From Paraburkholderia ginsengisoli NBRC 100965 (GTDB taxonomy: Bacteria; Pseudomonadota; Gammaproteobacteria; Burkholderiales; Burkholderiaceae): a stretch of 64,000 bases of DNA. The position numbers were made by a program, and so were the translations under genes. The DNA is taken from contig NZ_BBJF01000005.1 in assembly GCF_000739735.1 (NCBI RefSeq), positions 186,001 to 250,000 of the forward strand, read 5' to 3'. The notes under the pieces are model-generated. The model was given only the letters and a program-made list of their open reading frames with translations, was not told the DNA's origin and made no database searches. This document shows, in pieces, positions 1 to 64,000 of this stretch (positions within the stretch are counted from its first letter, which is position 1; every line of letters begins with the position of its first letter).

Positions 1-1
1 G

Positions 2-637
2 TCGCGTTTCTCGTCGGGCGCGAAAGGGCGCGTGCGGGTGGTCGCGAATCTTTCGTCGATCGTGCAGTTCCTGCCGGAAGATGTGGCCGCATTCGGGCGC
101 GCGTTTCCGGATGTGTCGATCGAGCTGGAAGAGGAGAACAGCGCGGACGTGCTGCGGATCGTCGACGAGCATGGCGCGGACTTCGGCATCTGCAACCCGG
201 TCGCGGGCAGCGAGGCCTTCGAGCAGGTGCCGTACCGGCAAGACCGGCTGGCGGTGCTGGTGCCCGAAGGCCATCGGCTCGCCGGCGCGTCGCGCGTGTC
301 GTTCGACGCTCTGCTCGACGATCGCTTCGTCGGCCTGCGCAGCGAGAGCGCGCTGACACGGCTCGTCACGCAACAGGCGGCGAGCGCGGGGCGGGAACTC
401 GACGTGAGGATTCGGGTGAGCAGTCTCGACGCGCTGTGCCGGATGGTGCACGCGGGGCTCGGCATCGCGATCGTTCCCGAACAGGTCGGGCTGCTCTACG
501 TGAATGCGCTCGACGTGCGCCTGCTGTCTCTGAGCGATGCGTGGGCCGCGCGCAGCCTCGTCATGATCTTCAGGACGCGCGAGCAGTTGAGTGCGAGCGC
601 GGCGGCTTTGGTGGGGTTTCTCGGCAATCAGCCGTAG
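2..637 (+). CDS. LysR-family transcriptional regulator, 5' truncated by window edge
   Basis: The reading frame is open from base 2, so the gene begins upstream of the window and lacks its N-terminal helix-turn-helix here. What remains is the effector-binding domain: it starts with the typical beta strand after the linker (GRVRVVANLSSIVQFLP), contains the GADFGICN strand, the PVA loop and the late G-L-G-I-A-I-V-P motif that marks the second subdomain of LysR regulators. It ends about 130 bp before the aconitase-family gene on the same strand, so it may regulate or be cotranscribed with that gene and the MFS carrier. The ligand is unknown. Assignment to LysR is firm, the specificity is not. Confidence 0.85.
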   Translation, partial: SRFSSGAKGRVRVVANLSSIVQFLPEDVAAFGRAFPDVSIELEEENSADVLRIVDEHGADFGICNPVAGSEAFEQVPYRQDRLAVLVPEGHRLAGASRVSFDALLDDRFVGLRSESALTRLVTQQAASAGRELDVRIRVSSLDALCRMVHAGLGIAIVPEQVGLLYVNALDVRLLSLSDAWAARSLVMIFRTREQLSASAAALVGFLGNQP

Positions 638-764
638 CGGGGCCGCGCAGCACAGCCCACCCCAGCCCACCCCAGCCTTCGCCAAACGAGACGGCTGCAT
701 TGCCGGACCGGCACTTCGGCATCGGCGTTGCGCGCCGTATAGTGAGCGCAAGGAGAATGCATTC

Positions 765-2735
765 ATGAGCGATACGTTTCGTCTGGACGGCCGCGTGCTG
801 TACCTGTCCCAGGACCCCGCGGTGATCGACGCGCAACTCGCGGGTGAGAATTTCACGCGCGCGACGGCGGGCCCGCTGCGCGAAAACGTGTCCACCGACG
901 AGATCACGCCGGTCACCGTGATGCTCACTTACGACGAACGCCTTGGCCAGTATCCGTACGTCGGCTTCAAGGCGGGCGAGCGGATGCCGATCGGCCGCAA
1001 CGCGGTGAAGAACGGCGGCTTTCAGGTCACGGTGGCGGGCAAGCGTTACGGCAAGGGCTCGTCGCGCGAATCGAGCCCGTTGGCGGAACTGTCGGCGGGC
1101 ATCCGGCTGATCGTCGCGGAGAGCTTCGAGCGGATCTATCAGCAGAATTGCGACAACATCGGCATTCTCACGACTACCGACTTTGCCGTGCTCGATCGTT
1201 TGAGCGCGGGTGAAGCGGTGCCGATCGACGAGTTCCTCAAAGGCCGTGACGCGCTCACGCAGCAGATCATTCGCAGCGGCGGGCTGCTCGCGTACAGCAA
1301 GTTCGCGGAGTGGCCCGCGCCGCGCGTGCGCGATGCAGCGAGCGATGCGGCAAATAACGCGGCAAGCGCGCCGCCCGCCGAACCGAAGACGCTGGTCGAG
1401 AAAATCATCGACCGTCATCTGCATCCGGGCATTGCCGGCGCACAGCGCGGCGACGGCGTGTTTATTTCCGCCGACTGGCGCTTCAGCCACGACTACTTCA
1501 CCGGCATGTGCGCGCACCTGATGCACCGCGCGTTCGGCAAGCCCGCGCCGCTGCATGCGCCCGATCACATCATCGCGTTCCAGGATCATCTGGTGCTGGC
1601 GCCGCAAAGCATTCCGCACGTGCGCGACGGTCTGTTGCCGGGAGTCGCCAATCTGATGGAAGGCCACACGTCGTTCTCGCGCGACTACCCGGTGCGCTCG
1701 CACGGCGCGCTCGACGGCGTGGCGGGCTCCGAAGGCATCTGTCATGCGTTGATGGCCGAGCAGTACGCGTTGCCGGGCCAGGTGGCGTGCGGCACCGATT
1801 CGCACACGCCGCATTCGGGCGCGCTCGGCTGCCTCGCGTTCGGCGCGGGCGCGACGGAAATCGCCAATAGCTGGGTGACGGGCTACGTGCGTTGCAAGGT
1901 GCCGGAGACGCTGCGCATCGAAGTCGACGGGAGCTTGCGCGACGGCGTGACCGCGAAGGACGTCGTGCTGCATCTGTTGCGGATGGACGCAATCCGCTCA
2001 GGCGGCGCGATTGGCCTCGTGTTCGAATACGGCGGCGCGGCGGTGCGCGCGATGTCGATCGACGAACGCGCGACCTTGACCAACATGGTCGCCGAACTGG
2101 GCGGCTTCACCGGCATCGTCGAGCCGGACGAACGCACGGTGGCGTTTCTGAAGGAGCGGCGCGGCGTCGATTTCGCGTTGGAAAGCTGGATGAAAAGCGA
2201 CGCGGGCGCGGTCTATCGCGACACGATCCGCATTGACGCCAGCGCCATCGAACCGATGCTCGCGCGCCCCGGCGACCCCGGCAACGGCGTGCCGGCGCCG
2301 CAACTGGAGCAGGACGTCGCGATCGATATCGCGTACGGCGGCTCGTGTACAGCGGGCAAGCGTGAAGATTTCGATTTCTATCACGAGGTGCTGCGTTGGG
2401 GCGTCGAGCAGGGCATCCGTGTGCCGGAGGGCACGCGTCTTTATCTGCAATTCGGCACCATGGCGGTGCGCGAGTATTGCGAGGCGCAGGGCTATCTGCC
2501 GGTGTTCGAACGCGCGGGCGTGACGATCGTGATGCCGGGTTGCGGGTCGTGCGCGAACTGCGGACCGGGGCAATCGGCCGACCCGAAGCAGGTGACGATC
2601 AGCGCGATCAACCGCAATTTCCCGGGCCGCTCGGGTCCGGGCGACGTGTGGCTCGCAAGTCCGTACACGGTGGCGGCGAGCGCGTTGGCCGGAAAAATCA
2701 CCACGTTTGAACAATTGAAGCGCGCACGCGGCTAG
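765..2735 (+). CDS. Aconitase/isopropylmalate isomerase superfamily protein with N-terminal swivel domain
   Basis: 656 residues. The first ~185 residues are the swivel (LeuD-like) domain, with YGKGSSRESSP at about 95-105. An Ala-rich linker (190-208) leads into the LeuC-like catalytic domain: GTDSHTPHSGALG at 343-355, GSCTAG with Cys528, and CGSCANC with Cys593 and Cys596, spaced like the three [4Fe-4S] ligands of mitochondrial aconitase. The enzyme should be a cytoplasmic hydro-lyase on a hydroxy-di- or tricarboxylate. The domain order is the reverse of AcnA (catalytic first, swivel last) and recalls AcnB without its HEAT domain. The first Met with a ribosome site (AAGGAG at 750-755) is at 765; the frame is open further upstream but those codons read through the LysR stop region. 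An MFS carrier follows, suggesting uptake plus isomerisation of one substrate. The substrate (citrate, tricarballylate, homocitrate or another) cannot be told. Confidence 0.88.
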   Translation: MSDTFRLDGRVLYLSQDPAVIDAQLAGENFTRATAGPLRENVSTDEITPVTVMLTYDERLGQYPYVGFKAGERMPIGRNAVKNGGFQVTVAGKRYGKGSSRESSPLAELSAGIRLIVAESFERIYQQNCDNIGILTTTDFAVLDRLSAGEAVPIDEFLKGRDALTQQIIRSGGLLAYSKFAEWPAPRVRDAASDAANNAASAPPAEPKTLVEKIIDRHLHPGIAGAQRGDGVFISADWRFSHDYFTGMCAHLMHRAFGKPAPLHAPDHIIAFQDHLVLAPQSIPHVRDGLLPGVANLMEGHTSFSRDYPVRSHGALDGVAGSEGICHALMAEQYALPGQVACGTDSHTPHSGALGCLAFGAGATEIANSWVTGYVRCKVPETLRIEVDGSLRDGVTAKDVVLHLLRMDAIRSGGAIGLVFEYGGAAVRAMSIDERATLTNMVAELGGFTGIVEPDERTVAFLKERRGVDFALESWMKSDAGAVYRDTIRIDASAIEPMLARPGDPGNGVPAPQLEQDVAIDIAYGGSCTAGKREDFDFYHEVLRWGVEQGIRVPEGTRLYLQFGTMAVREYCEAQGYLPVFERAGVTIVMPGCGSCANCGPGQSADPKQVTISAINRNFPGRSGPGDVWLASPYTVAASALAGKITTFEQLKRARG

Positions 2736-2917
2736 AATGCTGGCCGGACCCTGGGGGCCGGCATCGTGGTGCGTGCAATGCGCGAGAGTACGAAAGGCCG
2801 GCACCAGATCGGCTTCGGCGAGCGTCGTTCCGCTATCGGCGGCGACTGGCTTGCATGGGGTCGGGGCGGCGCTGAAGCGCCGGCTCCGCCCGACAGCTTT
2901 GCATGGAGACAAACAAC

Positions 2918-4390
2918 ATGGCATCCCCAGATCACGCCGGCTCCGTCGCGCGCAGCGGCGGCAGCGCGACGTATGCCGGCGCTACGGTCGAGACTGCGGC
3001 TGACACCGCAACCGACAGCGCGTCGCTCGACGCCGGCAGCATTTCGGCGCGCCTCGACCGCTTGCCCGCCACGCGTTCCATCTGGAAGCTGGTGGTGCTG
3101 CTGAGCCTCGGCTTCTTCTTCGAACTCTACGATCTGCTGTACTCCGGCTATGTCGCGCCGGGCCTCGTCAAAAGCGGCCTGCTGACCGCGACGACGCACG
3201 GGCTGTTCGGCTCGACCGGCGTCGCGAGTTTCATTGCCGCGCTGTTCAGCGGACTATTCATCGGCACGATCGCGTGCGGCTTTCTCGCGGATCGCTTCGG
3301 ACGGCGCGCCGTGTTCACGTATTCGCTGCTTTGGTACACCGCTGCGAACGTGGTGATGGCCTTCCAGGAAACGGCCACGGGGCTCAATTTCTGGCGCTTC
3401 GTCGCGGGCGTCGGTATCGGCGTCGAGCTGGTGACGATTGGCACTTATATCTCCGAGCTGGTGCCCAAACAGATTCGCGGCCGCGCGTTTGCGTGCGAGC
3501 AGGCGGTAGGCTTCACGGCGGTGCCGGTGGTCGCGTTTCTGTCCTTCCTGCTGGTGCCGCGCACGCTGTTCGGTCTCGACGGCTGGCGCTGGGTCGTGCT
3601 GATCGGCGCGCACGGCGCGCTGTTCGTCTGGTGGATTCGCCGCGCGTTGCCGGAAAGCCCGCGCTGGCTCGCGCAGCAAGGCCGGCTCGTCGAAGCGGAT
3701 CGCGTGATGAGCGCGCTCGAAGCGAAAGTGCGCAGCGAATATGGCCGCGAGTTGCCGCCGCCCGCGCCGCCGGTGCCGGTCGCGCCGCGCGGCAGCTTCC
3801 GCGATATGTGGGTGCCGCCGTACCGCAGCCGCACGGTGATGATGACACTCTTCAATATCTTCCAGACGGTGGGCTTCTATGGCTTCGCGAATTGGGTGCC
3901 GACACTGCTGATCAAGCAGGGCATCACGATCACGACGAGCCTGATGTATTCGAGCGTGATCGCACTGGCCGCGCCGCTCGGCCCGATCATCGGACTGTTC
4001 ATCGGCGATCGCTTCGAGCGCAAGACGGTGATCGTGGTGATGGCGGGGGTGAACATCGTCTGCGGACTTTGGTTCAGCCAGGCGTCGGGCGCGGTGCTGC
4101 TGGTGAGCCTCGGCGTGTGTCTGACGCTCGCGGGCAACATCATTTCGTACAGCTACCATGCGTATCAGACCGAGCTCTTTCCGACTAGCATCCGTGCGCG
4201 CGCGGTGGGCTTCGTTTATTCGTGGAGCCGCTTTTCCGCGATCTTCACCGCGTTTCTCATCGCGGCGGTGTTGAAGCACTTCGGCACGGCCGGCGTGTTT
4301 ATATTCATCGCGGGCGCGATGCTGGTCGTGATGCTGGCGATCGGCCTGATGGGGCCGCGCACGAAAGGGCTCGAGCTTGAGAAGATCTGA
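2918..4390 (+). CDS. MFS transporter, metabolite:H+ symporter type
   Basis: 490 residues with about 12 hydrophobic segments. The signature loop between helices 2 and 3 reads GFLADRFGRRAVF, typical of the sugar/organic acid proton symporters, and a second copy of the motif occurs after helix 8 (GLFIGDRFERKTV). The N-terminal ~45 residues are polar and Ala/Ser rich. ATG 2918 is preceded by GGAGAC at 2905-2910; an in-frame ATG at 2903 has no good ribosome site. The gene starts 182 bp after the aconitase-family gene on the same strand, so it probably imports the substrate of that enzyme. The exact substrate is unknown. Confidence 0.88.
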   Translation: MASPDHAGSVARSGGSATYAGATVETAADTATDSASLDAGSISARLDRLPATRSIWKLVVLLSLGFFFELYDLLYSGYVAPGLVKSGLLTATTHGLFGSTGVASFIAALFSGLFIGTIACGFLADRFGRRAVFTYSLLWYTAANVVMAFQETATGLNFWRFVAGVGIGVELVTIGTYISELVPKQIRGRAFACEQAVGFTAVPVVAFLSFLLVPRTLFGLDGWRWVVLIGAHGALFVWWIRRALPESPRWLAQQGRLVEADRVMSALEAKVRSEYGRELPPPAPPVPVAPRGSFRDMWVPPYRSRTVMMTLFNIFQTVGFYGFANWVPTLLIKQGITITTSLMYSSVIALAAPLGPIIGLFIGDRFERKTVIVVMAGVNIVCGLWFSQASGAVLLVSLGVCLTLAGNIISYSYHAYQTELFPTSIRARAVGFVYSWSRFSAIFTAFLIAAVLKHFGTAGVFIFIAGAMLVVMLAIGLMGPRTKGLELEKI

Positions 4391-4423
4391 ACGTGCCGGT
4401 CCGGCAACATCGGGCCGGCGCGT
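4391..4423. terminator. Hairpin between convergent genes
   Basis: ACGTGCCGG at 4391-4399 pairs with CCGGCGCGT at 4415-4423 (one G-T pair), immediately after the MFS stop and just before the end of the opposite-strand gene. There is no T tract, so it is a likely but unproven bidirectional terminator. Confidence 0.45.
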
Positions 4424-4428
4424 GCGCG

Positions 4429-4875
4429 TCAACCCTTGGATGACCCGGCGGGTTTGGTCGGCTCCAGCCGAAGCGAGCCCCAGCCGAGCGGCGCGAATAC
4501 GTGGCCGCCAGCCAGTTCGACCAGTTCCACGAATCTCTCCAGCGACACGCCCGCCGCGATCCGGACCGGCGCGTTGCTGATGAAATCCTGCGTGCGCAGC
4601 CACGGCGCGTCGCCGCGATTGATTTCGTTGACGCTGCGCTCGCAGCCGTCATACTCGGCGTCGGGCGGCAGCAGCGGGCCGTCGAACGCGACGGTCAGGA
4701 TCTGCTGTGCGGCGTCGTCGTAGGGCAGGCCGGCATCCTTCTCATAGGGCACGCGCTCCCAGCCATCGCCCCATTGCTGGTCGAGCGGCAAGCGGGTGAA
4801 ATAGGCCCACGGCGCGCGCACGAAACAAAGGCCGTAAGCGTGGCGCACGCCGTCCAGATCAGTGGTGAGTCCCAT
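4429..4875 (-). CDS. Conserved hypothetical protein (148 aa)
   Basis: A soluble protein without signal peptide or membrane segment and no family that I recognise. It is rich in Trp, Tyr and acidic residues (for example WAYFTRLPLDQQWGDGWERV) and ends with a Lys/Ser/Gly tail. Codon use matches the neighbours, and GC3 is high throughout the frame. Two ATG codons compete, 4881 and 4875; a weak AAGG lies nine bases before 4875, which I prefer. It is followed upstream by another small minus-strand gene (DUF3564-like) about 37 bp away, so the two may be cotranscribed. Function unknown. Confidence 0.6.
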   Translation of the reverse strand: MGLTTDLDGVRHAYGLCFVRAPWAYFTRLPLDQQWGDGWERVPYEKDAGLPYDDAAQQILTVAFDGPLLPPDAEYDGCERSVNEINRGDAPWLRTQDFISNAPVRIAAGVSLERFVELVELAGGHVFAPLGWGSLRLEPTKPAGSSKG

Positions 4876-4911
4876 GAGCATAGGCCTTGACGTGTCGATG
4901 ACGGCGGCGCT

Positions 4912-5286
4912 TCACGCCTCGTCGCGGGTGGCAAACAAGCTGTGTTCGGGCTGCGCCCGCTCGTGATCGACACACTGCACGTGCCAGTGGCCGCTCATCA
5001 AGGTCCGCCCGCGTTCCCCGCACCACTGCGCGCGGCCCGTTTCGCCTTCGAACGGTCCGTCGCAATCGTTCAGATCCAGGTTCTCGAGCACGCAGACGGG
5101 CGCCGCATCGTGCGGGCCGCACACGAGCGTATTGCCGCAATCCATATGCAGCGCGCCCCATTCGGGCAGCTCCAGCCCCTGGTGTCCTTCGCGCGACCAT
5201 TGCCGCGTGTCCTTGTCGAGCCAGAGGATTGCAAATGCCATCGGATGGATACGATCGAACGTATCGAGGTGGACAGTGAGGCGCAT
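4912..5286 (-). CDS. DUF3564-like small protein
   Basis: 124 residues, soluble. The start MRLTVHLDTFDR and the segment AILWLDKDTRQWSREGHQG resemble my recollection of the DUF3564 family, a short protein of unknown function known mainly from Burkholderia and relatives. Several Cys residues (CGNTLVCGPH, VCVLE, WCGE, VQCVD) are scattered but form no recognised metal motif. ATG 5286 has GGAG nine bases upstream; an upstream in-frame ATG at 5304 lacks one. Its promoter region (5287-5520) shares the interval with the FNR-type box at 5522, so low-oxygen control is possible but the box is about 240 bp away. Confidence 0.65.
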   Translation of the reverse strand: MRLTVHLDTFDRIHPMAFAILWLDKDTRQWSREGHQGLELPEWGALHMDCGNTLVCGPHDAAPVCVLENLDLNDCDGPFEGETGRAQWCGERGRTLMSGHWHVQCVDHERAQPEHSLFATRDEA

Positions 5287-5521
5287 GAAAAATCTCCGGA
5301 ACATGGGGACGTCTTCAATCGAATCAGATGCGGAAGCCGTGAATCAATTAACGTAGATCGCCGGTTCAAAACCCATTTCGCCAGGCTAGGCGCGCCCCCA
5401 TGCGCGACGTGGATTCGAGCATGAACTGCGCGTTCGGTACGTCGCGATAGCGCTCCGCGATCTTCCGGACCGACGGTGCGAGGGGGACCACTTCAGTGTA
5501 GGGGCGGCCATTCAGGCGCCC

Positions 5522-5535
5522 TTGACTTCGGTCAA
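5522..5535. promoter_or_regulatory. FNR/ANR-type box upstream of DUF1488-adh
   Basis: TTGACTTCGGTCAA is a perfect inverted repeat of TTGAC around a 4-base spacer, the architecture of FNR/ANR sites (consensus TTGATNNNNATCAA). Its centre is 5528.5. A candidate -10 TATGCT lies at 5578-5583, which would place the site near -61.5, a normal class I position. The first downstream gene on the plus strand starts at 5699. Confidence 0.7.
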
Positions 5536-5698
5536 GCAACACGCGAGGCCTGAATTTGACGTGCCGCGGATAGCTCCTATGCTGATGACAGGCGGGTCGC
5601 ACAGAAGCGGGGCCCGCCCCGGAGCGTGGCGCGCGACGCGCGGAGCGCGAACGCGTCCGCCCCAGCCTCGCATCCTGCGCAATGAACCAGGTGGCGTT

Positions 5699-5974
5699 AT
5701 GAAGATTCATTTCCCTGAGGAGCTGCCGGAGTATTGCGCGCGCGATTTCGTCGTCGCCTTTCCGGCCGAGGTGGACGGCGTGCGTGTGCAGTGCGCGATT
5801 ACCGCGGAGGCGCTCGAGGATCACTTTGGCGCGGCTTCGCTGCGCGAAGACGATCTGATTGCGGCATTCAACTCGAACCGGCATCCGATCGAACACGCAG
5901 CGAAGCAACTGCTTCACGAGATAGGCGCGAAACCGGTGCTCGTGCATAGCGGTTACTTCCGGTTTAGCGAGTGA
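5699..5974 (+). CDS. DUF1488 family protein
   Basis: 91 residues starting MKIHFPEELPEY. The pattern of a short N-terminal strand, FVVAFPAEVDGVRVQCAIT, then ALEDHFGA and a C-terminal helix RHPIEHAAKQLLHEIG fits DUF1488, a small family of unknown function common in Burkholderiales. It lies downstream of a consensus FNR-type box and 39 bp before the alcohol dehydrogenase gene, so both are likely one low-oxygen-induced transcript. No catalytic motif is evident. Confidence 0.8.
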   Translation: MKIHFPEELPEYCARDFVVAFPAEVDGVRVQCAITAEALEDHFGAASLREDDLIAAFNSNRHPIEHAAKQLLHEIGAKPVLVHSGYFRFSE

Positions 5975-6013
5975 CGTTGCGCGGAGCGGTCGACAAAGTT
6001 CGAGGAGAACCCT

Positions 6014-7000
6014 ATGCGTGCGATGGTGTTCGACGGCAGCGCATCATCGCTGCGAGTGCAGGAACTGCCTGATCCAACGCCCGGCGCCGGACAGATCCTG
6101 ATCGATATTCATGCGTGCGGCGTGTGCCGCACCGACCTTCATCTGATCGACCACGAACTCGAACATCCGAAACAGCCGGTGATCCCGGGCCACGAAATCG
6201 TCGGCACGGTGGTGGAACTCGGCGAAGGCGTGACGGGTTTCGCAATCGGCGATCGCGTGGGGGTGCCGTGGGTCGGTCATACGTGCGGGCATTGCCGCTA
6301 TTGTCTGTCATCGCGCGAAAATCTCTGCGACGAACCGGGCTTCACAGGCTATACGATCGACGGCGGTTACGCCGAGCGCACCGTCGCCGACAGTCGCTAC
6401 TGCTTTCATTTACCGGCGCAGTACTCGGACATCGAGGCCGCGCCGCTGCTATGCGCGGGCCTCATCGGTTACCGCACGCTCAGCATGGCGGGCGACGCGC
6501 AGCGCATCGGCATCTACGGCTTCGGCGCGGCGGCGCATATCGTCGCGCAGATCGCGCGTCATCAGCAGCGCACGGTGTATGCGTTCACGCGGCGTGGCGA
6601 TCACGCGGCCCAGCAACTCGCGCTGCGTCTGGGCGCGGCATGGGCGGGCAGCAGCGACGAGGCGCCGCCCGACGAACTGGATGCGGCTTTGCTTTTCGCG
6701 CCGGTCGGCGCGCTGGTTCCGCAAGCATTGAGAGCGGTGGCGAAAGGGGGCGTGGTGGTCTGCGGCGGGGTTCACATGAGCGACATTCCGTCGTTCCCGT
6801 ACGCGTTTCTGTGGGGCGAGCGGCGCGTGGTGTCGGTTGCGAATCTGACGCGCGACGATGGGCTCGCGTTCATGCGCATCGCAGCCGAAACAAGCCTCGC
6901 GATCGAAACGACGACTTATCCGTTGACGGACGCCAACCGGGCGCTGAGCGATCTGCGCGACGGCAGGTTGACGGGGGCGGCGGTGCTCGCCATCCGTTAG
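6014..7000 (+). CDS. Zinc-dependent alcohol dehydrogenase, AdhA-like
   Basis: 328 residues, medium-chain dehydrogenase family. Catalytic zinc ligands are visible as CGVCRTDLH and GHEIVG, and the structural zinc lobe as CGHCRYC followed by ENLCDE. The coenzyme domain has the IGIYGFGAAAHIVAQ turn, a variant of GxGxxG. It should interconvert an alcohol and an aldehyde with NAD(P). AGGAG sits just before ATG 6014. Position behind an FNR-type box and next to an FNR gene suggests a fermentative or redox-balancing role under oxygen limitation. Close relatives are often annotated as zinc-binding alcohol dehydrogenase family protein; the natural alcohol is unknown. Confidence 0.9.
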   Translation: MRAMVFDGSASSLRVQELPDPTPGAGQILIDIHACGVCRTDLHLIDHELEHPKQPVIPGHEIVGTVVELGEGVTGFAIGDRVGVPWVGHTCGHCRYCLSSRENLCDEPGFTGYTIDGGYAERTVADSRYCFHLPAQYSDIEAAPLLCAGLIGYRTLSMAGDAQRIGIYGFGAAAHIVAQIARHQQRTVYAFTRRGDHAAQQLALRLGAAWAGSSDEAPPDELDAALLFAPVGALVPQALRAVAKGGVVVCGGVHMSDIPSFPYAFLWGERRVVSVANLTRDDGLAFMRIAAETSLAIETTTYPLTDANRALSDLRDGRLTGAAVLAIR

Positions 7001-7077
7001 CGCGATTGCGCTCTCCGATCCGCGTCGACGATCACGACGCATACGGGCGCATACCGCACTGCGGTGGATAGCCGGAG

Positions 7078-7866
7078 TCAAACCCGCACAAGACTTTCGT
7101 GATCGAGAATCCGGATGTCCTTGCCGTGTGTGTCGACCAGTCCGTCGCGCTGGAATTTGGAGAGCATCCGGCTGACCGTTTCGAGCTTGATGCCCAGATA
7201 GCTGCCGATTTCCTCGCGCGTCATGCGCAGATGAAATTCCGCCGGCGAATAACCGCGCAGCCTCAGACGGTCGGACAGATTCAGCAGGAAGGTCGCTACG
7301 CGCTGTTCGGCCGACATCGTGCCGAGCAGCATCATCTGCGACGACTCGCGCACGATCTCGCTGCCCATCATCCGGTGCAGATGTTGTTGCACGACCTTGA
7401 CCTCGCGGCACATCGTTTCGAGCAGATGGAACGGGATGATGCAGACCTTGCTGTCTTCGAGCGCGACGGCGTCGCAGCTATGGTGGCCGGAGCTCACGCC
7501 GTCCAGACCCAACGAGTCGCCGGTGAGGTGGAAGCCGGTCACCTGTTCGCGGCCGTCGCGGTGCATCACGACAGTCTTGAACGAGCCGACGCGCACGGCG
7601 TAGATGCTCTGGAACGAATCGTTGGCGCGGTAGATCGTTTCGCCCTGCCTGATGGTGCGCGACGGGCAAATCAGCGCTTCCATCCTCTTCAACTCGTCGG
7701 GCGTGAGGCCTTGCGGCATGCAGATCGCGCGCATCGAGCAGGTCGAGCAACGCAGTGTGTCGCTGCGCGGGGCTCGCGCGATTGCCGGCGGTTGCCCCGG
7801 AAAGGGCGGCGCATGTTCAGGGACAAACGCGGGCAAGGTGACCGGATACGCGGCTACGTCAGACAT
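7078..7866 (-). CDS. fnr: FNR-type [4Fe-4S] transcriptional regulator (Crp/Fnr family)
   Basis: 262 residues. Cys40, Cys43 and Cys49 form the N-terminal C-x2-C-x5-C cluster motif of E. coli FNR, and Cys131 stands at the place of the fourth ligand. A cNMP-fold beta barrel (about 75-165) is followed by a long dimer helix and the helix-turn-helix MTREEIGSYLGIKLETVSRMLSKF, where E-TVSR is the FNR recognition helix that reads TTGAT half-sites. It should therefore sense oxygen directly and bind the boxes found at 5522, 12238, 12286, 16002 and 19092. AGGAG is seven bases before the ATG. The stop of the receiver gene upstream overlaps its start by 13 bases, so translation is coupled. Pseudomonas ANR is the functional parallel. 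Confidence 0.92.
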   Translation of the reverse strand: MSDVAAYPVTLPAFVPEHAPPFPGQPPAIARAPRSDTLRCSTCSMRAICMPQGLTPDELKRMEALICPSRTIRQGETIYRANDSFQSIYAVRVGSFKTVVMHRDGREQVTGFHLTGDSLGLDGVSSGHHSCDAVALEDSKVCIIPFHLLETMCREVKVVQQHLHRMMGSEIVRESSQMMLLGTMSAEQRVATFLLNLSDRLRLRGYSPAEFHLRMTREEIGSYLGIKLETVSRMLSKFQRDGLVDTHGKDIRILDHESLVRV

Positions 7867-8291
7867 GATGTGCTCCTGATTGAAGAAGGGGCGCGCGTGC
7901 GATGTTCGCCGGCGATCCGCTGGATCGTGCTGCGCGCGAGATCGAATTCACCGGTCTTGTCCAGAAAGTAGTGGGCACCGTGTTTCAGGCAGGCGCGCCG
8001 AAACCAGGCGCCGCAATGATTCGTCAGCACCATGACAATGACGTGAGGCATTCTTTCAGCCAGCAGCGCCACCAACTCCATGCCGGTGCCGCCGCTCAGA
8101 TGCCATTCCATCACCACCAGATCGGCCGCGCCGCTGTCGATGCCCGCGAATGCGGCAGCGGGCTCTTCGGCTTCGCCGACGATTTCCACGCCGTCGAGCG
8201 CGCTGAACAGCGCAGCCATACGGCGGCGCACCGGCACGGCATCGTCGACCAGGAAAATACGCAGCGCGGGGCGCTCGGGGTTTGAGTTCAT
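7854..8291 (-). CDS. Stand-alone receiver-domain protein with Asp-to-Glu phospho-site
   Basis: About 145 residues; a CheY-like receiver with no output domain. Acidic pocket Asp16-Asp17 (FLVDDA), Thr90 (VLTN) and Lys112 (FLDKTG) are present, but the phospho-acceptor position reads VVMEWHLSGG, with Glu62 (codon GAA) instead of Asp. The tail after 120 is a short unstructured extension. The protein may be locked in an active-like state or act by protein contact only. ATG 8291 is used here; an in-frame TTG lies two codons upstream. It precedes and overlaps the FNR gene by 13 bases, so it is likely a partner in oxygen control. Its role is not known. Confidence 0.82.
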   Translation of the reverse strand: MNSNPERPALRIFLVDDAVPVRRRMAALFSALDGVEIVGEAEEPAAAFAGIDSGAADLVVMEWHLSGGTGMELVALLAERMPHVIVMVLTNHCGAWFRRACLKHGAHYFLDKTGEFDLARSTIQRIAGEHRTRAPSSIRSTSCLT

Positions 8292-8485
8292 GCTCAAAGT
8301 ATCGGCCGCGTTATCTCAAAATAAAATCGGCGGTGAATGTACTTCGAGTAGGCGAGTGAGAAGGGGTGTAGGGCGTTGCCTACAGCAGCGTGAAGCGGCT
8401 CAGTGCAATCCCTGGGGGCCGCGGAGTGCGGGCCGCGCGGGCGGTCGTCAAGCGACGGCGCAGCGAGCCGGCGCGACCCATGCGT

Positions 8486-9136
8486 TCAGATGTCGTCCTC
8501 GTCGTCGGCGATGAGTTTGTGGCGCATCGCATAACGCACCAGCGCAGCGTCGTGCGGCATCTGCATCTTCTCCAGAATACGCGTCTTGTACGTGCTGATG
8601 GTCTTGCTGCTCACGCATAGCTCGGTGGCGATTTCGGTGATCGTCTGCCCGGCGGCAATGCGCTTGAGAACATCGAACTCCCGGTCGGACAGACGCTGAT
8701 GCGGCAGTTGATCGACGGGTTCGTTCAGGCTCTGTGCGAAGCGCTCGGCCATCGCGAGGCTGACATAGACGCCGCCAGCGGCAACCTTGGTCACGGCCGA
8801 CACCAGCTCGGCGCTCGCGCTCTCCTTGGTCAGATAACCGGAAGCGCCCGCCTTGAAGGCGCGCACCGCATATTGCTGCTCGGCATGCATGGTCAGCACG
8901 AGGATGCGCAGCGCCGGCTTTTCTTCCTTGATCTGCCTGATCAACTCGACGCCATTGCGGCCGGGCATCGACAGATCGAGCACCAGCACATCGGCGGCGC
9001 GCTCGCGAATCAGCGCGACGGTGCTGGCGCTGTCGCTCGCTTCGCCGACCACTTCGAAGCCGCTCGCGCCCTTGAGGATGTGGCGCAAGCCGTCGCGCAC
9101 CAGCGCATGATCGTCGGCGATCAGCACGCGCGTCAT
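8486..9136 (-). CDS. NarL/FixJ-type response regulator
   Basis: 216 residues. Receiver domain with Asp8-Asp9, phospho-acceptor Asp54 (LVLDLSMPG), the Thr of VLTMH and the Lys of YLTKE, followed by a LuxR-type helix-turn-helix near 150-205 (LSDREFDVLKRIAAG, then SSKTISTYKTRILEKM). It should be phosphorylated by the adjacent histidine kinase; start and stop overlap by four bases (ATGA), which indicates coupled translation. Target genes are not evident from sequence, but its place between an FNR gene and universal stress genes suggests control of the same low-oxygen programme. Confidence 0.92.
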   Translation of the reverse strand: MTRVLIADDHALVRDGLRHILKGASGFEVVGEASDSASTVALIRERAADVLVLDLSMPGRNGVELIRQIKEEKPALRILVLTMHAEQQYAVRAFKAGASGYLTKESASAELVSAVTKVAAGGVYVSLAMAERFAQSLNEPVDQLPHQRLSDREFDVLKRIAAGQTITEIATELCVSSKTISTYKTRILEKMQMPHDAALVRYAMRHKLIADDEDDI

Positions 9137-10464
9137 GTTTGCACTTCCTGCGATTGCACGGTCTGCGCCGGCATCGTCACGGTCAACGCGAACCCCTTGC
9201 CGTAAGCGGTCTGAATTTCGACCGCGCCGCCCAGCATATGCACGCGTTCGCGAATGCCGAGCAAGCCGAACGATTTGCCACCGGCTTCGCCGGAGCGATG
9301 CGCGCCCTGGCCGTTGTCGGCGATGCGCAGCACGAAGTTCGGGCTTTCGGCGCGCAGGCTGAGCATGACCAGGGTGGCGTCGGCGTGCCGCGCCACGTTG
9401 GTCAGCGCTTCCTGAACGATGCGAAACAGTGCGGTCGCGCCGGCTTGGGTGAAACGCGCGTCGCCCGTCTCGATGTCGCGCTCCACGTCGATCCCATAGC
9501 GGTTCGTGAAGTCGTTCGACAGCCATTCGATCGCGGGGATCAGCCCAAGATCGTCGAGCATGACCGGCCGCAGATCGGCGGCGATGCGCCGCACCGACGC
9601 GACCGTTGCGTCGATCAGCCGCCGCATGCCTTGCAACTGGGCGCGCAGCGGCACATCCGCCGAGTCGATCAGCGCCTGTTCGACCGACGCGATATCCATT
9701 TTCAGCGCCGTGAGCTGCTGACCGAGGTCGTCGTGCAGTTCGCGCGCAATGCGGGACTTCTCGTCCTCGCGAATATTTTGCAGGTTGGCTGAAAGCTCGC
9801 GCAATTCCTCGCGCGCCTGCCGTTGTGCGCGCTCCGCTTTCACGCGGTCGGTGATGTCGCGCAGCATTACGGTGTAAAGGCGCGTGTTGCCGTCGCGGAT
9901 CTGCGAAATGGACGCTTCCAGCGGAAATTCCTCGCCGTTGGCGCGCAAACCGGACAGCACGCGTTGCGTGCCCATCTGCCGGTCCGACACGCCGGTGCCG
10001 CCGAATTGCTGGACGTGTTGCGCGTGCGCCGCGCGGAACCGCTCGGGGATGAAGCGGTCGAGCGGCCCGCCGACCGCCTCCATCGCGGAACAGCCGAACA
10101 CCTGCTCCGCCATCGGATTGAAGATGACGATGCGCTGACGTTCGTCAATGGTGATGATCGCCTCCATCGACGAACGGATGATCGCCATCATGCGCGCTTC
10201 GTTGACGGCTGACTGATTCTCCATGCCGCGCGCCGACCCATTGCGGCGCGCGCGCGTCAGCAGGTAGGCGCTCGCGGCCAGAAAGAGCGCGGCGGCGAGA
10301 CAAAGCAGCCAGGTTGGATCGAACCAGCGTTGCGCCGCGATCATCGCGGCGAGCGCGACGCAAAACGTCGCGGCGGCGGCGAGCCCGGGGCGCGCCGCAT
10401 ACGAGGCCAGCCGCCCACGTTCGTGGGGCGGTGGCGGAGTGGGCGACTTGTCGCGAACAACCAT
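9133..10464 (-). CDS. PAS-domain sensor histidine kinase (HisKA_3 type), FixL-like PAS
   Basis: 443 residues from ATG 10464, which has GAAGAGG upstream; a TTG nine codons earlier has no ribosome site. Two membrane helices lie at about 24-44 and 52-69. A PAS domain (about 95-205) follows, then a HisKA_3 dimerisation helix with the phospho-acceptor His244 (IARELHDDLGQQL) and a HATPase domain (N box QEALTNVARHA, G box ADNGQGA). In the PAS F helix, His147 and Arg168 line up with the haem His and the distal Arg of FixL by eye, so haem-based oxygen sensing is possible but this motif also occurs in haem-free PAS domains. The partner is the NarL-type regulator with which it overlaps by four bases. 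Confidence 0.9.
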   Translation of the reverse strand: MVVRDKSPTPPPPHERGRLASYAARPGLAAAATFCVALAAMIAAQRWFDPTWLLCLAAALFLAASAYLLTRARRNGSARGMENQSAVNEARMMAIIRSSMEAIITIDERQRIVIFNPMAEQVFGCSAMEAVGGPLDRFIPERFRAAHAQHVQQFGGTGVSDRQMGTQRVLSGLRANGEEFPLEASISQIRDGNTRLYTVMLRDITDRVKAERAQRQAREELRELSANLQNIREDEKSRIARELHDDLGQQLTALKMDIASVEQALIDSADVPLRAQLQGMRRLIDATVASVRRIAADLRPVMLDDLGLIPAIEWLSNDFTNRYGIDVERDIETGDARFTQAGATALFRIVQEALTNVARHADATLVMLSLRAESPNFVLRIADNGQGAHRSGEAGGKSFGLLGIRERVHMLGGAVEIQTAYGKGFALTVTMPAQTVQSQEVQT

Positions 10465-10779
10465 GTGCGCCTCTTCGGAAACAGCAGACAAGGACAGGGC
10501 GCGCTACCCGATTAACCCGATTGACTCGAAGTGAGATGCGACGGCGGCGCGTAGTGACGCATCGCGGTTCGGTGCGGTGTGTTGCCTGACGCGGTGGCGG
10601 ACCCCGCGGCGGTTCGCCCCGAACAAACGATGTTTGCGCTCATTGTGCGTGAAACGCAGGCTGTGTACCAGTGCCGCCAGCCCCGAGGGACCGGGCGGCG
10701 GGTGCGACAGCCGGCGCGCAGTCGAGCCGGGCAGCGCAATACGCACTGTCGTCGAGAGGTGCCAGCAGGGTTTTGCAGC

Positions 10780-11289
10780 TTATGACGGGTCCTTGACGAG
10801 TGCATCCGCAGCGTGTGCCGGATTCGCCGACGGTGCCGCGCAATGCGCGGAGACCAGCAGCACCGGGCAGGCGGCGATGTGCAGAAAATGCTCGGCGACG
10901 CTGCCGAGCACCAGACGTCGCACGCCCCGCCGGCCGTGCGTGCCCATTACGACCAGGTCGGCGTCGAGTTCCTGAGCGGCGCGCTGGATGCCGTGTGCGA
11001 CGTCTTCGCCTTCCAGCAGTTCGGTTTCGAGCATGCGGGGCGCTCCCTTGACGCCGGCGACTGCCATCAGCGCGGCTGCGTCGGCGAGTACTTGCCGGCC
11101 TTCATCCGCGAGCGCGTCGCGCACGTATGACGGGTCGTAGCCGGGTACGTCGTAGGACATCAACGGCACGTCCACGACGAAGAGCGGCTGCAATCGCGCA
11201 TCCGAATCGCGCGCCATCTTGATGGCGGCGGCCAGCGCGCGCGCCGAGGTTTCGCTGCCGTCGACGGCCACCAGAATCTGCTTGTACAT
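10780..11289 (-). CDS. Universal stress protein, single UspA domain
   Basis: 169 residues. Starts MYKQILVAVDGSETSARAL and carries the ATP-binding signature G-x2-G-x9-G-S (MGTHGRRGVRRLVLGS) near residue 130, so it should be an ATP-binding Usp. The C-terminal 20 residues are Ala rich. ATG 11289 has AGGAG nine bases upstream; a GTG three codons earlier is less likely. It follows the tandem Usp gene by 36 bp on the same strand and thus lies in the operon driven by the FNR-type box at 12238. Usp genes of this kind are standard members of ANR/FNR regulons and of the B. cenocepacia lxa locus. Confidence 0.9.
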   Translation of the reverse strand: MYKQILVAVDGSETSARALAAAIKMARDSDARLQPLFVVDVPLMSYDVPGYDPSYVRDALADEGRQVLADAAALMAVAGVKGAPRMLETELLEGEDVAHGIQRAAQELDADLVVMGTHGRRGVRRLVLGSVAEHFLHIAACPVLLVSAHCAAPSANPAHAADALVKDPS

Positions 11290-11325
11290 GGCGAGCACTC
11301 CTGAACGGGAAAGGGCGGACTGTGA

Positions 11326-12162
11326 TCAGTGCGACATCAGCACGGGCACGGTCATCGAGTGGAGAATCGTGCGGGTGGCGCCGCCCATCACCAGTTCGCG
11401 CCAGCGGGCGTGGCCGTACGCGCCCATCACCAGCAGATCGGCGCCGCTGTCGGCCACTTGCGTGAGCAGCACTTCGCCGACCGATCCGCCCGGTCCGGTT
11501 TCGATGTCGGCGATTTCCACTTGCACGCCATGCCGCGCGATCACCGTGGCGATATCCGCGCCCGGAATGCGGGCGCGCTCGCCCTGTTGCTCGCCGTTAA
11601 CGGTGAGGATCGTGGTGCTCGTCGCATTCCGCATGAACGGTAGCGCATCGTGTACCGCGCGCGTGGCTTCGCGGCTGCCGTCCCACGCGACCAGCACGCG
11701 CTCGCCGGTCGACCGCGCGTTACTCGCATGGGGCACCAGCAGCACCGGTCGACCGCTCGACAGAACGAGGCTCTCGGGGAAGAAGTCGCCGACATACGAT
11801 TCGGGATCCTCGGGGTTGTCCTGGCCGGCCACGATCAGATCGGCGCAGCGGCCCGCGCGTGGTAGCGCGAGGCTGGCTGGCTCGTCGCTGACGACCCATT
11901 CGCCCGCCACGTCGGCGCGCCGCAGTTCGGCGTGAAAGAGCCGTTCGAGCGCCGCGCGCCGCTCCGCGCGAATCTCTTCGTGCGTGCCGTAGTACGCCGC
12001 CGTGCCCGCCATCACGTAGAGCGAGCGCGGGACCGGGGAGAACACGGCGAAAGCGCCGGTCAGATGCGCGCCGAACTGTTTGGCGAGGCGCAGCGCTATT
12101 TCGAGCCGCGGATGCGCACGCTCGCTGGTGTCGAGATGAACGACGATGGTCTTGTAGCTCAT
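11326..12162 (-). CDS. Universal stress protein with two Usp domains
   Basis: 278 residues. The N-terminal half (MSYKTIVVHLDTSERAHPRL) is a degenerate Usp fold; the C-terminal half starts at ERVLVAWDGSREATRA and has the ATP motif MGAYGHARWRELVMGGAT. Length and tandem layout match the UspE-like class. It is the first gene of a two-gene operon with the single-domain Usp. Upstream is an FNR-type box centred 28.5 bases from a TAGACT -10 element (12216-12211), so transcription under low oxygen is likely. Divergent from the flavodoxin-like gene. Confidence 0.9.
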   Translation of the reverse strand: MSYKTIVVHLDTSERAHPRLEIALRLAKQFGAHLTGAFAVFSPVPRSLYVMAGTAAYYGTHEEIRAERRAALERLFHAELRRADVAGEWVVSDEPASLALPRAGRCADLIVAGQDNPEDPESYVGDFFPESLVLSSGRPVLLVPHASNARSTGERVLVAWDGSREATRAVHDALPFMRNATSTTILTVNGEQQGERARIPGADIATVIARHGVQVEIADIETGPGGSVGEVLLTQVADSGADLLVMGAYGHARWRELVMGGATRTILHSMTVPVLMSH

Positions 12163-12237
12163 GGCAGTGGCTCCGGAGAAAGGGCGGTGACGCGCGGATG
12201 GATCAGCTTGAGTCTAGGAACGTTCGCGACGGCGCCG

Positions 12238-12251
12238 TTGATGCAGATCAA
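12238..12251. promoter_or_regulatory. Perfect FNR/ANR box for the usp operon
   Basis: TTGATGCAGATCAA matches the FNR consensus TTGATNNNNATCAA at every specified base. On the minus strand a -10 like TAGACT lies at 12216-12211, 28.5 bases from the box centre, giving the class II position of about -41.5 and a leader of about 40 bases to the usp start at 12162. Confidence 0.85.
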
Positions 12252-12285
12252 CGGAGGGTTGCTGCGCTGCGTGTGAATGCGGTCG

Positions 12286-12299
12286 TTGACTTAGGTCAT
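12286..12299. promoter_or_regulatory. FNR/ANR-type box for the flavodoxin-like gene
   Basis: TTGACTTAGGTCAT is an FNR-type palindrome with one mismatch in the last base. A -10 like TATGCT lies at 12321-12326, again 28.5 bases from the centre, which is the class II position for a promoter facing the gene starting at 12384. Confidence 0.72.
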
Positions 12300-12383
12300 G
12301 CCAGGGGTCGTCGTCGCGCCTATGCTCCCCCACATGCAAGCGGCCGTGAGCGCGGCCGTGCGTTTCCTCTGAAGGAGCGAGCC

Positions 12384-12899
12384 ATGTCCGATTCTCGCGT
12401 TCTCGTCGTTTTCTTTTCCCGCACCGGCACCACGCGCGTGCTCGCGTCTACGCTCGCCGGAATGCTGTCCGCTGATCTCGAAGAAATCTGCGATCTGACC
12501 GAGCGCAGCGGCGCTTCAGGGTATCTGCGGTGTCTCGCCGACTCATGGCGCAAGCGGCCCGCCGAGATCGTCCCGGCGGGGCTGGATGCCGCGCAGTACG
12601 ACCTCGTTGTGGTGGGGACGCCCGTGTGGGCGGGTGCGGTGTCCGCACCGGTGCGCACGTATCTGTTCGAGAACCGGTCGAAGTTCCGGCATGTCGCGTT
12701 CTTTTGCAGCTTCGGCGGTCTTGGCAGCCAAGCTGTCTTCGACGAAATGCGCACGCTCGCCGGCCGGGCGCCCGTCGCGCAGTGCGAGGTGCGCGCCGGC
12801 GAAGTGCAGCGCGGCGCGGTGGCCGCGTCGCTGGCGCTTTTCGTCAGCGACCTGAAACGCCATCTCGCCGACTATGAAGCGCTCGAATGGATCTGCTGA
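12384..12899 (+). CDS. Flavodoxin-like protein
   Basis: 171 residues. Begins MSDSRVLVVFFSRTGTTRVLA, the phosphate-binding loop of FMN-binding flavodoxins (S-R-T-G-T-T), followed by DLVVVGTPVWAGAVSAPVRTYL, the second FMN loop, and FFCSFGGLGSQAVF, the third. It should bind FMN and carry out electron transfer or act as an NAD(P)H-type quinone reductase-like flavoprotein. AAGGAG at 12372-12377 supports the start. It lies alone, divergent from the usp operon, and has its own FNR-type box, consistent with replacement of oxygen-dependent redox chemistry under low oxygen. Partner unknown. Confidence 0.88.
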   Translation: MSDSRVLVVFFSRTGTTRVLASTLAGMLSADLEEICDLTERSGASGYLRCLADSWRKRPAEIVPAGLDAAQYDLVVVGTPVWAGAVSAPVRTYLFENRSKFRHVAFFCSFGGLGSQAVFDEMRTLAGRAPVAQCEVRAGEVQRGAVAASLALFVSDLKRHLADYEALEWIC

Positions 12900-12924
12900 G
12901 CCACCGCGCCTTTCACTGTCAGGC

Positions 12925-14283
12925 TCACCCCGGCAGCAGCATCAGGACCGCTGCCGCGCCCATCACCAGCGTCGCGATCGAGCCGAGCACGACGAGCGGC
13001 CGGCTCGCGGTGTAGTCCCCCATCACCGAGCGCTTCGACACGAGCAGCAGAATCACCACCATCAACGGCACGGCCACCACGCCGTTGATGACGGCGCTCC
13101 AGAACAGCGCCTTCATCGGATTGATCGACGAGAACTGGATCGCCAGCGCGGCCAGCACGCTCACCGCGATAATCCCGTAGAAGCCGCGCGCATCGCGCGG
13201 CTTGCGTTCGAGTCCTTCCCGCCAGCCGAGCGTCTCGGCCAACGCATAGGCGCCCGACCCCGCCAGCACCGGCACCCCGATAAGCCCCACACCGAGTATG
13301 CCGAGCGCGAACAGCAGATAGGCGAAGTTGCCGGCCAGCGGCCGCAGCGCGCTTGCCGCCTGAGCGGCGGTGGTGATGTCGGTCACGCCCGCGACGTGCA
13401 ACGTCACGGCAGTGGCCAGCATGATGAAGTAGGCGGTGATATCGGAGTAGAGCATGCCGCTCCAGGTGTCCCAGCGGATACGGCGCAGTTCCGTGCGCGC
13501 GGCGCGCGGGTCGCTCACGAGCGACGCGCCGTTCGCGCCGTCCGCATGAGCATGCATGTCTTCGACTTCCTCCGACGCCTGCCAGAAGAACAGATACGGA
13601 CTGATCGTCGTGCCGAACACCGCGACGACGACCGCCGCCGCGTTCGCATCCACGGTGAAGTGCGGCCAGAAGGTGCGCAATGCCACTTCGCGCCACGGCA
13701 CGTGAACGACGAACAGCACCGCCGCGTACGCAAGCAGCGAAACGGTCAGCCACTTCAGAAAAAACACGTAGCGGTGGTACGGCACGAAGATCTGCAGCAG
13801 CAGCGTGGCGAACACGAAGCCTACCGTCAGCAGATGCCGGTCGATGCCGCTGACCAGCTGCGCGACTTCGCCCATCGCGGCGATGTCGGCGGCGATGTTC
13901 AGCGTATTGGCGATCAACAGCAGCAGCACCACGCCATACAGCACGACCGGCGGGAACGTCGCCTTGATGTTGGCGGCGAGCCCTTTGCCGGTGACGCGGC
14001 CCAGGTTCGCGCACATGGACTGGATCGCAGACATCAGCGGGAACGCGAGCGGCATGGTCCAGAGCATGTTCAGCCCGAACTGTGCGCCGGCCTGCGAGTA
14101 GGTGGCGATGCCGCTCGGATCGTCGTCGGCGACGCCGGTGATGAGGCCGGGGCCGACACGCGCGAGCGGATGTTCGTTGAGGCGGGCGAGAAGCGCGCGA
14201 AAGCCTTTGCGCGGCGCGCCGGCGGGCGCCCCGGTTTGCGCCTCCGCTTGCGAGGACGCTGATGTACGGCGCAAAAACGGCAT
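12925..14283 (-). CDS. NRAMP-superfamily transporter with non-canonical metal-site motifs
   Basis: 452 residues, about 11 membrane helices. The helix 1 motif that is DPGN in classical Mn/Fe NRAMPs reads DPSG here (GVADDDPSGIATYSQAG), and the helix 6 region reads GTTISPYLFFWQASE where classical members have a metal-binding Met before Pro-His. This places it in the divergent NRAMP-related group, so Mn2+ or Fe2+ should not be assumed; Mg2+ or another substrate is possible. A soluble loop (about 235-265) contains MHAHADG. It starts six bases after the oleate hydratase stop and is cotranscribed with it, under the FNR-type box at 16002. Confidence 0.85.
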   Translation of the reverse strand: MPFLRRTSASSQAEAQTGAPAGAPRKGFRALLARLNEHPLARVGPGLITGVADDDPSGIATYSQAGAQFGLNMLWTMPLAFPLMSAIQSMCANLGRVTGKGLAANIKATFPPVVLYGVVLLLLIANTLNIAADIAAMGEVAQLVSGIDRHLLTVGFVFATLLLQIFVPYHRYVFFLKWLTVSLLAYAAVLFVVHVPWREVALRTFWPHFTVDANAAAVVVAVFGTTISPYLFFWQASEEVEDMHAHADGANGASLVSDPRAARTELRRIRWDTWSGMLYSDITAYFIMLATAVTLHVAGVTDITTAAQAASALRPLAGNFAYLLFALGILGVGLIGVPVLAGSGAYALAETLGWREGLERKPRDARGFYGIIAVSVLAALAIQFSSINPMKALFWSAVINGVVAVPLMVVILLLVSKRSVMGDYTASRPLVVLGSIATLVMGAAAVLMLLPG

Positions 14284-14289
14284 GGTCGT

Positions 14290-15930
14290 CTACCGGTCGT
14301 GCAACGTGGAGACCGCGCGGTACACCACGCGCGGATCGTGCTGACCTTTGTACACCGCCGGCGCGGAGCGGTCGAGACCCAGCAGCGCGTAAACCGCCGT
14401 CTGCGCGGAGCGCACCGAATACTCGACGGTGAACACCACGTCGTCGGCCAACTCGCAAAACTGGCCGACGAACGCGAGATTCGCCCAACCTTCGGGCACC
14501 ACCTGAGGCCGGTCGCCGCGCTTGCGCCGCAGAAACTGGCTGGTGATGAACGGCATCAGGCACGGAATGCAGATCGCGTCGTCGAGAATGCGCGGCGCTT
14601 CGTCGTGTATGTGCAGATGGCCGAGCAGTTCGGTCATGATCTCGCGGCCCGTGCAATCGGCCATCGGTTTGCCGACGAAATTGCCGGGCCGGTCGACGAA
14701 CAGCCCATAGCCCCACAACACTTCGACGTCACGCGGTTGATCGATGAAATGCGGTTGGTGCGGCAGCACGATCGACGCAAGCCAGTTCGATTGCGGGAAG
14801 GTAATGAGGCCGCCTTCGCCCGGCACGTTGCCGGTCAGATCGCGGATCAGGCGGAACAGCGTCGGGTCGTGCAGCGTCGCGGTGAACGAGAGCCAGCGGG
14901 ATTCGTCGACGTGATCGGCGAACACCGACGGATGGCCGAATTCGGCGCGCCCTGCCGCGATGGTTTTCCACAGCGCCCATGCGCCGCTGCTGTCGTCGTG
15001 ATTGGGCACGGCGGCGCGATCCGTGCCGCCGAGGCTCGAACCCGCCGTCATCGAACCGAGCGTGACGATCACTTTGTCGCTCTGCCCGACCGGTATCTCG
15101 ACACGACGGTCGTCGTGTTCGCAGACGATGCCCGTCACCCGATTCAGTGCGCCGTGTTCGTCGTACCGCAAATCCACGACCCGCGTGTTCGCCCGAAACT
15201 GCACGCCGTGTTCGTCGAGCCATTTGCGCAGCGGCCGCACCATCGAGTCGTACTGGTTGTAGACCGTGCGCATGATGCCGTGCAGCTGGTTGAAGCCCGG
15301 CGTCATGTGCGCGAAACGCAGCAGATAGCGCCTGAATTCGGCAGCGCTATGCCACGGCTGAAACGCGAAGGTCGTGCACCACATGATCCAGAAGTTGGTG
15401 CTGAAAAAGTCCGGCTCGAAGTGGTCGCCAATCCGGCTGTCGCCGAGCAGGGCTTCCGGTTCGATCGAAAGACGGCCGAGCGTGAGCAGATGCTTTTCCG
15501 CAAGCTCATACGGTGGCGCGTCTTCGCGCCGGCCATCGCGCACGAGCCGCGCTTTCGACGAAGTGCGGATCGTCCGGTTCCAGTCGAAGATCTCCTGCGT
15601 GACGCTGCTGCGGCCGTCCTGCGTCGGGATCGAGTCGAACAGATCGTAGGTGCACGGGTATTTGCTCTCCAGCATCCGGCCGCCGCGCACCACGTAGCCT
15701 TCCCGTGGCGAACCGGCGCCGTCGAGGCTGCCGCCGGGTTTGTCGAGCGCTTCGAAGATCGTGATGTTGCAGCCGGGCACATCCGCGTCGCGGATCAGAA
15801 ACGCGGCGGCCGCCAGCGAAGCGATGCCGCCGCCGATGAGATGGACATGGCCGGAGATGAGAGCGTCGTCCCTGGCGGCGGCCGCGGTGGTCGCGATGGG
15901 TTGCGTGGCGAACTGCGCTGAATGATTCAT
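14290..15930 (-). CDS. ohyA: Oleate hydratase
   Basis: 546 residues, the length usual for the family. The FAD-binding start reads VHLIGGGIASLAAAAFLIRDA, followed by the family-specific GGSLDGAG and GRMLESKYPCTYDLF segments; further conserved blocks are STNFWIMWCTTFAFQPWHSA, FNQLHGIMRT and NQYDSMVRPL. The enzyme adds water to cis-9 or related double bonds of free unsaturated fatty acids, giving hydroxy fatty acids, and acts at the cytoplasm-membrane boundary. It is the first gene of an operon with the NRAMP-type gene. A consensus-like FNR box and a TATGGT -10 element precede it, which ties fatty acid hydration to low oxygen in this organism (inference). Confidence 0.93.
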   Translation of the reverse strand: MNHSAQFATQPIATTAAAARDDALISGHVHLIGGGIASLAAAAFLIRDADVPGCNITIFEALDKPGGSLDGAGSPREGYVVRGGRMLESKYPCTYDLFDSIPTQDGRSSVTQEIFDWNRTIRTSSKARLVRDGRREDAPPYELAEKHLLTLGRLSIEPEALLGDSRIGDHFEPDFFSTNFWIMWCTTFAFQPWHSAAEFRRYLLRFAHMTPGFNQLHGIMRTVYNQYDSMVRPLRKWLDEHGVQFRANTRVVDLRYDEHGALNRVTGIVCEHDDRRVEIPVGQSDKVIVTLGSMTAGSSLGGTDRAAVPNHDDSSGAWALWKTIAAGRAEFGHPSVFADHVDESRWLSFTATLHDPTLFRLIRDLTGNVPGEGGLITFPQSNWLASIVLPHQPHFIDQPRDVEVLWGYGLFVDRPGNFVGKPMADCTGREIMTELLGHLHIHDEAPRILDDAICIPCLMPFITSQFLRRKRGDRPQVVPEGWANLAFVGQFCELADDVVFTVEYSVRSAQTAVYALLGLDRSAPAVYKGQHDPRVVYRAVSTLHDR

Positions 15931-16001
15931 GTCATGGCCCCCGGGGTGATGGCTGTGTGCGTGGTAGTGCCTGGACCATACCGGCGCAGCAGGGACGCTC
16001 G

Positions 16002-16015
16002 TTGAGTTGGATCAA
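16002..16015. promoter_or_regulatory. FNR/ANR-type box for the ohyA operon
   Basis: TTGAGTTGGATCAA differs from TTGATNNNNATCAA in one base. On the minus strand TATGGT at 15980-15975 is a good -10, with the box centre 28.5 bases away (class II). The resulting start would lie near 15967, about 37 bases before the ohyA ATG at 15930. Confidence 0.75.
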
Positions 16016-16209
16016 CGGAGGGTGTGTGGGTCGGCGCTGTTCAGCGCGCTCCTTCTGCGTGTGTCCGCGAAAGATGTTTCGCTTGAACGGCTAGCACCTT
16101 TTGCAGCGCGACGTTCCAATGTGTCGACCAGACCGCGCTCCAGTGCGGCAGAAAGTGGACAGAAAGCGGACGGCAAGCGGGCAGCGAGCGCCGCCCGCCA
16201 CCTGCCCGA

Positions 16210-16815
16210 TTACGCTTCGCGCAGTTCTTCCTGAATCGTCATGGACACCGCGATTCGCGGCAGCATCACGCCAGTCGGCAACACCACATGCCCATGCGTC
16301 TCGTTGATGATTTCCGCCGCCGACAGATAAAACGCGAACAACGCGGTCAGCATGCCCAGATAACCGCCGGCATGATGCAGCCATTCGAGCCCGGTCCACT
16401 CACTCGCCGCGAGCACGAAGAACGTAATCCACAGCGAGAGAAACACCAGTTGCAGCACGCGTGGGGAGCGCCACGTCGCGACCCACATATAAAGCGTGAA
16501 CACGCCCCACAGGAACAGATACCAGCCGATAAACGCGGCCGGCACCGTGCCGTGCAGGAACAGCACGAACAGCGCGAGCGACCACCAGAAAGCGCCATAG
16601 CTCAGAAAAGCCGTCGCGCCGAACGTATTGCCGCGCGGAATCTCCATGAGTCCAGCGATCGCTTGCGCGGTGCCGCCATAGGCGAAGGCCACTGCGAGCA
16701 CCATCCCCATTGCATTGCCGCTGAACCAGCCGGCGTTGATCATGCTGAGCAGCCATGTCGTCAGCGCGAAGCCGGCGAGACCGAGCGAAGCGGGATTGGG
16801 AGCCTTGATATTCAT
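16210..16815 (-). CDS. satP: Acetate/succinate transporter, GPR1/FUN34/YaaH family
   Basis: 201 residues with six hydrophobic helices. The N-terminal signature NPASLGLAGFALTTWLLS is the hallmark N-P-[AV]-P-[LF]-G-L-x-[GSA]-F motif of the family (here with Ser for Pro). It should take up acetate, possibly succinate, with protons across the inner membrane. It lies 130 bp downstream of acs on the same strand, so uptake and activation of acetate are probably cotranscribed. The last ~20 residues are a soluble tail. Confidence 0.88.
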   Translation of the reverse strand: MNIKAPNPASLGLAGFALTTWLLSMINAGWFSGNAMGMVLAVAFAYGGTAQAIAGLMEIPRGNTFGATAFLSYGAFWWSLALFVLFLHGTVPAAFIGWYLFLWGVFTLYMWVATWRSPRVLQLVFLSLWITFFVLAASEWTGLEWLHHAGGYLGMLTALFAFYLSAAEIINETHGHVVLPTGVMLPRIAVSMTIQEELREA

Positions 16816-16945
16816 GATGACGTCCTCCGTTCCGTGCAGGAACGCTGAAAATTGGGGGCGCGCGTGTCCATGCGGGGCGCGCGCGATAGCAGATCGTGTG
16901 AGGCAATGCGCGAGCGGTAGTCGCTCGCGTATGGGGCGTCAGGCT

Positions 16946-18922
16946 TCAGGTGGGGGCGGCGAACTGCGAGATCACCGCGGGATTTTCCACCGTCGATGTG
17001 TCCTGCGCGATGACTTCGCCCTTCGCCACCGAGCGCAACAGACGGCGCACTACCTTGCCGGAGCGGGTCTTCGGCATCGCGTCGCCGAAGCGGATGTCTT
17101 TGGGCTTCGCGATCGGGCCGATCTCCTTGCCCACCCACGCGCGCAGTTCGTCGGCCACGCGCTTCGCGTCGGCGCCGCACGGCCGCTCGGCCTTGAGCAC
17201 CACGAACGCGACGATCGCCTCGCCCGCCGTGTCATCGGGACGCCCGACCACCGCGGCTTCCGCGACCAGCGGATGCGCGGCGAGCGCGGACTCGACTTCC
17301 ATGGTCCCGAGCCGGTGCCCGGAAACGTTCAGCACGTCGTCGATACGGCCGGTGATCGTGAAGTAGCCGGTGTCGCGATCGCGGATCGCGCCGTCGCCCG
17401 CGAGATAGAGATTGCCGCCCAGCTCCTCAGGGAAGTAGCCATGCCGGAAGCGCTCCGGATTGCCCCAGATCGTCCTGATCATCGAAGGCCACGGCTTGCG
17501 GATGACCAGCACGCCGCCATGGCCGTTCGGCACTTCATTGCCGGTTTCGTCGACGATCGCCGCGTCGATGCCGGGCATCGGCAACGTGCACGAGCCTGGC
17601 ACGAGCGGCGTCACACCCGGCAGCGGAGAAATCATGTGGCCGCCGGTTTCTGTTTGCCAGAAGGTGTCGAGCACGGGACAACGCCCGCCGCCGACGTGCT
17701 GCGCGTACCACGTCCACGCGCTCGGATTGATCGGTTCGCCGACCGTGCCGAGCAGACGCAGACTGCTCAGGTCGAAGCTGTCGGGATGCACCGAATGATC
17801 GGCGTCGGAGGACTTGATGAGCGAGCGGATCGCCGTCGGCGCCGTGTAGAAGATGCTGACCTTGTGGCGCTCGATCATGTCCCAGAAGCGACCCGCATTC
17901 GGATAAGTGGGCACGCCTTCGAAGATCACCTGGGTCGCGCCGACCGCCGTTGGTCCATAGCAGATGTAAGTGTGGCCGGTGATCCAGCCGATGTCCGCCG
18001 TGCACCAGAACACGTCGGCCGGTTTGATGTCGAACGTCCATTTCATCGACAACGCGGCCCACAGCAGATAGCCGCCGGTGCTGTGCTGAACGCCTTTGGG
18101 TGTACCGGTCGAGCCGGACGTGTACAGCACGAACAACGGATGTTCCGCGCCGACCCATTCGGGTTCGCAGGTATCCGGCTGCGCCGCTTCGAGTTCGTGC
18201 AGCCATGCGTCGCGGCCGGCGATCCATGGAATCCGGCCGCCGGTGCGCCGGTAGATCGCCACGGTTGCGATGTTCTCCGTGCCGCCCATCGCGAGCGCGT
18301 CGTCGACGATGGTTTTGAGCGGCAGTGTCTTGCCGCCGCGAACCTGCTCGTCGGCGGTGATGACCGCGCATGCGCCGACATCGACGATGCGTTCATGCAG
18401 CGACTTCGCGGAGAAGCCGCCGAACACCACCGAGTGCGGCGCGCCGAGGCGGGCGCACGCGAGCATCGCGACCACGCCATCCACCGACATCGGCATATAG
18501 ATCACCACGCGGTCGCCTTTCTTCACGCCACGCGCACGAAGCGCATTGGCGAGCCGGCAGACGCGGTGATACAGCGCCTGATAGGTCACATGCGTGACCT
18601 TGCCGTCGTCGGATTCGAAGGCGATTGCGGTTTTCTCCGCCAGTCCGTTGATCAGGTTGCGATCCAGACAGTTATACGACGCGTTCAGCTCGCCGTCTTC
18701 GAACCAGCGATAAAACGGCGCTTCCGTGTCGTTCAGCACCTTCGTGAATGGGCGGCGCCACGTGAGATGTTCGCGGGCGAGACGCGCCCAGAACGCTTCG
18801 TGATCCTGACTGGCCTCGGCGACGAGGGCGCGATAGGCATCCATGCCGTCGATGCTCGCATTCCGCGTGAGCGGAATGTGCAGCGCCGTGGGGGCAGGGG
18901 AAACGGTTTCGATGGTAGACAT
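16946..18922 (-). CDS. acs: Acetyl-CoA synthetase (AMP-forming)
   Basis: 658 residues. The P-loop of the ANL superfamily reads [15 protein letters not shown]; the A5 motif [13 protein letters not shown] and the A8 hinge [20 protein letters not shown] are intact, and the C-terminal [14 protein letters not shown] has the Lys that is acetylated in enteric Acs. It turns acetate, ATP and CoA into acetyl-CoA in the cytoplasm. ATG 18922 follows AGGAG; an in-frame codon 13 residues upstream is less likely. An FNR-type box lies about 170 bp upstream. With satP it forms an acetate scavenging unit. Confidence 0.93.
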
Positions 18923-19323
18923 AGTCTCCTCACATGAATCAGGAAGGAGCCGGGCACGCAATGCGCCGCGCCGGCGATGAGGGACGGCTCTTGTTGGCCG
19001 TGATGCGCTTGCACCGCTGCTCCAAACGGGTTGGGCGGCGGTGGATCAGCGTGGGTACAGGCCAACTATGACCGCGCGGCGGGCAGCGCGGTTGATGCAT
19101 GTCAACTGAAGTGGTAAGCGCGGGACAGATTCACGGCGGAATCTCTGGTGAGAGAAGGGGAGCGCGACAGAGCGAGCCCGCGATGGCAGGTATCAGGTCG
19201 TCGCGGCGATCGGCTTGAACGATAGGCGAGCCTGTTCGGCGGGCCGGTCATGAAGCAGGGCGGGATCGGTCTCGAGCGGAGCGCTATCGCCACGCGCTCC
19301 GCCCGTTGCAACAACATTCAGGC
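18923..19323. other. Intergenic region upstream of acs
   Basis: Four hundred bases without a credible gene between the acs start and the paoC stop, both on the minus strand. It contains the FNR-type box at 19092-19105 and a CATAGT -10-like hexamer at 19071-19066. Nothing else was recognised. Confidence 0.6.
19092..19105. promoter_or_regulatory. FNR/ANR-type box upstream of acs-satP
   Basis: TTGATGCATGTCAA has the FNR arrangement with one base off the consensus (GTCAA for ATCAA). A -10-like CATAGT on the minus strand begins 27.5 bases from the centre, one base closer than in the other class II sites of this window. Confidence 0.7.
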
Positions 19324-21561
19324 TCAGGCCGATTCTCCCGCGAGCAGGTCTTCAATCATGATCGGCAGCTTGCGCACGCGCACGCCGGTCGCATGATGGG
19401 TCGCGTCGGTGATCGCGGCTGCTATGCCCGCAAGGCCGATCTCCGCGATCCCGCGTGCGCCGAGTTCGTTGAACACGGTGTCCGGATGGTCGAGAAAGGT
19501 CACGTCCAGCTCGGGCGTATCCGCGTTCGACGCGATGATGTAATCGGCCAGATTGCTATTGATCGGCGCGCCCGTCCGCCTGTCGTACTCGGTGTGTTCG
19601 AATAGCGCCATGCCGAGACCCATCACGACCGCTCCTTCGACCTGATTGCGCGCCGCGCGCGGATTGACGATGCGTCCGCCATCGATCACCGTGACCACGC
19701 GGCTCACGCGCAACTGCGCGATCTCCGGCTGCCACGTGACTTCGGCGAAGTGCGCGCCGTACGAATAGAGCGAGAAGCGCTTTTTCAGCGGATCGTCGAA
19801 GCCGCCCTTCGCGCTGCCGCTGCCCGAGGCCGCACGCATTTTCGCGGCTTCGAGAATCTGGCCGAACGGCACGCCGCGCTCCGGCGCGTCGTCCTTGCGG
19901 TGCACGTGTCCCGCGCTGAATGCGAGCGCCTCTTCGGCCGCGCCCTTGAACGGCGAACCGTCGACCGCGACCGCACGCGACAGCACCATCCTGATCGCCG
20001 CACGCACGGCATCGAGTACCGCGGGGACCACCGATGCCGTTACGCCGCTGCCACCCGAGACCGGTCCGCGCGGCAATGCCGAATCGCCGAGACCGACTTC
20101 GATGCGCGCGAGCGGAATGCCGGTTTCCTCGGCCACCAGCTGGGCGAGCACCGTGTATGTGCCGGTGCCGATATCCTGCGTGCCGCACACGACCCGCGCG
20201 CTGCCGTCCGCTCGCAGATCGACGTTCGCGTCAGCGGAAAAGCGTATCGCGGGCCACACACAGGCGCCGACGCCCCAGCCCACGGTCAGGCCGTTGCGAT
20301 GCATCGACCCGACGTCCGGGTTCCGCTGCGACCAGCCGAACCGATCGGCGCCAACACGCAGACATTCGACGAGATGCCGCGAAGAAAACGGCAAGCCCGT
20401 GCTTTCGTCGACGCGCGGCTCGTTGCGCAGCCTCAATTCGACGGGGTCGAGGTTCAGCACGCGGGCCAGTTCGTTCATCGCCGATTCGATTGCATACAGT
20501 CCAGGCACCGCGCCTGGGCCGCGCATCGACGTTGGCGAACCGACATTGCGGCGCGCGAGCCCGGAGGTCACGCGCAGGTTCGGCGTGCTGTAGATGAGTG
20601 GCGTGACTTCGCCGCAGCTTTCCTCGTACTCGTCGGCGATCGCGGTGTGATTGACGTAGTCGTGCCGCAGCGACGTGAGCGTGCCATCGGGCTCGGCCGA
20701 CACGCGGACGCGTTGCTGCGTGACCGGACGATGACCGACGTTCTGGAACATCATCTTGCGACTCACGACCAGCTTGACCGGGTGGCCCGTATGGCGCGTC
20801 GCCGCGGCGGCCAGCAGCGTGTGCGGCCACACCCACAACTTGCCGCCGAAGCCCGAGCCGAGGTAGCGGGAGATCACGCGGATATTTTCTTTCGGTATCC
20901 CAAGCATTTGCGAGAGCGTGCCCAGATGGACCGAAATGGCCTGCGTCGTCTCGTAGAACGTGTAGTTTTCGCCGTCCCATTGCGCGATCGACGCGTGTAG
21001 TTCGATCGGGTTATGCGTTTCCGTCGGCGTCACATAGGTCGCGTCGATCGTCGCGGGCGCGGTGTCGAATGCGGTGTGCGCGTCGCCGCGCTCGCTTTGG
21101 ACCTTGGGTTCGTCATCGGCATCGAGTTCGTCGCGCACGTCGTGCGGCGTGACTTCGTAGGCCGCCTTGACCGCCGCCGAGGCCGCGCTTGCAGCCTCGA
21201 AGGTGTCGGCGATCACGACCGCGATGTACTGGCCGTAGTAGCGGATGATGTCGTCCTCGAACGGCGGCCGCGCTTCGTCGACATAGCCGGTCTCCATCGA
21301 GTTGCCGGAGAGCCGGTAGAAGCGGCCGATATTCTCCCGATGCAGCACCGCGTGGACGCCGGGCATCGCTTCGGCGCCCGCCGTGTCGAGCGACGTGAGC
21401 CGGCCGCTCGCGATCGTGCTGCATACCGGCACCGCAATCAGCAGGCCGGGCAATTCGATATCGGATGTATAGGCTGCGCGGCCGCTGACTTTCAACGGAC
21501 CATCGACGCGCGCCTGAGGCCGTCCAATGACGGACAACACGGAGTCGGGCAAGGTGGACAT
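19324..21561 (-). CDS. paoC: Aldehyde oxidoreductase molybdenum-cofactor subunit (PaoC type)
   Basis: 745 residues, xanthine oxidase family large subunit. Near the N-terminus PQARVDGPLKVSGRAAYTSDI is the family start; YLGSGFGGKLWVWPHT is the molybdopterin loop; the SPTSMRGPGAVPGLYAIE segment carries the active-site Arg; and GARGIAEIGLAGIAAAI near the C-terminus holds the catalytic Glu. It should oxidise aldehydes, with electrons passed to the two other subunits. Unlike E. coli PaoABC no Tat signal is obvious on the iron-sulfur subunit. It is the third gene of a tight operon, 23 bp after paoB. Confidence 0.9.
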   Translation of the reverse strand: MSTLPDSVLSVIGRPQARVDGPLKVSGRAAYTSDIELPGLLIAVPVCSTIASGRLTSLDTAGAEAMPGVHAVLHRENIGRFYRLSGNSMETGYVDEARPPFEDDIIRYYGQYIAVVIADTFEAASAASAAVKAAYEVTPHDVRDELDADDEPKVQSERGDAHTAFDTAPATIDATYVTPTETHNPIELHASIAQWDGENYTFYETTQAISVHLGTLSQMLGIPKENIRVISRYLGSGFGGKLWVWPHTLLAAAATRHTGHPVKLVVSRKMMFQNVGHRPVTQQRVRVSAEPDGTLTSLRHDYVNHTAIADEYEESCGEVTPLIYSTPNLRVTSGLARRNVGSPTSMRGPGAVPGLYAIESAMNELARVLNLDPVELRLRNEPRVDESTGLPFSSRHLVECLRVGADRFGWSQRNPDVGSMHRNGLTVGWGVGACVWPAIRFSADANVDLRADGSARVVCGTQDIGTGTYTVLAQLVAEETGIPLARIEVGLGDSALPRGPVSGGSGVTASVVPAVLDAVRAAIRMVLSRAVAVDGSPFKGAAEEALAFSAGHVHRKDDAPERGVPFGQILEAAKMRAASGSGSAKGGFDDPLKKRFSLYSYGAHFAEVTWQPEIAQLRVSRVVTVIDGGRIVNPRAARNQVEGAVVMGLGMALFEHTEYDRRTGAPINSNLADYIIASNADTPELDVTFLDHPDTVFNELGARGIAEIGLAGIAAAITDATHHATGVRVRKLPIMIEDLLAGESA

Positions 21562-21584
21562 GTGCGTTCCTCTCTCTGGTCGGT

Positions 21585-22589
21585 TCAGGCCACGGCGGTC
21601 GCCTGGCCCAGCGCATGGACGATGCAGCGGCGCGCCAGTTCGACCTTGAAGCCGTTCTGACTGTGCGGCTTTGCATCGGCGAGCGCGGCGTCGGCGGCTT
21701 TCCGGAGGGTTGCGGCGTCGGGCATTGCGCCGCGCAACAAGGCTTCCGCTTCGAGCGCGTGCCAGGGCCGCGTGCCGACGCCGCCGAGCGCGACACGGGC
21801 CTGGTCGATGCGACCGCCGTTCAGCGTTACGACGACGGCGGCCGACGCCAGCGCAAACTCGTACGACGCGCGATCGCGCAGCTTCAGGTAGACCGAGCGC
21901 GTGCCCGCCGGCAGAGGCGGCAGCGTCACGTGCGTAATGAGCTCGCCCGCGTCGAGTACGTTCTCGCGCTGCGGCGTCGTGCCGGGCAACAGGAAGAAGT
22001 CATCGATCGCGATGCTGCGCGTGCCGTTCGGCCCTTCGACGTGGAGGGTTGCGTCGAGCGCGGTCAGCGCGACGTTCATGTCCGACGGGTTCGTGGCGAT
22101 GCACGCGTCGCTGGTGCCGAGAATCGCGAGGGTGCGGTTGAAACCGTCGATCGCCGGGCAGCCCGAACCCGGCTCGCGCTTGTTGCATGGCATCGCGGCG
22201 TCGCGAAAGTAGACGCAGCGCGTGCGTTGCAGCAGGTTGCCGCCGGTCGTCGCCATGTTGCGCAACTGGGCCGACGCGCCGGAAAGCAATGCTTGCGACA
22301 GTACCGCGTACGGCTCACGAATCAGCGGATGCAACGCGAGGTCCGCGTTTTTGGCGGTCGCGCCGATTGTCACACCGCCGTCGGGCAGCGCTTCGATACG
22401 GTCGAGCGGCAGGCGGCTGATATCGACGACGCGCGTGGGCCGCTCGACGTCGAGCTTCATCAAATCGAGCAGAGTCGTGCCGCCGGCGAGAAAGCGCACT
22501 TGTGCGCCTTGCTGGGCGGTGGCCGACGCCGCGCCGGCCGAGATCGCGTCACGCACGCTGGCGGCGCGCGACAACTGGAACATTTCCAT
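21585..22589 (-). CDS. paoB: Aldehyde oxidoreductase FAD subunit (PaoB type)
   Basis: 334 residues. FLAGGTTLLDLMKLDVERP and TTGGNLLQRTRC are the two FAD-binding loops of the CO dehydrogenase flavoprotein family. Cysteines in RCVYFRDAAMPCNKREPGSGC match the extra [4Fe-4S] ligands that PaoB has and most xanthine dehydrogenase FAD subunits lack. ATG 22589 is preferred because the codons upstream run into the end of the 2Fe-2S gene. It lies 11 bp after paoA. The subunit relays electrons from the 2Fe-2S clusters to the acceptor. Confidence 0.9.
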   Translation of the reverse strand: MEMFQLSRAASVRDAISAGAASATAQQGAQVRFLAGGTTLLDLMKLDVERPTRVVDISRLPLDRIEALPDGGVTIGATAKNADLALHPLIREPYAVLSQALLSGASAQLRNMATTGGNLLQRTRCVYFRDAAMPCNKREPGSGCPAIDGFNRTLAILGTSDACIATNPSDMNVALTALDATLHVEGPNGTRSIAIDDFFLLPGTTPQRENVLDAGELITHVTLPPLPAGTRSVYLKLRDRASYEFALASAAVVVTLNGGRIDQARVALGGVGTRPWHALEAEALLRGAMPDAATLRKAADAALADAKPHSQNGFKVELARRCIVHALGQATAVA

Positions 22590-22600
22590 GATGGCGCTCC

Positions 22601-23176
<576 letters not shown>

Positions 23177-23717
23177 CGTGCGTTCTCCTTATGGCGAGAG
23201 GGCAGAAGCGGCATGCCGGGCCGCGGACTGAAGCGGAAAGCGGGATCTGTTGGCAGTGGCGCTGTGGGGGTGTGGGGCGTTCGACGGCGGGCGGCCGGGT
23301 TCCGCCAGGCGCGTGCCAGTACGCGCAAGCGATAACGCAGCAAGTGTGATGCCCGCGCGCGGCGGAATGCACGGCACCCATCCGGGGTCGCCTCATCGGT
23401 AATGCGCCAACGTGCAACGCGCAGTGAAGTCGGCGTTTAGATCACCGGCCCGCATCGATGCCCTCGGCGAAGGTGTCCGAAAGAACATCCGGAAAGCGCG
23501 AGTCAATTTCGGCGTCCCGCGCAAAACATCTGGACGCGCGGTCATTCATCGACCCGGTTCGCGTGCGGATACTGTCATCGAATGTCGATTCACGGCTTCC
23601 GACTTGCCCGATCGTCGCGCGGGCATGCTTGCGGTGCACATTCGCGGCGTCCCGGAACAGGCAGCCAATCCACGCATCCTGCTGGTATCGCCGCCTCGTT
23701 CCTCTCAGGAGTGCTTT
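23177..23717. other. Divergent intergenic region, pao operon and methyltransferase
   Basis: 540 bases holding the promoter regions of the minus-strand pao operon and the plus-strand methyltransferase. Both strands contain open stretches but none with a ribosome site and family resemblance. No operator or RNA structure was recognised. Confidence 0.5.
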
Positions 23718-24551
23718 ATGTCCGCTGTCGATTCCTCTTTCTCACCCGTCGCAGACTTCGCTGCCGCCAAGGCCCGGCAACAGGTCGCCTGGTCGACGGG
23801 CAACTACGCCGTCGTCGGCACCACGCTGCAAATTGTCGGCGAGAACCTCTGCGAAGCGCTCGACCTGCGCGCCGGCAGTCGCGTGCTCGACGTGGCCGCC
23901 GGCAATGGCAACGCGACGCTTGCCGCGGCGCGCCGCTATTGCGATGTCACGTCCACCGATTACGTCACGTCACTGCTGGAGTGCGGACGCGCCCGCGCGC
24001 AAGCGGAAGGGCTGCCGGTGCGGTTTCAGGAAGCGGACGCCGAAGCGCTGCCCTTCGCGGATGCTTCGTTCGATGTCGTGATGTCGACGTTCGGCGTCAT
24101 GTTCACGCCGAACCAGGAGAAGGCGGCGGCTGAGCTTGCGCGAGTGTGCAAGCCGGGTGGCCGGATCGGTCTCGCAAACTGGACGCCGGAGAGCTTCATC
24201 GGACAGGTGTTCAGGACGATCGGCAAGTACGTCCCGCCGCCCGCGGGCATGCTGTCACCGGCGCTCTGGGGTACGCAGGCGCGCGTGCAGACGCTGTTCG
24301 AGGGAAACGCCGCGGATATCGCGGCGACCCAACGCTCGTTCACGTTTCGCTATCGTTCGCCGGCGCACTTCATGGAAGTTTTTCGCACGTACTACGGCCC
24401 AATGAACAAGGCGTTTGCCGCACTTGACGGCGATCGGCAGGCGGCGCTCCTCGATGATCTGATGACACTGATCGGGAGCCGAAACCGGTCGGGCGACACG
24501 ACACTCGTTCTGCCGAGCGAGTATCTCGAAGTCGTGGTCGAACGGTCTTGA
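23718..24551 (+). CDS. Class I SAM-dependent methyltransferase
   Basis: 277 residues. Motif I is VLDVAAGNGNATLAAARR (about 54-71), followed by the acidic Asp of the second strand (TSTDYVTSLLECGRARA) and the Methyltransf_11-type ADAEALPFADASFDVVMSTFGVMFTPNQEKAAAELARV. After 150 the sequence forms a substrate cap. It should methylate a small molecule; the substrate is not evident. AGGAG at 23707-23711 supports ATG 23718, though the frame is open upstream. Followed by a perfect 10-bp hairpin and then an SDR gene. Confidence 0.85.
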   Translation: MSAVDSSFSPVADFAAAKARQQVAWSTGNYAVVGTTLQIVGENLCEALDLRAGSRVLDVAAGNGNATLAAARRYCDVTSTDYVTSLLECGRARAQAEGLPVRFQEADAEALPFADASFDVVMSTFGVMFTPNQEKAAAELARVCKPGGRIGLANWTPESFIGQVFRTIGKYVPPPAGMLSPALWGTQARVQTLFEGNAADIAATQRSFTFRYRSPAHFMEVFRTYYGPMNKAFAALDGDRQAALLDDLMTLIGSRNRSGDTTLVLPSEYLEVVVERS

Positions 24552-24560
24552 ATAGAACAG

Positions 24561-24589
24561 GCCGTGCAGGGCGCGACTGCCTGCACGGC
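24561..24589 (+). terminator. Hairpin after the methyltransferase gene
   Basis: GCCGTGCAGG (24561-24570) pairs perfectly with CCTGCACGGC (24580-24589), ten bases after the stop codon. No T tract follows, so it is a terminator-like or RNA-stabilising hairpin. Confidence 0.5.
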
Positions 24590-24721
24590 GCATCGCTACC
24601 CCTGTCCATCAGCCGACAGGCGGCATCGGAACTACCGATGCGACGATCGAACATTCCTGCTGGTGCGCAAGACTGTGCGCCGCCAACATGACTCACTTCA
24701 ACGACGACTTTCAAGGTGAGC

Positions 24722-25456
24722 ATGAACAGGAATCTCGAAGGACAACGGGTGGTAATCGTCGGCGGCAATTCGGGGATGGGGTTGGCCCTTTGCGCGCAGT
24801 TGCTGACAATGCGCTGTGAGGTATCGATCGTCGGCCGGTCACGAGAAAAGCTCGAAGCGGCGCGCAAGCGGCTGCGCGAGTTCGGCGAGCCACGCCTGCA
24901 CCAGGCCGATGTGACGCGCGAAGAGGAAGTGCGGCGTCTGTTCGACGAAGCGGGGACGGTGGATCACCTGGTCTGCACGGCCGCCGACATCCGTGGCTCA
25001 TACGAACTGCTGCCGCGGCTCGAACTGGATGCGCTGGATCGCGCGATCCGCTCGAAGGTCGTCGCGCCGATCCTGCTGGCCAAGCACGGTGCGCCGCGCA
25101 TGCCCGCTCACGGCTCGATCACGCTGACTTCGGGCATTGCGGCTTACCGGCCGAGGCCGAAGGGCGTCGCGGTGGCGGCAATCAATGCCGCGCTCGAAGG
25201 CGCCGTTCGCGCGATGGCGGTCGAACTCGCGCCGCTGCGGATCAACGCGGTATCGCCGGGCTGGGTCCGCACGCCGATCTGGGACGACGTCGCCGGCGCG
25301 GACAGTGAACGGCTATTGGCCTCGATGGCCGAGCGTCTGCCGGTGGGCAGGGTCGGAACTGCCGACGACATCGCCGATGCCATCGTTTTCCTACTTGGTA
25401 ACGGCTACATCACCGGCACGGTTCTTCACGTCGAAGGCGGGCATCGGCTCGTCTGA
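24722..25456 (+). CDS. Short-chain dehydrogenase-like protein lacking the YxxxK pair
   Basis: 244 residues with a Rossmann start VVIVGGNSGMGLALC (a TGxxxGxG variant) and typical SDR ends (PLRINAVSPGWVRTPIW, then GYITGTVLHVEGG). Ser137 of the catalytic triad is present, but the segment aligned with YSASK reads VAAIN (about 151-155), so Tyr and Lys are both missing. NNAG is CTAAD. Such Tyr/Lys-less SDRs form a known side branch whose chemistry is unclear. A GTG two codons upstream of ATG 24722 is possible. The gene ends 66 bases inside the convergent LysR gene, so the two transcripts overlap. Confidence 0.82.
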   Translation: MNRNLEGQRVVIVGGNSGMGLALCAQLLTMRCEVSIVGRSREKLEAARKRLREFGEPRLHQADVTREEEVRRLFDEAGTVDHLVCTAADIRGSYELLPRLELDALDRAIRSKVVAPILLAKHGAPRMPAHGSITLTSGIAAYRPRPKGVAVAAINAALEGAVRAMAVELAPLRINAVSPGWVRTPIWDDVAGADSERLLASMAERLPVGRVGTADDIADAIVFLLGNGYITGTVLHVEGGHRLV

Positions 25457-26344
25457 GCTTGCGGTGGCGAGACGAACCATGTCGATAAATGCCGCCACGT
25501 GACGCACGGGCTGCCGATCCGTAGTGAGAAGACAGATTGGCAGACCGTCGCCGCTCGTCGACAGCGCGCGCCACTCGACGCGCGCGGCCGCTTCAGCGCT
25601 GTCCACGGCCATTTTCGGCAGGATCGACACGCCGAGGCCCGCGGACACCATCTGCACCAGGGCCGGCACGCTGTCGGCGATGCCGCGGATCGAAGGGCGC
25701 ACGGGGGCTTCCTGCAACAGGGCTTCCAGATACTCGCGATACCGGCAGCCTTCCATGGTGACGATCAGAGGGAACGCTGCGAGCGCGTCGGGCCTGACAT
25801 CGACGGCCCGACTCAGCGCATGGCCAGGGGGCATCACGACAACGGGCATGTCGCGCGCGATGAGATCGGCCTGAAGGTTAGCGTCGTTTGCGGGCCATCC
25901 GTGCACGAGACCCAAGTCGGCTGTCCCGTCGAGCACCGCCTGAGCGGTTGCCGATGAGTTTCTTTCCTGGATCACGACCTGGGTTCCCGGATGCCGATCG
26001 ACAAAACGGGTGAGCACCGGAATCAGCAGGGACGTGCACAAGGTTTGCGGTGCCGCGACGCGGATCGTGCCTCCTTGCTCTTCGAGGTTATCTCGCACGA
26101 CCCGGAACGTATCGTCGGCCATCGCGAGCAGCTCGCGGGCGCGAGTGGCCAGCTTTTCGCCCGCCGCGGTGAGCGTCAGCCTGTTGTTCTTGCGAACGAA
26201 CAGCGCTTGACCGACGCTCTGCTCCAGTGCCTGTACCTGCTCGGTCACACTGGGCTGCGATAGATGCACGCGCCTGGCAGCCTTCGTAAAGCTCAGGGTT
26301 TCGGTTGCCGCCAGGAAGATTTTCAGTTGCCGTAGCTGGAACAT
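25391..26344 (-). CDS. LysR-family transcriptional regulator
   Basis: 317 residues from ATG 26344. N-terminal helix-turn-helix FTKAARRVHLSQPSVTEQVQALE, then the two-lobed effector domain (TIRVAAPQTLCTSLLIPVL; DLGLVHGWP; VQMVSAGLGVSILP). An in-frame TTG 17 codons upstream would give a longer start, but the family normally begins a few residues before FLAATETLSF. The last 66 bases overlap the SDR gene on the other strand, so it may control that gene; its own C-terminal 20 residues (ASSDEPMPAFDVKNRAGDVA) would then be encoded within the SDR end. No operator was recognised. Confidence 0.87.
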   Translation of the reverse strand: MFQLRQLKIFLAATETLSFTKAARRVHLSQPSVTEQVQALEQSVGQALFVRKNNRLTLTAAGEKLATRARELLAMADDTFRVVRDNLEEQGGTIRVAAPQTLCTSLLIPVLTRFVDRHPGTQVVIQERNSSATAQAVLDGTADLGLVHGWPANDANLQADLIARDMPVVVMPPGHALSRAVDVRPDALAAFPLIVTMEGCRYREYLEALLQEAPVRPSIRGIADSVPALVQMVSAGLGVSILPKMAVDSAEAAARVEWRALSTSGDGLPICLLTTDRQPVRHVAAFIDMVRLATASSDEPMPAFDVKNRAGDVAVTK

Positions 26345-26817
26345 GCGGGGCGGAAGAGGTTCGTTGAATCGGTCAAAGGGCAGAGCCGAGGGCAATCTCT
26401 TCGCTCTACCGAAGATCGTTGCGCAAAGAAATTGCCGACGAAAAGTTTAGCAAGTTTATCGTCAACGGAGCCTATGCGTGGTCCGCTGGGGGGCGGTCTG
26501 CTCCTTTCGCATACCTGTCGATATCAGAGAACGATCAGGGTCCGCATGCAGCGCGCATGAGGGAATCGGCTCCTGGAAGTTTTTCAATTGTCCCTGTATC
26601 GCGAAGTCAGGCCCCAGTTGCCTTGAGTATCCCGACCTTGCGAAAGTCAAAACGCGTGCTGGCCGCCGTCGAGTCACGCGCAGACGGCGACCGCACGTTG
26701 CGGCGCACATCATTCCGGTGCGGATGAAAACATGCGGCACGGTGATTGCTGCCCTTGGTTCAAGCAGGCGATGACCGTCTGTGTCCCTATTCCAGTCCGA
26801 TCAAGGAGGCACGAATC
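26345..26817. other. Intergenic region before the small secreted protein
   Basis: 472 bases between the LysR start and the secreted protein start. The first part near 26400-26460 is relatively AT rich, as expected of promoters in this genome. No gene, hairpin or repeat was recognised. Confidence 0.5.
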
Positions 26818-27150
26818 ATGAGCAAGGCAACCAGCACATTAATCGCGGCCCTCGCCGCGTTCACGCTGTCGGCAGGCGCTTATGCACAGACGGCCGGAGG
26901 CCAGAGCGGCAGCGGGTCGGCGGGTAGCACGGCTGGCGCAGCAAACCAGGTGAACGGTGCAACGAGCGGTGCAACGAGCGGCTACGGCACACCAGGCTCG
27001 ACCCATTCGGATAGCGGCATGGGCGCCAAGGCGCCGAACTCGGGCCTGCCGAGCGGCACGAACAGCGATTCGACATCCGGCACCAGCGCTCCCAAGAGCA
27101 ACAACACATTGGCGACCCCAAGCGTCGTGTCGCCAGGTGCGGGCAAGTAA
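26818..27150 (+). CDS. Small secreted low-complexity Gly/Ser/Thr-rich protein
   Basis: 110 residues. A clear Sec signal peptide (MSKATSTLIAALAAFTLSAGAYAQ) with a likely cut after AYA, then about 87 residues made mostly of Gly, Ser, Thr, Ala and Asn with an internal ATSGATSG repeat. No hydrophobic or catalytic part remains, so the mature protein is probably disordered and located in the periplasm or outside. AAGGAGG precedes the start, and a strong intrinsic terminator follows 28 bases after the stop, so it is a compact single-gene unit that is probably well expressed. Similar short proteins occur in Burkholderia without known function. Confidence 0.75.
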   Translation: MSKATSTLIAALAAFTLSAGAYAQTAGGQSGSGSAGSTAGAANQVNGATSGATSGYGTPGSTHSDSGMGAKAPNSGLPSGTNSDSTSGTSAPKSNNTLATPSVVSPGAGK

Positions 27151-27178
27151 CCACTGTTGAAGACGGCAACCCGGCATG

Positions 27179-27214
27179 AAGGACCGCTGCCCTCACGGAC
27201 AGCGGTCCTTTTTG
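27179..27214 (+). terminator. Intrinsic terminator of the small secreted protein gene
   Basis: AAGGACCGCTG (27179-27189) pairs perfectly with CAGCGGTCCTT (27200-27210) around a 10-base loop, and the right arm runs into a T tract. This is the clearest Rho-independent terminator in the window. Confidence 0.9.
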
Positions 27215-27357
27215 TTTCTTCCTTATCTCTTCGTGGCGGTCGCGACAGGGTGACCGTAAGAAATCAATGCAACCGAGCCGGTCGTTCGACACGCCTGGCT
27301 AAATCGCCGACAATCTGCAGCGATATCTGGAAGCGCGACTCGACAATGGGGATGTAG

Positions 27358-27614
27358 ATGGATTTCGATTGGCACGGCGGTCATATCACGCGGACGACAC
27401 GCATCGACAAAGCGTACAGAAATACGCAGAACGTGCGTCGCTTTCTGATCCTTGAATGCGGGCCCGAATCAGATTCGACCGCGCATTGATGGCATGGATT
27501 CGAAGCGGGACAGCGACGAGTATGGGCGACGTTGCCGATGAATGGTCTCGACGGCGACGTGAGCAGCACGACCTGAGCACGGCCATATTGCCCGCAGGTA
27601 CTGCGCACCGTTGA
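27358..27614 (+). pseudogene. DUF6434-like gene broken by a single-base frameshift
   Basis: From ATG 27358 the frame reads MDFDWHGGHITRTTRID, then AYRNTQNVRRFLILECGPE, and ends early at a TGA after 42 residues. One base out of register the sequence goes on as RFDRALMAWIRSG, TSMGDVADEWSRRRREQ and stops at 27614. Joined, the two halves make an about 85-residue protein like the DUF6434 family as I recall it (FDWH, YRNTQNVRRF, FMxW, DAxxEW). Adding one T in the GAATCAGA near 27469-27476 restores the sequence CGPEFRFDRA. It is thus a recent pseudogene or a base-calling error. Function of the family is unknown. Confidence 0.65.
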
Positions 27615-27643
27615 CGCCAGGAAACGAAGAAAGGAGAGACCGC

Positions 27644-28138
27644 ATGCCGAGCCTTGAACGAGCGCGACCGGCTACGCTTGTCGACGCTGTCTGGCGCATG
27701 GCGCTTCGCGTCGGATTCCGGCTCGCTCGCGCCTGGTGGCATCTTCGGCGGCCTCATCATGAAGGCGCGCTGGTAGCCATCTACGTCGGAGGGGCGTTGT
27801 TGCTGGTGAAGTCATCGTACCGGGCCGAATGGAATTTTCCCGGCGGCAGTGTCCGGCCCGACGAGGCGCCCGATGCCGCCGCGCAGCGCGAAATGGAGGA
27901 GGAGGTCGGACTCTCGTCGCACTCGTTATCGTTACTTCCCGCGGGCAGCGTCTGCGGGAACTGGGACGGACGAAGAGACCGGGTGCATTTCTTTGAGCTC
28001 CACCTCGATTGCATCCCCGAATTGCGGCTCGATAATCGCGAGATTGTCGCCGCGCAACTGGCATCGGCGGAGGAGTTGCGGGGCATTGCACTGACAGGAC
28101 CGGTCGCCGCTTATCTCGGCGGAAATCTCTGCCGCTAG
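27644..28138 (+). CDS. NUDIX hydrolase
   Basis: 164 residues from ATG 27644, which has AAGGAGAG upstream. Residues 68-90 match the whole NUDIX box G-x5-E-x7-R-E-U-x-E-E-x-G-U, with E74, R82, E83 and the metal-binding E86-E87 all present. The N-terminal 40 residues are Arg/Trp rich and form an amphipathic extension. It should hydrolyse a nucleoside diphosphate linked to another group; the substrate is not evident. A convergent DMT exporter lies 41 bp downstream. Confidence 0.88.
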   Translation: MPSLERARPATLVDAVWRMALRVGFRLARAWWHLRRPHHEGALVAIYVGGALLLVKSSYRAEWNFPGGSVRPDEAPDAAAQREMEEEVGLSSHSLSLLPAGSVCGNWDGRRDRVHFFELHLDCIPELRLDNREIVAAQLASAEELRGIALTGPVAAYLGGNLCR

Positions 28139-28179
28139 TTTCTGCCGCTAGTCGGCTCGCTCGTAAGCGCCGGGAACTG

Positions 28180-29022
28180 TCAAAGCCCGAGGCAAACCGC
28201 TCCGGCCGCAATGACCATACAGGCGAGCCAGCGCGTTCCACTGACCGTTTCCCGCAGAAACACCCGCCCGATCAGCACCGCGAACACGACGCTGGTCTCG
28301 CGCAACGCCGACACCGCGCCCATCGCGCCCGACTGCAGCGCCCAGATCACGATGCCATACGCGGCTATCGACACCACGCCGCCGGCCAGTGACGATCCGA
28401 CCGATAGCGGCTCGGCACGTATCGGTCTCCATAGCGGCCCGAGTCCGCGCATCGCGACGAACAGCACCGGCATCAGCCAATAGAACAGGAACATCCACGC
28501 GGTGTAGCTGAGCGGCTGGCCATCGGACAATCTCACGCCGATGCCATCGATCACCGTGTAGACCGCGATCGTCGCGCCGGTCGTCAGCGCGGCCAGCGCA
28601 CCGGCGAGCGACACGTGACGCCCCTGCAGCGCGATTGCGATGATGCCGCCCGATATCATCGCGATCCCGAGAGCGTGCAGCGGACCAACCGCCTCATGCG
28701 CGAAGAGCGCAGCGCCGAGCGTGACAAGCAGTGGCGATGAACCTCGCGCGATCGGATAGGCGAGCGCCAGGTCGTTGCGGCGATACGACCGCACGAGGCT
28801 CACGTTGTAGAAGATATGCACGAGCCCCGATGCGACGATGTACGGCCAGGCGGCGCGCGCGGGCCAAGGACTGAACAGGACGACGAGTGTGGAGACCGCC
28901 GCGATGGCGATGCTCATCCACGTCATGGACAGGAACCGATCGCGGTTGCCGTGGAGCATCGCGTTCCAACTGGCGTGGAGCATGGCGGCAAAGAGCACGA
29001 TACCGCCGGTAAAACTGAGCAT
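28180..29022 (-). CDS. DMT superfamily exporter, two EamA domains
   Basis: 280 residues with about ten hydrophobic helices arranged as two EamA repeats (first around 10-130, second around 145-280). The second repeat ends with VFAVLIGRVFLRETVSGTRW, the typical E-R/x-G segment of the fold. It should be an inner membrane exporter for a metabolite or amino acid. It is divergently transcribed from the GcvA-type LysR gene with about 120 bp between them, a usual layout for a regulator and the transporter it controls. Confidence 0.87.
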   Translation of the reverse strand: MLSFTGGIVLFAAMLHASWNAMLHGNRDRFLSMTWMSIAIAAVSTLVVLFSPWPARAAWPYIVASGLVHIFYNVSLVRSYRRNDLALAYPIARGSSPLLVTLGAALFAHEAVGPLHALGIAMISGGIIAIALQGRHVSLAGALAALTTGATIAVYTVIDGIGVRLSDGQPLSYTAWMFLFYWLMPVLFVAMRGLGPLWRPIRAEPLSVGSSLAGGVVSIAAYGIVIWALQSGAMGAVSALRETSVVFAVLIGRVFLRETVSGTRWLACMVIAAGAVCLGL

Positions 29023-29145
29023 GTGGGTTTCGGACTGGAAGGACGGTGGGAGACATCATTAGCGGCGCGATAAGAAGGATAACTATCTTGTAGCGGGGCA
29101 GCAAACCAGACAAATTGACGAATCGCGTTAGAAAAACTCTTGCAA

Positions 29146-30036
29146 ATGAAACGGGTATTGCCCCCGCTCAATGCGTTGCGGGCCTTCGAGGCAGCGGGCC
29201 GTCTCGGCAGTTTCAAGGAAGCCGCTGCGGAATTGCACGTGACTCACGGTGCGGTGAGCCAGCACGTGCGCCTGCTCGAAGGGTGGCTCGGCGCATCGTT
29301 GTTCGAACGGCACAACCGGCGCGTGGAGCTGACGTCGGCGGCGAAGGCCTATCTTGACGAAATCGGCCCGCTGTTCGACAAGCTCTCGCAGGCAACTGCC
29401 CGATACGGCATACCTGAACCGGTCGCCCGCACGCTGTCCGTGAACGCGCCCGCGACATTCACGTTGCGCTGGCTGGTGGCAAGGCTGGCGAAATTCCGCG
29501 CCGAGCATCCCGACGTCGAGGTCAGGGTGGACACGTCGAACGGGCCGTTGGAGAGTCTCAAAGAAAGCTACGACATCATCATCCGGGGTGGTCCGGACAC
29601 GTTCTACGGCTACTCGATGCGACCTTTCCTCTCCGAGGAGAGGCTTCCGGTGTGCAGTCCGGCGCTTTTGCAGCGAGTGCCGCTTCGAGCGCCGGACGAC
29701 TTGCAACAACACACGCTGCTGCACACATCGAGTCTCCCGCGGCTTTGGCCCGACTGGCTGGCGAGCGCACAAATTTCCGCGCTGAGGCCGGCTGCCACGT
29801 TGACCTTCGACCACTTCTATCTGACCTTGCAGGCTGCCATCGACGGTATCGGCATCGCGATGGGGCCGACCGCGCTGGTCTCCGACGATCTCGCCTCCGG
29901 CCGGCTTGTCACCCCGTTCGCCGGTCCTCGTCTGCCGTCGCGCAGCTATTGCACTTACGTCGCTGATGAGAAGCCTGGCGATGAAATGATCGGGCTGTTC
30001 CGTTCATGGCTCGAACGCGAGGGGATGGGTTCATGA
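29146..30036 (+). CDS. LysR-family regulator, GcvA type
   Basis: 296 residues. The start LPPLNALRAFEAAGRLGSFKEAAAELHVTHGAVSQHVRLLE is the GcvA-type helix-turn-helix (TH.AVS), shared by regulators of amino acid metabolism and beta-lactamase genes. The effector domain runs from about 90 to 290. A TTG two codons upstream is less likely than ATG 29146. It is divergent from the DMT exporter and followed by a serine beta-lactamase-like hydrolase on the same strand, so either could be its target. Confidence 0.87.
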   Translation: MKRVLPPLNALRAFEAAGRLGSFKEAAAELHVTHGAVSQHVRLLEGWLGASLFERHNRRVELTSAAKAYLDEIGPLFDKLSQATARYGIPEPVARTLSVNAPATFTLRWLVARLAKFRAEHPDVEVRVDTSNGPLESLKESYDIIIRGGPDTFYGYSMRPFLSEERLPVCSPALLQRVPLRAPDDLQQHTLLHTSSLPRLWPDWLASAQISALRPAATLTFDHFYLTLQAAIDGIGIAMGPTALVSDDLASGRLVTPFAGPRLPSRSYCTYVADEKPGDEMIGLFRSWLEREGMGS

Positions 30037-30176
30037 ACGGAGACGGCCGCGAGGGGAAGCGGCAAAGCAGCGATAGCCGTGCGAACGGATGTAGCCCTTT
30101 CGACAGACGGGTTAATGGCGATCGCGGCCAGGCCTCTCCTAACATGTCGGCTTGACCGATCACGACGGAGCCCTCT

Positions 30177-31361
30177 ATGCCTTCCACTTCAGCATCGTCA
30201 TTGCAGCAGCCGTCCGCCGATGCCGCGCTCGCCGAGCGCGTCGATGCGGTGTTGTCCCGCGCGCTCGACGCGCAGCGTCTCGTCGGTGCGGTCGTGCTGA
30301 TCGCGCGCGACGGACAGCTCGTCTATCACCGCGCGGCCGGATTCGCGGACCGCGAATCGCGCACGCCCATGCGCGAGGACACGCTGTTCAGGCTCGCGTC
30401 GGTGACGAAGCCGATCGTCTCGACGGTTGCAATGGTGCTGGTGGCGCAACGCAAACTGTCGCTCGACGATGACGTCACACGCTGGCTGCCCGATTTCCGC
30501 CCGAGCCTTGCGGACGGACGCGTGCCGGCGATCACCGTGCGTCAGCTGCTGACGCACACAGCGGGCCTCGGCTATCGCTTCGCGGAAGCCGACGCGAACG
30601 GGCCGTATGCGCGTGCGGGCATCTCGGACGGACTCGACGGCGCAGCCATCACGCTTGTCGAAAACGTGCGGCGGATCGCGAGTGCGCCGCTGTTGTACGC
30701 GCCGGGCACAAGCTGGAACTACTCAGTCGCGCTCGACGTGACCGGCGCACTGATCGAAGCGGTCTGCGGCGTGCCCCTCGCCGAAGCTGTCGATGTGCTC
30801 GTGCTCCGCCCGCTCGGCGCTCGCGACACGGCCTTCGTCGTGGTCGATCCCGCGCGGCTCGCGACACCGTATGTGAACGACACGCCGCAGCCGCACCGGC
30901 TCGCCGAGAACGAGACCGTCGCTGTCCTCGAGGGGACCGCGGGTGTCACGTACTCGCCGGCGCGCGCGCTCGACACGCACGCATTTGCGTCGGGCGGTGC
31001 GGGGATGGTAGGCAGCGCGAGCGACGTGCTGCACGTGCTGGACACGCTGCGCGCGGGCGGCGGCGCGCTGCTGCCTGCCGCCTTTGTGGACGAGATGGGA
31101 CGCGTGCAGACCGGCGACCTCGAATTGCCGGACCGGCCCGGCGTCGGCTTCGGGATCGGCTTTTCGGTGCTGCGCGATCCGCATGCGGCGGCGTCGCCGG
31201 AATCTGTTGGGACGTGGCGCTGGGGTGGGGTCTACGGCCACTCGTGGTTTGTCGATCGCGCACGCGGACTGACCGTCGTGTCGCTGTCGAACACGCTCTA
31301 TGAAGGCATGAACGGGCAATACACGATCGATCTGCGCGATGCTGTTTACGGCGCCGGGTGA
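30177..31361 (+). CDS. Serine hydrolase of the beta-lactamase class C / family VIII esterase fold
   Basis: 394 residues. Ser75-x-x-Lys78 (LASVTKPI) is the nucleophile motif, Tyr182 in NYSVALDVTG is the YSxxxDxxG variant of YxN that marks family VIII esterases, and RWGGVYGHSW near residue 345 is the W-G-G block. No signal peptide is seen, so it is likely cytoplasmic. Esterase or amidase activity is more likely than beta-lactam hydrolysis. It follows a GcvA-type regulator by 140 bp. Confidence 0.88.
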   Translation: MPSTSASSLQQPSADAALAERVDAVLSRALDAQRLVGAVVLIARDGQLVYHRAAGFADRESRTPMREDTLFRLASVTKPIVSTVAMVLVAQRKLSLDDDVTRWLPDFRPSLADGRVPAITVRQLLTHTAGLGYRFAEADANGPYARAGISDGLDGAAITLVENVRRIASAPLLYAPGTSWNYSVALDVTGALIEAVCGVPLAEAVDVLVLRPLGARDTAFVVVDPARLATPYVNDTPQPHRLAENETVAVLEGTAGVTYSPARALDTHAFASGGAGMVGSASDVLHVLDTLRAGGGALLPAAFVDEMGRVQTGDLELPDRPGVGFGIGFSVLRDPHAAASPESVGTWRWGGVYGHSWFVDRARGLTVVSLSNTLYEGMNGQYTIDLRDAVYGAG

Positions 31362-31538
31362 CTTGCAAGCCGGAAGCCATGAGCGTTCAAAGCAGCGGCC
31401 CAGCCACGCCTACGACTCCACGATTGGCACGACGAAAGAAGGCCGGTCCGCATTAGTATCTCGTTGTGCACACTCGTCGATTTCTCTCCATGCGCGTCCG
31501 TCTCGCGCGGCTGCGCAACGACCTGTCAGGAGCAAGAT

Positions 31539-33143
31539 ATGGAAGACGTGGACGTACTGGTCGTTGGCGCCGGCCCGGTCGGCTTGCTGCTGGGCACCGA
31601 GTTGCAACGCGATGGCGCGGCGGTAACGGTGATCGACAGCATGCCGGGCAGAGGATTTTTCTGTAAAGCGCTCGGCGTCACCGCACGCACGCTCGAGATT
31701 TTCGACGATCTCGGTATCGTCGATCGAGCCATCGACGCGGGTACCTGGCTCACCGGTGTCGAAACGTGGGTCGACGGCTCGATGGTAGCGGCGCGCTCGA
31801 TGCGCGTGCCGGAGAAGGGCTTGCCCTACGGCTCGCTTTCGCTTGCGCAGTACGAGACGGAGCGGCTGCTCGAAGCAGCGCTCGCGGAGCATGGCGGTCG
31901 AGTGAACTACGGCTATACGCTGGACAGCTTCACCGGGAACGGCGACGCTGTCGATGCGTTTCTGACCGGGCCGCAAGGTGAGGCGCTCGCTGTGCGTTGC
32001 AAATGGCTGGTCGGGTGTGACGGAGCGCACAGCAAGGTCCGTTCGGGATTGGGCCTGGGCTTCGAAGGCGAGCAGTATCCGCAGACTTTTGCGCTCGTCG
32101 ATGTCGATGTGGACTGGTCGTATCCGCGCGGGCCGATGTACCGGTTCGAATGGACCGATGCCGCGCGGGCGAAAGCAAGTGTGGCCGCCGTGCCCGTTCG
32201 CGGTTCCGCGAAGCGCTATCGACTCTCGATGATCGTGCCCGACGAACATGCGTCTTCGCTCACCAGCGTCGGAGCGCCGGACTTCGCCACGATGTGCGGC
32301 CTGTTATTGCCATCACTGCCCGAGGGCACGCAGCTATCGTCGATGCGATGGTCGTCGGTCTACCGCGTGAGCCATCGCATCGCGTCCGCTTATGGGCACG
32401 GCAGGGCGTTCATTGCCGGCGATGCCGCGCACATTCATCCGCCAGTGGGCGGCCAGGGCATGAACACGGGCCTGCAGGACGCACACAATCTCGCGTGGAA
32501 ACTGGCGCACGTCGTGAAGGGGCTGACGGGTCCTGCATTGCTCGACAGCTATCTGGCGGAACGGCATCCGGTCGGCGTCGACGTCGTCAAGGCGACAAGC
32601 GCGGCACTCAACGCGGTGCTCGCGCGGCAGGCAGCGAATCCGGCGATGCGTGAGACCCAACTGCTGATTACCTATCGTGGCAGCCCGATCGTTTCCGATC
32701 TTTGTCCTGACGCCGATCCCGCTGCTCCCGCCGCTGGCGACCGGGCGCCCGACGCGCATTCGCTGACACAACGATTCGTTGGCCACGCCAGGCGACTTCA
32801 TGAGTACGTGGGCCGGGGAAAACATACGCTCGTGGGTTATGTGGACGCGGCAGAGCAATATGATGCGTTCGTCGACGGGTGCCGGGCTCTGTCGACGGCA
32901 TTGCCCGACGCTGTATCGGCATTGCTCGTCACGGCTGCGGGCTGCGATGTGCCTGCTTCTGAATTCATGTCGACCGTGACGGACGCATCGGGCGACTTCG
33001 CGGCCACGTATCGAGCGAAGGGCGGTGCTGCATGGATTGTCAGGCCGGACGGCTATATCGGATGGAGAAGTGCGGAGTGTTCGGGGGCTGCGATCGGAAG
33101 CTGGCTGGAGCGGCTAAGCAGGCCGATAAGCCAGACAAGTTAG
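31539..33143 (+). CDS. FAD-dependent monooxygenase, phenol hydroxylase-like (PheA/TfdB family)
   Basis: 534 residues. The FAD fingerprint VLVVGAGPVGLLLG (6-19), the DG motif LVGCDGAHSKVRSGLGL and the GD motif FIAGDAAHIHPPVGGQGMNTG are all present, followed by LQDAHNLAWKL. A thioredoxin-like C-terminal domain covers about 395-530. It should hydroxylate an aromatic compound with NAD(P)H and oxygen. ATG 31539 follows AGGAG; the frame is open 25 codons further upstream. No ring-cleavage gene lies nearby, so the pathway is unknown. Confidence 0.88.
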   Translation: MEDVDVLVVGAGPVGLLLGTELQRDGAAVTVIDSMPGRGFFCKALGVTARTLEIFDDLGIVDRAIDAGTWLTGVETWVDGSMVAARSMRVPEKGLPYGSLSLAQYETERLLEAALAEHGGRVNYGYTLDSFTGNGDAVDAFLTGPQGEALAVRCKWLVGCDGAHSKVRSGLGLGFEGEQYPQTFALVDVDVDWSYPRGPMYRFEWTDAARAKASVAAVPVRGSAKRYRLSMIVPDEHASSLTSVGAPDFATMCGLLLPSLPEGTQLSSMRWSSVYRVSHRIASAYGHGRAFIAGDAAHIHPPVGGQGMNTGLQDAHNLAWKLAHVVKGLTGPALLDSYLAERHPVGVDVVKATSAALNAVLARQAANPAMRETQLLITYRGSPIVSDLCPDADPAAPAAGDRAPDAHSLTQRFVGHARRLHEYVGRGKHTLVGYVDAAEQYDAFVDGCRALSTALPDAVSALLVTAAGCDVPASEFMSTVTDASGDFAATYRAKGGAAWIVRPDGYIGWRSAECSGAAIGSWLERLSRPISQTS

Positions 33144-33481
33144 ACATGCCGGTTTGCGTGCATCGGCGTTCGAGTGACCATCCGGCAATAAACCGTGAGT
33201 CGTGACATCGCGAACCGCATTCACGCGAGTCCGCCGCGAGTCGCAGCGAGGCACTGTTCGCATCAAATGTATGAAACGCATCAGAACATAACCGCGTCCG
33301 AACATCGATGATGCCCATAGCCGCGACCCCATCGAGGCCATCCCCACTATCTTTCAGAATACGTCGCCACGCCTATACTTTTCCTTGCTGAGCGAGCGTC
33401 ACGAAAGCTGAATGCATTTATCCATTCCTGTCCTTCGCACCGGCTTGCCGATCTCTTCCAGTCAGAAACAGGAGGCAAGTC
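33144..33481. other. Intergenic region before the methyltransferase
   Basis: 338 bases with no credible gene. A ribosome site (AGGAGGCAAG) stands directly before ATG 33482. TATACTTT near 33373-33380 resembles a -10 element for the downstream gene. Confidence 0.5.
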
Positions 33482-34543
33482 ATGCAATTTGACGAGCAGA
33501 AGGTACAGGACTTCATGGGACGGATGGTCGGTGAATTCGGCGCGGTCGCCTCGGCGCCGCTGATCGCATTGGGCGACCGTCTTGGCCTTTACAAGGCGAT
33601 GTCCGAGCAGGGATGGATGACCTCGACCGATGTTGCCGAGCGCGCCGGGCTCGCGGAACGTTACGTGCGTGAATGGTTGGCGGCACAGGCAGCGTCCGGC
33701 TTCATTCGTTACGACGCAGCCGCCGGCAAATACCAGCTCGAAAACGAAATGGCGATGTGTTTCGCCGTAGAGACGAGTCCCGCGTTTATCCCGGGCTTCT
33801 GCGATTGCGCCGAAGCCATGTTCCGCGATCTACCCAAACTGGAAGCGGCCTTCCGCACGGGGCTCGGTGTCGGCTGGCACCAGCACTATCCATCGCTATT
33901 CAAGGGCACCGAGCGGTTCTTCAGGCCCGGCTACGCGCTGCATCTCATCAGCGAATGGATTCCCGCTCTGGATGGCGTGGAAGCGAAACTGAAGGCCGGT
34001 GATGCACAGGTGGCGGACGTGGGATGCGGGCACGGTGTGTCGACGATACTCATGGCGCAGGCTTATCCGAAGGCGACGTTCGTCGGCTTTGACTACCATG
34101 AGCCGTCAGTGCAGCGAGCGCGCGAAGCGGCGCAAGAGGCGCATGTGTCGGATCGCGTCCGCTTCGAGGTCGCGTCGGCCAAGGAATTTCCGGGCACCGG
34201 TTATGACTTCGTCGCGTTCTTCGATTGCCTTCATGACATGGGCGATCCGGTTGGCGCAGCGGCGCACGTGATCAAAACATTGAAACCGGACGGTACGTGG
34301 ATGATCGTCGAACCGTTCGCGAACGACAGACTCGAAGACAACCTCAACCCTATCGGGCGAATCTACTACTCGGCGTCGACGATGATCTGCACTGCCGCGT
34401 CGCTCGCTCAGGAAGGGAAAATGGGCTTGGGCGCACAGGCAGGTGAAGCCCGGCTCAGGGATGTGGTGACGACGGGTGGCTTTACGCGTTTTCGTCGGGC
34501 GCACGAGACGCCTTTCAATCTCGTGCTCGAGGCACGGCCGTGA
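33482..34543 (+). CDS. SAM-dependent methyltransferase with N-terminal winged helix
   Basis: 353 residues. Residues 40-85 form a winged-helix dimerisation part (VAERAGLAERYVREWLAAQAASG), the SAM site is VADVGCGHGVSTILMAQAYP near 178 with the acidic FVGFDYHEPS, and the last part has FFDCLHDMGDPVGAAAHV. This layout is like Rv2258c of Mycobacterium and O-methyltransferases with a fused HTH. AGGAGG lies before the start. The substrate is not known and no pathway genes are adjacent. Confidence 0.87.
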   Translation: MQFDEQKVQDFMGRMVGEFGAVASAPLIALGDRLGLYKAMSEQGWMTSTDVAERAGLAERYVREWLAAQAASGFIRYDAAAGKYQLENEMAMCFAVETSPAFIPGFCDCAEAMFRDLPKLEAAFRTGLGVGWHQHYPSLFKGTERFFRPGYALHLISEWIPALDGVEAKLKAGDAQVADVGCGHGVSTILMAQAYPKATFVGFDYHEPSVQRAREAAQEAHVSDRVRFEVASAKEFPGTGYDFVAFFDCLHDMGDPVGAAAHVIKTLKPDGTWMIVEPFANDRLEDNLNPIGRIYYSASTMICTAASLAQEGKMGLGAQAGEARLRDVVTTGGFTRFRRAHETPFNLVLEARP

Positions 34544-34606
34544 TGTCAGGTTGAACGGTCTGCTTTGGCTGAATGACACGCTTCCCAGTCCACGGCGGTT
34601 GTCGTG

Positions 34607-34729
34607 TCATTTATGCAGTTTCTCGCGAAGCGACTGAACGTCATTCGCGGTGACCGGCTGCGCGTCGTTGCCCCATGAAGCACGAATCCACGACAACGCG
34701 GCTGCCATCTGCGCATTCGTGAGCGTTCC
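34607..34729 (-). pseudogene. Remnant of a c-type cytochrome (C-terminal end only)
   Basis: The last 40 codons before the TGA at 34607 read GTLTNAQMAAALSWIRASWGN followed by VTANDVQSLREKL. This is the usual end of the cytochrome c subunit of membrane alcohol, gluconate or nicotinate-type dehydrogenases (LTNAQ-AALLSYVR-SWGN, then V-x-x-LR). Upstream no frame gives the CxxCH haem site or the MPAF loop, so the rest of the gene is gone or scrambled. It suggests that a dehydrogenase cluster once stood here. Confidence 0.55.
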
Positions 34730-35229
34730 ACAGTGCGAGGATGTGCGAAGCCTGCACGCGCGTCGGGAGAAGCGCGCTTTGGCTTTGGATAGGCGCGGCG
34801 TTTGCCGGCAACGCCAGTTCGCAGGCACTCGCGATCGCAAGCTTGGGCAGGCGCGCATGCAGGCGTGCCGTCTGTGCCGGGCTTCCGGGTTCGAGGGGAT
34901 AGGCTTGGCCGGTTTCCAGTCTGCGGCGACGCAAGTAGGTGACAAGCAATCGTCTCCGTGCGCGATCTATACCCGAGCGCGCGAGACACGCGCGATATTC
35001 CATGTTGGGCGGCACGGTGCTTGCGCACTACTAACGTCGGCATCGGTGCGCGCTGTGTGGAAGACGGTGCAAAAAGGGCGATGGAAGACGTGAAGGCATA
35101 GCGCAACGATGGCGGCATTGCGCGGATTTTTTGGAGCCCGCGACTACGCGATCGCTATGTGCACGCTAATTGTCGAATAGACGATGCCACGACTGGCTCG
35201 TCGATTTGCGCGACGTTCGGAGTTCGATT
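34730..35229. other. Decayed intergenic stretch
   Basis: 500 bases between the cytochrome remnant and the YihY-type gene. Overlapping open frames on both strands look like chance frames of GC-rich DNA; none has a family signature. Interpreted as decayed sequence plus the promoter of the downstream gene. Confidence 0.45.
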
Positions 35230-36144
35230 GTGAGTGAAACGACCCCGGCCCAAAGGGCCCAGCATGGCCGGATCGGCAATGTATCAGGTGTGGCCGTCAC
35301 CGCGGTCCGGCAGTTCATTGCGGACCGGTGCACGACTCTATCGGCCAGCATCGGATTTTATGCGGCGTTTTCTTTGGCGCCGACGTTGTTGATCGTCCTT
35401 ACCGTCGCCGGCTGGTTTTTCGGTGAGACGGCCGCTCGCGGCAAACTGTTCGCGCAGGTGCATGACATCCTCGGCACCGAGGCCGCGGGTGCCATGCAGG
35501 CGGTGGTCGAGAACGCACACCATGCGAGTGGCGGCGGGCTGGCAGCAGTGCTTTCGACTTTGCTGCTGGTAGTTGGCGCGTCCGCGACATTCAGTTCGTT
35601 GAACACGGCGCTCGATGTGATCTTCGCCGCCAAGCCACAAAGCGGAGTGGCGGGGCTTGCCTTGATAGTGCGGGCACGACTGATCTCATTCGGCCTCGTG
35701 CTCGGAGTCGGATTTCTGCTGGTCGTTTCGCTCGTGCTAGACACGGCGATTACGTATGTCGGGCAACGGATATTCGGCGAATCGCCATTGGTGATTGCCG
35801 CTCAGATCGCGCAAACGGTCTTGGGCATCATTGTGCTGTCTGCTGCTTTTACAGCGATGTTGCGCTGGCTGCCGGACGTCCATGTCCCGTTTCGCCATGC
35901 GCTGGCGGGGGGCATCGTATCGGCTGTTTTCTTCACCGTGGGGCGGCGGCTGTTCGGACTTTATCTCGCGCATGCCGGCACGGCCAATTCGTTCGGCGCG
36001 GCCGGCTCGCTTGCCGTGCTGATGATGTGGCTTTATTTCTCCGCCGCAGTGTTTCTACTCGGCGCGGAGATCGCTGCCGCGATGGATAAAAACCATCAGA
36101 AGCCAGCCGACAAATCGCCGGTCGTGGGAGAGCCTCGCCGGTGA
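35230..36144 (+). CDS. YihY/BrkB family inner membrane protein
   Basis: 304 residues from GTG 35230, chosen because GGAG lies seven bases upstream; a TTG 20 codons earlier lacks one. About six membrane helices: the first (IGFYAAFSLAPTLLIVLTVAGWFF) carries the family start, then LSTLLLVVGASATFSSLNTALDVIF, and the last is LMMWLYFSAAVFLLGAEIAAAM, which is the most conserved YihY segment. The old name RNase BN is wrong for this family; the function is unknown, perhaps lipid or envelope related. Confidence 0.87.
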   Translation: MSETTPAQRAQHGRIGNVSGVAVTAVRQFIADRCTTLSASIGFYAAFSLAPTLLIVLTVAGWFFGETAARGKLFAQVHDILGTEAAGAMQAVVENAHHASGGGLAAVLSTLLLVVGASATFSSLNTALDVIFAAKPQSGVAGLALIVRARLISFGLVLGVGFLLVVSLVLDTAITYVGQRIFGESPLVIAAQIAQTVLGIIVLSAAFTAMLRWLPDVHVPFRHALAGGIVSAVFFTVGRRLFGLYLAHAGTANSFGAAGSLAVLMMWLYFSAAVFLLGAEIAAAMDKNHQKPADKSPVVGEPRR

Positions 36145-36472
36145 CTTTCTTATCGAGCGACAACGTGAGAGCTTCATACGCGACGCCTTGAACGGATGCG
36201 CAGCAGGAAGAAGCGTTGCAGTCGATCGGTCTATCGGCACGGCTCTGACTACGTAGGCCGATAAGCGCCAGCGAGAAAAATCGTATTCCCGAGCAACGCA
36301 CGCGCAATCGCAGGCACAGGTCTATTCCGTTGCGTTGCTGCACACGCCACGCGAGAGCGGCGTGCGGGCGGCGCTGTCTTGCGTGGCGGGCATGCGCGTC
36401 GGGTACGTTACATGCGAGACGCGTTGATGGACGGCATCCCGCCTAATCCGCACTTTGACAACCGAGGGCAGT
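36145..36472. other. Intergenic region after the YihY-type gene
   Basis: 328 bases without a supported gene. No repeats or terminator with a T tract were found. Confidence 0.4.
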
Positions 36473-36673
36473 ATGTTGAACTTCATCACCGATCAGTACT
36501 GGGAATGGGTGAGCTTTTTTCCGATGCTCTTTAGCGAAGCGCAGAGCGCTGGCGGTAGCGAGGTGGGGTCCAGCAAGGAGTTCGACCGGACGACTTCATT
36601 GACAGCGCAAGTGGTCGTGCGAAAGCCGCTGCGCCGGACCATCCAATATGACCGGTCGAGGAAGCATCTCTAA
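36473..36673 (+). CDS. Small hypothetical protein (66 aa)
   Basis: Starts MLNFITDQYWEWVSFFPMLFSEA, an aromatic-rich N-terminus, then a polar, basic C-terminal half. GAGGG lies six bases before the start. There is no family match that I recognise, and the codon use is less biased than in the neighbours, so the frame may not be translated. A GC-rich hairpin 60 bases downstream could end a transcript. Confidence 0.35.
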   Translation: MLNFITDQYWEWVSFFPMLFSEAQSAGGSEVGSSKEFDRTTSLTAQVVVRKPLRRTIQYDRSRKHL

Positions 36674-36734
36674 TCGAAGCGAAATCGGGCGATCACAATG
36701 CGTGCTTCAATAATTCGCTTTATGAGAGGGACTA

Positions 36735-36755
36735 CGGCCCGGCTAAGCCGGGCCG
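36735..36755. terminator. GC-rich hairpin upstream of the DUF3597 stop
   Basis: CGGCCCGGC and GCCGGGCCG are perfect complements around a TAA loop, located between a plus-strand and a minus-strand gene end. No T tract, so a bidirectional terminator is only likely. Confidence 0.55.
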
Positions 36756-36784
36756 CACGAAGCGACATTCGTGGCGCAGGCACG

Positions 36785-37216
36785 TTAGTTTTTCAGATTC
36801 GCCGGCACCTTGCCGCCGTTAGCTTCGAGTTGCTTCATCACTTCCCTATGAAGCCAGACGTTCATCTGCGCGGAGTCATTCGTGTCACCTGAATAATGAA
36901 GCTCCCGAGCGAGTTCCTTGCGCGAGTCGAGGCTGCTGTCGAGACCCACCAGTTTCAACAGGTCGACGATGGATGTTTGCCAGTTGAGCGGTTCTCCATG
37001 ATTCGCTGCGAGTCCGCTGAGGACCGCTTCCACGTCGACGACCGGTGGTGCTGAAGCAGGTGTTTGCGTGGGCGCGGCCGGCGCAGATGCCGCTCCAGAT
37101 GTAGGGGTGGCTGCGGCAGGTGCCCTCGCGCCGGCGGCCGGCGCGGCCTGCGCTTGCTGATTCGCCGGATGATCCGACGGAAAGATTTTCGACAGAATGG
37201 TTCCGAAAAAGCTCAT
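36785..37216 (-). CDS. DUF3597 domain protein
   Basis: 143 residues. Starts MSFFGTILSKIF, then a Pro/Ala/Thr linker of about 45 residues, then the DUF3597 domain (VDVEAVLSGLAANHGEPLNW, SIVDLLKLVGLDSSLDSRKELA, DTNDSAQMNVWLHREVM). The family is small, soluble and of unknown function. The linker length is variable among relatives and separates a short N-terminal helix from the domain. Single-gene unit. Confidence 0.87.
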   Translation of the reverse strand: MSFFGTILSKIFPSDHPANQQAQAAPAAGARAPAAATPTSGAASAPAAPTQTPASAPPVVDVEAVLSGLAANHGEPLNWQTSIVDLLKLVGLDSSLDSRKELARELHYSGDTNDSAQMNVWLHREVMKQLEANGGKVPANLKN

Positions 37217-37732
37217 GATCGATGCTCCAAAGAGAGGTGGCAGAGGAACGGACGCGGGAAGGGCCCGTGCTGTTTCTGCGCAAGCGTTGCGCCTGAGGAT
37301 CTGCTACATCACTGACGCATCCGAAAAGAGCGCCATTAATCTCGATTCAACGGACCCGGCGAGGGTGTCGAATCGCGCGATTCGACACATCGGGCAAGAT
37401 TGCTGACAATCGGCGGACGACGTCGCCTTTTGAGACCTGGGTTCATACGCGTCGTCTGCCGAGTAAAGCTATTTCCAATATCCGCTTTTGTATTGGCGCG
37501 CGGCTCGTCAGCAGATTAGCCTCGGCCCGCTTCCGCTGAAGTTACATGGAACATTGATTAATAAAGGGGACCTTGAGCGCCGCGATCTGCAACAAAAAAA
37601 AGCCCGCTCGACGGCGGGCCAAATCCATATCCATCGAGACATGGAGGAGACGTCCTTCAACCCTATCTCACACCTCACCAATGGCCTTGCATAGACGCCT
37701 GATCTTCGTGAGGTAGGGTCGGAAGCTCACAC
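37217..37732. other. Intergenic region with the terminator of the ABC binding-protein gene
   Basis: 516 bases between two minus-strand genes. It holds the DUF3597 promoter region and, at 37594-37620, the terminator of the upstream gene pair. No gene was recognised. Confidence 0.55.
37594..37620 (-). terminator. Intrinsic terminator of the DUF1479-binding protein operon
   Basis: On the minus strand GCCCGC and GCGGGC pair around CGTCGA, and the right arm runs into eight T residues. It lies about 110 bases after the binding-protein stop at 37733. Confidence 0.85.
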
Positions 37733-38980
37733 CTATTTGATCTTCGCCGCAGCGGCAAGCTTGCGCACTCCGTCTTGCGGGTCTTCATTCGAGTTCATGA
37801 AGTTCGTGACGACATCGGTAATCGCGCCCTGGGTGGCCGACGACTGAACATCGCCGAAGGCCAGCGACGGAAAGAAAGAGTTGGATTTAATCGTCGATTG
37901 TTCATCCGCGTGCGATTTCTTGGCGCAGGCGTCGAACTTGTCCATGGGGACATCTTGCCGGACAGGAATTGAGCCCTTGTAGAGACTGAACTGTTCCTGG
38001 AAATCGACGGACATGATTGTTTTGGCAAGCGCAAGCTGGCCGGGAGTCGCGTCTTTTTTGCCGTTCTGCTGGAAGAACACGAACGAGTCCACCGTGTAGG
38101 TGAAGGCGTTCGCCGTACCGGGCGCAGCCGTGCAGACATAGTCGACGTCGGCCCTCTTGTTCGCATTCGCGAACTCGCCTTTCGCCCAGTCGCCCATGAA
38201 CTGCATGCCACCCGATCCGTTAATGACCATTGCCGTCGCGAGATTCCAGTCGCGACCCGCGGAGCCTTTGTCGAAGTAACCTTGAATTCTCCGCACAATC
38301 TGGAACACCTGCAACATCTGAGGCGAGGTGAGTGTTTTCTGGTCGAGATCGATCATGGCCTTGCGATAGAAATCCGCGCCCTGCGACAGCACGACCGCCT
38401 CCCAGATGGTCATGTCTTGCCATGGCTGGCCGCCGCGCGCCACGGGCGTAATGCCCGCAGCGCGGAACTTGTCGGCGAGCGCGAAGAACTCCGGCCACGT
38501 CGTCGGCGCCTTACCTCCGACTTTATCGAGGTTGGCTTTGTTGATCCACAGCCAGTTGATTCGGTGTATTGAGAATGGCGCGGCCACATAGTGGCCATCA
38601 GACTTCATGGTCTTGTTGATTTGCGCTGGCAGCTGGGCTTTCCAGTCGGTCGCCGATTTATCTATATCGACCAGCACGCCTTGATCGGCCCAGTCCTGTA
38701 TCAACGGCCCCTTGATCTGTGCAGCCGACGGTGCATTGCCTGACATGACTTGTGTCTTCAGCGCAGTCATGGCAGCCGCGCCTGCTCCTCCGGCGACGGC
38801 GAAGTCTTTCCACTCGTAGCCCTGTTTATTCATGTCGTCCTTAAGCACTCTGACCGCCTTCGATTCGCCGCCCGAGGTCCACCAGTGCAACACGGAAAGC
38901 GACTCGGCGGCACTTACGACGGGTGCGCCTGTGGCGAGTGCCGCTGCGACGATTGCAACTGACATGAGTGTTCTTTTCAT
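37733..38980 (-). CDS. ABC transporter sugar-type substrate-binding protein (orphan)
   Basis: 415 residues. Signal peptide MKRTLMSVAIVAAALATGAPVVSA, then the COG1653-type binding fold starting SLSVLHWWTSGGESKAVRVL, with PFSIHRINWLWINKANLDKVG and the GGMQFMGDWAKGEF hinge region. It should bind a monosaccharide or oligosaccharide in the periplasm. CGGAGAC precedes ATG 38980. No permease or ATPase gene follows; a terminator comes instead. It is the second gene after DUF1479, 73 bp apart. It must work with a distant permease, or the transporter is broken. Confidence 0.9.
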   Translation of the reverse strand: MKRTLMSVAIVAAALATGAPVVSAAESLSVLHWWTSGGESKAVRVLKDDMNKQGYEWKDFAVAGGAGAAAMTALKTQVMSGNAPSAAQIKGPLIQDWADQGVLVDIDKSATDWKAQLPAQINKTMKSDGHYVAAPFSIHRINWLWINKANLDKVGGKAPTTWPEFFALADKFRAAGITPVARGGQPWQDMTIWEAVVLSQGADFYRKAMIDLDQKTLTSPQMLQVFQIVRRIQGYFDKGSAGRDWNLATAMVINGSGGMQFMGDWAKGEFANANKRADVDYVCTAAPGTANAFTYTVDSFVFFQQNGKKDATPGQLALAKTIMSVDFQEQFSLYKGSIPVRQDVPMDKFDACAKKSHADEQSTIKSNSFFPSLAFGDVQSSATQGAITDVVTNFMNSNEDPQDGVRKLAAAAKIK

Positions 38981-39053
38981 TGCTGTCTCCGTTGGTTTTC
39001 TTGGTGAATCACCAGACGGACGCACGCCATGATGGCGTGCGTCGGGGTCGTGC

Positions 39054-40298
39054 TTACAGATCGAAGCCGAGTTGGGCTTTACCGAGGGGCGTCAAATCGT
39101 CGGCGGTAGCCCGTCCGACAAAGTCAACTTCGAAGTGGTCCGCCGGGAAGTCAGGCGGGCTCCTGCCTTCAAGAAAGCTGGGCAACTGGCGCCTGAGGTA
39201 TTCGTCGTTTTTGGCACACGCCGGCGCAGACGGGATATACATCACGTTGCTGTAGCCCGCGCCGCGGTGCGCGTCTTCCACGGCGTGGATCACATCGCTG
39301 TGCCAGAACACGGTGTCGCCCGCCTGCATGTGCGGAATCGATGACAGCGCGTCGAAAAGCGGCGCATGAAATTCAGGCTTGATGGACAGCGCGCGGCCAG
39401 GCATTGCACCGCACAGGTCGTCTTCGGCGACATCGTCCTGAAGGGCGCGCAACAGGATATAAGCCATCGAATTCGCAATCGGCACGAGTTGCAGCGTGCC
39501 GTCGCCCGGGCCTTGCGGCGTCAACGCGGTCCACCCCTGGAATGTGCGGAACATCGAGCACACTGCGGGCGACGCGATCTCTTCGACGTCTGGCCGGAAC
39601 GCGGCGTCGAACGGATCGTATTGACGCCAGTTGCCATCGAATACATGCCGGTACACCTTGCGGAAGTGACCCTCGATCCACCGTTCGACCGATCCGCCGT
39701 CGCAATGCGCGGACAAGCCCAATGACTCGGAACCGGGTGGACGCCGACGCATCCGGTCCGCGTAAACCGGCACGCGCTCCGGATCGAAATGGACTCGGCC
39801 TTCACTCTCGGTGCGCCACAACCGGTTCAGAAACACGCGTGCCGCAGTGAGCGATGGCGCCTGACGAGCGAGGACCTGGGGCTTCGACCAGTACACGCCG
39901 TAAATTTGCGGCTTGCTCGATGCGAGCTGGCCAAAGTATTTGTCTTCGGCGCGGTTCTTCAGGCGCGTGTCCAGATCGTTGCGCTCGACGTACTCCGCGA
40001 TATCGTGGTCCCAGCGTTCCACCAGCGCGCGGTCGAACACATTGCGGATCACACACGCCCCGCGCGTTTTCACGAGTTCGATCTGCTCTGCGCTCACGCG
40101 CTGTTCCGCGATGTCGGAGAACTGGATTTCGGGGATGACGTTTTCGCCTCGATCGCGTTGCGCGGCAATTCTGCCGGCTTCGGCGCGGATCGCTTCGTCC
40201 ACTTCGGCGAAGACCTCACGATAGTTCGGAAGTCGTTCGCGAAGCTCCTGTTTGGCCTGCCGGATGGCTGCCGGCAAATCGTCGATGATGAGTGCCAT
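39054..40298 (-). CDS. DUF1479 family protein (YbiU-like, 2-oxoglutarate dioxygenase fold)
   Basis: 414 residues. The H-x-D pair appears in [17 protein letters not shown] and the distal His in [19 protein letters not shown], the layout of the cupin-type Fe(II)/2-oxoglutarate oxygenases to which DUF1479 is related. A long N-terminal helical part ([20 protein letters not shown]) is typical. AAGGAGAC precedes ATG 40298. It is first in an operon with an ABC binding protein and divergent from an AraC regulator. The substrate is unknown; a sugar-derived one fits the neighbour. Confidence 0.85.
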
Positions 40299-40393
40299 GG
40301 TCGTCTCCTTGTGGGTTCTGCTATGTCCGCAGCATAGGCTGATCGTGCCCACAAAAGTGATACCATCCAGCCAATTACTTTGCGGCTTCTGCC

Positions 40394-41350
40394 ATGAAAC
40401 CAGCATACGAACGCGTCGAATTCGGCGATGACTGCTCGGTCAGGGTTTACCACCGGCGTCTGCCGCGCATTCCGTTCGAGTGGCATCACCATCCGGAATA
40501 CGAATTGACCCTGACGCTGAACAGTCACGGCAAACGCTATATCGGAGATTCGATTGCGGACTATGTAGACGAAGACCTGGTTCTCGTGCCGCCGAATCTT
40601 CCCCACACGTGGGCGTCGAATCGCTCGATTGACCCGGCATCTCCTCAGGTTGCCATCGTGATCTGGTTCGGCGGCGACTGGGCGCGGCGGCTTGCGGATG
40701 TCTGCCCGGAATATGCGCCTTTGCGTAACCTGTTGCGCCGTGCGGCCTGCGGGCTGGCATTCAGTCCGGAGGTCGGCGCAGCGCTGCACGCTCAGGCCGA
40801 CAGACTGCTGTCCAATGCCCCGCGTGAACGCCTTGCTGTAGCGCTCAATGTTCTGTGCACGCTAGCGGAAGCGCCCGGCGAGCCGCTCGCTTCGCCGACT
40901 GCGTTTAGCGACCGGACGGAGGGGCCGTCGGGCCACGAACCGGAACGTATCAATCGCGTGCTCTCCATGATCGATCTGCGCTTCGCTGAACCGCTGCGTT
41001 TATCCGAACTATGCGAGGCCGCCAATGTGTCGGAACGTTCTCTGGCCCGTTACTTCGAGCAGCACATTGGAGAGAGCGTTGGGCGATACATCGCGCGGGT
41101 CAGGATTGGACACGCCTGCCGAATGCTCGCGCATACCTCCACCCCCGTTTCCGTCGTCGCAGCCCGCTCCGGATTTCCGAACGTGGCCAACTTCAACCGG
41201 CAGTTCAAGGCGCTGAAGGAATTGACACCCGCTGCTTATCGCAAGCAGTTTGCGGCCGGCGATATCGTGGAGACAAACGCCAGTCCGCGGATCAACGAAC
41301 GGTCGCCTTCGTTGCAACGGAACCCGCGGCTACCGAAATCGATTGCGTGA
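40394..41350 (+). CDS. AraC-family transcriptional regulator
   Basis: 318 residues. The N-terminal cupin ([25 protein letters not shown]) is a sugar-sensing AraC arm, and the C-terminal double helix-turn-helix covers about 190-290 ([33 protein letters not shown], then [21 protein letters not shown]). Divergent from the DUF1479-binding protein operon with 95 bp between the starts, so it most likely regulates that operon. A 30-residue basic tail follows the DNA-binding domain. Confidence 0.9.
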
Positions 41351-41431
41351 CGCGCGCAGACGGCTCCAGACGCAGGATGGATGCTGGCCGATTTGACTGG
41401 CCGCGCTGGCAAGAGCGGCCCCTTATTAAAG

Positions 41432-42397
41432 CTATCGCGCCAGATGGAAGCGCGGCAATACCTCGCTCGCGAGTTCCTCGATTACCTCGACGACCGGGCG
41501 CTCGGCCGCGAGATTGAACGTCACGTGATGAGTTCCGCCCGCGCGCATGTCGTCGAGGATGCTAATCAGCGCGTGCCGTCCGGCTCGATAGCCGAGTGTC
41601 ACGGGCTGTGCCGGTTCATGCGGATCGCCGCTGAGGTCGAGTCGCATCGCCACGCCGAATGCGCGGAACGCGGTGGGTGCCGCGCGTTCGACGGCGGCGC
41701 GCCACATGCTGTAACGCGCGCGCTGCGCATCGGGCTCGCGATGATAGGTCATCCACCCAAGCGAGTGCCGCGCGATCCAGTCGACGCTCTGGCCGCCCGA
41801 ACCCACGGCAAGCAACGGCACGCTGTCCGCGCTGTCGGGCAGGAGCTGGAAAGTCGGCGCACCTTCCGGCGCGCGCTCGGGAATCACGCGCGACGGCTTG
41901 CCGAGCGCCGCCGCCAACGTGTCCCAATGGCTGCGGTACAGTTCGCGCCGCTCATCGGATTCGCGGCCGAAGGCGGCGTATTCCGGCGGACGGTCGCCCG
42001 ATCCCAGCCCCAGAATGAAACGGCCATGACTCAGCATGTTCACGGACAGCGCCGCCTTGGCGATATGCAGCGGATGGCGCAGCGTCAGCACGATCGCACC
42101 GCTCGCGAGCGCGATACGTTGCGTGTGTGTCGCGAGTGGACCGAGCAACACCCACGGGTCGAGATGGCCGACCGGGTCCGGATAGTCCGCGCTGTTCAGC
42201 GGCACGTCGCGTACCCACAGCGCGCGGAAGCCGCGTTCGTCGGCGAGTCGCGCGAGCGCCAGCTGCTCGTCGAAATCGGCGACGATGGTGCCGGCGCGCA
42301 AGAGCGGCAGCGTGAGTCCGAGGCTGAGTGCATCGTTTGCAAACACTCGGTTCACTGTGTTTTGCGCGTAATCCTGTTGCCCGTTTACTGTTGCCAA
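41432..42397 (-). CDS. LLM-class flavin oxidoreductase (luciferase-like)
   Basis: About 321 residues. TIM-barrel luciferase-like family: LSLGLTLPL, RDVPLNSADYPDPVGHLDPWVLLGPLATHT and the phosphate site NMLSHGRFILGLGSGDRPPEYAAFG. It resembles the family named TIGR03571. AGGAG lies seven bases before a TTG at 42397, which I take as start; ATG 42445 or GTG 42463 would extend it. Its upstream end nearly touches the polB stop (42468). It should use reduced FMN or F420-like flavin; substrate unknown. Confidence 0.8.
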   Translation of the reverse strand: MATVNGQQDYAQNTVNRVFANDALSLGLTLPLLRAGTIVADFDEQLALARLADERGFRALWVRDVPLNSADYPDPVGHLDPWVLLGPLATHTQRIALASGAIVLTLRHPLHIAKAALSVNMLSHGRFILGLGSGDRPPEYAAFGRESDERRELYRSHWDTLAAALGKPSRVIPERAPEGAPTFQLLPDSADSVPLLAVGSGGQSVDWIARHSLGWMTYHREPDAQRARYSMWRAAVERAAPTAFRAFGVAMRLDLSGDPHEPAQPVTLGYRAGRHALISILDDMRAGGTHHVTFNLAAERPVVEVIEELASEVLPRFHLAR

Positions 42398-42467
42398 CTG
42401 TCGACTCCTTCGTGAGGCCGTTACGCGTGACTGTTCCTCCCGCATCAGGGCCGATGCTAGCACCGCG

Positions 42468-44834
42468 TCAGAACAACTGTCTTTGCCCCGACATCAGCGT
42501 CGTGAAGTCATCGCGCAGCAACGGCAGAATGGCGTCGGCGACGGGCTGCAATTGCCGCGTCAGATAGTGCTCGTAATCGATCGCCGAGCGCAGCGTCTCC
42601 AGCGGTTCGGGTCCGGCGACCGTCATCACGTAGCTGATCCAGCCGCCGTTCTGGTATTGCAGCGGGCGTCCCTGGCTGCGATTGAACTCATCCGCGACGC
42701 GCGCCGCGCGCACATGCGGCGGCACGTTGCGCTCGTATTCGCCGAGCGCCCGGCGCAGGCGCTTGCGATACACGAGTCGATCGTCGAGCCTGCCTTCGAG
42801 CATGTCGCGTACATAGTCGCGCACGTAATCCTGATACGGTTGTTGCCGGAAAATGCGCCCGTATAGCTCCTGCTGAAACTGCTGCGCAAGCGGCGTCCAA
42901 TCCGTGCGCACCGTTTCGAGTCCTTTATAGACGATCTCGTCGCGGCCGTCCGGCAGGATGGTGAGCCCGGCGTAGCGTTTCTTGCTGCCTTCCTCGGCAC
43001 CGCGAATCGTCGGCATGAAAAAGCGCCGATAGTGCCGCTCGAATTGCAATTCCAGCGCGCTGTCGAGTTCGAATCGCGCGTGCAGATTCTGCCGCCACCA
43101 CGCGTTGATATGCTCGACCAGCGCGCGGCCGATGCGGCCGGCTTCTTCCTCGCTGTGCGCGTGCTTCAGCCAGACGAAGGTCGAATCGGTGTCGCCGTAG
43201 ATGACCTCGTAGCCTTCGGCCTGAATCAGTTCGCGCGTGGCGTGCATGATTTCGTGGCCGCGCATCGTGATCGACGACGCGAGACGCGGGTCGAAGAAGC
43301 GGCAGCCGGTGGAACCGAGCACGCCGTAGAACGCGTTCATGATGATCTTCAGCGCTTGCGAAAGGGGTGCGTTGCGCTCGCGTTTGGCGGCCTCGCGGCT
43401 TTGCCATACTTGCGCGACGATCGACGGCAGGCAATGGCGCGTGCGCGAAAAGCGTGCGCCGAGAAAGCCCGGCACCGAGTGCTCGTCGGTGGGATCGAGC
43501 ATGCCTTCGACGAGACCGAGCGGGTCGATCAGAAAGGTGCGAATGATCGACGGATATAGGCTCTTGTAGTCGAGCACGAGCACCGAATCGTAGAGGCCGG
43601 GGCGCGAGTCCATCACGAAGCCGCCGGGGCTCGCGGCGCCCGCGACGTCGCCGAGATTGGGCGCGACATAGCCTTGCCGGTGCATGCGCGGCATGTACAG
43701 ATGCGTGAACGCCGCCACCGAGCCGCCGCTGCGATCCGCGGGCAGGCCGGTCACGGATGCACGTTCCAGCAGAAACGGCAGCAGTTCGGTTTTCGCGAAG
43801 ATGCGCGTGACCAGCTCGCAATCCTTCAGGTTGTATTGCGCGAGCGCGGGCTTGTCCTCGTCGAAGCGGCGCTGGATTTCGTCCATGCGCTGATAGGGAT
43901 TGTCGATGGCCTTGCCTTCGCCCAACACCGAGCGCGAGACGTGTTCGAGACTGAACGACGGAAAGCTCCACGTTGCGGAGCGCAGCGCCTCGATCCCGTC
44001 GATGATCAACCGTCCCGCCGCGCCGGCAAAGAAGTGATTGCGCGTGAGTCCATGTTCACGCCACTCCATGACTGCGCCGCCACGGCCGAGCCGCAACGGT
44101 ACGCGATATTGTTCGGCATGCTGCTGCAACACGCGCAGATCGAACTGCACGAGATTCCAGCCGATGATCGCATCGGGGTCGTGCCGCTCCATCCACAGGT
44201 TCAGTTTTTCGAGCAACTGTGCGCGCGTTTCGCAGTATTCGAGCGCGAAGTCGAGCGCGGTCGCGTCGCCGTTCGGCGGTCCGAGCATGTACACCTGGCG
44301 TTGTCCGCAGCCTTCGAGCGCGATCGAGTAGAGCTCGGCGTGCGCGCTGGTTTCGATGTCGAGCGAGACCAGCTTCAACGGTGGACGATAACCGGTGGCC
44401 GGCTTCAATTCGCCGTTCAAGAGCGGCCCGCTGCGCTGCGGCTCGCCGCCGAACCACACCGGCGCGGTAATGAAGCGCTCCATCATGTAGCGCTCGGGCG
44501 GGAAGATGTCGGCTTCGTAGACATCGACGCCGCCTTGCTTCAGGCGCTTTTCGAAGCCTGTCAATTGCCGGTGCTGCGGGCAATAAAGTCCCATCACGGG
44601 ACGATGGTGGAAGTCGCGCAACTCGAGCGCACGAAGATCGAGCGGCATGTCGCGACGCAGGATCGTTTCGGCGCGCTCGCGATGTTCGACGGGGATGAAC
44701 GCGACGGACGGCTGAGGGCGCAGGCGGATATGACGGGGCCCGCTGTCTGTAGCCAGCCAGAAATCGATTTCCGTGCCGGCGGGCGTGTCCCGCCAATGTC
44801 GGGTCAAAATGAAACCCTGTTCGAGCTCAGTCAA
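42468..44834 (-). CDS. polB: DNA polymerase II (family B)
   Basis: 788 residues, the normal size. Exonuclease motifs: [14 protein letters not shown] (Exo I), [13 protein letters not shown] (Exo II) and [13 protein letters not shown] (Exo III). Polymerase motifs: [17 protein letters not shown] (A), [19 protein letters not shown] (B) and [11 protein letters not shown] (C). It carries out repair and translesion synthesis, with proofreading. In E. coli it is SOS-induced; I found no LexA site of the CTGT-N8-ACAG type between 44835 and 45066. The LLM gene follows directly. Confidence 0.95.
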
Positions 44835-45066
44835 ACTTCCACCTTTAAACGGGCATCATCGCCTCGCGCGATTTTACCGCCATGCGTGCCGACAGCGGGG
44901 CCGATGCATGAGGCGTGCAACCTTCAGGCGTTGAGATCAGGCGCTGGCATTCGGGCGCAGCCCACTCTGACTGCAGCGACGCGGCGCAGTCTGTATGATC
45001 GTGCTGCAGCGATTCCTTCGGCGCAATCCGCGCCGGTCAAGTCCACAAAAGAACGGAGTGAACGAG

Positions 45067-45492
45067 ATGACGTTGGGCAAACTTGTTGTCGTAGTCGCGG
45101 TAGCTGCAACCAGCCTGAGTGCTCAGGCGCAAGTCGCCGGCACGCAACCGCTGAGTGTGACGGTCGAGCAGTCCACGGCGCTGCTGAATGGCTGGAGCGT
45201 GAAGAAGAGCATTCTCGGCAAGGCCGTCTACAACGACCAGAACGAAAAGATCGGTACGGTCCGCGATCTGGTGGTCGCGCCCGACGGTTCGCTGTCCGCC
45301 GCGATCGTTTCCGCTGGCGGCTTTCTCGGCGTGGCGTCGCATGACGTTGCGGTGCCGATCGCCGCGCTCGATATTCACGAGGGTAATTTCTATCTGGCCG
45401 GCGCGACCAAGGCCGCGTTGAAAGCGACCCCGCAGTTCCAGTACAACAAGGTGCAGTCGCCGCCAAAGCCGAAGAAGCTGACGCAGCAGTGA
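45067..45492 (+). CDS. Exported PRC-barrel domain protein
   Basis: 141 residues. Sec signal peptide MTLGKLVVVVAVAATSLSAQAQ, then the PRC-barrel part: SVKKSILGKAVYNDQNEKIGTVRDLVVAPDGSLSAAIVSAGGFLGVASHDVAVPI. PRC barrels usually are cytoplasmic, so a periplasmic one is a small variation seen in Proteobacteria. The C-terminus is Lys/Pro rich. Single gene, divergent from polB, with a hairpin seven bases after the stop. Confidence 0.85.
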   Translation: MTLGKLVVVVAVAATSLSAQAQVAGTQPLSVTVEQSTALLNGWSVKKSILGKAVYNDQNEKIGTVRDLVVAPDGSLSAAIVSAGGFLGVASHDVAVPIAALDIHEGNFYLAGATKAALKATPQFQYNKVQSPPKPKKLTQQ

Positions 45493-45498
45493 TGCAAT

Positions 45499-45523
45499 GG
45501 GCCGGCTGATTCACCGGCCCGTT
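45499..45523 (+). terminator. Terminator hairpin after the PRC-barrel gene
   Basis: GGGCCGG (45499-45505) pairs with CCGGCCC (45514-45520), followed by GTTTG. Short T tract, so moderately convincing. Confidence 0.6.
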
Positions 45524-45697
45524 TGCGATTGAGCGACGAGCGGCTCCTGATCGAGCCGCCGATCAAACAGCGGCGCCGTGGCGTGAACCGGTTGAAGTAG
45601 TACAAACCGGTTTGCGTTGCGGTGCCGTTGTTTCATGGTTCTCGGACTATGCGAAAAAGGCGTGCGAAAAAGGCCCTTAAATAAGGCCTCAAATCAA

Positions 45698-46708
45698 TCA
45701 AGCCTCCAGCGCCAGCGTCGCGAACGTACCCAGCCAATGCTCACCCATATAGTCGCCGGCCACATGCGGCAGCGCGCTTTGCAGATGACGCTCGGCGCTA
45801 TCGATCAGCATTGTCCGGCGAATGTCGCCGGCAGGCAGCGAACGCGCGAGCGAACGCTGGCACCACGCGCGACTCAGATTCAGGCCGTCCAGATGCGCGA
45901 TCTTGCCGTCGGACCGGTCGGTCACGGTGACCGGTTCGAACAGCGTGGCCGGCTTTTTCGCGCCGAGATCCGGCAGGAAGCGCCCGAACCAGTCGACGAA
46001 TTGCGCGGACGGCAACACGCGCCGCATCAACTCTGCTTCCATCAGCGAAGGCGACAGGAACTCGTCGCCGGCCGGCTCCCATGCCTGACACGCGACGTCG
46101 TTCAGAAACCAGCGCTCGGCCGTGTTGACGAGCAGCGCTTCGAGCGAATCGCGTGAAGTTTGCCGCGCGAAATCCAGCGTGAGCGCCAGCGCGAACGCCA
46201 TGTTGAAATGCGTGCCGACCCGCAGCGGGTAAGTCGCTTTCGGCAGGAATTCCTCGAAGCGTTCAACGAAGGCTTCGGTGAGCGGTGCAAAAGTTTTCGA
46301 CCAGCGCACCGCATCTGCGAGCTTCAGCGAATTCAGTTGCGCGCTGAGCGCCAGCAGCCAGGCCCAACCATACGGCCGTTCGAAACCGCGATTGTGCGGC
46401 AGGTCGAGATACGCGAGTTCGCCGGCCACGTTGGCGGCCGTGAAATGCTCGTCGACCACTGCAACGATGCGCGCGGCCTCGGGAAGATCGGGGAAGCGCT
46501 CCAGCAGATGCAGGATCAGCCAGTAGCCATGCACGCACGAATGCCAGTCGTAGCTGCCGTAGAAGATGGGGTGCAACGCGCGCGGACCTTGCACGTCCTG
46601 CGGCCCGGCAAGCGCATGCGTGAGCTTGTTCGGATACTCGCGCGTGAGGTGAGCGAGCGCAAGATTGGCGAATTTCGACGCGAGTTCGCGAGTGAGTTGG
46701 ACGGTCAT
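45698..46708 (-). CDS. DUF2891 family protein
   Basis: 336 residues, soluble, mostly helical. The conserved starts are HPIFYGSYDWHSCVHGYWLILHL and FERPYGWAWLLALSAQL, and near the end VAGDYMGEHWLGTFATLAL. The alternating helix pattern with Trp and His suggests an (alpha/alpha)6 barrel like glycosidases or lyases, but no activity is proven. It is the third gene of an operon with DUF969 and DUF979, 10 bp after the latter. Confidence 0.87.
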   Translation of the reverse strand: MTVQLTRELASKFANLALAHLTREYPNKLTHALAGPQDVQGPRALHPIFYGSYDWHSCVHGYWLILHLLERFPDLPEAARIVAVVDEHFTAANVAGELAYLDLPHNRGFERPYGWAWLLALSAQLNSLKLADAVRWSKTFAPLTEAFVERFEEFLPKATYPLRVGTHFNMAFALALTLDFARQTSRDSLEALLVNTAERWFLNDVACQAWEPAGDEFLSPSLMEAELMRRVLPSAQFVDWFGRFLPDLGAKKPATLFEPVTVTDRSDGKIAHLDGLNLSRAWCQRSLARSLPAGDIRRTMLIDSAERHLQSALPHVAGDYMGEHWLGTFATLALEA

Positions 46709-46718
46709 CGGCGGCTCC

Positions 46719-47669
46719 TCAGAAGCGGAATACGAGCAGGTACAACAGTATGGTGTTGACGATCAACAATAGTAAAGCGGTCGGCCATTGCGCCTTGATC
46801 ACGCCGTTCTGATCTTTCAGCTCCAGCAGCGCGGCCGGCACGATATTGAAGTTCGCGGCCATCGGCGTCATCAAGGTGCCGCAGAAACCGCACAGCATGC
46901 CTATTGCGCCCAGAATCGCGGGGTTGCCGTTGAACTGATGCACGATCAACGGCAGACCGATGCCCGCCGTCATCACCGGGAACGCGGCGAACGCGTTGCC
47001 CATGATCATCGTGAAGAGCGCCATCCCGAACGTATAAGCGGCGACCACGGCGAACGCGGAGTCGACCGGAATCCACGTTTTGACGAGATCCGACACCACG
47101 TGTCCCACGCCGGCGATTGCGAACAGCGCGCCGAGCGCGGCCAGCATCTGCGGCAGAATCGCGGCCCAGCCGACGGTGTCCATCGTCTGCCGCGCGTCCT
47201 TGAGCGCGTGCACCGGCGAGTCGCGCAGCATGAACAGCGCGGTGCCGAACGCGACCAGCGTGCCCAGCACCAGCGAAATCAGCGTGACGTTCTTCGTTTC
47301 GACGAACGGTGCGTACTTCAGCGTCAGCGTGCCGAGCAGCGTAATGACGGGAATCAGCAGCGCGGGAATGAAGAGCCGGTTGCCGAAGCACTGCGCGTTG
47401 GCTTCACGGCGTGCCGCGGCCGCTTCGCTATTGCTGTCGTTGCGGCCTTTGCCGAGCTTGCCGGAACCGGCGATCAATGCGAGCGCGATTGCGAGGCAGC
47501 CCATCACGAAGTGCGGCAGTTCTCCGCCGAACATGAAGGTGATCGCGTAGATGCCCCAGAACAGAAAATTGACGACGCGGCGCGGATTCGAACGGTCTTG
47601 CAGGTTGAACAGCGCGAAAGCGGCAAACATCAAACCGGCCAGCACATAGGGAGATTCGAGTTTGATCAT
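46719..47669 (-). CDS. DUF979 family membrane protein, putative 5-oxoproline transporter subunit
   Basis: 316 residues with about nine to ten hydrophobic helices. The family partners DUF969 in nearly all genomes, and the pair is annotated as a 5-oxoproline (pyroglutamate) transporter because it often stands with pyrrolidone-carboxylate peptidase. Blocks AFAVVAAYTFGMALFTMIMGNAFAAFPVMTAG and GMLCGFCGTLMTPMAANFNIVPA are well conserved. It overlaps the DUF969 gene by four bases (ATGA). Confidence 0.85.
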   Translation of the reverse strand: MIKLESPYVLAGLMFAAFALFNLQDRSNPRRVVNFLFWGIYAITFMFGGELPHFVMGCLAIALALIAGSGKLGKGRNDSNSEAAAARREANAQCFGNRLFIPALLIPVITLLGTLTLKYAPFVETKNVTLISLVLGTLVAFGTALFMLRDSPVHALKDARQTMDTVGWAAILPQMLAALGALFAIAGVGHVVSDLVKTWIPVDSAFAVVAAYTFGMALFTMIMGNAFAAFPVMTAGIGLPLIVHQFNGNPAILGAIGMLCGFCGTLMTPMAANFNIVPAALLELKDQNGVIKAQWPTALLLLIVNTILLYLLVFRF

Positions 47670-48355
47670 CGCGCGGCGCCCCGGCCCAATGTGTTCATCT
47701 TGTGCGACAGATTACGGTCGAGCAGCATCAGCCGAACCATGTGAATCACGAGCGCGGCAATCGCGGTGGGAATCGCCCACACCGACACCTGCAGCGGTTC
47801 GACCACAATGCCGTTCTGTTCGAGAAAGCCCTTGATCAGCAGGATCGATTGAATCGCGATGAAGATGTCTTCGCCGAAGAACACCGCGATGTTGTCGACC
47901 GCCGAAGCGTTCGCGCGAATCTGTTGACGCACCGCGTCGGGCAATTCGCCATAGCGATTCGCGGCGGCAGCTTCGGCCATCGGCGCGATCAGCGGACGCA
48001 CCATCTGCGCGTGACCGCCGAGCGACGTGAGTCCGAGCGCGGCCGTGATCTGACGGATCACGAAATACAGCATCAGCACGCGTCCGGTGGTGGCGGCGTG
48101 CAGGCGCGAAATCAGATGGCGCGCCTGTTCTTTCAGGCCGTTGCGTTCGAGCAGTGCGATCACCGGCAGCGTGAGCCAGATCAGACCCATGTAGCGGTTA
48201 TCCGCGAACGCCTTGCCGAACGCGCTGACGATCTCCACCGGATGCAGGCCGCCGGCCACACCGGTGGCGACTCCCGCAATCGTCACGACGAGTAGCGCAT
48301 TGAAGCGCAATGCGAAGCCGAGTACCACGATCGGCACGCCGATTAGCACCCACAT
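47666..48355 (-). CDS. DUF969 family membrane protein, putative 5-oxoproline transporter subunit
   Basis: 229 residues, about six helices. The family segment AALGLTSLGGHAQMVRPLIAPMAEAAA and ASAVDNIAVFFGEDIFIAIQSILLIKGFLEQNG are the typical DUF969 stretches. AAGGAGACC precedes ATG 48355. It opens the operon DUF969-DUF979-DUF2891. The AT-rich palindromes at 48466-48482, 110 bases upstream, are likely the operator. No pcp gene is in the window, so the substrate is from family knowledge only. Confidence 0.85.
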   Translation of the reverse strand: MWVLIGVPIVVLGFALRFNALLVVTIAGVATGVAGGLHPVEIVSAFGKAFADNRYMGLIWLTLPVIALLERNGLKEQARHLISRLHAATTGRVLMLYFVIRQITAALGLTSLGGHAQMVRPLIAPMAEAAAANRYGELPDAVRQQIRANASAVDNIAVFFGEDIFIAIQSILLIKGFLEQNGIVVEPLQVSVWAIPTAIAALVIHMVRLMLLDRNLSHKMNTLGRGAAR

Positions 48356-48677
48356 CTGGGTCTCCTTGTTCGTCTGGTCTCTGTCTGGTCGGTGGCCGCC
48401 TCGCATCCGTGTACCGGTTCGCCGGTTCGTCGGTTGATGAGGCTGCCAGGCGACGGAATCTAACACGATAAATTATCGATAAATAGTCAGTAAATTAAGT
48501 TTGTCGGGTAAACGCCAGGAACAGGGTGAAGGGCAGAAGGAAACGGGGAGGTGCGTGCGGCCCGGTTGCGATTGCGCCGGCCGTGAAGGGACAACAAGCG
48601 TTAAAAACGTGAGAGACGTTCGAACGGAAGAGGCGCGACGACCGCTGCGCCGCGCGATGCAAACGCGTGAGCGGCGT
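48356..48677. other. Promoter region of the DUF969 operon
   Basis: 322 bases with no gene. The AT-rich island around 48460-48500 contains two overlapping perfect palindromes and is the likely promoter and operator. Confidence 0.55.
48466..48482. promoter_or_regulatory. Overlapping palindromes, probable operator of the DUF969 operon
   Basis: CGATAAATTATCG (48466-48478) is a 6-1-6 perfect inverted repeat, and TTATCGATAA (48473-48482) is a second perfect palindrome overlapping it. Such compact AT-rich repeats in a GC-rich genome usually are regulator sites. The regulator is not in the immediate neighbourhood. Confidence 0.6.
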
Positions 48678-48845
48678 CTAGAACAACTCCATCACCCGGT
48701 GATACAGCATCCCGAGTTCGAGCACCGGCCCGCGCAACGCCGGGCCGCCAGGAAAGCGCGCATGCGTTAACCGCGCGAACAGATCGAAAGCCGCCGTGTC
48801 GCCGGCCAGCGCTTGCGCGACCATTGGCGCGGAGAGTCTGGGTGT
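48678..48845 (-). pseudogene. C-terminal remnant of a PuuB/OrdL-type FAD oxidoreductase
   Basis: Reading minus from 48845 to the TAG at 48678 gives 55 residues in one frame: SAPMVAQALAGDTAAFDLFARL, THARFPGGPALRGPVL and ELGMLYHRVMELF. This is the usual C-terminal end of DadA/OrdL/PuuB-type oxidases (LA-x-GD-x-x-x-FDLFARIPHRPFPGG, then LAMLYYRLRD). A stop codon precedes the fragment and no FAD-binding domain exists upstream. The adjacent polyamine genes make a lost puuB the simplest reading. Confidence 0.6.
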
Positions 48846-48848
48846 TCA

Positions 48849-49005
48849 TCAAGGCAGGTCCTTCATCCGGGAGTCGATCCGGAACGCGTCGATCGCGAGC
48901 TTGAGCATGAGCACGCGCGAGGGCGGGGCCGCGTAGTGTAGCGCCGCCGGAAACTCGCGGTGATCAATCTCGCCGGCCACCTCGAAGCACGCAACAGACC
49001 GTGCG
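48849..49005 (-). other. Unassigned open stretch between the oxidase remnant and the aminotransferase
   Basis: An open frame on the minus strand reads FEVAGEIDHREFPAALHYAA and VLMLKLAIDAFRIDSRMKDLP and ends directly before the oxidase remnant. It looks coding-like in composition but has no start of its own and no family that I recognise. It may be another decayed fragment. Confidence 0.3.
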
Positions 49006-50457
49006 TCACGCGATGCCGAGCTGGCGCGCGGTGGCATCGATCGCGGTCTTGGCTTTCGACACGAGCTCGTCGATTTCCAGCTTGCTGATCACGAGCGGCG
49101 GCGAGAGGAGCATCCGGTCGCCGCTCGCGCGCATGATCAGATTGCCGTTGAAGCAGAAGTCGCGGCAGATCGTGCCGACCTCGCCGCCATTGGCGAAGCG
49201 TGTGCGCGTCGCCGGATCGCGCGCCAGTTGCAGACCGGCCACCAGCCCCGCGCCCGCAATCTCGCCGACGATCGGATGGCCGGCGAACGTGTCGCGCAGC
49301 TTCTTCTGGAAGTACGGACCGGTGTCGGTCTTGACGCGCTCGACGATCTTCTCGTCGCGCAGCAGCGTCAGATTGGCGAGTGCGACCGCTGCCGCCACCG
49401 GATGCCCGGAATAGGTGAGGCCGTGATTGAAGTCGCCGTTCTCGATGATCGCTTTGGCGACACGATCGTGCAAGCCGACCGCGCCCATCGGTACATAGCC
49501 GCTCGTCAGCCCCTTGGCGAGCGTGATCAGGTCCGGCTCGAAGCCGAAGTGCTGATGCGCGAACCATTCGCCGGTACGACCAAAGCCGCCGATCACTTCG
49601 TCGGCGACCAGCAGAATGTCGTACTTGCGGCAGATGCGTTGAATCTCCGGCCAATAGGTCGAAGCCGGAAAGATCACGCCGCCCGCCCCCTGGAAAGGCT
49701 CACCGATAAACGCGGCCACGTTGTCCGCGCCAAGTTCGAGGATCTTCGCTTCCAGTTGCCGCGCGCGAGCCAGCGCGAATTCTTCGGGCGTCAGATTGCC
49801 TTGCGCTTCGCCGAAGAAATACGGTTGATCGATATGCACGATATTCTCGACTTTCGAGGGCATCTGTTCATGCATATAGTCCATGCCGCCCAGCGTGCCG
49901 CCCGCGATCGTCGAACCGTGATAGCCGTTCTTGCGCGAGATGACGAACTTCTTCGCGTGCTGCCGTTGCGTCGCCCAGTATTGATGGACGATGCGCAGCA
50001 CGGTGTCGTTGCCCTCCGAACCGCTGTTGCAGTAGAAGAAGTGATTGAACGGTTCAGGCGTCAGTTGCGCGAGCAATGCCGACAGTTCGATCACCGGCGG
50101 ATGCGTGGTCTTGAAGAAAGTGTTGTAGTAGGGCAGTTCCTGCATTTGCCGGTACGCGGCGTCGGCGAGTTCCTTGCGGCCATAACCGACGTTTACGCAC
50201 CAGAGACCGGCCATGCCGTCGATGATCCTGTTGCCGTCCGAGTCCCACAGATACACGCCTTGCGCTTTGACGATCACGCGGCTGCCGCTGCGATTGAGCG
50301 AACCCATATCCGAAAACGGATGAATGTGATGGGCGGCGTCGAGTGCACGGTATTCGGCAGTGCTGCGCGACGCGCTGGATGCGGCCGGTACGCTCGCGGC
50401 GGACTGCGCCGCTTGAGCGGGTTGCACGTAGGCGACTTCTTCGGTTCTGTAGCTCAT
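49006..50457 (-). CDS. spuC: Putrescine/polyamine-type class III aminotransferase
   Basis: 483 residues from ATG 50457 (CGGAGG upstream; ATG 50484 lacks one). Fold-type I PLP enzyme: GLWCVNVGYGRKELADAA, NSGSEGNDT and HGSTIAGGT, the Asp of LLVADEVIGGFGRTGEW, and the PLP Lys in LITLAKGLTSGYVPMG. It should move an amino group from putrescine or a similar omega-amine to pyruvate or alpha-ketoglutarate. The N-terminal 40 residues are Ala/Ser rich. It is near puuA and puuD, so polyamine catabolism is likely, with SpuC of Pseudomonas as the best parallel. Other class III omega-transaminase activities are possible. Confidence 0.87.
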   Translation of the reverse strand: MSYRTEEVAYVQPAQAAQSAASVPAASSASRSTAEYRALDAAHHIHPFSDMGSLNRSGSRVIVKAQGVYLWDSDGNRIIDGMAGLWCVNVGYGRKELADAAYRQMQELPYYNTFFKTTHPPVIELSALLAQLTPEPFNHFFYCNSGSEGNDTVLRIVHQYWATQRQHAKKFVISRKNGYHGSTIAGGTLGGMDYMHEQMPSKVENIVHIDQPYFFGEAQGNLTPEEFALARARQLEAKILELGADNVAAFIGEPFQGAGGVIFPASTYWPEIQRICRKYDILLVADEVIGGFGRTGEWFAHQHFGFEPDLITLAKGLTSGYVPMGAVGLHDRVAKAIIENGDFNHGLTYSGHPVAAAVALANLTLLRDEKIVERVKTDTGPYFQKKLRDTFAGHPIVGEIAGAGLVAGLQLARDPATRTRFANGGEVGTICRDFCFNGNLIMRASGDRMLLSPPLVISKLEIDELVSKAKTAIDATARQLGIA

Positions 50458-50528
50458 ACTGCCTCCGGTTTCTTGCGTTTGCATTTGCGAATGACGTCGT
50501 CAAACAAGGCCTTTTGTTTATTTAAGGC

Positions 50529-51863
50529 TCAGACGTGCAGCAGCAAATGCCGGCGCTCCCACGAACTGATCACGCGGAAGAACGCCTCGTATTCGGTCTC
50601 TTTCAAAGCCAGGTAGGCCTTGACGAACTTCTCGCCCAGAACTTCCGCAATCGGCTCGCATGCGCCCATTAGCGTCAGGCCTTCTTCGAGATTGCGCGGC
50701 AATTGATAGGGCAGTGCGTAGCCGTCGCTGAGCAGCGGCTCGGTGGCGTCCAGTCGTTGCGTCATGCCGAGATAGCCCGCGGCGAGCGTTGCGGCAATCG
50801 CCAGGTACGGATTGCAGTCCACGCCCGGAATACGGTTCTCGATGCGGCGCGCGGCCGGTCCCGAATGTGGAATGCGGAAGCCGACCGTGCGGTTGTCGTA
50901 GCCCCACGCGACGTTGATCGGCGCGGCCATAAAGCGCGACAGACGGCGATACGAATTGATGTACGGCGCGAAGATCGGCATCAACGCGGGCGTGTATTTC
51001 TGCAAGCCGGCAATATAGCTGGTGAATTGCGTGGTCGGCTTGCCGTCCGCGCCGGTGAAAATGTTCTGGCCGGTTTCTTCGTCGATCAGGCTCTGATGCA
51101 TGTGCATGGCCGAACCCGGTTCGCTTTCCATCGGCTTGGCCATGAAGGTTGCGTACATCTTGTGGCGCAGCGCCGCTTCGCGCACCGTGCGTTTGAACAG
51201 GAACACGCTGTCGGCGAGCTTCAACGGATCGCCGTGCATGAAGTTGATTTCCATCTGCGCGGCGCCGACTTCGTGAATTAGCGTGTCGACTTCCAGTTCC
51301 TGCACCTCGCAGTACTCGTAGATGTCTTCGAAGAGCGGATCGAATTCGTTGACCGCTTCGATAGAATACGACTGACGCCCGGTTTCAGGGCGACCCGTGC
51401 GGCCGATTGGCGGTTGCAGCGGCAGGTCGGGGTCCTTGTTCATGTCGACCAGGTAGAACTCCAGTTCGGGCGCGATGACCGGCTTCCAGCCTCTGGCCTT
51501 ATACAGTTCGAGCACGCGGCGCAATACCCGGCGCGGCGAGATCGCGACCGGCGTGCCGTCGAAGTGAACGCAGTCGTGAATCACCTGGGCGGTCGGATCG
51601 ACGGCCCACGGAATCATCCGGATGGTGCTCGCGTCGGGTACGCACACCATGTCAGGGTCGGTGACGCCGGTGAGCGAGCCGTCGTCCGGGTAGTCGCCGG
51701 TGACGGTCTGGATCATCACCGCCTGCGGCAAGCGCATGGACTCGCCGGATTCGAACTTGCTGCGCGGAATGATCTTGCCGCGCGCGACGCCCGCCATGTC
51801 CGGAATGATCGCCTCGATTTCGGTGACGCGGTGCTTCTTCAGAAATTCGTCGATGTCGTACAT
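50529..51863 (-). CDS. puuA: Gamma-glutamylpolyamine synthetase, glutamine synthetase family
   Basis: 444 residues. The GS fold begins AIIPDMAGVARGKIIPRSKF, the ATP/metal segments are EFYLVDMNKDPDLP, VGAAQMEINFMHGDPLKLAD, KPMESEPGSAMHMHQSL and NRTVGFRIPHSGPAARRIENRIPG. This is the GlnT/PuuA type, without the adenylylation Tyr of classical GlnA. It joins glutamate to putrescine with ATP. It lies 71 bp before the aminotransferase gene and 15 bp after puuD on the minus strand. Confidence 0.88.
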   Translation of the reverse strand: MYDIDEFLKKHRVTEIEAIIPDMAGVARGKIIPRSKFESGESMRLPQAVMIQTVTGDYPDDGSLTGVTDPDMVCVPDASTIRMIPWAVDPTAQVIHDCVHFDGTPVAISPRRVLRRVLELYKARGWKPVIAPELEFYLVDMNKDPDLPLQPPIGRTGRPETGRQSYSIEAVNEFDPLFEDIYEYCEVQELEVDTLIHEVGAAQMEINFMHGDPLKLADSVFLFKRTVREAALRHKMYATFMAKPMESEPGSAMHMHQSLIDEETGQNIFTGADGKPTTQFTSYIAGLQKYTPALMPIFAPYINSYRRLSRFMAAPINVAWGYDNRTVGFRIPHSGPAARRIENRIPGVDCNPYLAIAATLAAGYLGMTQRLDATEPLLSDGYALPYQLPRNLEEGLTLMGACEPIAEVLGEKFVKAYLALKETEYEAFFRVISSWERRHLLLHV

Positions 51864-51878
51864 GATTGTTCTCTCTGT

Positions 51879-52697
51879 CTAGTGCGTGTGACCGGCTCGG
51901 ACATGCATGGCGGCGCCTGATGCGAACGCTGCGCCGAGGCCGGCCCTGATGCGCATTCGGTCGCGGCAGGCATCGCCGAACGCACGGAAGATCGCGGTGG
52001 ATAGCGCGTCGTCCGCGTGCTTCCATTCGGGGTGCCACTGCACCCCCAAAGCGAATGCGCGCGAGTGGTTCGCGCTCACCGCTTCGATCAGGCCGTCCGG
52101 CGCAATGGCCTCGATCGCGAGGCCCGCGCCCAGCCGCTCGATGCCCTGGCCGTGCAGCGAGTTCACCCGCGCTTCCTTTGCGCCGCTCGCGAGGCGCTGC
52201 AAGAGGCCGCCTTGCGTCAGCGCGATCGAATGCGACGCCGCGTATTGCGTGTCGAGGTCGTCGTGTCTGTTCTCGCGATGGTCGTTCAGGCCTGTCACCG
52301 CGTGCACGCTTTGATGCAGACTCCCGCCGCACGCCACGTTTAATTCCTGGAAGCCCCGGCAGATGGCCAGCACGGGCACGCCGGCGGCGAGCGCCGCGCG
52401 CATCAGCGGCAGCGTTGTCGCATCGCGTGCGGGGTCGTGCAGCGTGCCAGGCGCGCTCGGATGGCCGCCGTAGCGCTGCGGTTCGACGTTCGAATAGCTG
52501 CCGGTGAACAGCAGGCCGTCGACTGTCGCGAGCACGTCGTCGATGGACTGACGCTCGCCGAGCGCCGGCAGAAGCATGGCGAACGCCTGCGAGCCGTCGA
52601 CGATCGCCGCAATGTATTTCTCGCCGACCACGTGCGATGGATGAGCTCCGGTCATCGTTCGGTCGGCACTAATGCCGACCAGCGGTTTGTTTCGCAT
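51879..52697 (-). CDS. puuD: Gamma-glutamyl-GABA hydrolase, class I glutamine amidotransferase-like
   Basis: 272 residues from ATG 52697. Peptidase C26 fold: MRNKPLVGISADR, GLLFTGSYSNVEPQRYGG, nucleophile Cys113 in LAICRGFQELNVACGG and the late His-x-Glu in GVQWHPEWK. It splits gamma-glutamyl-GABA to GABA and glutamate. An upstream ATG at 52730 and further in-frame codons exist, but the family start is MRNKP. First gene of puuD-puuA-spuC. Confidence 0.86.
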   Translation of the reverse strand: MRNKPLVGISADRTMTGAHPSHVVGEKYIAAIVDGSQAFAMLLPALGERQSIDDVLATVDGLLFTGSYSNVEPQRYGGHPSAPGTLHDPARDATTLPLMRAALAAGVPVLAICRGFQELNVACGGSLHQSVHAVTGLNDHRENRHDDLDTQYAASHSIALTQGGLLQRLASGAKEARVNSLHGQGIERLGAGLAIEAIAPDGLIEAVSANHSRAFALGVQWHPEWKHADDALSTAIFRAFGDACRDRMRIRAGLGAAFASGAAMHVRAGHTH

Positions 52698-53573
52698 AAC
52701 GAAGGATGCAATGTGAGAAGCATTGAGCATGGCGCGGCGCAATCGAATGCGGCGACCGTGTGCTAAGCCGCGCGTCGTAAAGAATATGAGCCAATCGAAT
52801 CGAGCCGCTTGGGCGCAGCATCGCCCACGCGGTTCACACGAAGCGAAACGTATAGGCGGCAACCAGCACCCCACACGCACACGCGCGCGAAGACCAGGTG
52901 GATCAATCGAACGGCGAAAAGGAGGGAGGCGCTACGGCAGCAGCGAGGCGACTTCGTCTGTTCGCACCGCAATGAACGCGCGTGCGCAAACGGAGTTGTG
53001 ACGTCGCACTGAGCGACGCGACAGGATCGGGAAGACGGACAGGAAGCGGCTGAACGTAAGGCTGCCCTTGCTGCCGTCGGCGACGGCGCCGTCAGCGAGC
53101 GTACAACCCGCCTGACAGCGATTCCATCTCACCAAAGGGCCTCGGACTCTCACGATTACACTCGACTGGCAACGTTGAAAGTATTGAACGGCCTGCTCCA
53201 AATTCGCACGGGGCGTTTAAAGAAACAGGCCGCCGGCATGATCGTCGCGAAGCGCTGCGAATGACAACTCGCCGCGCTGCAAGTCACTTTGCGATGCTCG
53301 CTGACACTCGCGTGACGACCGCCTGACACCTAGCATATACGACCCAATAAAGCCGTCAAACCCTTTTTGGAAAAAGCATGATCGGGCTTTCCCGGTGAAC
53401 TGGCTGCAATCGCCGCATTGGGAACGTTCGTTGCGGCGTTGATGATTCACGATTCGGCTCGGGTTTTCCCCAGCGGCGCAACCGTCAAAGTGAATAGAAT
53501 ATTCAACACTCAACGGGCGCGCGCTAACGGAGTCCCTGCGTGCCGATCTTGTTCAATCCCGGAGATCCTCGCG
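52698..53573. other. Long intergenic region between puuD and the divergent regulator
   Basis: 876 bases, the longest gene-free stretch of the window. It contains the inverted repeat at 53491-53505, which is close to the regulator start. The stretch 53150-53200 is less GC rich. No small gene or RNA with a clear signature was found. Confidence 0.5.
53491..53505. promoter_or_regulatory. Inverted repeat, probable operator of the puuR-type gene
   Basis: TGAATAGAATATTCA is a perfect 6-3-6 inverted repeat in a locally AT-rich patch, about 70 bases upstream of the regulator ATG. The position fits autoregulation. Confidence 0.6.
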
Positions 53574-54125
53574 ATGTCCATTGAAGTCGCCACCCGTTTG
53601 CAGTACATCCGCAAAAAGCATGGTCTGTCGCAGCGAGAGCTCGCGAAACGCGCGGGGGTCACCAACGGCACGATCTCGCTGATCGAGCAGAACCGCGTGA
53701 GCCCGTCGGTCGGCTCGCTGAAGAAACTGCTCGAATGTATTCCGATGAGTCTCGCCGAGTTTTTCACGCTGGAGGTCGACGCGGAACGTTCAGTAGTGTC
53801 GCGCCGCGCGGACATGCCGAATCTCGGCAACGAGTCGATCCAGTTCTATCTCGCCGGAACGGGTGTGAAAGGTCGCAGCATGGAGATTCTGCGCGGGGTC
53901 TATCAGCCGTTGTCGGACACCGGATCGCAGACGCCGGTACACGGGGGATACGAAGGCGGCGTCGTGGTCAGCGGTCAGATCGAACTGACGGTCGACGGCA
54001 CGACATGGCTGCTCGACCCAGGCGACAGCTATTACTTCGAAAGCCGTCTGCCGCACCGGTTTCGCAATCCCAGCGCGGAGCATCGTTGCGAGATCGTGTC
54101 GGCCAACTCGCCGCCCACGTTCTGA
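53574..54125 (+). CDS. puuR: Helix-turn-helix/cupin regulator, PuuR type
   Basis: 183 residues. XRE-type HTH at 8-62 (LQYIRKKHGLSQRELAKRAGVTNGTISLIEQNRVSPSVGSLKKLLE) and a cupin at 110-175 (GYEGGVVVSGQIELTVDGTTWLLDPGDSYYFESRLPHRFRN), the typical layout of PuuR, which represses puu genes and is released by putrescine. GGAGATC lies upstream of ATG 53574. Divergent from puuD, so it most probably controls puuD-puuA-spuC. Confidence 0.88.
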   Translation: MSIEVATRLQYIRKKHGLSQRELAKRAGVTNGTISLIEQNRVSPSVGSLKKLLECIPMSLAEFFTLEVDAERSVVSRRADMPNLGNESIQFYLAGTGVKGRSMEILRGVYQPLSDTGSQTPVHGGYEGGVVVSGQIELTVDGTTWLLDPGDSYYFESRLPHRFRNPSAEHRCEIVSANSPPTF

Positions 54126-54157
54126 CGACTTCGCGCGAACGCGCCGCGCCTCGACCC

Positions 54158-55186
54158 TTACTCCGCCACCTGCGCCCGTACCGTGTATTCGCGCTCGCCG
54201 CTCGCGTGACCGTGATCTTCGATCATGTGGGCCATCGCCGTATTGAAGTCGGGCGGCAGGGCCTCGACCGGGTAGCCGCGCTTCTCCCACGCGTCGAGTC
54301 CACCCTTCAGCGCGCGGATGTGACGGATATTCTTGCGATGCAACTGCGCGACGATGCGCTTGGCGGTCGCCTCGTTGGGGCACACGCAGTACACGACGAT
54401 CGGCCGCTTCAGCAAGGCGGGATGGATCGGGTCGGGCGAATCGAGATCCAGCGGGCGCGCGCCGGCGATCCGGTATGACTCCTTTTCGCGCACGCTGGGT
54501 GGACGCGCGTCGAGAATCAACGGCGGCTCGTTGGACTTCATCAACACGTCGAGCTGTTCCGGCGTGATACGCGTGTGAGCGAGCCAGCGTCGGAACTGCA
54601 AACGACGCACCCAGCGATACAGCAGCGCGGCCACGAAGATCGCGGCGAACGCATCGAAGATCGTGCCGCCGTTTTGCCGCACGAGCAGCACCCCTTGCAC
54701 GATCTGATCGTGCAACGCGGCACCGCCGATCACCCACACGCTGGCCCACAACGTCGCGCCGACCAGATCCCACCACAGAAACACGCCGACGCTGATCGCG
54801 GTCGTGCCGAGCAGCGGCGCGGAGATCAGGCCGAGCCCGGGTAGAAATTTGGCGACGGTGAGAATCGGCGCACCGTAGCGTTCATAGGTGTTGCGCGCGA
54901 CGCGCACCGTGGTGTCCAGCGACAGCGAGAAGCGCACCAGAGAGTTGAGCAGGCGCCGGCCGTACGCACGTCCGGTGAAGAACCATAGCGAGTCGGCGAT
55001 CAGCGTGGCGCCGACCGCCGCGAACAGCACGTTGGCGTACGAGGTTTGTCCCATGGCGGCCATCGTGCCGCCGAAGATCAGCATCGGCGCGGCGGGAATC
55101 GGCGCGCCGAGCTGCGTGATAAGCACGCTCGCGAAAACGGCCCACACACCCAGCGAGGGTGGGATAGCAACCGGAAAATGCCACAC
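54158..55186 (-). CDS. DedA-family membrane protein fused to a rhodanese domain
   Basis: 342 residues from GTG 55186 (AGGAG upstream). N-terminal DedA/SNARE-associated domain, residues ~10-190, with four to five helices; the normally Arg-rich motif reads VAKFLPGLGLISAPLLG, i.e. Lys replaces the usual Arg. C-terminal rhodanese domain ~215-310 (EPPLILDARPPSVREKESYRIAGA) with the Cys loop VVYCVCPNEATAKRI. Putative role: phospholipid or small-anion transport linked with sulfur chemistry; not proven. Convergent with the puuR-type gene, 32 bp apart. Confidence 0.88.
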   Translation of the reverse strand: MWHFPVAIPPSLGVWAVFASVLITQLGAPIPAAPMLIFGGTMAAMGQTSYANVLFAAVGATLIADSLWFFTGRAYGRRLLNSLVRFSLSLDTTVRVARNTYERYGAPILTVAKFLPGLGLISAPLLGTTAISVGVFLWWDLVGATLWASVWVIGGAALHDQIVQGVLLVRQNGGTIFDAFAAIFVAALLYRWVRRLQFRRWLAHTRITPEQLDVLMKSNEPPLILDARPPSVREKESYRIAGARPLDLDSPDPIHPALLKRPIVVYCVCPNEATAKRIVAQLHRKNIRHIRALKGGLDAWEKRGYPVEALPPDFNTAMAHMIEDHGHASGEREYTVRAQVAE

Positions 55187-55405
55187 AACCGCGCTCCTGA
55201 GAATCCAATGAAGGGAGATGAAATCGTCGCGCGCGCATTCGCGCGAACAGCGGATTTAAGCACAGGTGGCGAAAGGGCGCTGCGAGGACGGCTGAACGCT
55301 GTGAGGATTCTCGCGGGAACATGTGGCGACGGGCCGACGCGAACCGGCCCGCGCAGCGTGGCTGGTCGGTCTTTCAGCGCGGATCGGTCAGGGTGTCGCG
55401 TCGGA

Positions 55406-55822
55406 TCACGCGTCGGTTGCCGGATCGTACGGCACGACCCGTTCGTGCTCGTCCGCATGGTTGCGCGCGACGATGGCACGCGCGGCGGTGGTGTCGTCGA
55501 GATTGAACGGCTGATGCGGCACGCCGGGCGCAATGAACAGAAAGTCTCCGGCTTCAGTAATCACGGACTCGCGCAAGCCCGGCCCGTAGCGTGTCTCGAT
55601 CCGGCCTTCGAGCTGGTAGATCGCGGTTTCGTAGTCGGCGTGAAAGTGCGGTTCGGCATGGCCGCCGGGCGGCACCACGACCATGTACATCGACAAACCC
55701 GTCGAGCCCGCGGTGCCCGCGGAGATGCCGACGAAGTAGGGCAGCCGCTGGGTTGTTGCCATTTCGCGGTCGGGCCGCACCTTGACGACGAGCGCCCGCG
55801 CGTCGTGCAAAACGTTTGACAT
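55406..55822 (-). CDS. Small cupin-domain protein
   Basis: 138 residues. Cupin motif 1 HAEPHFHADYETAIYQLEGRIETRYG provides His-x-His and Glu, and motif 2 AGDFLFIAPGVPHQPFN gives the last His, so a metal site is likely. Similar to single-domain cupins of unknown substrate. GGAGCGACT precedes the start. Divergent from the AhpD-like gene. Confidence 0.85.
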   Translation of the reverse strand: MSNVLHDARALVVKVRPDREMATTQRLPYFVGISAGTAGSTGLSMYMVVVPPGGHAEPHFHADYETAIYQLEGRIETRYGPGLRESVITEAGDFLFIAPGVPHQPFNLDDTTAARAIVARNHADEHERVVPYDPATDA

Positions 55823-56003
55823 AGTCGCTCCTGCGATGGTCGCCGCCGTTGCTCGCGGTTCGGCTCACGCTCCCTGAGACTGGAAGTCTAGACGATATGA
55901 GCGTCGATATCGGACCTTGTCGAGCGTGACGAACGAGGGGCGGCCCGTTAGCCCGGTTGCTACAATCGTCGTCGTGCACAACCAGATATAACGGAGACAT
56001 AGC

Positions 56004-56609
56004 ATGGCAAATCCTCAGCCGATCAGCCGCTACCCTGTGCCGGAGCCGGGCGCATGGCCCGACGACATCCGCGCCCGCATCCTCGAAGTGCAGGAAAAGG
56101 CGGGCTTCGTGCCTAACGTGTTCCTGACGCTCGCGCATCGCCCGGACGAATTCCGCGCATTCTTCGCCTATCACGATGCGTTGATGTTGAAGGACGGTGG
56201 ACTCTCCAAGGGCGAGCGCGAGATGATCGTGGTCGCCACGAGCGCGGTGAACGAGTGCCTGTATTGCGTGGTCGCGCACGGTGCGATTCTGCGCATTTAC
56301 GAAAAGGCGCCCCTGCTCGCCGACCAGGTGGCCGTCAATCATCGCAAGGCGGATATCACTGCGCGGCAGAAGGCGATGCTCGACTTCGCGCTGAAGGTGT
56401 GCCGCGCCTCCGGCACGGTGGACGAGGCCGATTTTAAAACGCTGCGCGAGCACGGCTTCAGCGATGAAGACATCTGGGATATCGCTGCGATCACCGCGTT
56501 TTTCGGCCTGTCGAACCGGATGGCCAACGTGATTTCGATGCGCCCGAACGACGAGTTCTATCTGATGGGACGGGTGCCGAAAGCCGCGGCGGATACGCCG
56601 AAAAAATAG
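56004..56609 (+). CDS. Peroxidase-related protein, AhpD/carboxymuconolactone decarboxylase-like
   Basis: 201 residues. The AhpD-type site is ECLYCVVAHGAILR: Cys85, Cys88 and His92 with Glu72 upstream. The protein is longer than AhpD (about 175) by a C-terminal tail. It is probably a peroxidase-like enzyme that uses the CxxC pair, cytoplasmic. It starts 180 bp from the divergent cupin gene. Confidence 0.87.
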   Translation: MANPQPISRYPVPEPGAWPDDIRARILEVQEKAGFVPNVFLTLAHRPDEFRAFFAYHDALMLKDGGLSKGEREMIVVATSAVNECLYCVVAHGAILRIYEKAPLLADQVAVNHRKADITARQKAMLDFALKVCRASGTVDEADFKTLREHGFSDEDIWDIAAITAFFGLSNRMANVISMRPNDEFYLMGRVPKAAADTPKK

Positions 56610-56694
56610 CCTCGGAGATTTGCTTCGGGTTCCGAAGCGAACCTCGATAGTTCAGCAAGTGCTCATGAGCGTGTCATCGCACGCTCCTGAGCAC

Positions 56695-57945
56695 TCATGC
56701 CCGTGTGGGTTGCGGCAAGAGTGCAGGCATGTTCACCGTCTTGTCGTCGATCGGAAAGTGCAGCATCGCGGCGATGAGTCCCGCGACAACGGTCGCTTCC
56801 CATAGCAGCGCATACGAGCCGGTCAGATCGAACACCAGCCCTCCCAGCCACGCACCGAGAAACGAGCCGATCTGATGGCTCAGAAAGCAGATGCCGAACA
56901 GGCTGCCGAGGTGGCGCGTGCCGAACACCTTCGCGACCAGTCCGCTCGTGAGCGGGACGGTGCCGAGCCATGTCAGGCCCATCACGGCCGCGAAAATCAC
57001 CACGGATGCGGCGCTTTTCGGCAACACGAAGAACGCGCCGATCGTCACGCTGCGAATCAGGTAGAGCCAGCCGAGCACGTAATGCTGCCGGAACCGGCCG
57101 CCTAGCCAGCCGCACGCCCAACTGCCCGCCATGTTGAAGAGGCCGATCAGCGCGAGCGCTGTGGCGCCGAGTCCGACCGGCATATGGCAGAGCGACAGGT
57201 ACTCGGGCAGATGCGTCGCGATGAACGCCAGCTGGAATCCGCACGTGAAGAAGCCCAGCGTCAGCAGCCGGTAGCCACGATGCCGCGTCGCCAGCGTCAG
57301 CACCTCGCGAAGCGGCGCAGCGGGCGCGTCCGGTAGCGACGAGCCGCCGCGCGCGCGCCGGTCGAGCACGATGCCGAGCGGTGCGATCAGCAGCATCACG
57401 AACGCCAGCACGAACAGCGACGTGGCGACGCCGGAATTGAGGCGGATGCCTTGCACGAGCGGAATCATCAGCACCTGGCCCGCCGAGCCGCCGGCGCTCA
57501 CCAGCCCCATCGCCATGCTGCGTTTTTCGGGCGTGACGATGCGGCCGATCGCGGGCAACACGACGCCGAACGTCGTGCAACTCACGCCAATGCCGACCAG
57601 CAGTCCCATGCCGACGATCAACAGCGCGCTGTTCGGCGCGACCGCCGCGATTCCGAGTCCGGCGGCGAACGTCGTCGCGCCGAAGGCGACCACCGGCGCC
57701 GAGCCGTAACGGTCCGCGGCGGCGCCCGCGAACGGTTGCGCGAAGCCCCACACCAGGTTGTGCAGCGCGATCGCGAACGCGATCTGCGTGACCGGCAAGC
57801 CACGGTCGAACGAGAATGGGCCGATGAAGAGGCCGAAGGTTTGGCGGATGCCCATCGCGGCGCTCAGAATCAGCGCGCCGGCGAGTATCACGAGCGTCGT
57901 TGTGTTGAAGGCGGGGACGAAGCGTTTGCTGTTGGCGGTCGACAT
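56695..57945 (-). CDS. MFS transporter, monocarboxylate/oxalate:formate antiporter-like
   Basis: 416 residues, 12 helices. The start LSAAMGIRQTFGLFIGPF and the loop GAAADRYGSAPVV are typical of the OFA/MCT group of MFS. The R-x-T-P-E-K-R region after helix 5 is present. ATG 57945 has GGAGATC upstream. Substrate unknown. A GcvA-type LysR gene stands 110 bp upstream on the same strand and could control it. Confidence 0.87.
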   Translation of the reverse strand: MSTANSKRFVPAFNTTTLVILAGALILSAAMGIRQTFGLFIGPFSFDRGLPVTQIAFAIALHNLVWGFAQPFAGAAADRYGSAPVVAFGATTFAAGLGIAAVAPNSALLIVGMGLLVGIGVSCTTFGVVLPAIGRIVTPEKRSMAMGLVSAGGSAGQVLMIPLVQGIRLNSGVATSLFVLAFVMLLIAPLGIVLDRRARGGSSLPDAPAAPLREVLTLATRHRGYRLLTLGFFTCGFQLAFIATHLPEYLSLCHMPVGLGATALALIGLFNMAGSWACGWLGGRFRQHYVLGWLYLIRSVTIGAFFVLPKSAASVVIFAAVMGLTWLGTVPLTSGLVAKVFGTRHLGSLFGICFLSHQIGSFLGAWLGGLVFDLTGSYALLWEATVVAGLIAAMLHFPIDDKTVNMPALLPQPTRA

Positions 57946-58053
57946 GGTTCTGATCTCCTTCGACACTATGGTCGCAGCGAGCGTCAGACGCGGCAAAAGA
58001 AAAGATTTCGCCGACAGGTGAGCGCGGCTCACCTGTGCGGAGTCGCGTGAGGT

Positions 58054-59007
58054 TCAGGCCGAAGCGTGGGTCGCGCGCGGGTCGTCGGCATTGACCTCGG
58101 CGAGCGGGTCGAACTGTCCGGCCTCGCTGACGAGCCAGCGTTTGAAGTCGAGCAGTTCCGGCCGACGCTGCGCGCTTTCCGTACTTTCCGCGCTCACGAG
58201 CCAGTACGCGCCCGCCGAGTCGATGGTAGGGGAGCACGCCTCGACGAGCGTGCCGCTAGCCAGCTCGCCGTCGACCAACGGCCGTCTGCCGAGCGCGATG
58301 CCGAGACCCATCGCGGCCGCTTCGAATGCGAGCTGGATCGTGTCGACGCGTAAGCCGCCACTGAGGTCAAAACCGTCGGCGCCGCTCGCGTCGAGCCATG
58401 CCTGCCAGTCTTCGCTTGCGGCATTCACGTGAATCAGCGTCGCGCGGTTGACTTCGAGGTTGCCGTGTTCGTCGCGCAAGCAGTGCAGATACGCGGGGCT
58501 GCATACCGGCACGAAGCGTTCGCCGAACAGACGCGTCCACGCGGTGCCCGCCACCGGCGAGCGGCTCAGGCGAATCGCGAAATCGAAGCCGTCGACCGGA
58601 AAGCCGACCTGGCGATGCGAGGTGTCGACGCTCACGTTCACCTTCGGCCAGCGCGCGCGAAAACTTGCGAGGCGCGGTAGCAGCCAGCGCGACGCGAAGG
58701 TCGGCGCGCAGCTCAGCGCGATCGGACGATCCGCGCGATGATTCGGCAGACGCTGCGTGCCGATCGCGATCAGCGAAAACGCTTCGGAGACGTACGACAG
58801 ATAATCCGCGCCCGTCGCCGTCAGCGAAATGCCGCGCGGTTCGCGCACGAACAGTTCGACGCCGAGCGCCTGTTCGAGGCCGACGATGCCGTGGCTGACG
58901 GCGCTCGGCGTGACGTTCAGTTCCGCGGCGGCGAGCTTGAAACTCTGATGCCTGCCGGCCGCTTCGAAGAAGCGAAGCGCGGGCAGAGGTGGCAGACGAA
59001 GCGGCAT
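58054..59007 (-). CDS. LysR-family regulator, GcvA type
   Basis: 317 residues from ATG 59007 (ATG 59016 would add three). LPPLPALRFFEAAGRHQSFKLAAAELNVTPSAVSHGIVGLE is the GcvA-type helix-turn-helix (TPSAVS). The effector domain covers about 90-300 with VNAASEDWQAWLDASGAD, the usual Trp-rich loop of the type. It is followed by the MFS gene. The frame is open 70 codons further upstream but without family resemblance. Confidence 0.87.
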   Translation of the reverse strand: MPLRLPPLPALRFFEAAGRHQSFKLAAAELNVTPSAVSHGIVGLEQALGVELFVREPRGISLTATGADYLSYVSEAFSLIAIGTQRLPNHRADRPIALSCAPTFASRWLLPRLASFRARWPKVNVSVDTSHRQVGFPVDGFDFAIRLSRSPVAGTAWTRLFGERFVPVCSPAYLHCLRDEHGNLEVNRATLIHVNAASEDWQAWLDASGADGFDLSGGLRVDTIQLAFEAAAMGLGIALGRRPLVDGELASGTLVEACSPTIDSAGAYWLVSAESTESAQRRPELLDFKRWLVSEAGQFDPLAEVNADDPRATHASA

Positions 59008-59299
59008 GTTGTGCATCCCCAGGGACGATGCGCGGCGGGCCGTGACGGTGGCCCCGGCGCGCCTGTGCTGTTTGGCGCAAGCATACCTTGCCGGGCGGCT
59101 GGGGGTTGCGGTAGCCATAGCGTTTACAACCGGCGTGACGTGGTGATTTCGGCGAAGCCGTCTACGGCATCCGGGAAATTTTTTCGGCTCGGCTGTCGTC
59201 CGGTTGTCGATTTCCCGTCGCGCCATTCGTCGTGATCATATGGAGGACGATAGAGCACGACAACGCGCCCTTCATCCCTTTTCGCACAAGGAGAGGCTA

Positions 59300-60028
59300 A
59301 TGACTGATGTACACGCATCCTCGCAAACGCTCAAGCCGGCCCGGCAACTGGCCGAACAGCCGCCGCGCTTTCCCGGCGAGAGCGCCGCCTATCGCCGCGC
59401 GCGCAACGAGCTGCTAGCCGAGGAGATCGAATTGCGCCGCCATATCGAACGGGTCGCGGTGCAGCGCCGCGCGCTGCCGCCCGGCGGCGTCGTGCCGGAG
59501 GATTATCGTTTCGAAGGCGAAGCGGGCCCGGTGACACTTGCGCAGATGTTCGGCGATCACGACACGCTCGTCACCTACAACTGGATGTTCGGCCCGCAGC
59601 GCGCGCGGCCTTGTCCAATGTGCACATCGCTGCTGAGCGCTTACGACGGCGAGATGCCCGATATCCTGCAACGCGTCGCGTTCGCGGTGATCGGTCGCGC
59701 GCCGATCGAGAAGCTGGTCGCGTTCAAGAAGGAACGGGGCTGGCGGCATCTGCGGTTGTACTCGTCGGGCGGCAACACGTTCAATCGCGATTACGCGGCC
59801 GAAGATCCGAGTGGCGACGACAATCCCGCGCTCAATGTGTTCACGCGTTCGGATGGCATAGTGCGGCACTTCTGGGCCGAGGAGATGGGACCGGCGACAG
59901 CGGACCCCGGTCAGGATCCGCGCGGCGCACCCGATCCGATGCCGCTGTGGACGATCCTCGACATGACGCCGGGCGGCCGTGGCAGCGATTGGTATCCGAA
60001 GCTGGAATACCCGGGCACGCCGCGTTGA
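59300..60028 (+). CDS. DUF899 family protein, thioredoxin-like
   Basis: 242 residues. The DUF899 pattern: RRARNELLAEEIELRRHIERVAVQRRALPPGG, GPVTLAQMFGDHDTLVTYNWMFGP, then the RPCPMCTSLLSAYDGE site with Cys105 and Cys108, and NTFNRDYAAED. The family has a thioredoxin-like fold and is mostly uncharacterised. AAGGAG stands at 59288-59293. Single gene. Confidence 0.88.
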   Translation: MTDVHASSQTLKPARQLAEQPPRFPGESAAYRRARNELLAEEIELRRHIERVAVQRRALPPGGVVPEDYRFEGEAGPVTLAQMFGDHDTLVTYNWMFGPQRARPCPMCTSLLSAYDGEMPDILQRVAFAVIGRAPIEKLVAFKKERGWRHLRLYSSGGNTFNRDYAAEDPSGDDNPALNVFTRSDGIVRHFWAEEMGPATADPGQDPRGAPDPMPLWTILDMTPGGRGSDWYPKLEYPGTPR

Positions 60029-60067
60029 GCGCAGGGTTGCAGGGCGATGTTGCGTGAGGTCGTGTGA

Positions 60068-62043
60068 CTACCGCTGCGCCCCCACCTCATCGACCTCTCC
60101 CGTTGCCGCTTGCAGATAAGCGGCAACGGCGCATGCGCGCATCGGCTGGCTGAACAGATAGCCCTGCACCGCGCGAGCGCCGAGCGCCTTCACGACCTCG
60201 GCCTGCGCTGTCGTTTCGAGTCCTTCCACCACGCATTCGAGACCGAGGTTCTTGCACAGGTCGAGGACCGATTTGACGATCTTTTTCGATGCGCTGTTCG
60301 AATCCACGTCGGTCACGAAGCTGCGGTCGATCTTGATCGTGTCGAACGGCAGACGATGCACGTAGCTCAGACTCGAATAGCCGGTGCCGAAGTCGTCGAG
60401 CGATACGCGGCAGCCGGCCTGCTTGATCATCGTCAGCGCGCTGCGGGCCTGTTCGAAATCGCGCGTCACGGCGGTTTCCGTAATCTCGAACGACACGCGA
60501 TGCGGCGGCACGCCGCTCGCCGACACGATATCGATCAGGCGGCGCGCGCGCGCCGATGTCGAGATGTCGATCGCGGACAGATTGAACGACAGAAACAGAT
60601 CGCACGGCCAGCGCGACACTTCGTCGAGCGCTTTGTGCAACAACACCTCGGTGATGTGCAAAATCAGTTCGGTGCGCTCCGCGATGCGGATGAACTCTTC
60701 CGGCCTGACCACGCCGAGCCGCGCGTTATGCCAGCGCCCGAGCGCTTCCAGACCGATGGGGCGCTGGGCCAGCAGATCGTAGATCGGCTGGAACTCGAGG
60801 AACAGTTCCGCTTCGAGGTCGGCGTGACGCAGTTCCTGGGTCACGAGGCTCGAACGCCGGATACGCGTTTCGTGTTCGGTCGAGAAGATCACCGGCTTGC
60901 CGCGGCGGCTTTCCTTGCCGAAATACAACGCGGCGTCTGCGCGTTCGAACACCTGCGCGACCGTCGTGCCGGCTTCGGGAAACGCGGCCCAGCCGATCGT
61001 GCCCGACAGCTCGGCAATATTGCCCGCCACGCGATATGGCGCACTCAGCGCATCGCAAATGCGCTGGCCCAATTCGACGAGCGCGTCGTCGGATAGCTTG
61101 TGCTGCACGAGTACGCCGAATTCGTCGCCGCCCAGACGCGCGAAGAACAGGCCCGGCTCAGCTTGCGCAAGCAGACGCAAGCCGACTTCCTGAAGCACGA
61201 GGTCGCCGCTCGCGTGGCCATAGACGTCGTTGACCTGCTTGAAGCCGTCGAGATCGATCAATCCCACATTGAAGCCGCTGCCGGTGACGAGCGACTGTTC
61301 CGACATGGCGCGCAACGACGCGAAGAAACTGCGGCGGTTCGGCAGATCGGTAAGACTGTCGATGCTCGCGAGCCGGAAGTTTTCGTCGCTCAGGCGTTGG
61401 GTTTTCTGCTGGCTTGCCTGCAACTCGCGCTGCGCGTGCACCACGTCGGCGAAGGTCTGGTAGTAGAGCTGGATGATCACGGCGAGCGCGACGCCCACCA
61501 GCGTCATGTCGATCGCCATCGCGATAAACACCGGGTAGCCGGTGAAAACGAGGAAAGTCGAAAAGCTTAGGATGACGATGGAAAGCAGCAGCAGCGCGGC
61601 CGTACGCAGGTGCATCAGGCAGAACACGCAGCCGACCAGCGTGGTCGCCATGTAGAACGCGACCTGAGCCTGCTCGAAGGCGGTGCCGTACGGAAACAGC
61701 AGCAGCGACCACGCGCTGAACGCGGCGCCGAACAGGCCGGCGAGCCACGTCAGCTGGCACAGTTCGCGCACGGACCTGTCGTGGCTGAGCACACGATGCC
61801 GCACCCGCCACCAGCGGATGCAGCGCACGACGCACAGCGCGCAAAGCGCGGCGGGCACATAGATGGACAACCACGCGCGGGCGCGCTGCGCCAATGCGTG
61901 ACCGCGACGGCCGTCGTGTTGACCAGCAGAATGAAATAGAGAAGGGGTATCTGGCGGCTGAACGCCCGAAGCTGCGAGCACGCGAGCTCGGGGTCGCCTT
62001 CCGCGACCCACAGCGCTTCCTTCAATCTGGCTAGCCGAACCAT
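60068..62043 (-). CDS. GGDEF-EAL protein, split by an apparent frameshift
   Basis: About 657 residues if repaired. From ATG 62043 (AAGGGGA upstream) the frame reads MVRLARLKEALWVAEG, QIPLLYFILLVNTTAVAVTHWRSAPA and then goes out of register; the other frame picks up with AWLSIYVPAALCALCVVRCIRWW and continues to the stop at 60068. Five or six membrane helices precede the GGDEF domain (SLTDLPNRRSFFASL, RLGGDEFGVLV intact, no RxxD inhibitory site) and the EAL domain (GLEALGRWHN, NLSAIDIS, SLDDFGTGYSSLSY, KIDRSFV, VVEGLET). The EAL part has all catalytic motifs, so c-di-GMP breakdown is likely, with possible synthesis as well. If the shift is real, only the second part may be made from another start. 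Confidence 0.75.
61871..61890 (-). other. Frameshift site in the GGDEF-EAL gene
   Basis: The GC-dinucleotide run ACGCGCGGGCGCGC at 61873-61886 is where the N-terminal membrane part and the rest of the protein change frame. Removing two bases (CG) restores a continuous HWRSAPAWLSIYVP. Such runs are prone to slippage and to sequencing error. Confidence 0.7.
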
Positions 62044-62229
62044 TCCCCTTCCCTTTAACGTTTGCGCCGCGCTCGCAGCTTTGTATATCGGCACTGCGGG
62101 TGGGACCTTGAGAGCCTTTCAACGGGAAATAAATAGCGCGCCGCGCAAGCGGTAAGTCCGACCTGCCGCGAGTGGGATCGAGTCATTTATGCCGCGAACA
62201 TAGCCGGCCTTATGCGTGTTTTTACCGAT

Positions 62230-62613
62230 TCAAAGCATCGGGCACGACAACACGCGTTGAGGAGGAGCCGTTATACCGGGTTCGCCATTTGTGGCCGGCG
62301 TGCCTTGAGGCGGAGTGGAGACGAGGCGGACCGTGTTCTCGCCCGCGTTGGCCAGCACGTATTTTTCGGGGCTGTTGGCGGGCTGCCAGTACGCGCGGAA
62401 CATGCCGCCGTCGCCGAAGATCAGCAGCTTGCCATGGACCGTTTTCGCGCCGCTGACCAGATCGACGGGTTCACCGTCGCGCATCTGAAAGCCTTGAGAC
62501 GAAGTGGAAGCGGTGGCGCCGACCAGCGTAGCGCAGCCTTTGTCGTCGGCAGCGAAGGCCGTGCATGAGAGCGCGGCGAGCAGCACGCCTGTTGCTATAT
62601 GGCGAAATTTCAT
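62230..62613 (-). CDS. Small secreted protein of unknown function
   Basis: 127 residues. Signal peptide MKFRHIATGVLLAALSCTAFA, then a mature part of about 105 residues starting with ADDKGCATLVG that contains a second Cys near the C-terminus (VLSCPML), so one disulfide may form. AGGAAATAAAAA precedes the ATG. No family recognised. Located between the GGDEF-EAL and HU genes. Confidence 0.65.
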   Translation of the reverse strand: MKFRHIATGVLLAALSCTAFAADDKGCATLVGATASTSSQGFQMRDGEPVDLVSGAKTVHGKLLIFGDGGMFRAYWQPANSPEKYVLANAGENTVRLVSTPPQGTPATNGEPGITAPPQRVLSCPML

Positions 62614-62962
62614 TTTTTATTTCCTCCCGGATTCTTAAATCGCGCGAGCGTCGCACGTGCCATCCCGAATCTCTGCGATCCACCATAACATAGTAAAAAT
62701 GCTTGCTGATGGCCCGTTACGCGCGGTTAAAGCACTGAAATTGCAACGGATTGTGATGCGTCGCAAACGCGACGAACGCGCAAGAAGCCCGTAAGCGCGC
62801 GATTCTTATGGCACTTTGCAACGAAAAATCGTCAAATTGGCTCTGGGCGGGTGATACAAGCCTTACACGAAGGTTTGCGCGAATGCGCGCCTATGCGTTA
62901 GTGTGTCGGTCCCGGCGCGACAGATGTGGCGCCGGTTCCATGATTACCATACGGGAAGTGCT
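62614..62962. other. Divergent promoter region, small secreted protein and HU
   Basis: 349 bases that include the promoters of both genes. The stretch near 62690-62710 is AT rich. GCGTCGCAAACGCGACG (62757-62773) is an inverted repeat of no known role. Confidence 0.5.
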
Positions 62963-63241
62963 ATGAACAAACAGGAACTGATTGATGCAGTCGCCGCAGC
63001 GACGGGCGAAAGCAAAGCGGCCACCGGCCAAACCATCGACGCAATCGTCGAAGCGGTGACCAAAGCCGTGGTGAGCGGCGATACGGTGCAACTGGTCGGT
63101 TTCGGTTCTTTCTCGACTGGCGCGCGCGCAGCACGCGTCGGCCGCAATCCGTCGACGGGTGCCGAGATCCAGATCGCCGCTGCCAAGACGGTGAAATTCA
63201 CCGCCGGCAAGGCATTCAAGGAAGCTGTCAACGCGTCGTAA
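62963..63241 (+). CDS. HU family DNA-binding protein
   Basis: 92 residues, the standard HU size: [54 protein letters not shown] and [15 protein letters not shown]. The central RxGRNPxTG is the arm tip that enters the minor groove. It compacts and bends DNA as a nucleoid protein. GGGAAG precedes ATG 62963. Whether this is the main HU or an additional copy is not known; the sequence is more Ala rich than usual HupB. Confidence 0.92.
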
Positions 63242-63453
63242 TGCAACGCGCTTCACGCCGGAGCATCCGCGTGCGCCGAGCAGCGTGCTGTGACGCGTGC
63301 GGCGAGCCATGTATCGGGCGTGAAGAATCACGCGCTGCCCAACCCCCTCAAGCTGCACCGAACGGCGGCTGGTGCGGCGCGTGTGCCTGCGTTGCCATGC
63401 TGAGTCAGTCATGCTGAGTCGCCACGATTAGCGACTCATGGCGCGCCTGGCGT

Positions 63454-64000
63454 TTAACCCGCCGCGCGACGCTTGCGGGTAGCGTCGGCGAGCGTGTCCA
63501 GCACCGGCTCGGTTTGCGCCCAGCTCACGCAGGCATCCGTAATCGACACACCGTAACGCAACGGCACTCCGGCCTTCAGATCCTGACGGCCTTCTTCCAG
63601 GTGACTCTCCAGCATGACGCCGATAATGCGGCGCTCGCGCTGCGTCAGTTGCCGCGCCAGATCCTGCACCACCTCCAGTTGACGCAAATGCGATTTGCCC
63701 GAGTTCGCATGCGAGCAATCGATCATGACCTGCTCGCGCAGACCCGCTGAACGCAGCGATGCGCAGGTGGCTTCCACCGACGCGCTGTCGTAGTTCGGCC
63801 CCGTCTTGCCGCCGCGCAGAATCACATGCGCGTCGTCGTTGCCGCGCGTTTCGAAGATTGCGGCCATGCCCATTTTCGTCATGCCCATGAACGCGTGGCT
63901 CGCGCGCGCCGCGACGATCGCGTCCGCTGCGACCTGCACGCCGCCGTCGGTGCCGTTTTTGAAACCGATCGGGCAACTGAGCCCCGACGCGAGTTGCCGA
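63454..64000 (-). CDS. aroG: 3-deoxy-7-phosphoheptulonate synthase (AroF/G/H type), N-terminus beyond window
   Basis: About 182 residues of the C-terminal half. VAADAIVAARASHAFMGMTKMG, AIFETRGNDDAHVILRGGKTGPNY, then MIDCSHANSGK and GVMLESHLEEGRQDL followed by the GVSITDACVSW end. These are the typical segments of class I DAHP synthases, with metal-binding His of SHANSGK and Glu of MLESHLEEG. It makes DAHP from PEP and erythrose 4-phosphate, the entry of the shikimate path. The open frame reaches the window edge, so the start is missing. Confidence 0.92.
   Translation of the reverse strand, partial: RQLASGLSCPIGFKNGTDGGVQVAADAIVAARASHAFMGMTKMGMAAIFETRGNDDAHVILRGGKTGPNYDSASVEATCASLRSAGLREQVMIDCSHANSGKSHLRQLEVVQDLARQLTQRERRIIGVMLESHLEEGRQDLKAGVPLRYGVSITDACVSWAQTEPVLDTLADATRKRRAAG

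Follow-up and report, generated by a model that had tools for sequence, protein, structure and literature searches.

What does a stand-alone receiver domain do once its phospho-acceptor Asp has been replaced by Glu, and on which of its neighbours, an FNR-type regulator or a two-component system, does it act? Receivers of this pseudo kind make up about 4-6% of receivers, and their origin and mode of action in bacteria have not been settled (PMC12632262). Where a receiver has lost its Asp, Glu takes the place more often than any other residue, with 26% (PMC4395418). The locus that raises the question lies in a 64-kb stretch of DNA from Paraburkholderia ginsengisoli NBRC 100965, and this whole stretch is called the window below. 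The following features of the window are relevant.

6014..7000, forward strand: zinc alcohol dehydrogenase gene, convergent with the FNR gene (compare BCAM0286); translation and conserved synteny.
7078..7866, reverse strand: FNR-type regulator, 262 aa, with an N-terminal CxxC-x5-C and a central Cys as in Fe-S FNR; PF13545 and PF00027.
7854..7866, reverse strand: overlap of the receiver and FNR genes, 13 nt (8 nt in relatives); sequence and comparison.
7854..8291, reverse strand: stand-alone receiver with Glu at the phospho-site (pseudo-receiver); ORF, translation, PF00072 and fold model.
7873..7876, reverse strand: GGAG, the FNR ribosome-binding motif within the 3' end of the receiver gene; sequence, conserved in the clade.
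8106..8108, reverse strand: codon 62, GAA (Glu), at the position of the phospho-acceptor Asp; sequence and alignment of 76 distinct sequences.
8298..8303, reverse strand: hexamer GATACT, conserved 6-7 nt upstream of the receiver start codon, a possible -10 element; alignment of upstream regions.
8367..8384, no strand assigned: 18-bp palindrome TGTAGG-N6-CCTACA, putative box of the adjacent NarL/UvrY-type regulator; sequence search and conserved position.
8486..9136, reverse strand: NarL/UvrY-type response regulator with intact phospho-Asp; PF00072 and PF00196.
9133..10464, reverse strand: PAS-HisKA_3 sensor histidine kinase with intact His; PF07730, PF13426 and PF02518.
10780..12162, reverse strand: two universal stress protein genes; translation and conserved synteny.

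The receiver ORF starts with the ATG at 8291 and encodes 145 aa. A preliminary description of this DNA had the coordinates, strand and frame right, and its claim of a stand-alone receiver that keeps the acidic pair, Thr and Lys and has Glu62 (GAA) at the phospho-site was borne out. Response_reg (PF00072) is the sole Pfam domain matched (E 1.9e-15; 57.4 bits versus a curated cut-off of 30.2), and the protein is one domain without an output domain. The AlphaFold2 model has the (beta-alpha)5 fold with a mean pLDDT of 85.8, and its top fold matches are PDB receivers. Glu62 stands directly after beta3 (residues 58-61) in this model, that is, at the phospho-acceptor position. In the alignment, counted from the ATG at 8291, the acidic pair is D16/D17, followed by T90, the aromatic F109 and K112. 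The protein belongs to the Response_reg family by match and fold but has Glu62 in place of the phospho-acceptor Asp, and a non-Asp residue at this position is what marks an aspartate-less receiver (ALR or pseudo-receiver). Judged by its sequence, the gene product is a single-domain, conserved aspartate-less (pseudo-)receiver.

Seventy-six distinct Burkholderiaceae homologues, obtained by whole-genome searches and from named GTDB genomes, were aligned. Residue 62 is Glu in 17 of them and Asp in 59. The preliminary description had made its reading depend on whether Glu is fixed in orthologues or Asp is found there, and the outcome is divided: Glu is fixed in one clade, and the majority have Asp. 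All Glu carriers fall within a single Paraburkholderia clade, which includes P. graminis, P. kirstenboschensis, P. caledonica, P. terricola, P. xenovorans LB400, P. phenazinium, P. phenoliruptrix, the window and nine further genomes. Asp is found at the same locus in P. tuberum, P. podalyriae, P. lacunae, P. elongata, P. madseniana, P. bryophila and others. It is likewise the residue of every Burkholderia receiver examined and of the homologues read from more distant genera, among which a recurrent D-to-E change was not seen. Since most orthologues have Asp, the alignment indicates that Glu62 is derived and clade-fixed, not universal. A base-calling error or annotation artefact at the GAA codon has a practically negligible probability. 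Nothing is in favour of it, and it is ruled out by the occurrence of Glu in 17 distinct sequences from different genomes, in which both GAA and GAG are used.

In a maximum-likelihood tree of the receivers built without column 62, one D-to-E change is enough on the best tree. P. phenazinium groups with the remaining 16 Glu sequences at modest support (82/66), whereas these 16 alone are supported at 99/98. Two D-to-E changes are possible given this placement of P. phenazinium, and on the tree Asp was most likely lost once, at the base of the P. graminis / xenovorans / phenazinium group. In the alignment, four members of the Glu clade also differ from the rest at the second acidic residue (Asn in P. 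xenovorans and L068, Glu in L009 and L010), a drift that is expected if Mg-dependent phosphotransfer no longer matters. In most of the Burkholderia receivers (L015, L016, L021-L032, L035 and L036) the acidic pair is D-H, not D-D or E-D, and the phospho-Asp is kept. By sequence, this is an independent loosening of the pocket within the same family.

How is the receiver gene connected with FNR? The 13-nt overlap that the preliminary description reported is real in the window, but it is not a conserved device. Its cause is a frame change by 1 nt, private to this genome, within the C-terminal tail of the receiver, which is not conserved. The Glu clade and the Asp sister clade usually have an overlap of 8 nt (ATGTCTGA), and in Burkholderia and other homologues the two genes are mostly separated by a gap of 3-17 nt. 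The FNR protein of the window reaches 227 bits against the NCBIfam Fnr subfamily, whose cut-off is 228. As a separate observation, the FNR gene of the locus in P. xenovorans LB400 (L137 3590-4870; also L042 and L098) is interrupted by a roughly 1.3-kb insertion, which carries an ORF resembling an IS3-type transposase.

Natural lesions were found in four genomes (G338, G400, G365 and G344), in which the receiver is internally deleted or fused to FNR. In G338 (L133), the FNR of which is the nearest to that of the window (87%), the receiver is cut to its first codons and a scrap of the tail. Roughly codons 28-96 are missing in G400 (L134), and G365:C2 (L136) has an internal deletion. These three keep the box, the start codon and FNR, and the receiver remnant is in frame with FNR. 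In G344 (L064 / L090), the tail of the receiver has a 1-nt shift, by which the two genes become a single reading frame of 403 aa. In all four genomes, translation from the receiver ATG would meet no stop before FNR and would enter it in the frame of FNR itself, whereas receiver and FNR are in different frames or split by a stop in intact loci. For all four lesions this is expected by chance at about 1 in 81, in a tiny sample. Every lesion that keeps the receiver start, and also the tail shift of the window, still brings ribosomes to the FNR start, and the lesions therefore support translational coupling. The idea of the preliminary description that the receiver is made in step with FNR is well supported as far as shared expression is concerned. 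At the same time, the receiver is dispensable, because it is deleted in the close relative G338, in which the kinase, the regulator and FNR remain.

These lesions bring up the reading that the receiver is losing its function, the change to Glu being one step of this decay, and that the gene survives mainly as a translated leader feeding ribosomes to FNR. The deletions in the three genomes, which leave the box, the start codon and the in-frame run into FNR, are in line with it, and so are the tail frameshift in the window and the frame fusion in G344. Substitution patterns make it very unlikely, however. We used the median of pairwise Nei-Gojobori dN/dS values, in which pairs are not independent and the receiver is covered over 128 codons. 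The receiver has 0.18 in the Glu clade versus 0.21 in the Asp sister clade, thus near 0.2 with no rise after the change; FNR has 0.15 versus 0.18, and the NarL-type regulator 0.06 versus 0.055. Nothing in these values suggests that the loss of Asp relaxed the receiver gene, and 54 positions are invariant in the receivers of the Glu clade. Codon 62 itself is held as Glu: of the changes inferred there within the Glu clade, four are G-to-A and none leads to C or T, either of which would restore Asp in one step. At the fourfold sites of the receiver gene, changes from purines go 12 times to purines and 30 times to pyrimidines, so that four out of four at codon 62 would occur by chance with a probability of about (12/42)^4 = 0.7%, by parsimony on one tree and with a small count. 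By these measures the receiver with Glu62 is kept under purifying selection and is not a pseudogene, though it is deleted in G338. Taken over the whole clade, degeneration after the loss of Asp is rejected on the strength of dN/dS and of the changes at codon 62, though it is real in single lineages.

The avoided reversion of codon 62 to Asp is also consistent with a Glu62 that imitates phospho-Asp, in which case the receiver would constitutively do, with any partner, what the phosphorylated Asp form does in the sister species. The residues that would hold the acid, T90 (Ser in P. phenazinium) and K112, are still present, and in several response regulators a Glu brings about partial activation (reviews: PMC12632262, PMC4395418). 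On the other hand, Glu alone often fails to activate, as in CheY, PhoB and Spo0A, and the activity of ChxR is independent of its Glu (PMC4395418). We regard a locked-on receiver as unlikely. Swaps of residue 62 in both directions would separate a phosphomimic from a merely lost switch.

The gene neighbourhood bears on the partner of the receiver. The order kinase, NarL/UvrY-type regulator, receiver and FNR, with the dehydrogenase and universal stress protein genes alongside, is found in nearly all loci of the Glu and sister clades. The receiver-FNR pair is tight through Paraburkholderia and Burkholderia, and FNR is a neighbour also in more distant genera. In the two Burkholderia loci for which the regulator was located, several kilobases lie between this pair and the kinase/regulator. 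In one other genus, eight loci (L147-L154) have the kinase, the regulator and the receiver together without FNR. We also observed that at L002 815-1893 (G000:C48) a stand-alone receiver with the same VLTNH ... F-DK signature and a normal Asp comes immediately after a further NarL-type regulator.

The preliminary description spoke of a constitutively active-like partner of FNR or of the adjacent kinase pair. In the case of FNR, the Glu receiver would bind FNR itself and tune its activity, an always-on-like co-regulator produced together with its target. The tight pairing agrees with this proposal, as do the 8-nt overlap kept in both the Glu and the Asp sister clades, the shared box, the 403-aa fusion of G344 and the remnants fused in frame to FNR in G338, G400 and G365. 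However, eight loci of one genus have the receiver and no FNR, close relatives have kept FNR after the receiver was deleted, and the fusions hold only receiver scraps in three of the four cases, which speaks for translation and not for a protein complex. Together with the frequent failure of Glu alone to activate, these findings leave the constitutively active-like FNR partner unsupported, and we assign direct action on FNR a low probability.

How is the pair turned on? The palindrome TGTAGG-N6-CCTACA stands between the regulator gene and the receiver gene. It has one match in the 64-kb window versus 0.02 expected (at one mismatch), and two sites in the whole 6.5-Mb genome. The only other perfect site of this genome, G000:C48:653302-653319 (L139), has no clear gene association among the surrounding ORFs. 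The palindrome lies 75-77 nt before the receiver ATG in nearly all 76 homologues and is exact in 66 of the 76. The genus without FNR likewise has it before the receiver gene, and loci with a deleted receiver have it before FNR; the remote relatives L002, L158 and L159 are without it. Besides its Glu receiver locus, the P. phenazinium genome has a second FNR gene (L135, G339:C43), which is preceded by this palindrome but not by a receiver start. The best NCBIfam match of the adjacent regulator is the UvrY/SirA/GacA family (184 bits), and the UvrY box is TGTAAG-N6-CTTACA (PMC4682653), likewise an 18-bp palindrome with a 6-nt spacer. The two differ in that the arms are TGTAGG/CCTACA here and in that the regulator scores under the model's cut-off of 280. 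The adjacent NarL/UvrY-type regulator probably binds this putative site and controls receiver and FNR. A sigma-70 consensus promoter was not found before the receiver gene, and because of this it is only a guess that GATACT points to a leaderless receiver mRNA.

The direct basis for a model consists of the substitution, its clade, the selection on the gene, the gene arrangement and the conserved box. Our preferred model, which as a whole we rate at somewhat less than an even chance, is that the two-component system turns on receiver and FNR and that the receiver works without phosphorylation, most likely on the kinase. The ancestor would have been a normal Asp-bearing stand-alone receiver in an lxa-type low-oxygen cluster (kinase, NarL-type regulator, receiver and FNR). 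When Asp changed to Glu in the ancestor of the P. graminis / xenovorans / phenazinium group, the normal phospho-Asp switch would have gone while the protein was kept by selection. In the present locus, the kinase would activate the adjacent NarL/UvrY-type regulator, and the activated regulator would bind TGTAGG-N6-CCTACA and turn on a receiver-fnr operon. The amount of the receiver, not its phosphorylation, would be the signal. The receiver would bind its partner, most likely the kinase of the same cluster, in one fixed conformation, and this binding may exert negative feedback as Osp does on CckA. We favour the kinase as the partner since, in loci that lack FNR, the receiver is still found next to kinase and regulator. 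There is also a precedent in Osp of Rhodobacter sphaeroides, a single-domain receiver-like protein that is induced by the regulator of its own system and that, in unphosphorylated form, is an inhibitor of the kinase CckA (PMC9430884). Some findings stand against the preferred model. The receiver was lost in G338 while kinase, regulator and FNR remain, most members, unlike Osp, keep the acidic pair and Lys, so that by sequence Glu could still accept phosphate, and the modest support for the position of P. phenazinium leaves room for a second D-to-E change. It is a rather doubtful possibility that the Glu-fixed pseudo-receiver modulates FNR, or the kinase turning FNR on, purely by dosage, the former phospho-switch now being a constitutive protein partner. 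If this is true, a dosage-acting pseudo-receiver would be a layer in oxygen control.

One apparent Asp-to-Glu change parts two sister species groups that share gene cluster and promoter box. The Asp-bearing sister species, the in-frame FNR fusions and the natural deletions are ready-made comparisons, and the conserved box makes it possible to test how the neighbouring two-component system is tied to FNR in the low-oxygen locus of Burkholderiaceae.

A literature text search, with most subscription journals outside its coverage, found no earlier description of this receiver. The receiver is a further example of the known pseudo-receiver class, and what is new is the clean Asp/Glu sister pair in one conserved locus. 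The suggestion of a new type of control in the preliminary description did not hold, Glu being already the commonest replacement (PMC4395418). With the aspartate-less receivers that have Glu, such as ChxR, plant PRRs and Rim15p (PMC4395418, PMC12632262), the present receiver has in common the receiver fold, the change of phospho-Asp to Glu and the loss from an Asp-bearing lineage. It differs from them in being a single domain without an output domain, in overlapping the adjoining FNR gene and in having an Asp-bearing sister clade at the same locus. Osp resembles it in the single receiver-like domain, the defective phospho-site and the regulator-box-like sequence in the promoter (PMC9430884). 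However, Osp keeps Asp and is without the acidic pair and Lys, whereas the present receivers have lost Asp and for the most part retain the pair and Lys (D16/D17 and K112); the likeness is at the level of the fold, and kinase inhibition is only proposed here. The closest likeness in gene content is the lxa locus of B. cenocepacia, which has the dehydrogenase BCAM0286, the FNR BCAM0287, the regulator BCAM0288 and the stress proteins BCAM0290-0294 (PMC4981469), and in which BCAM0287 is induced 17-fold at low oxygen (PMC4505428). The same gene kinds stand here in the same order of dehydrogenase, FNR, regulator/kinase and stress proteins, as judged by synteny. In contrast, the receiver is absent from the published table of the lxa locus (PMC4981469), and Burkholderia receivers mostly have D-H in the acidic pair and have kept the Asp that the Paraburkholderia clade has replaced by Glu.
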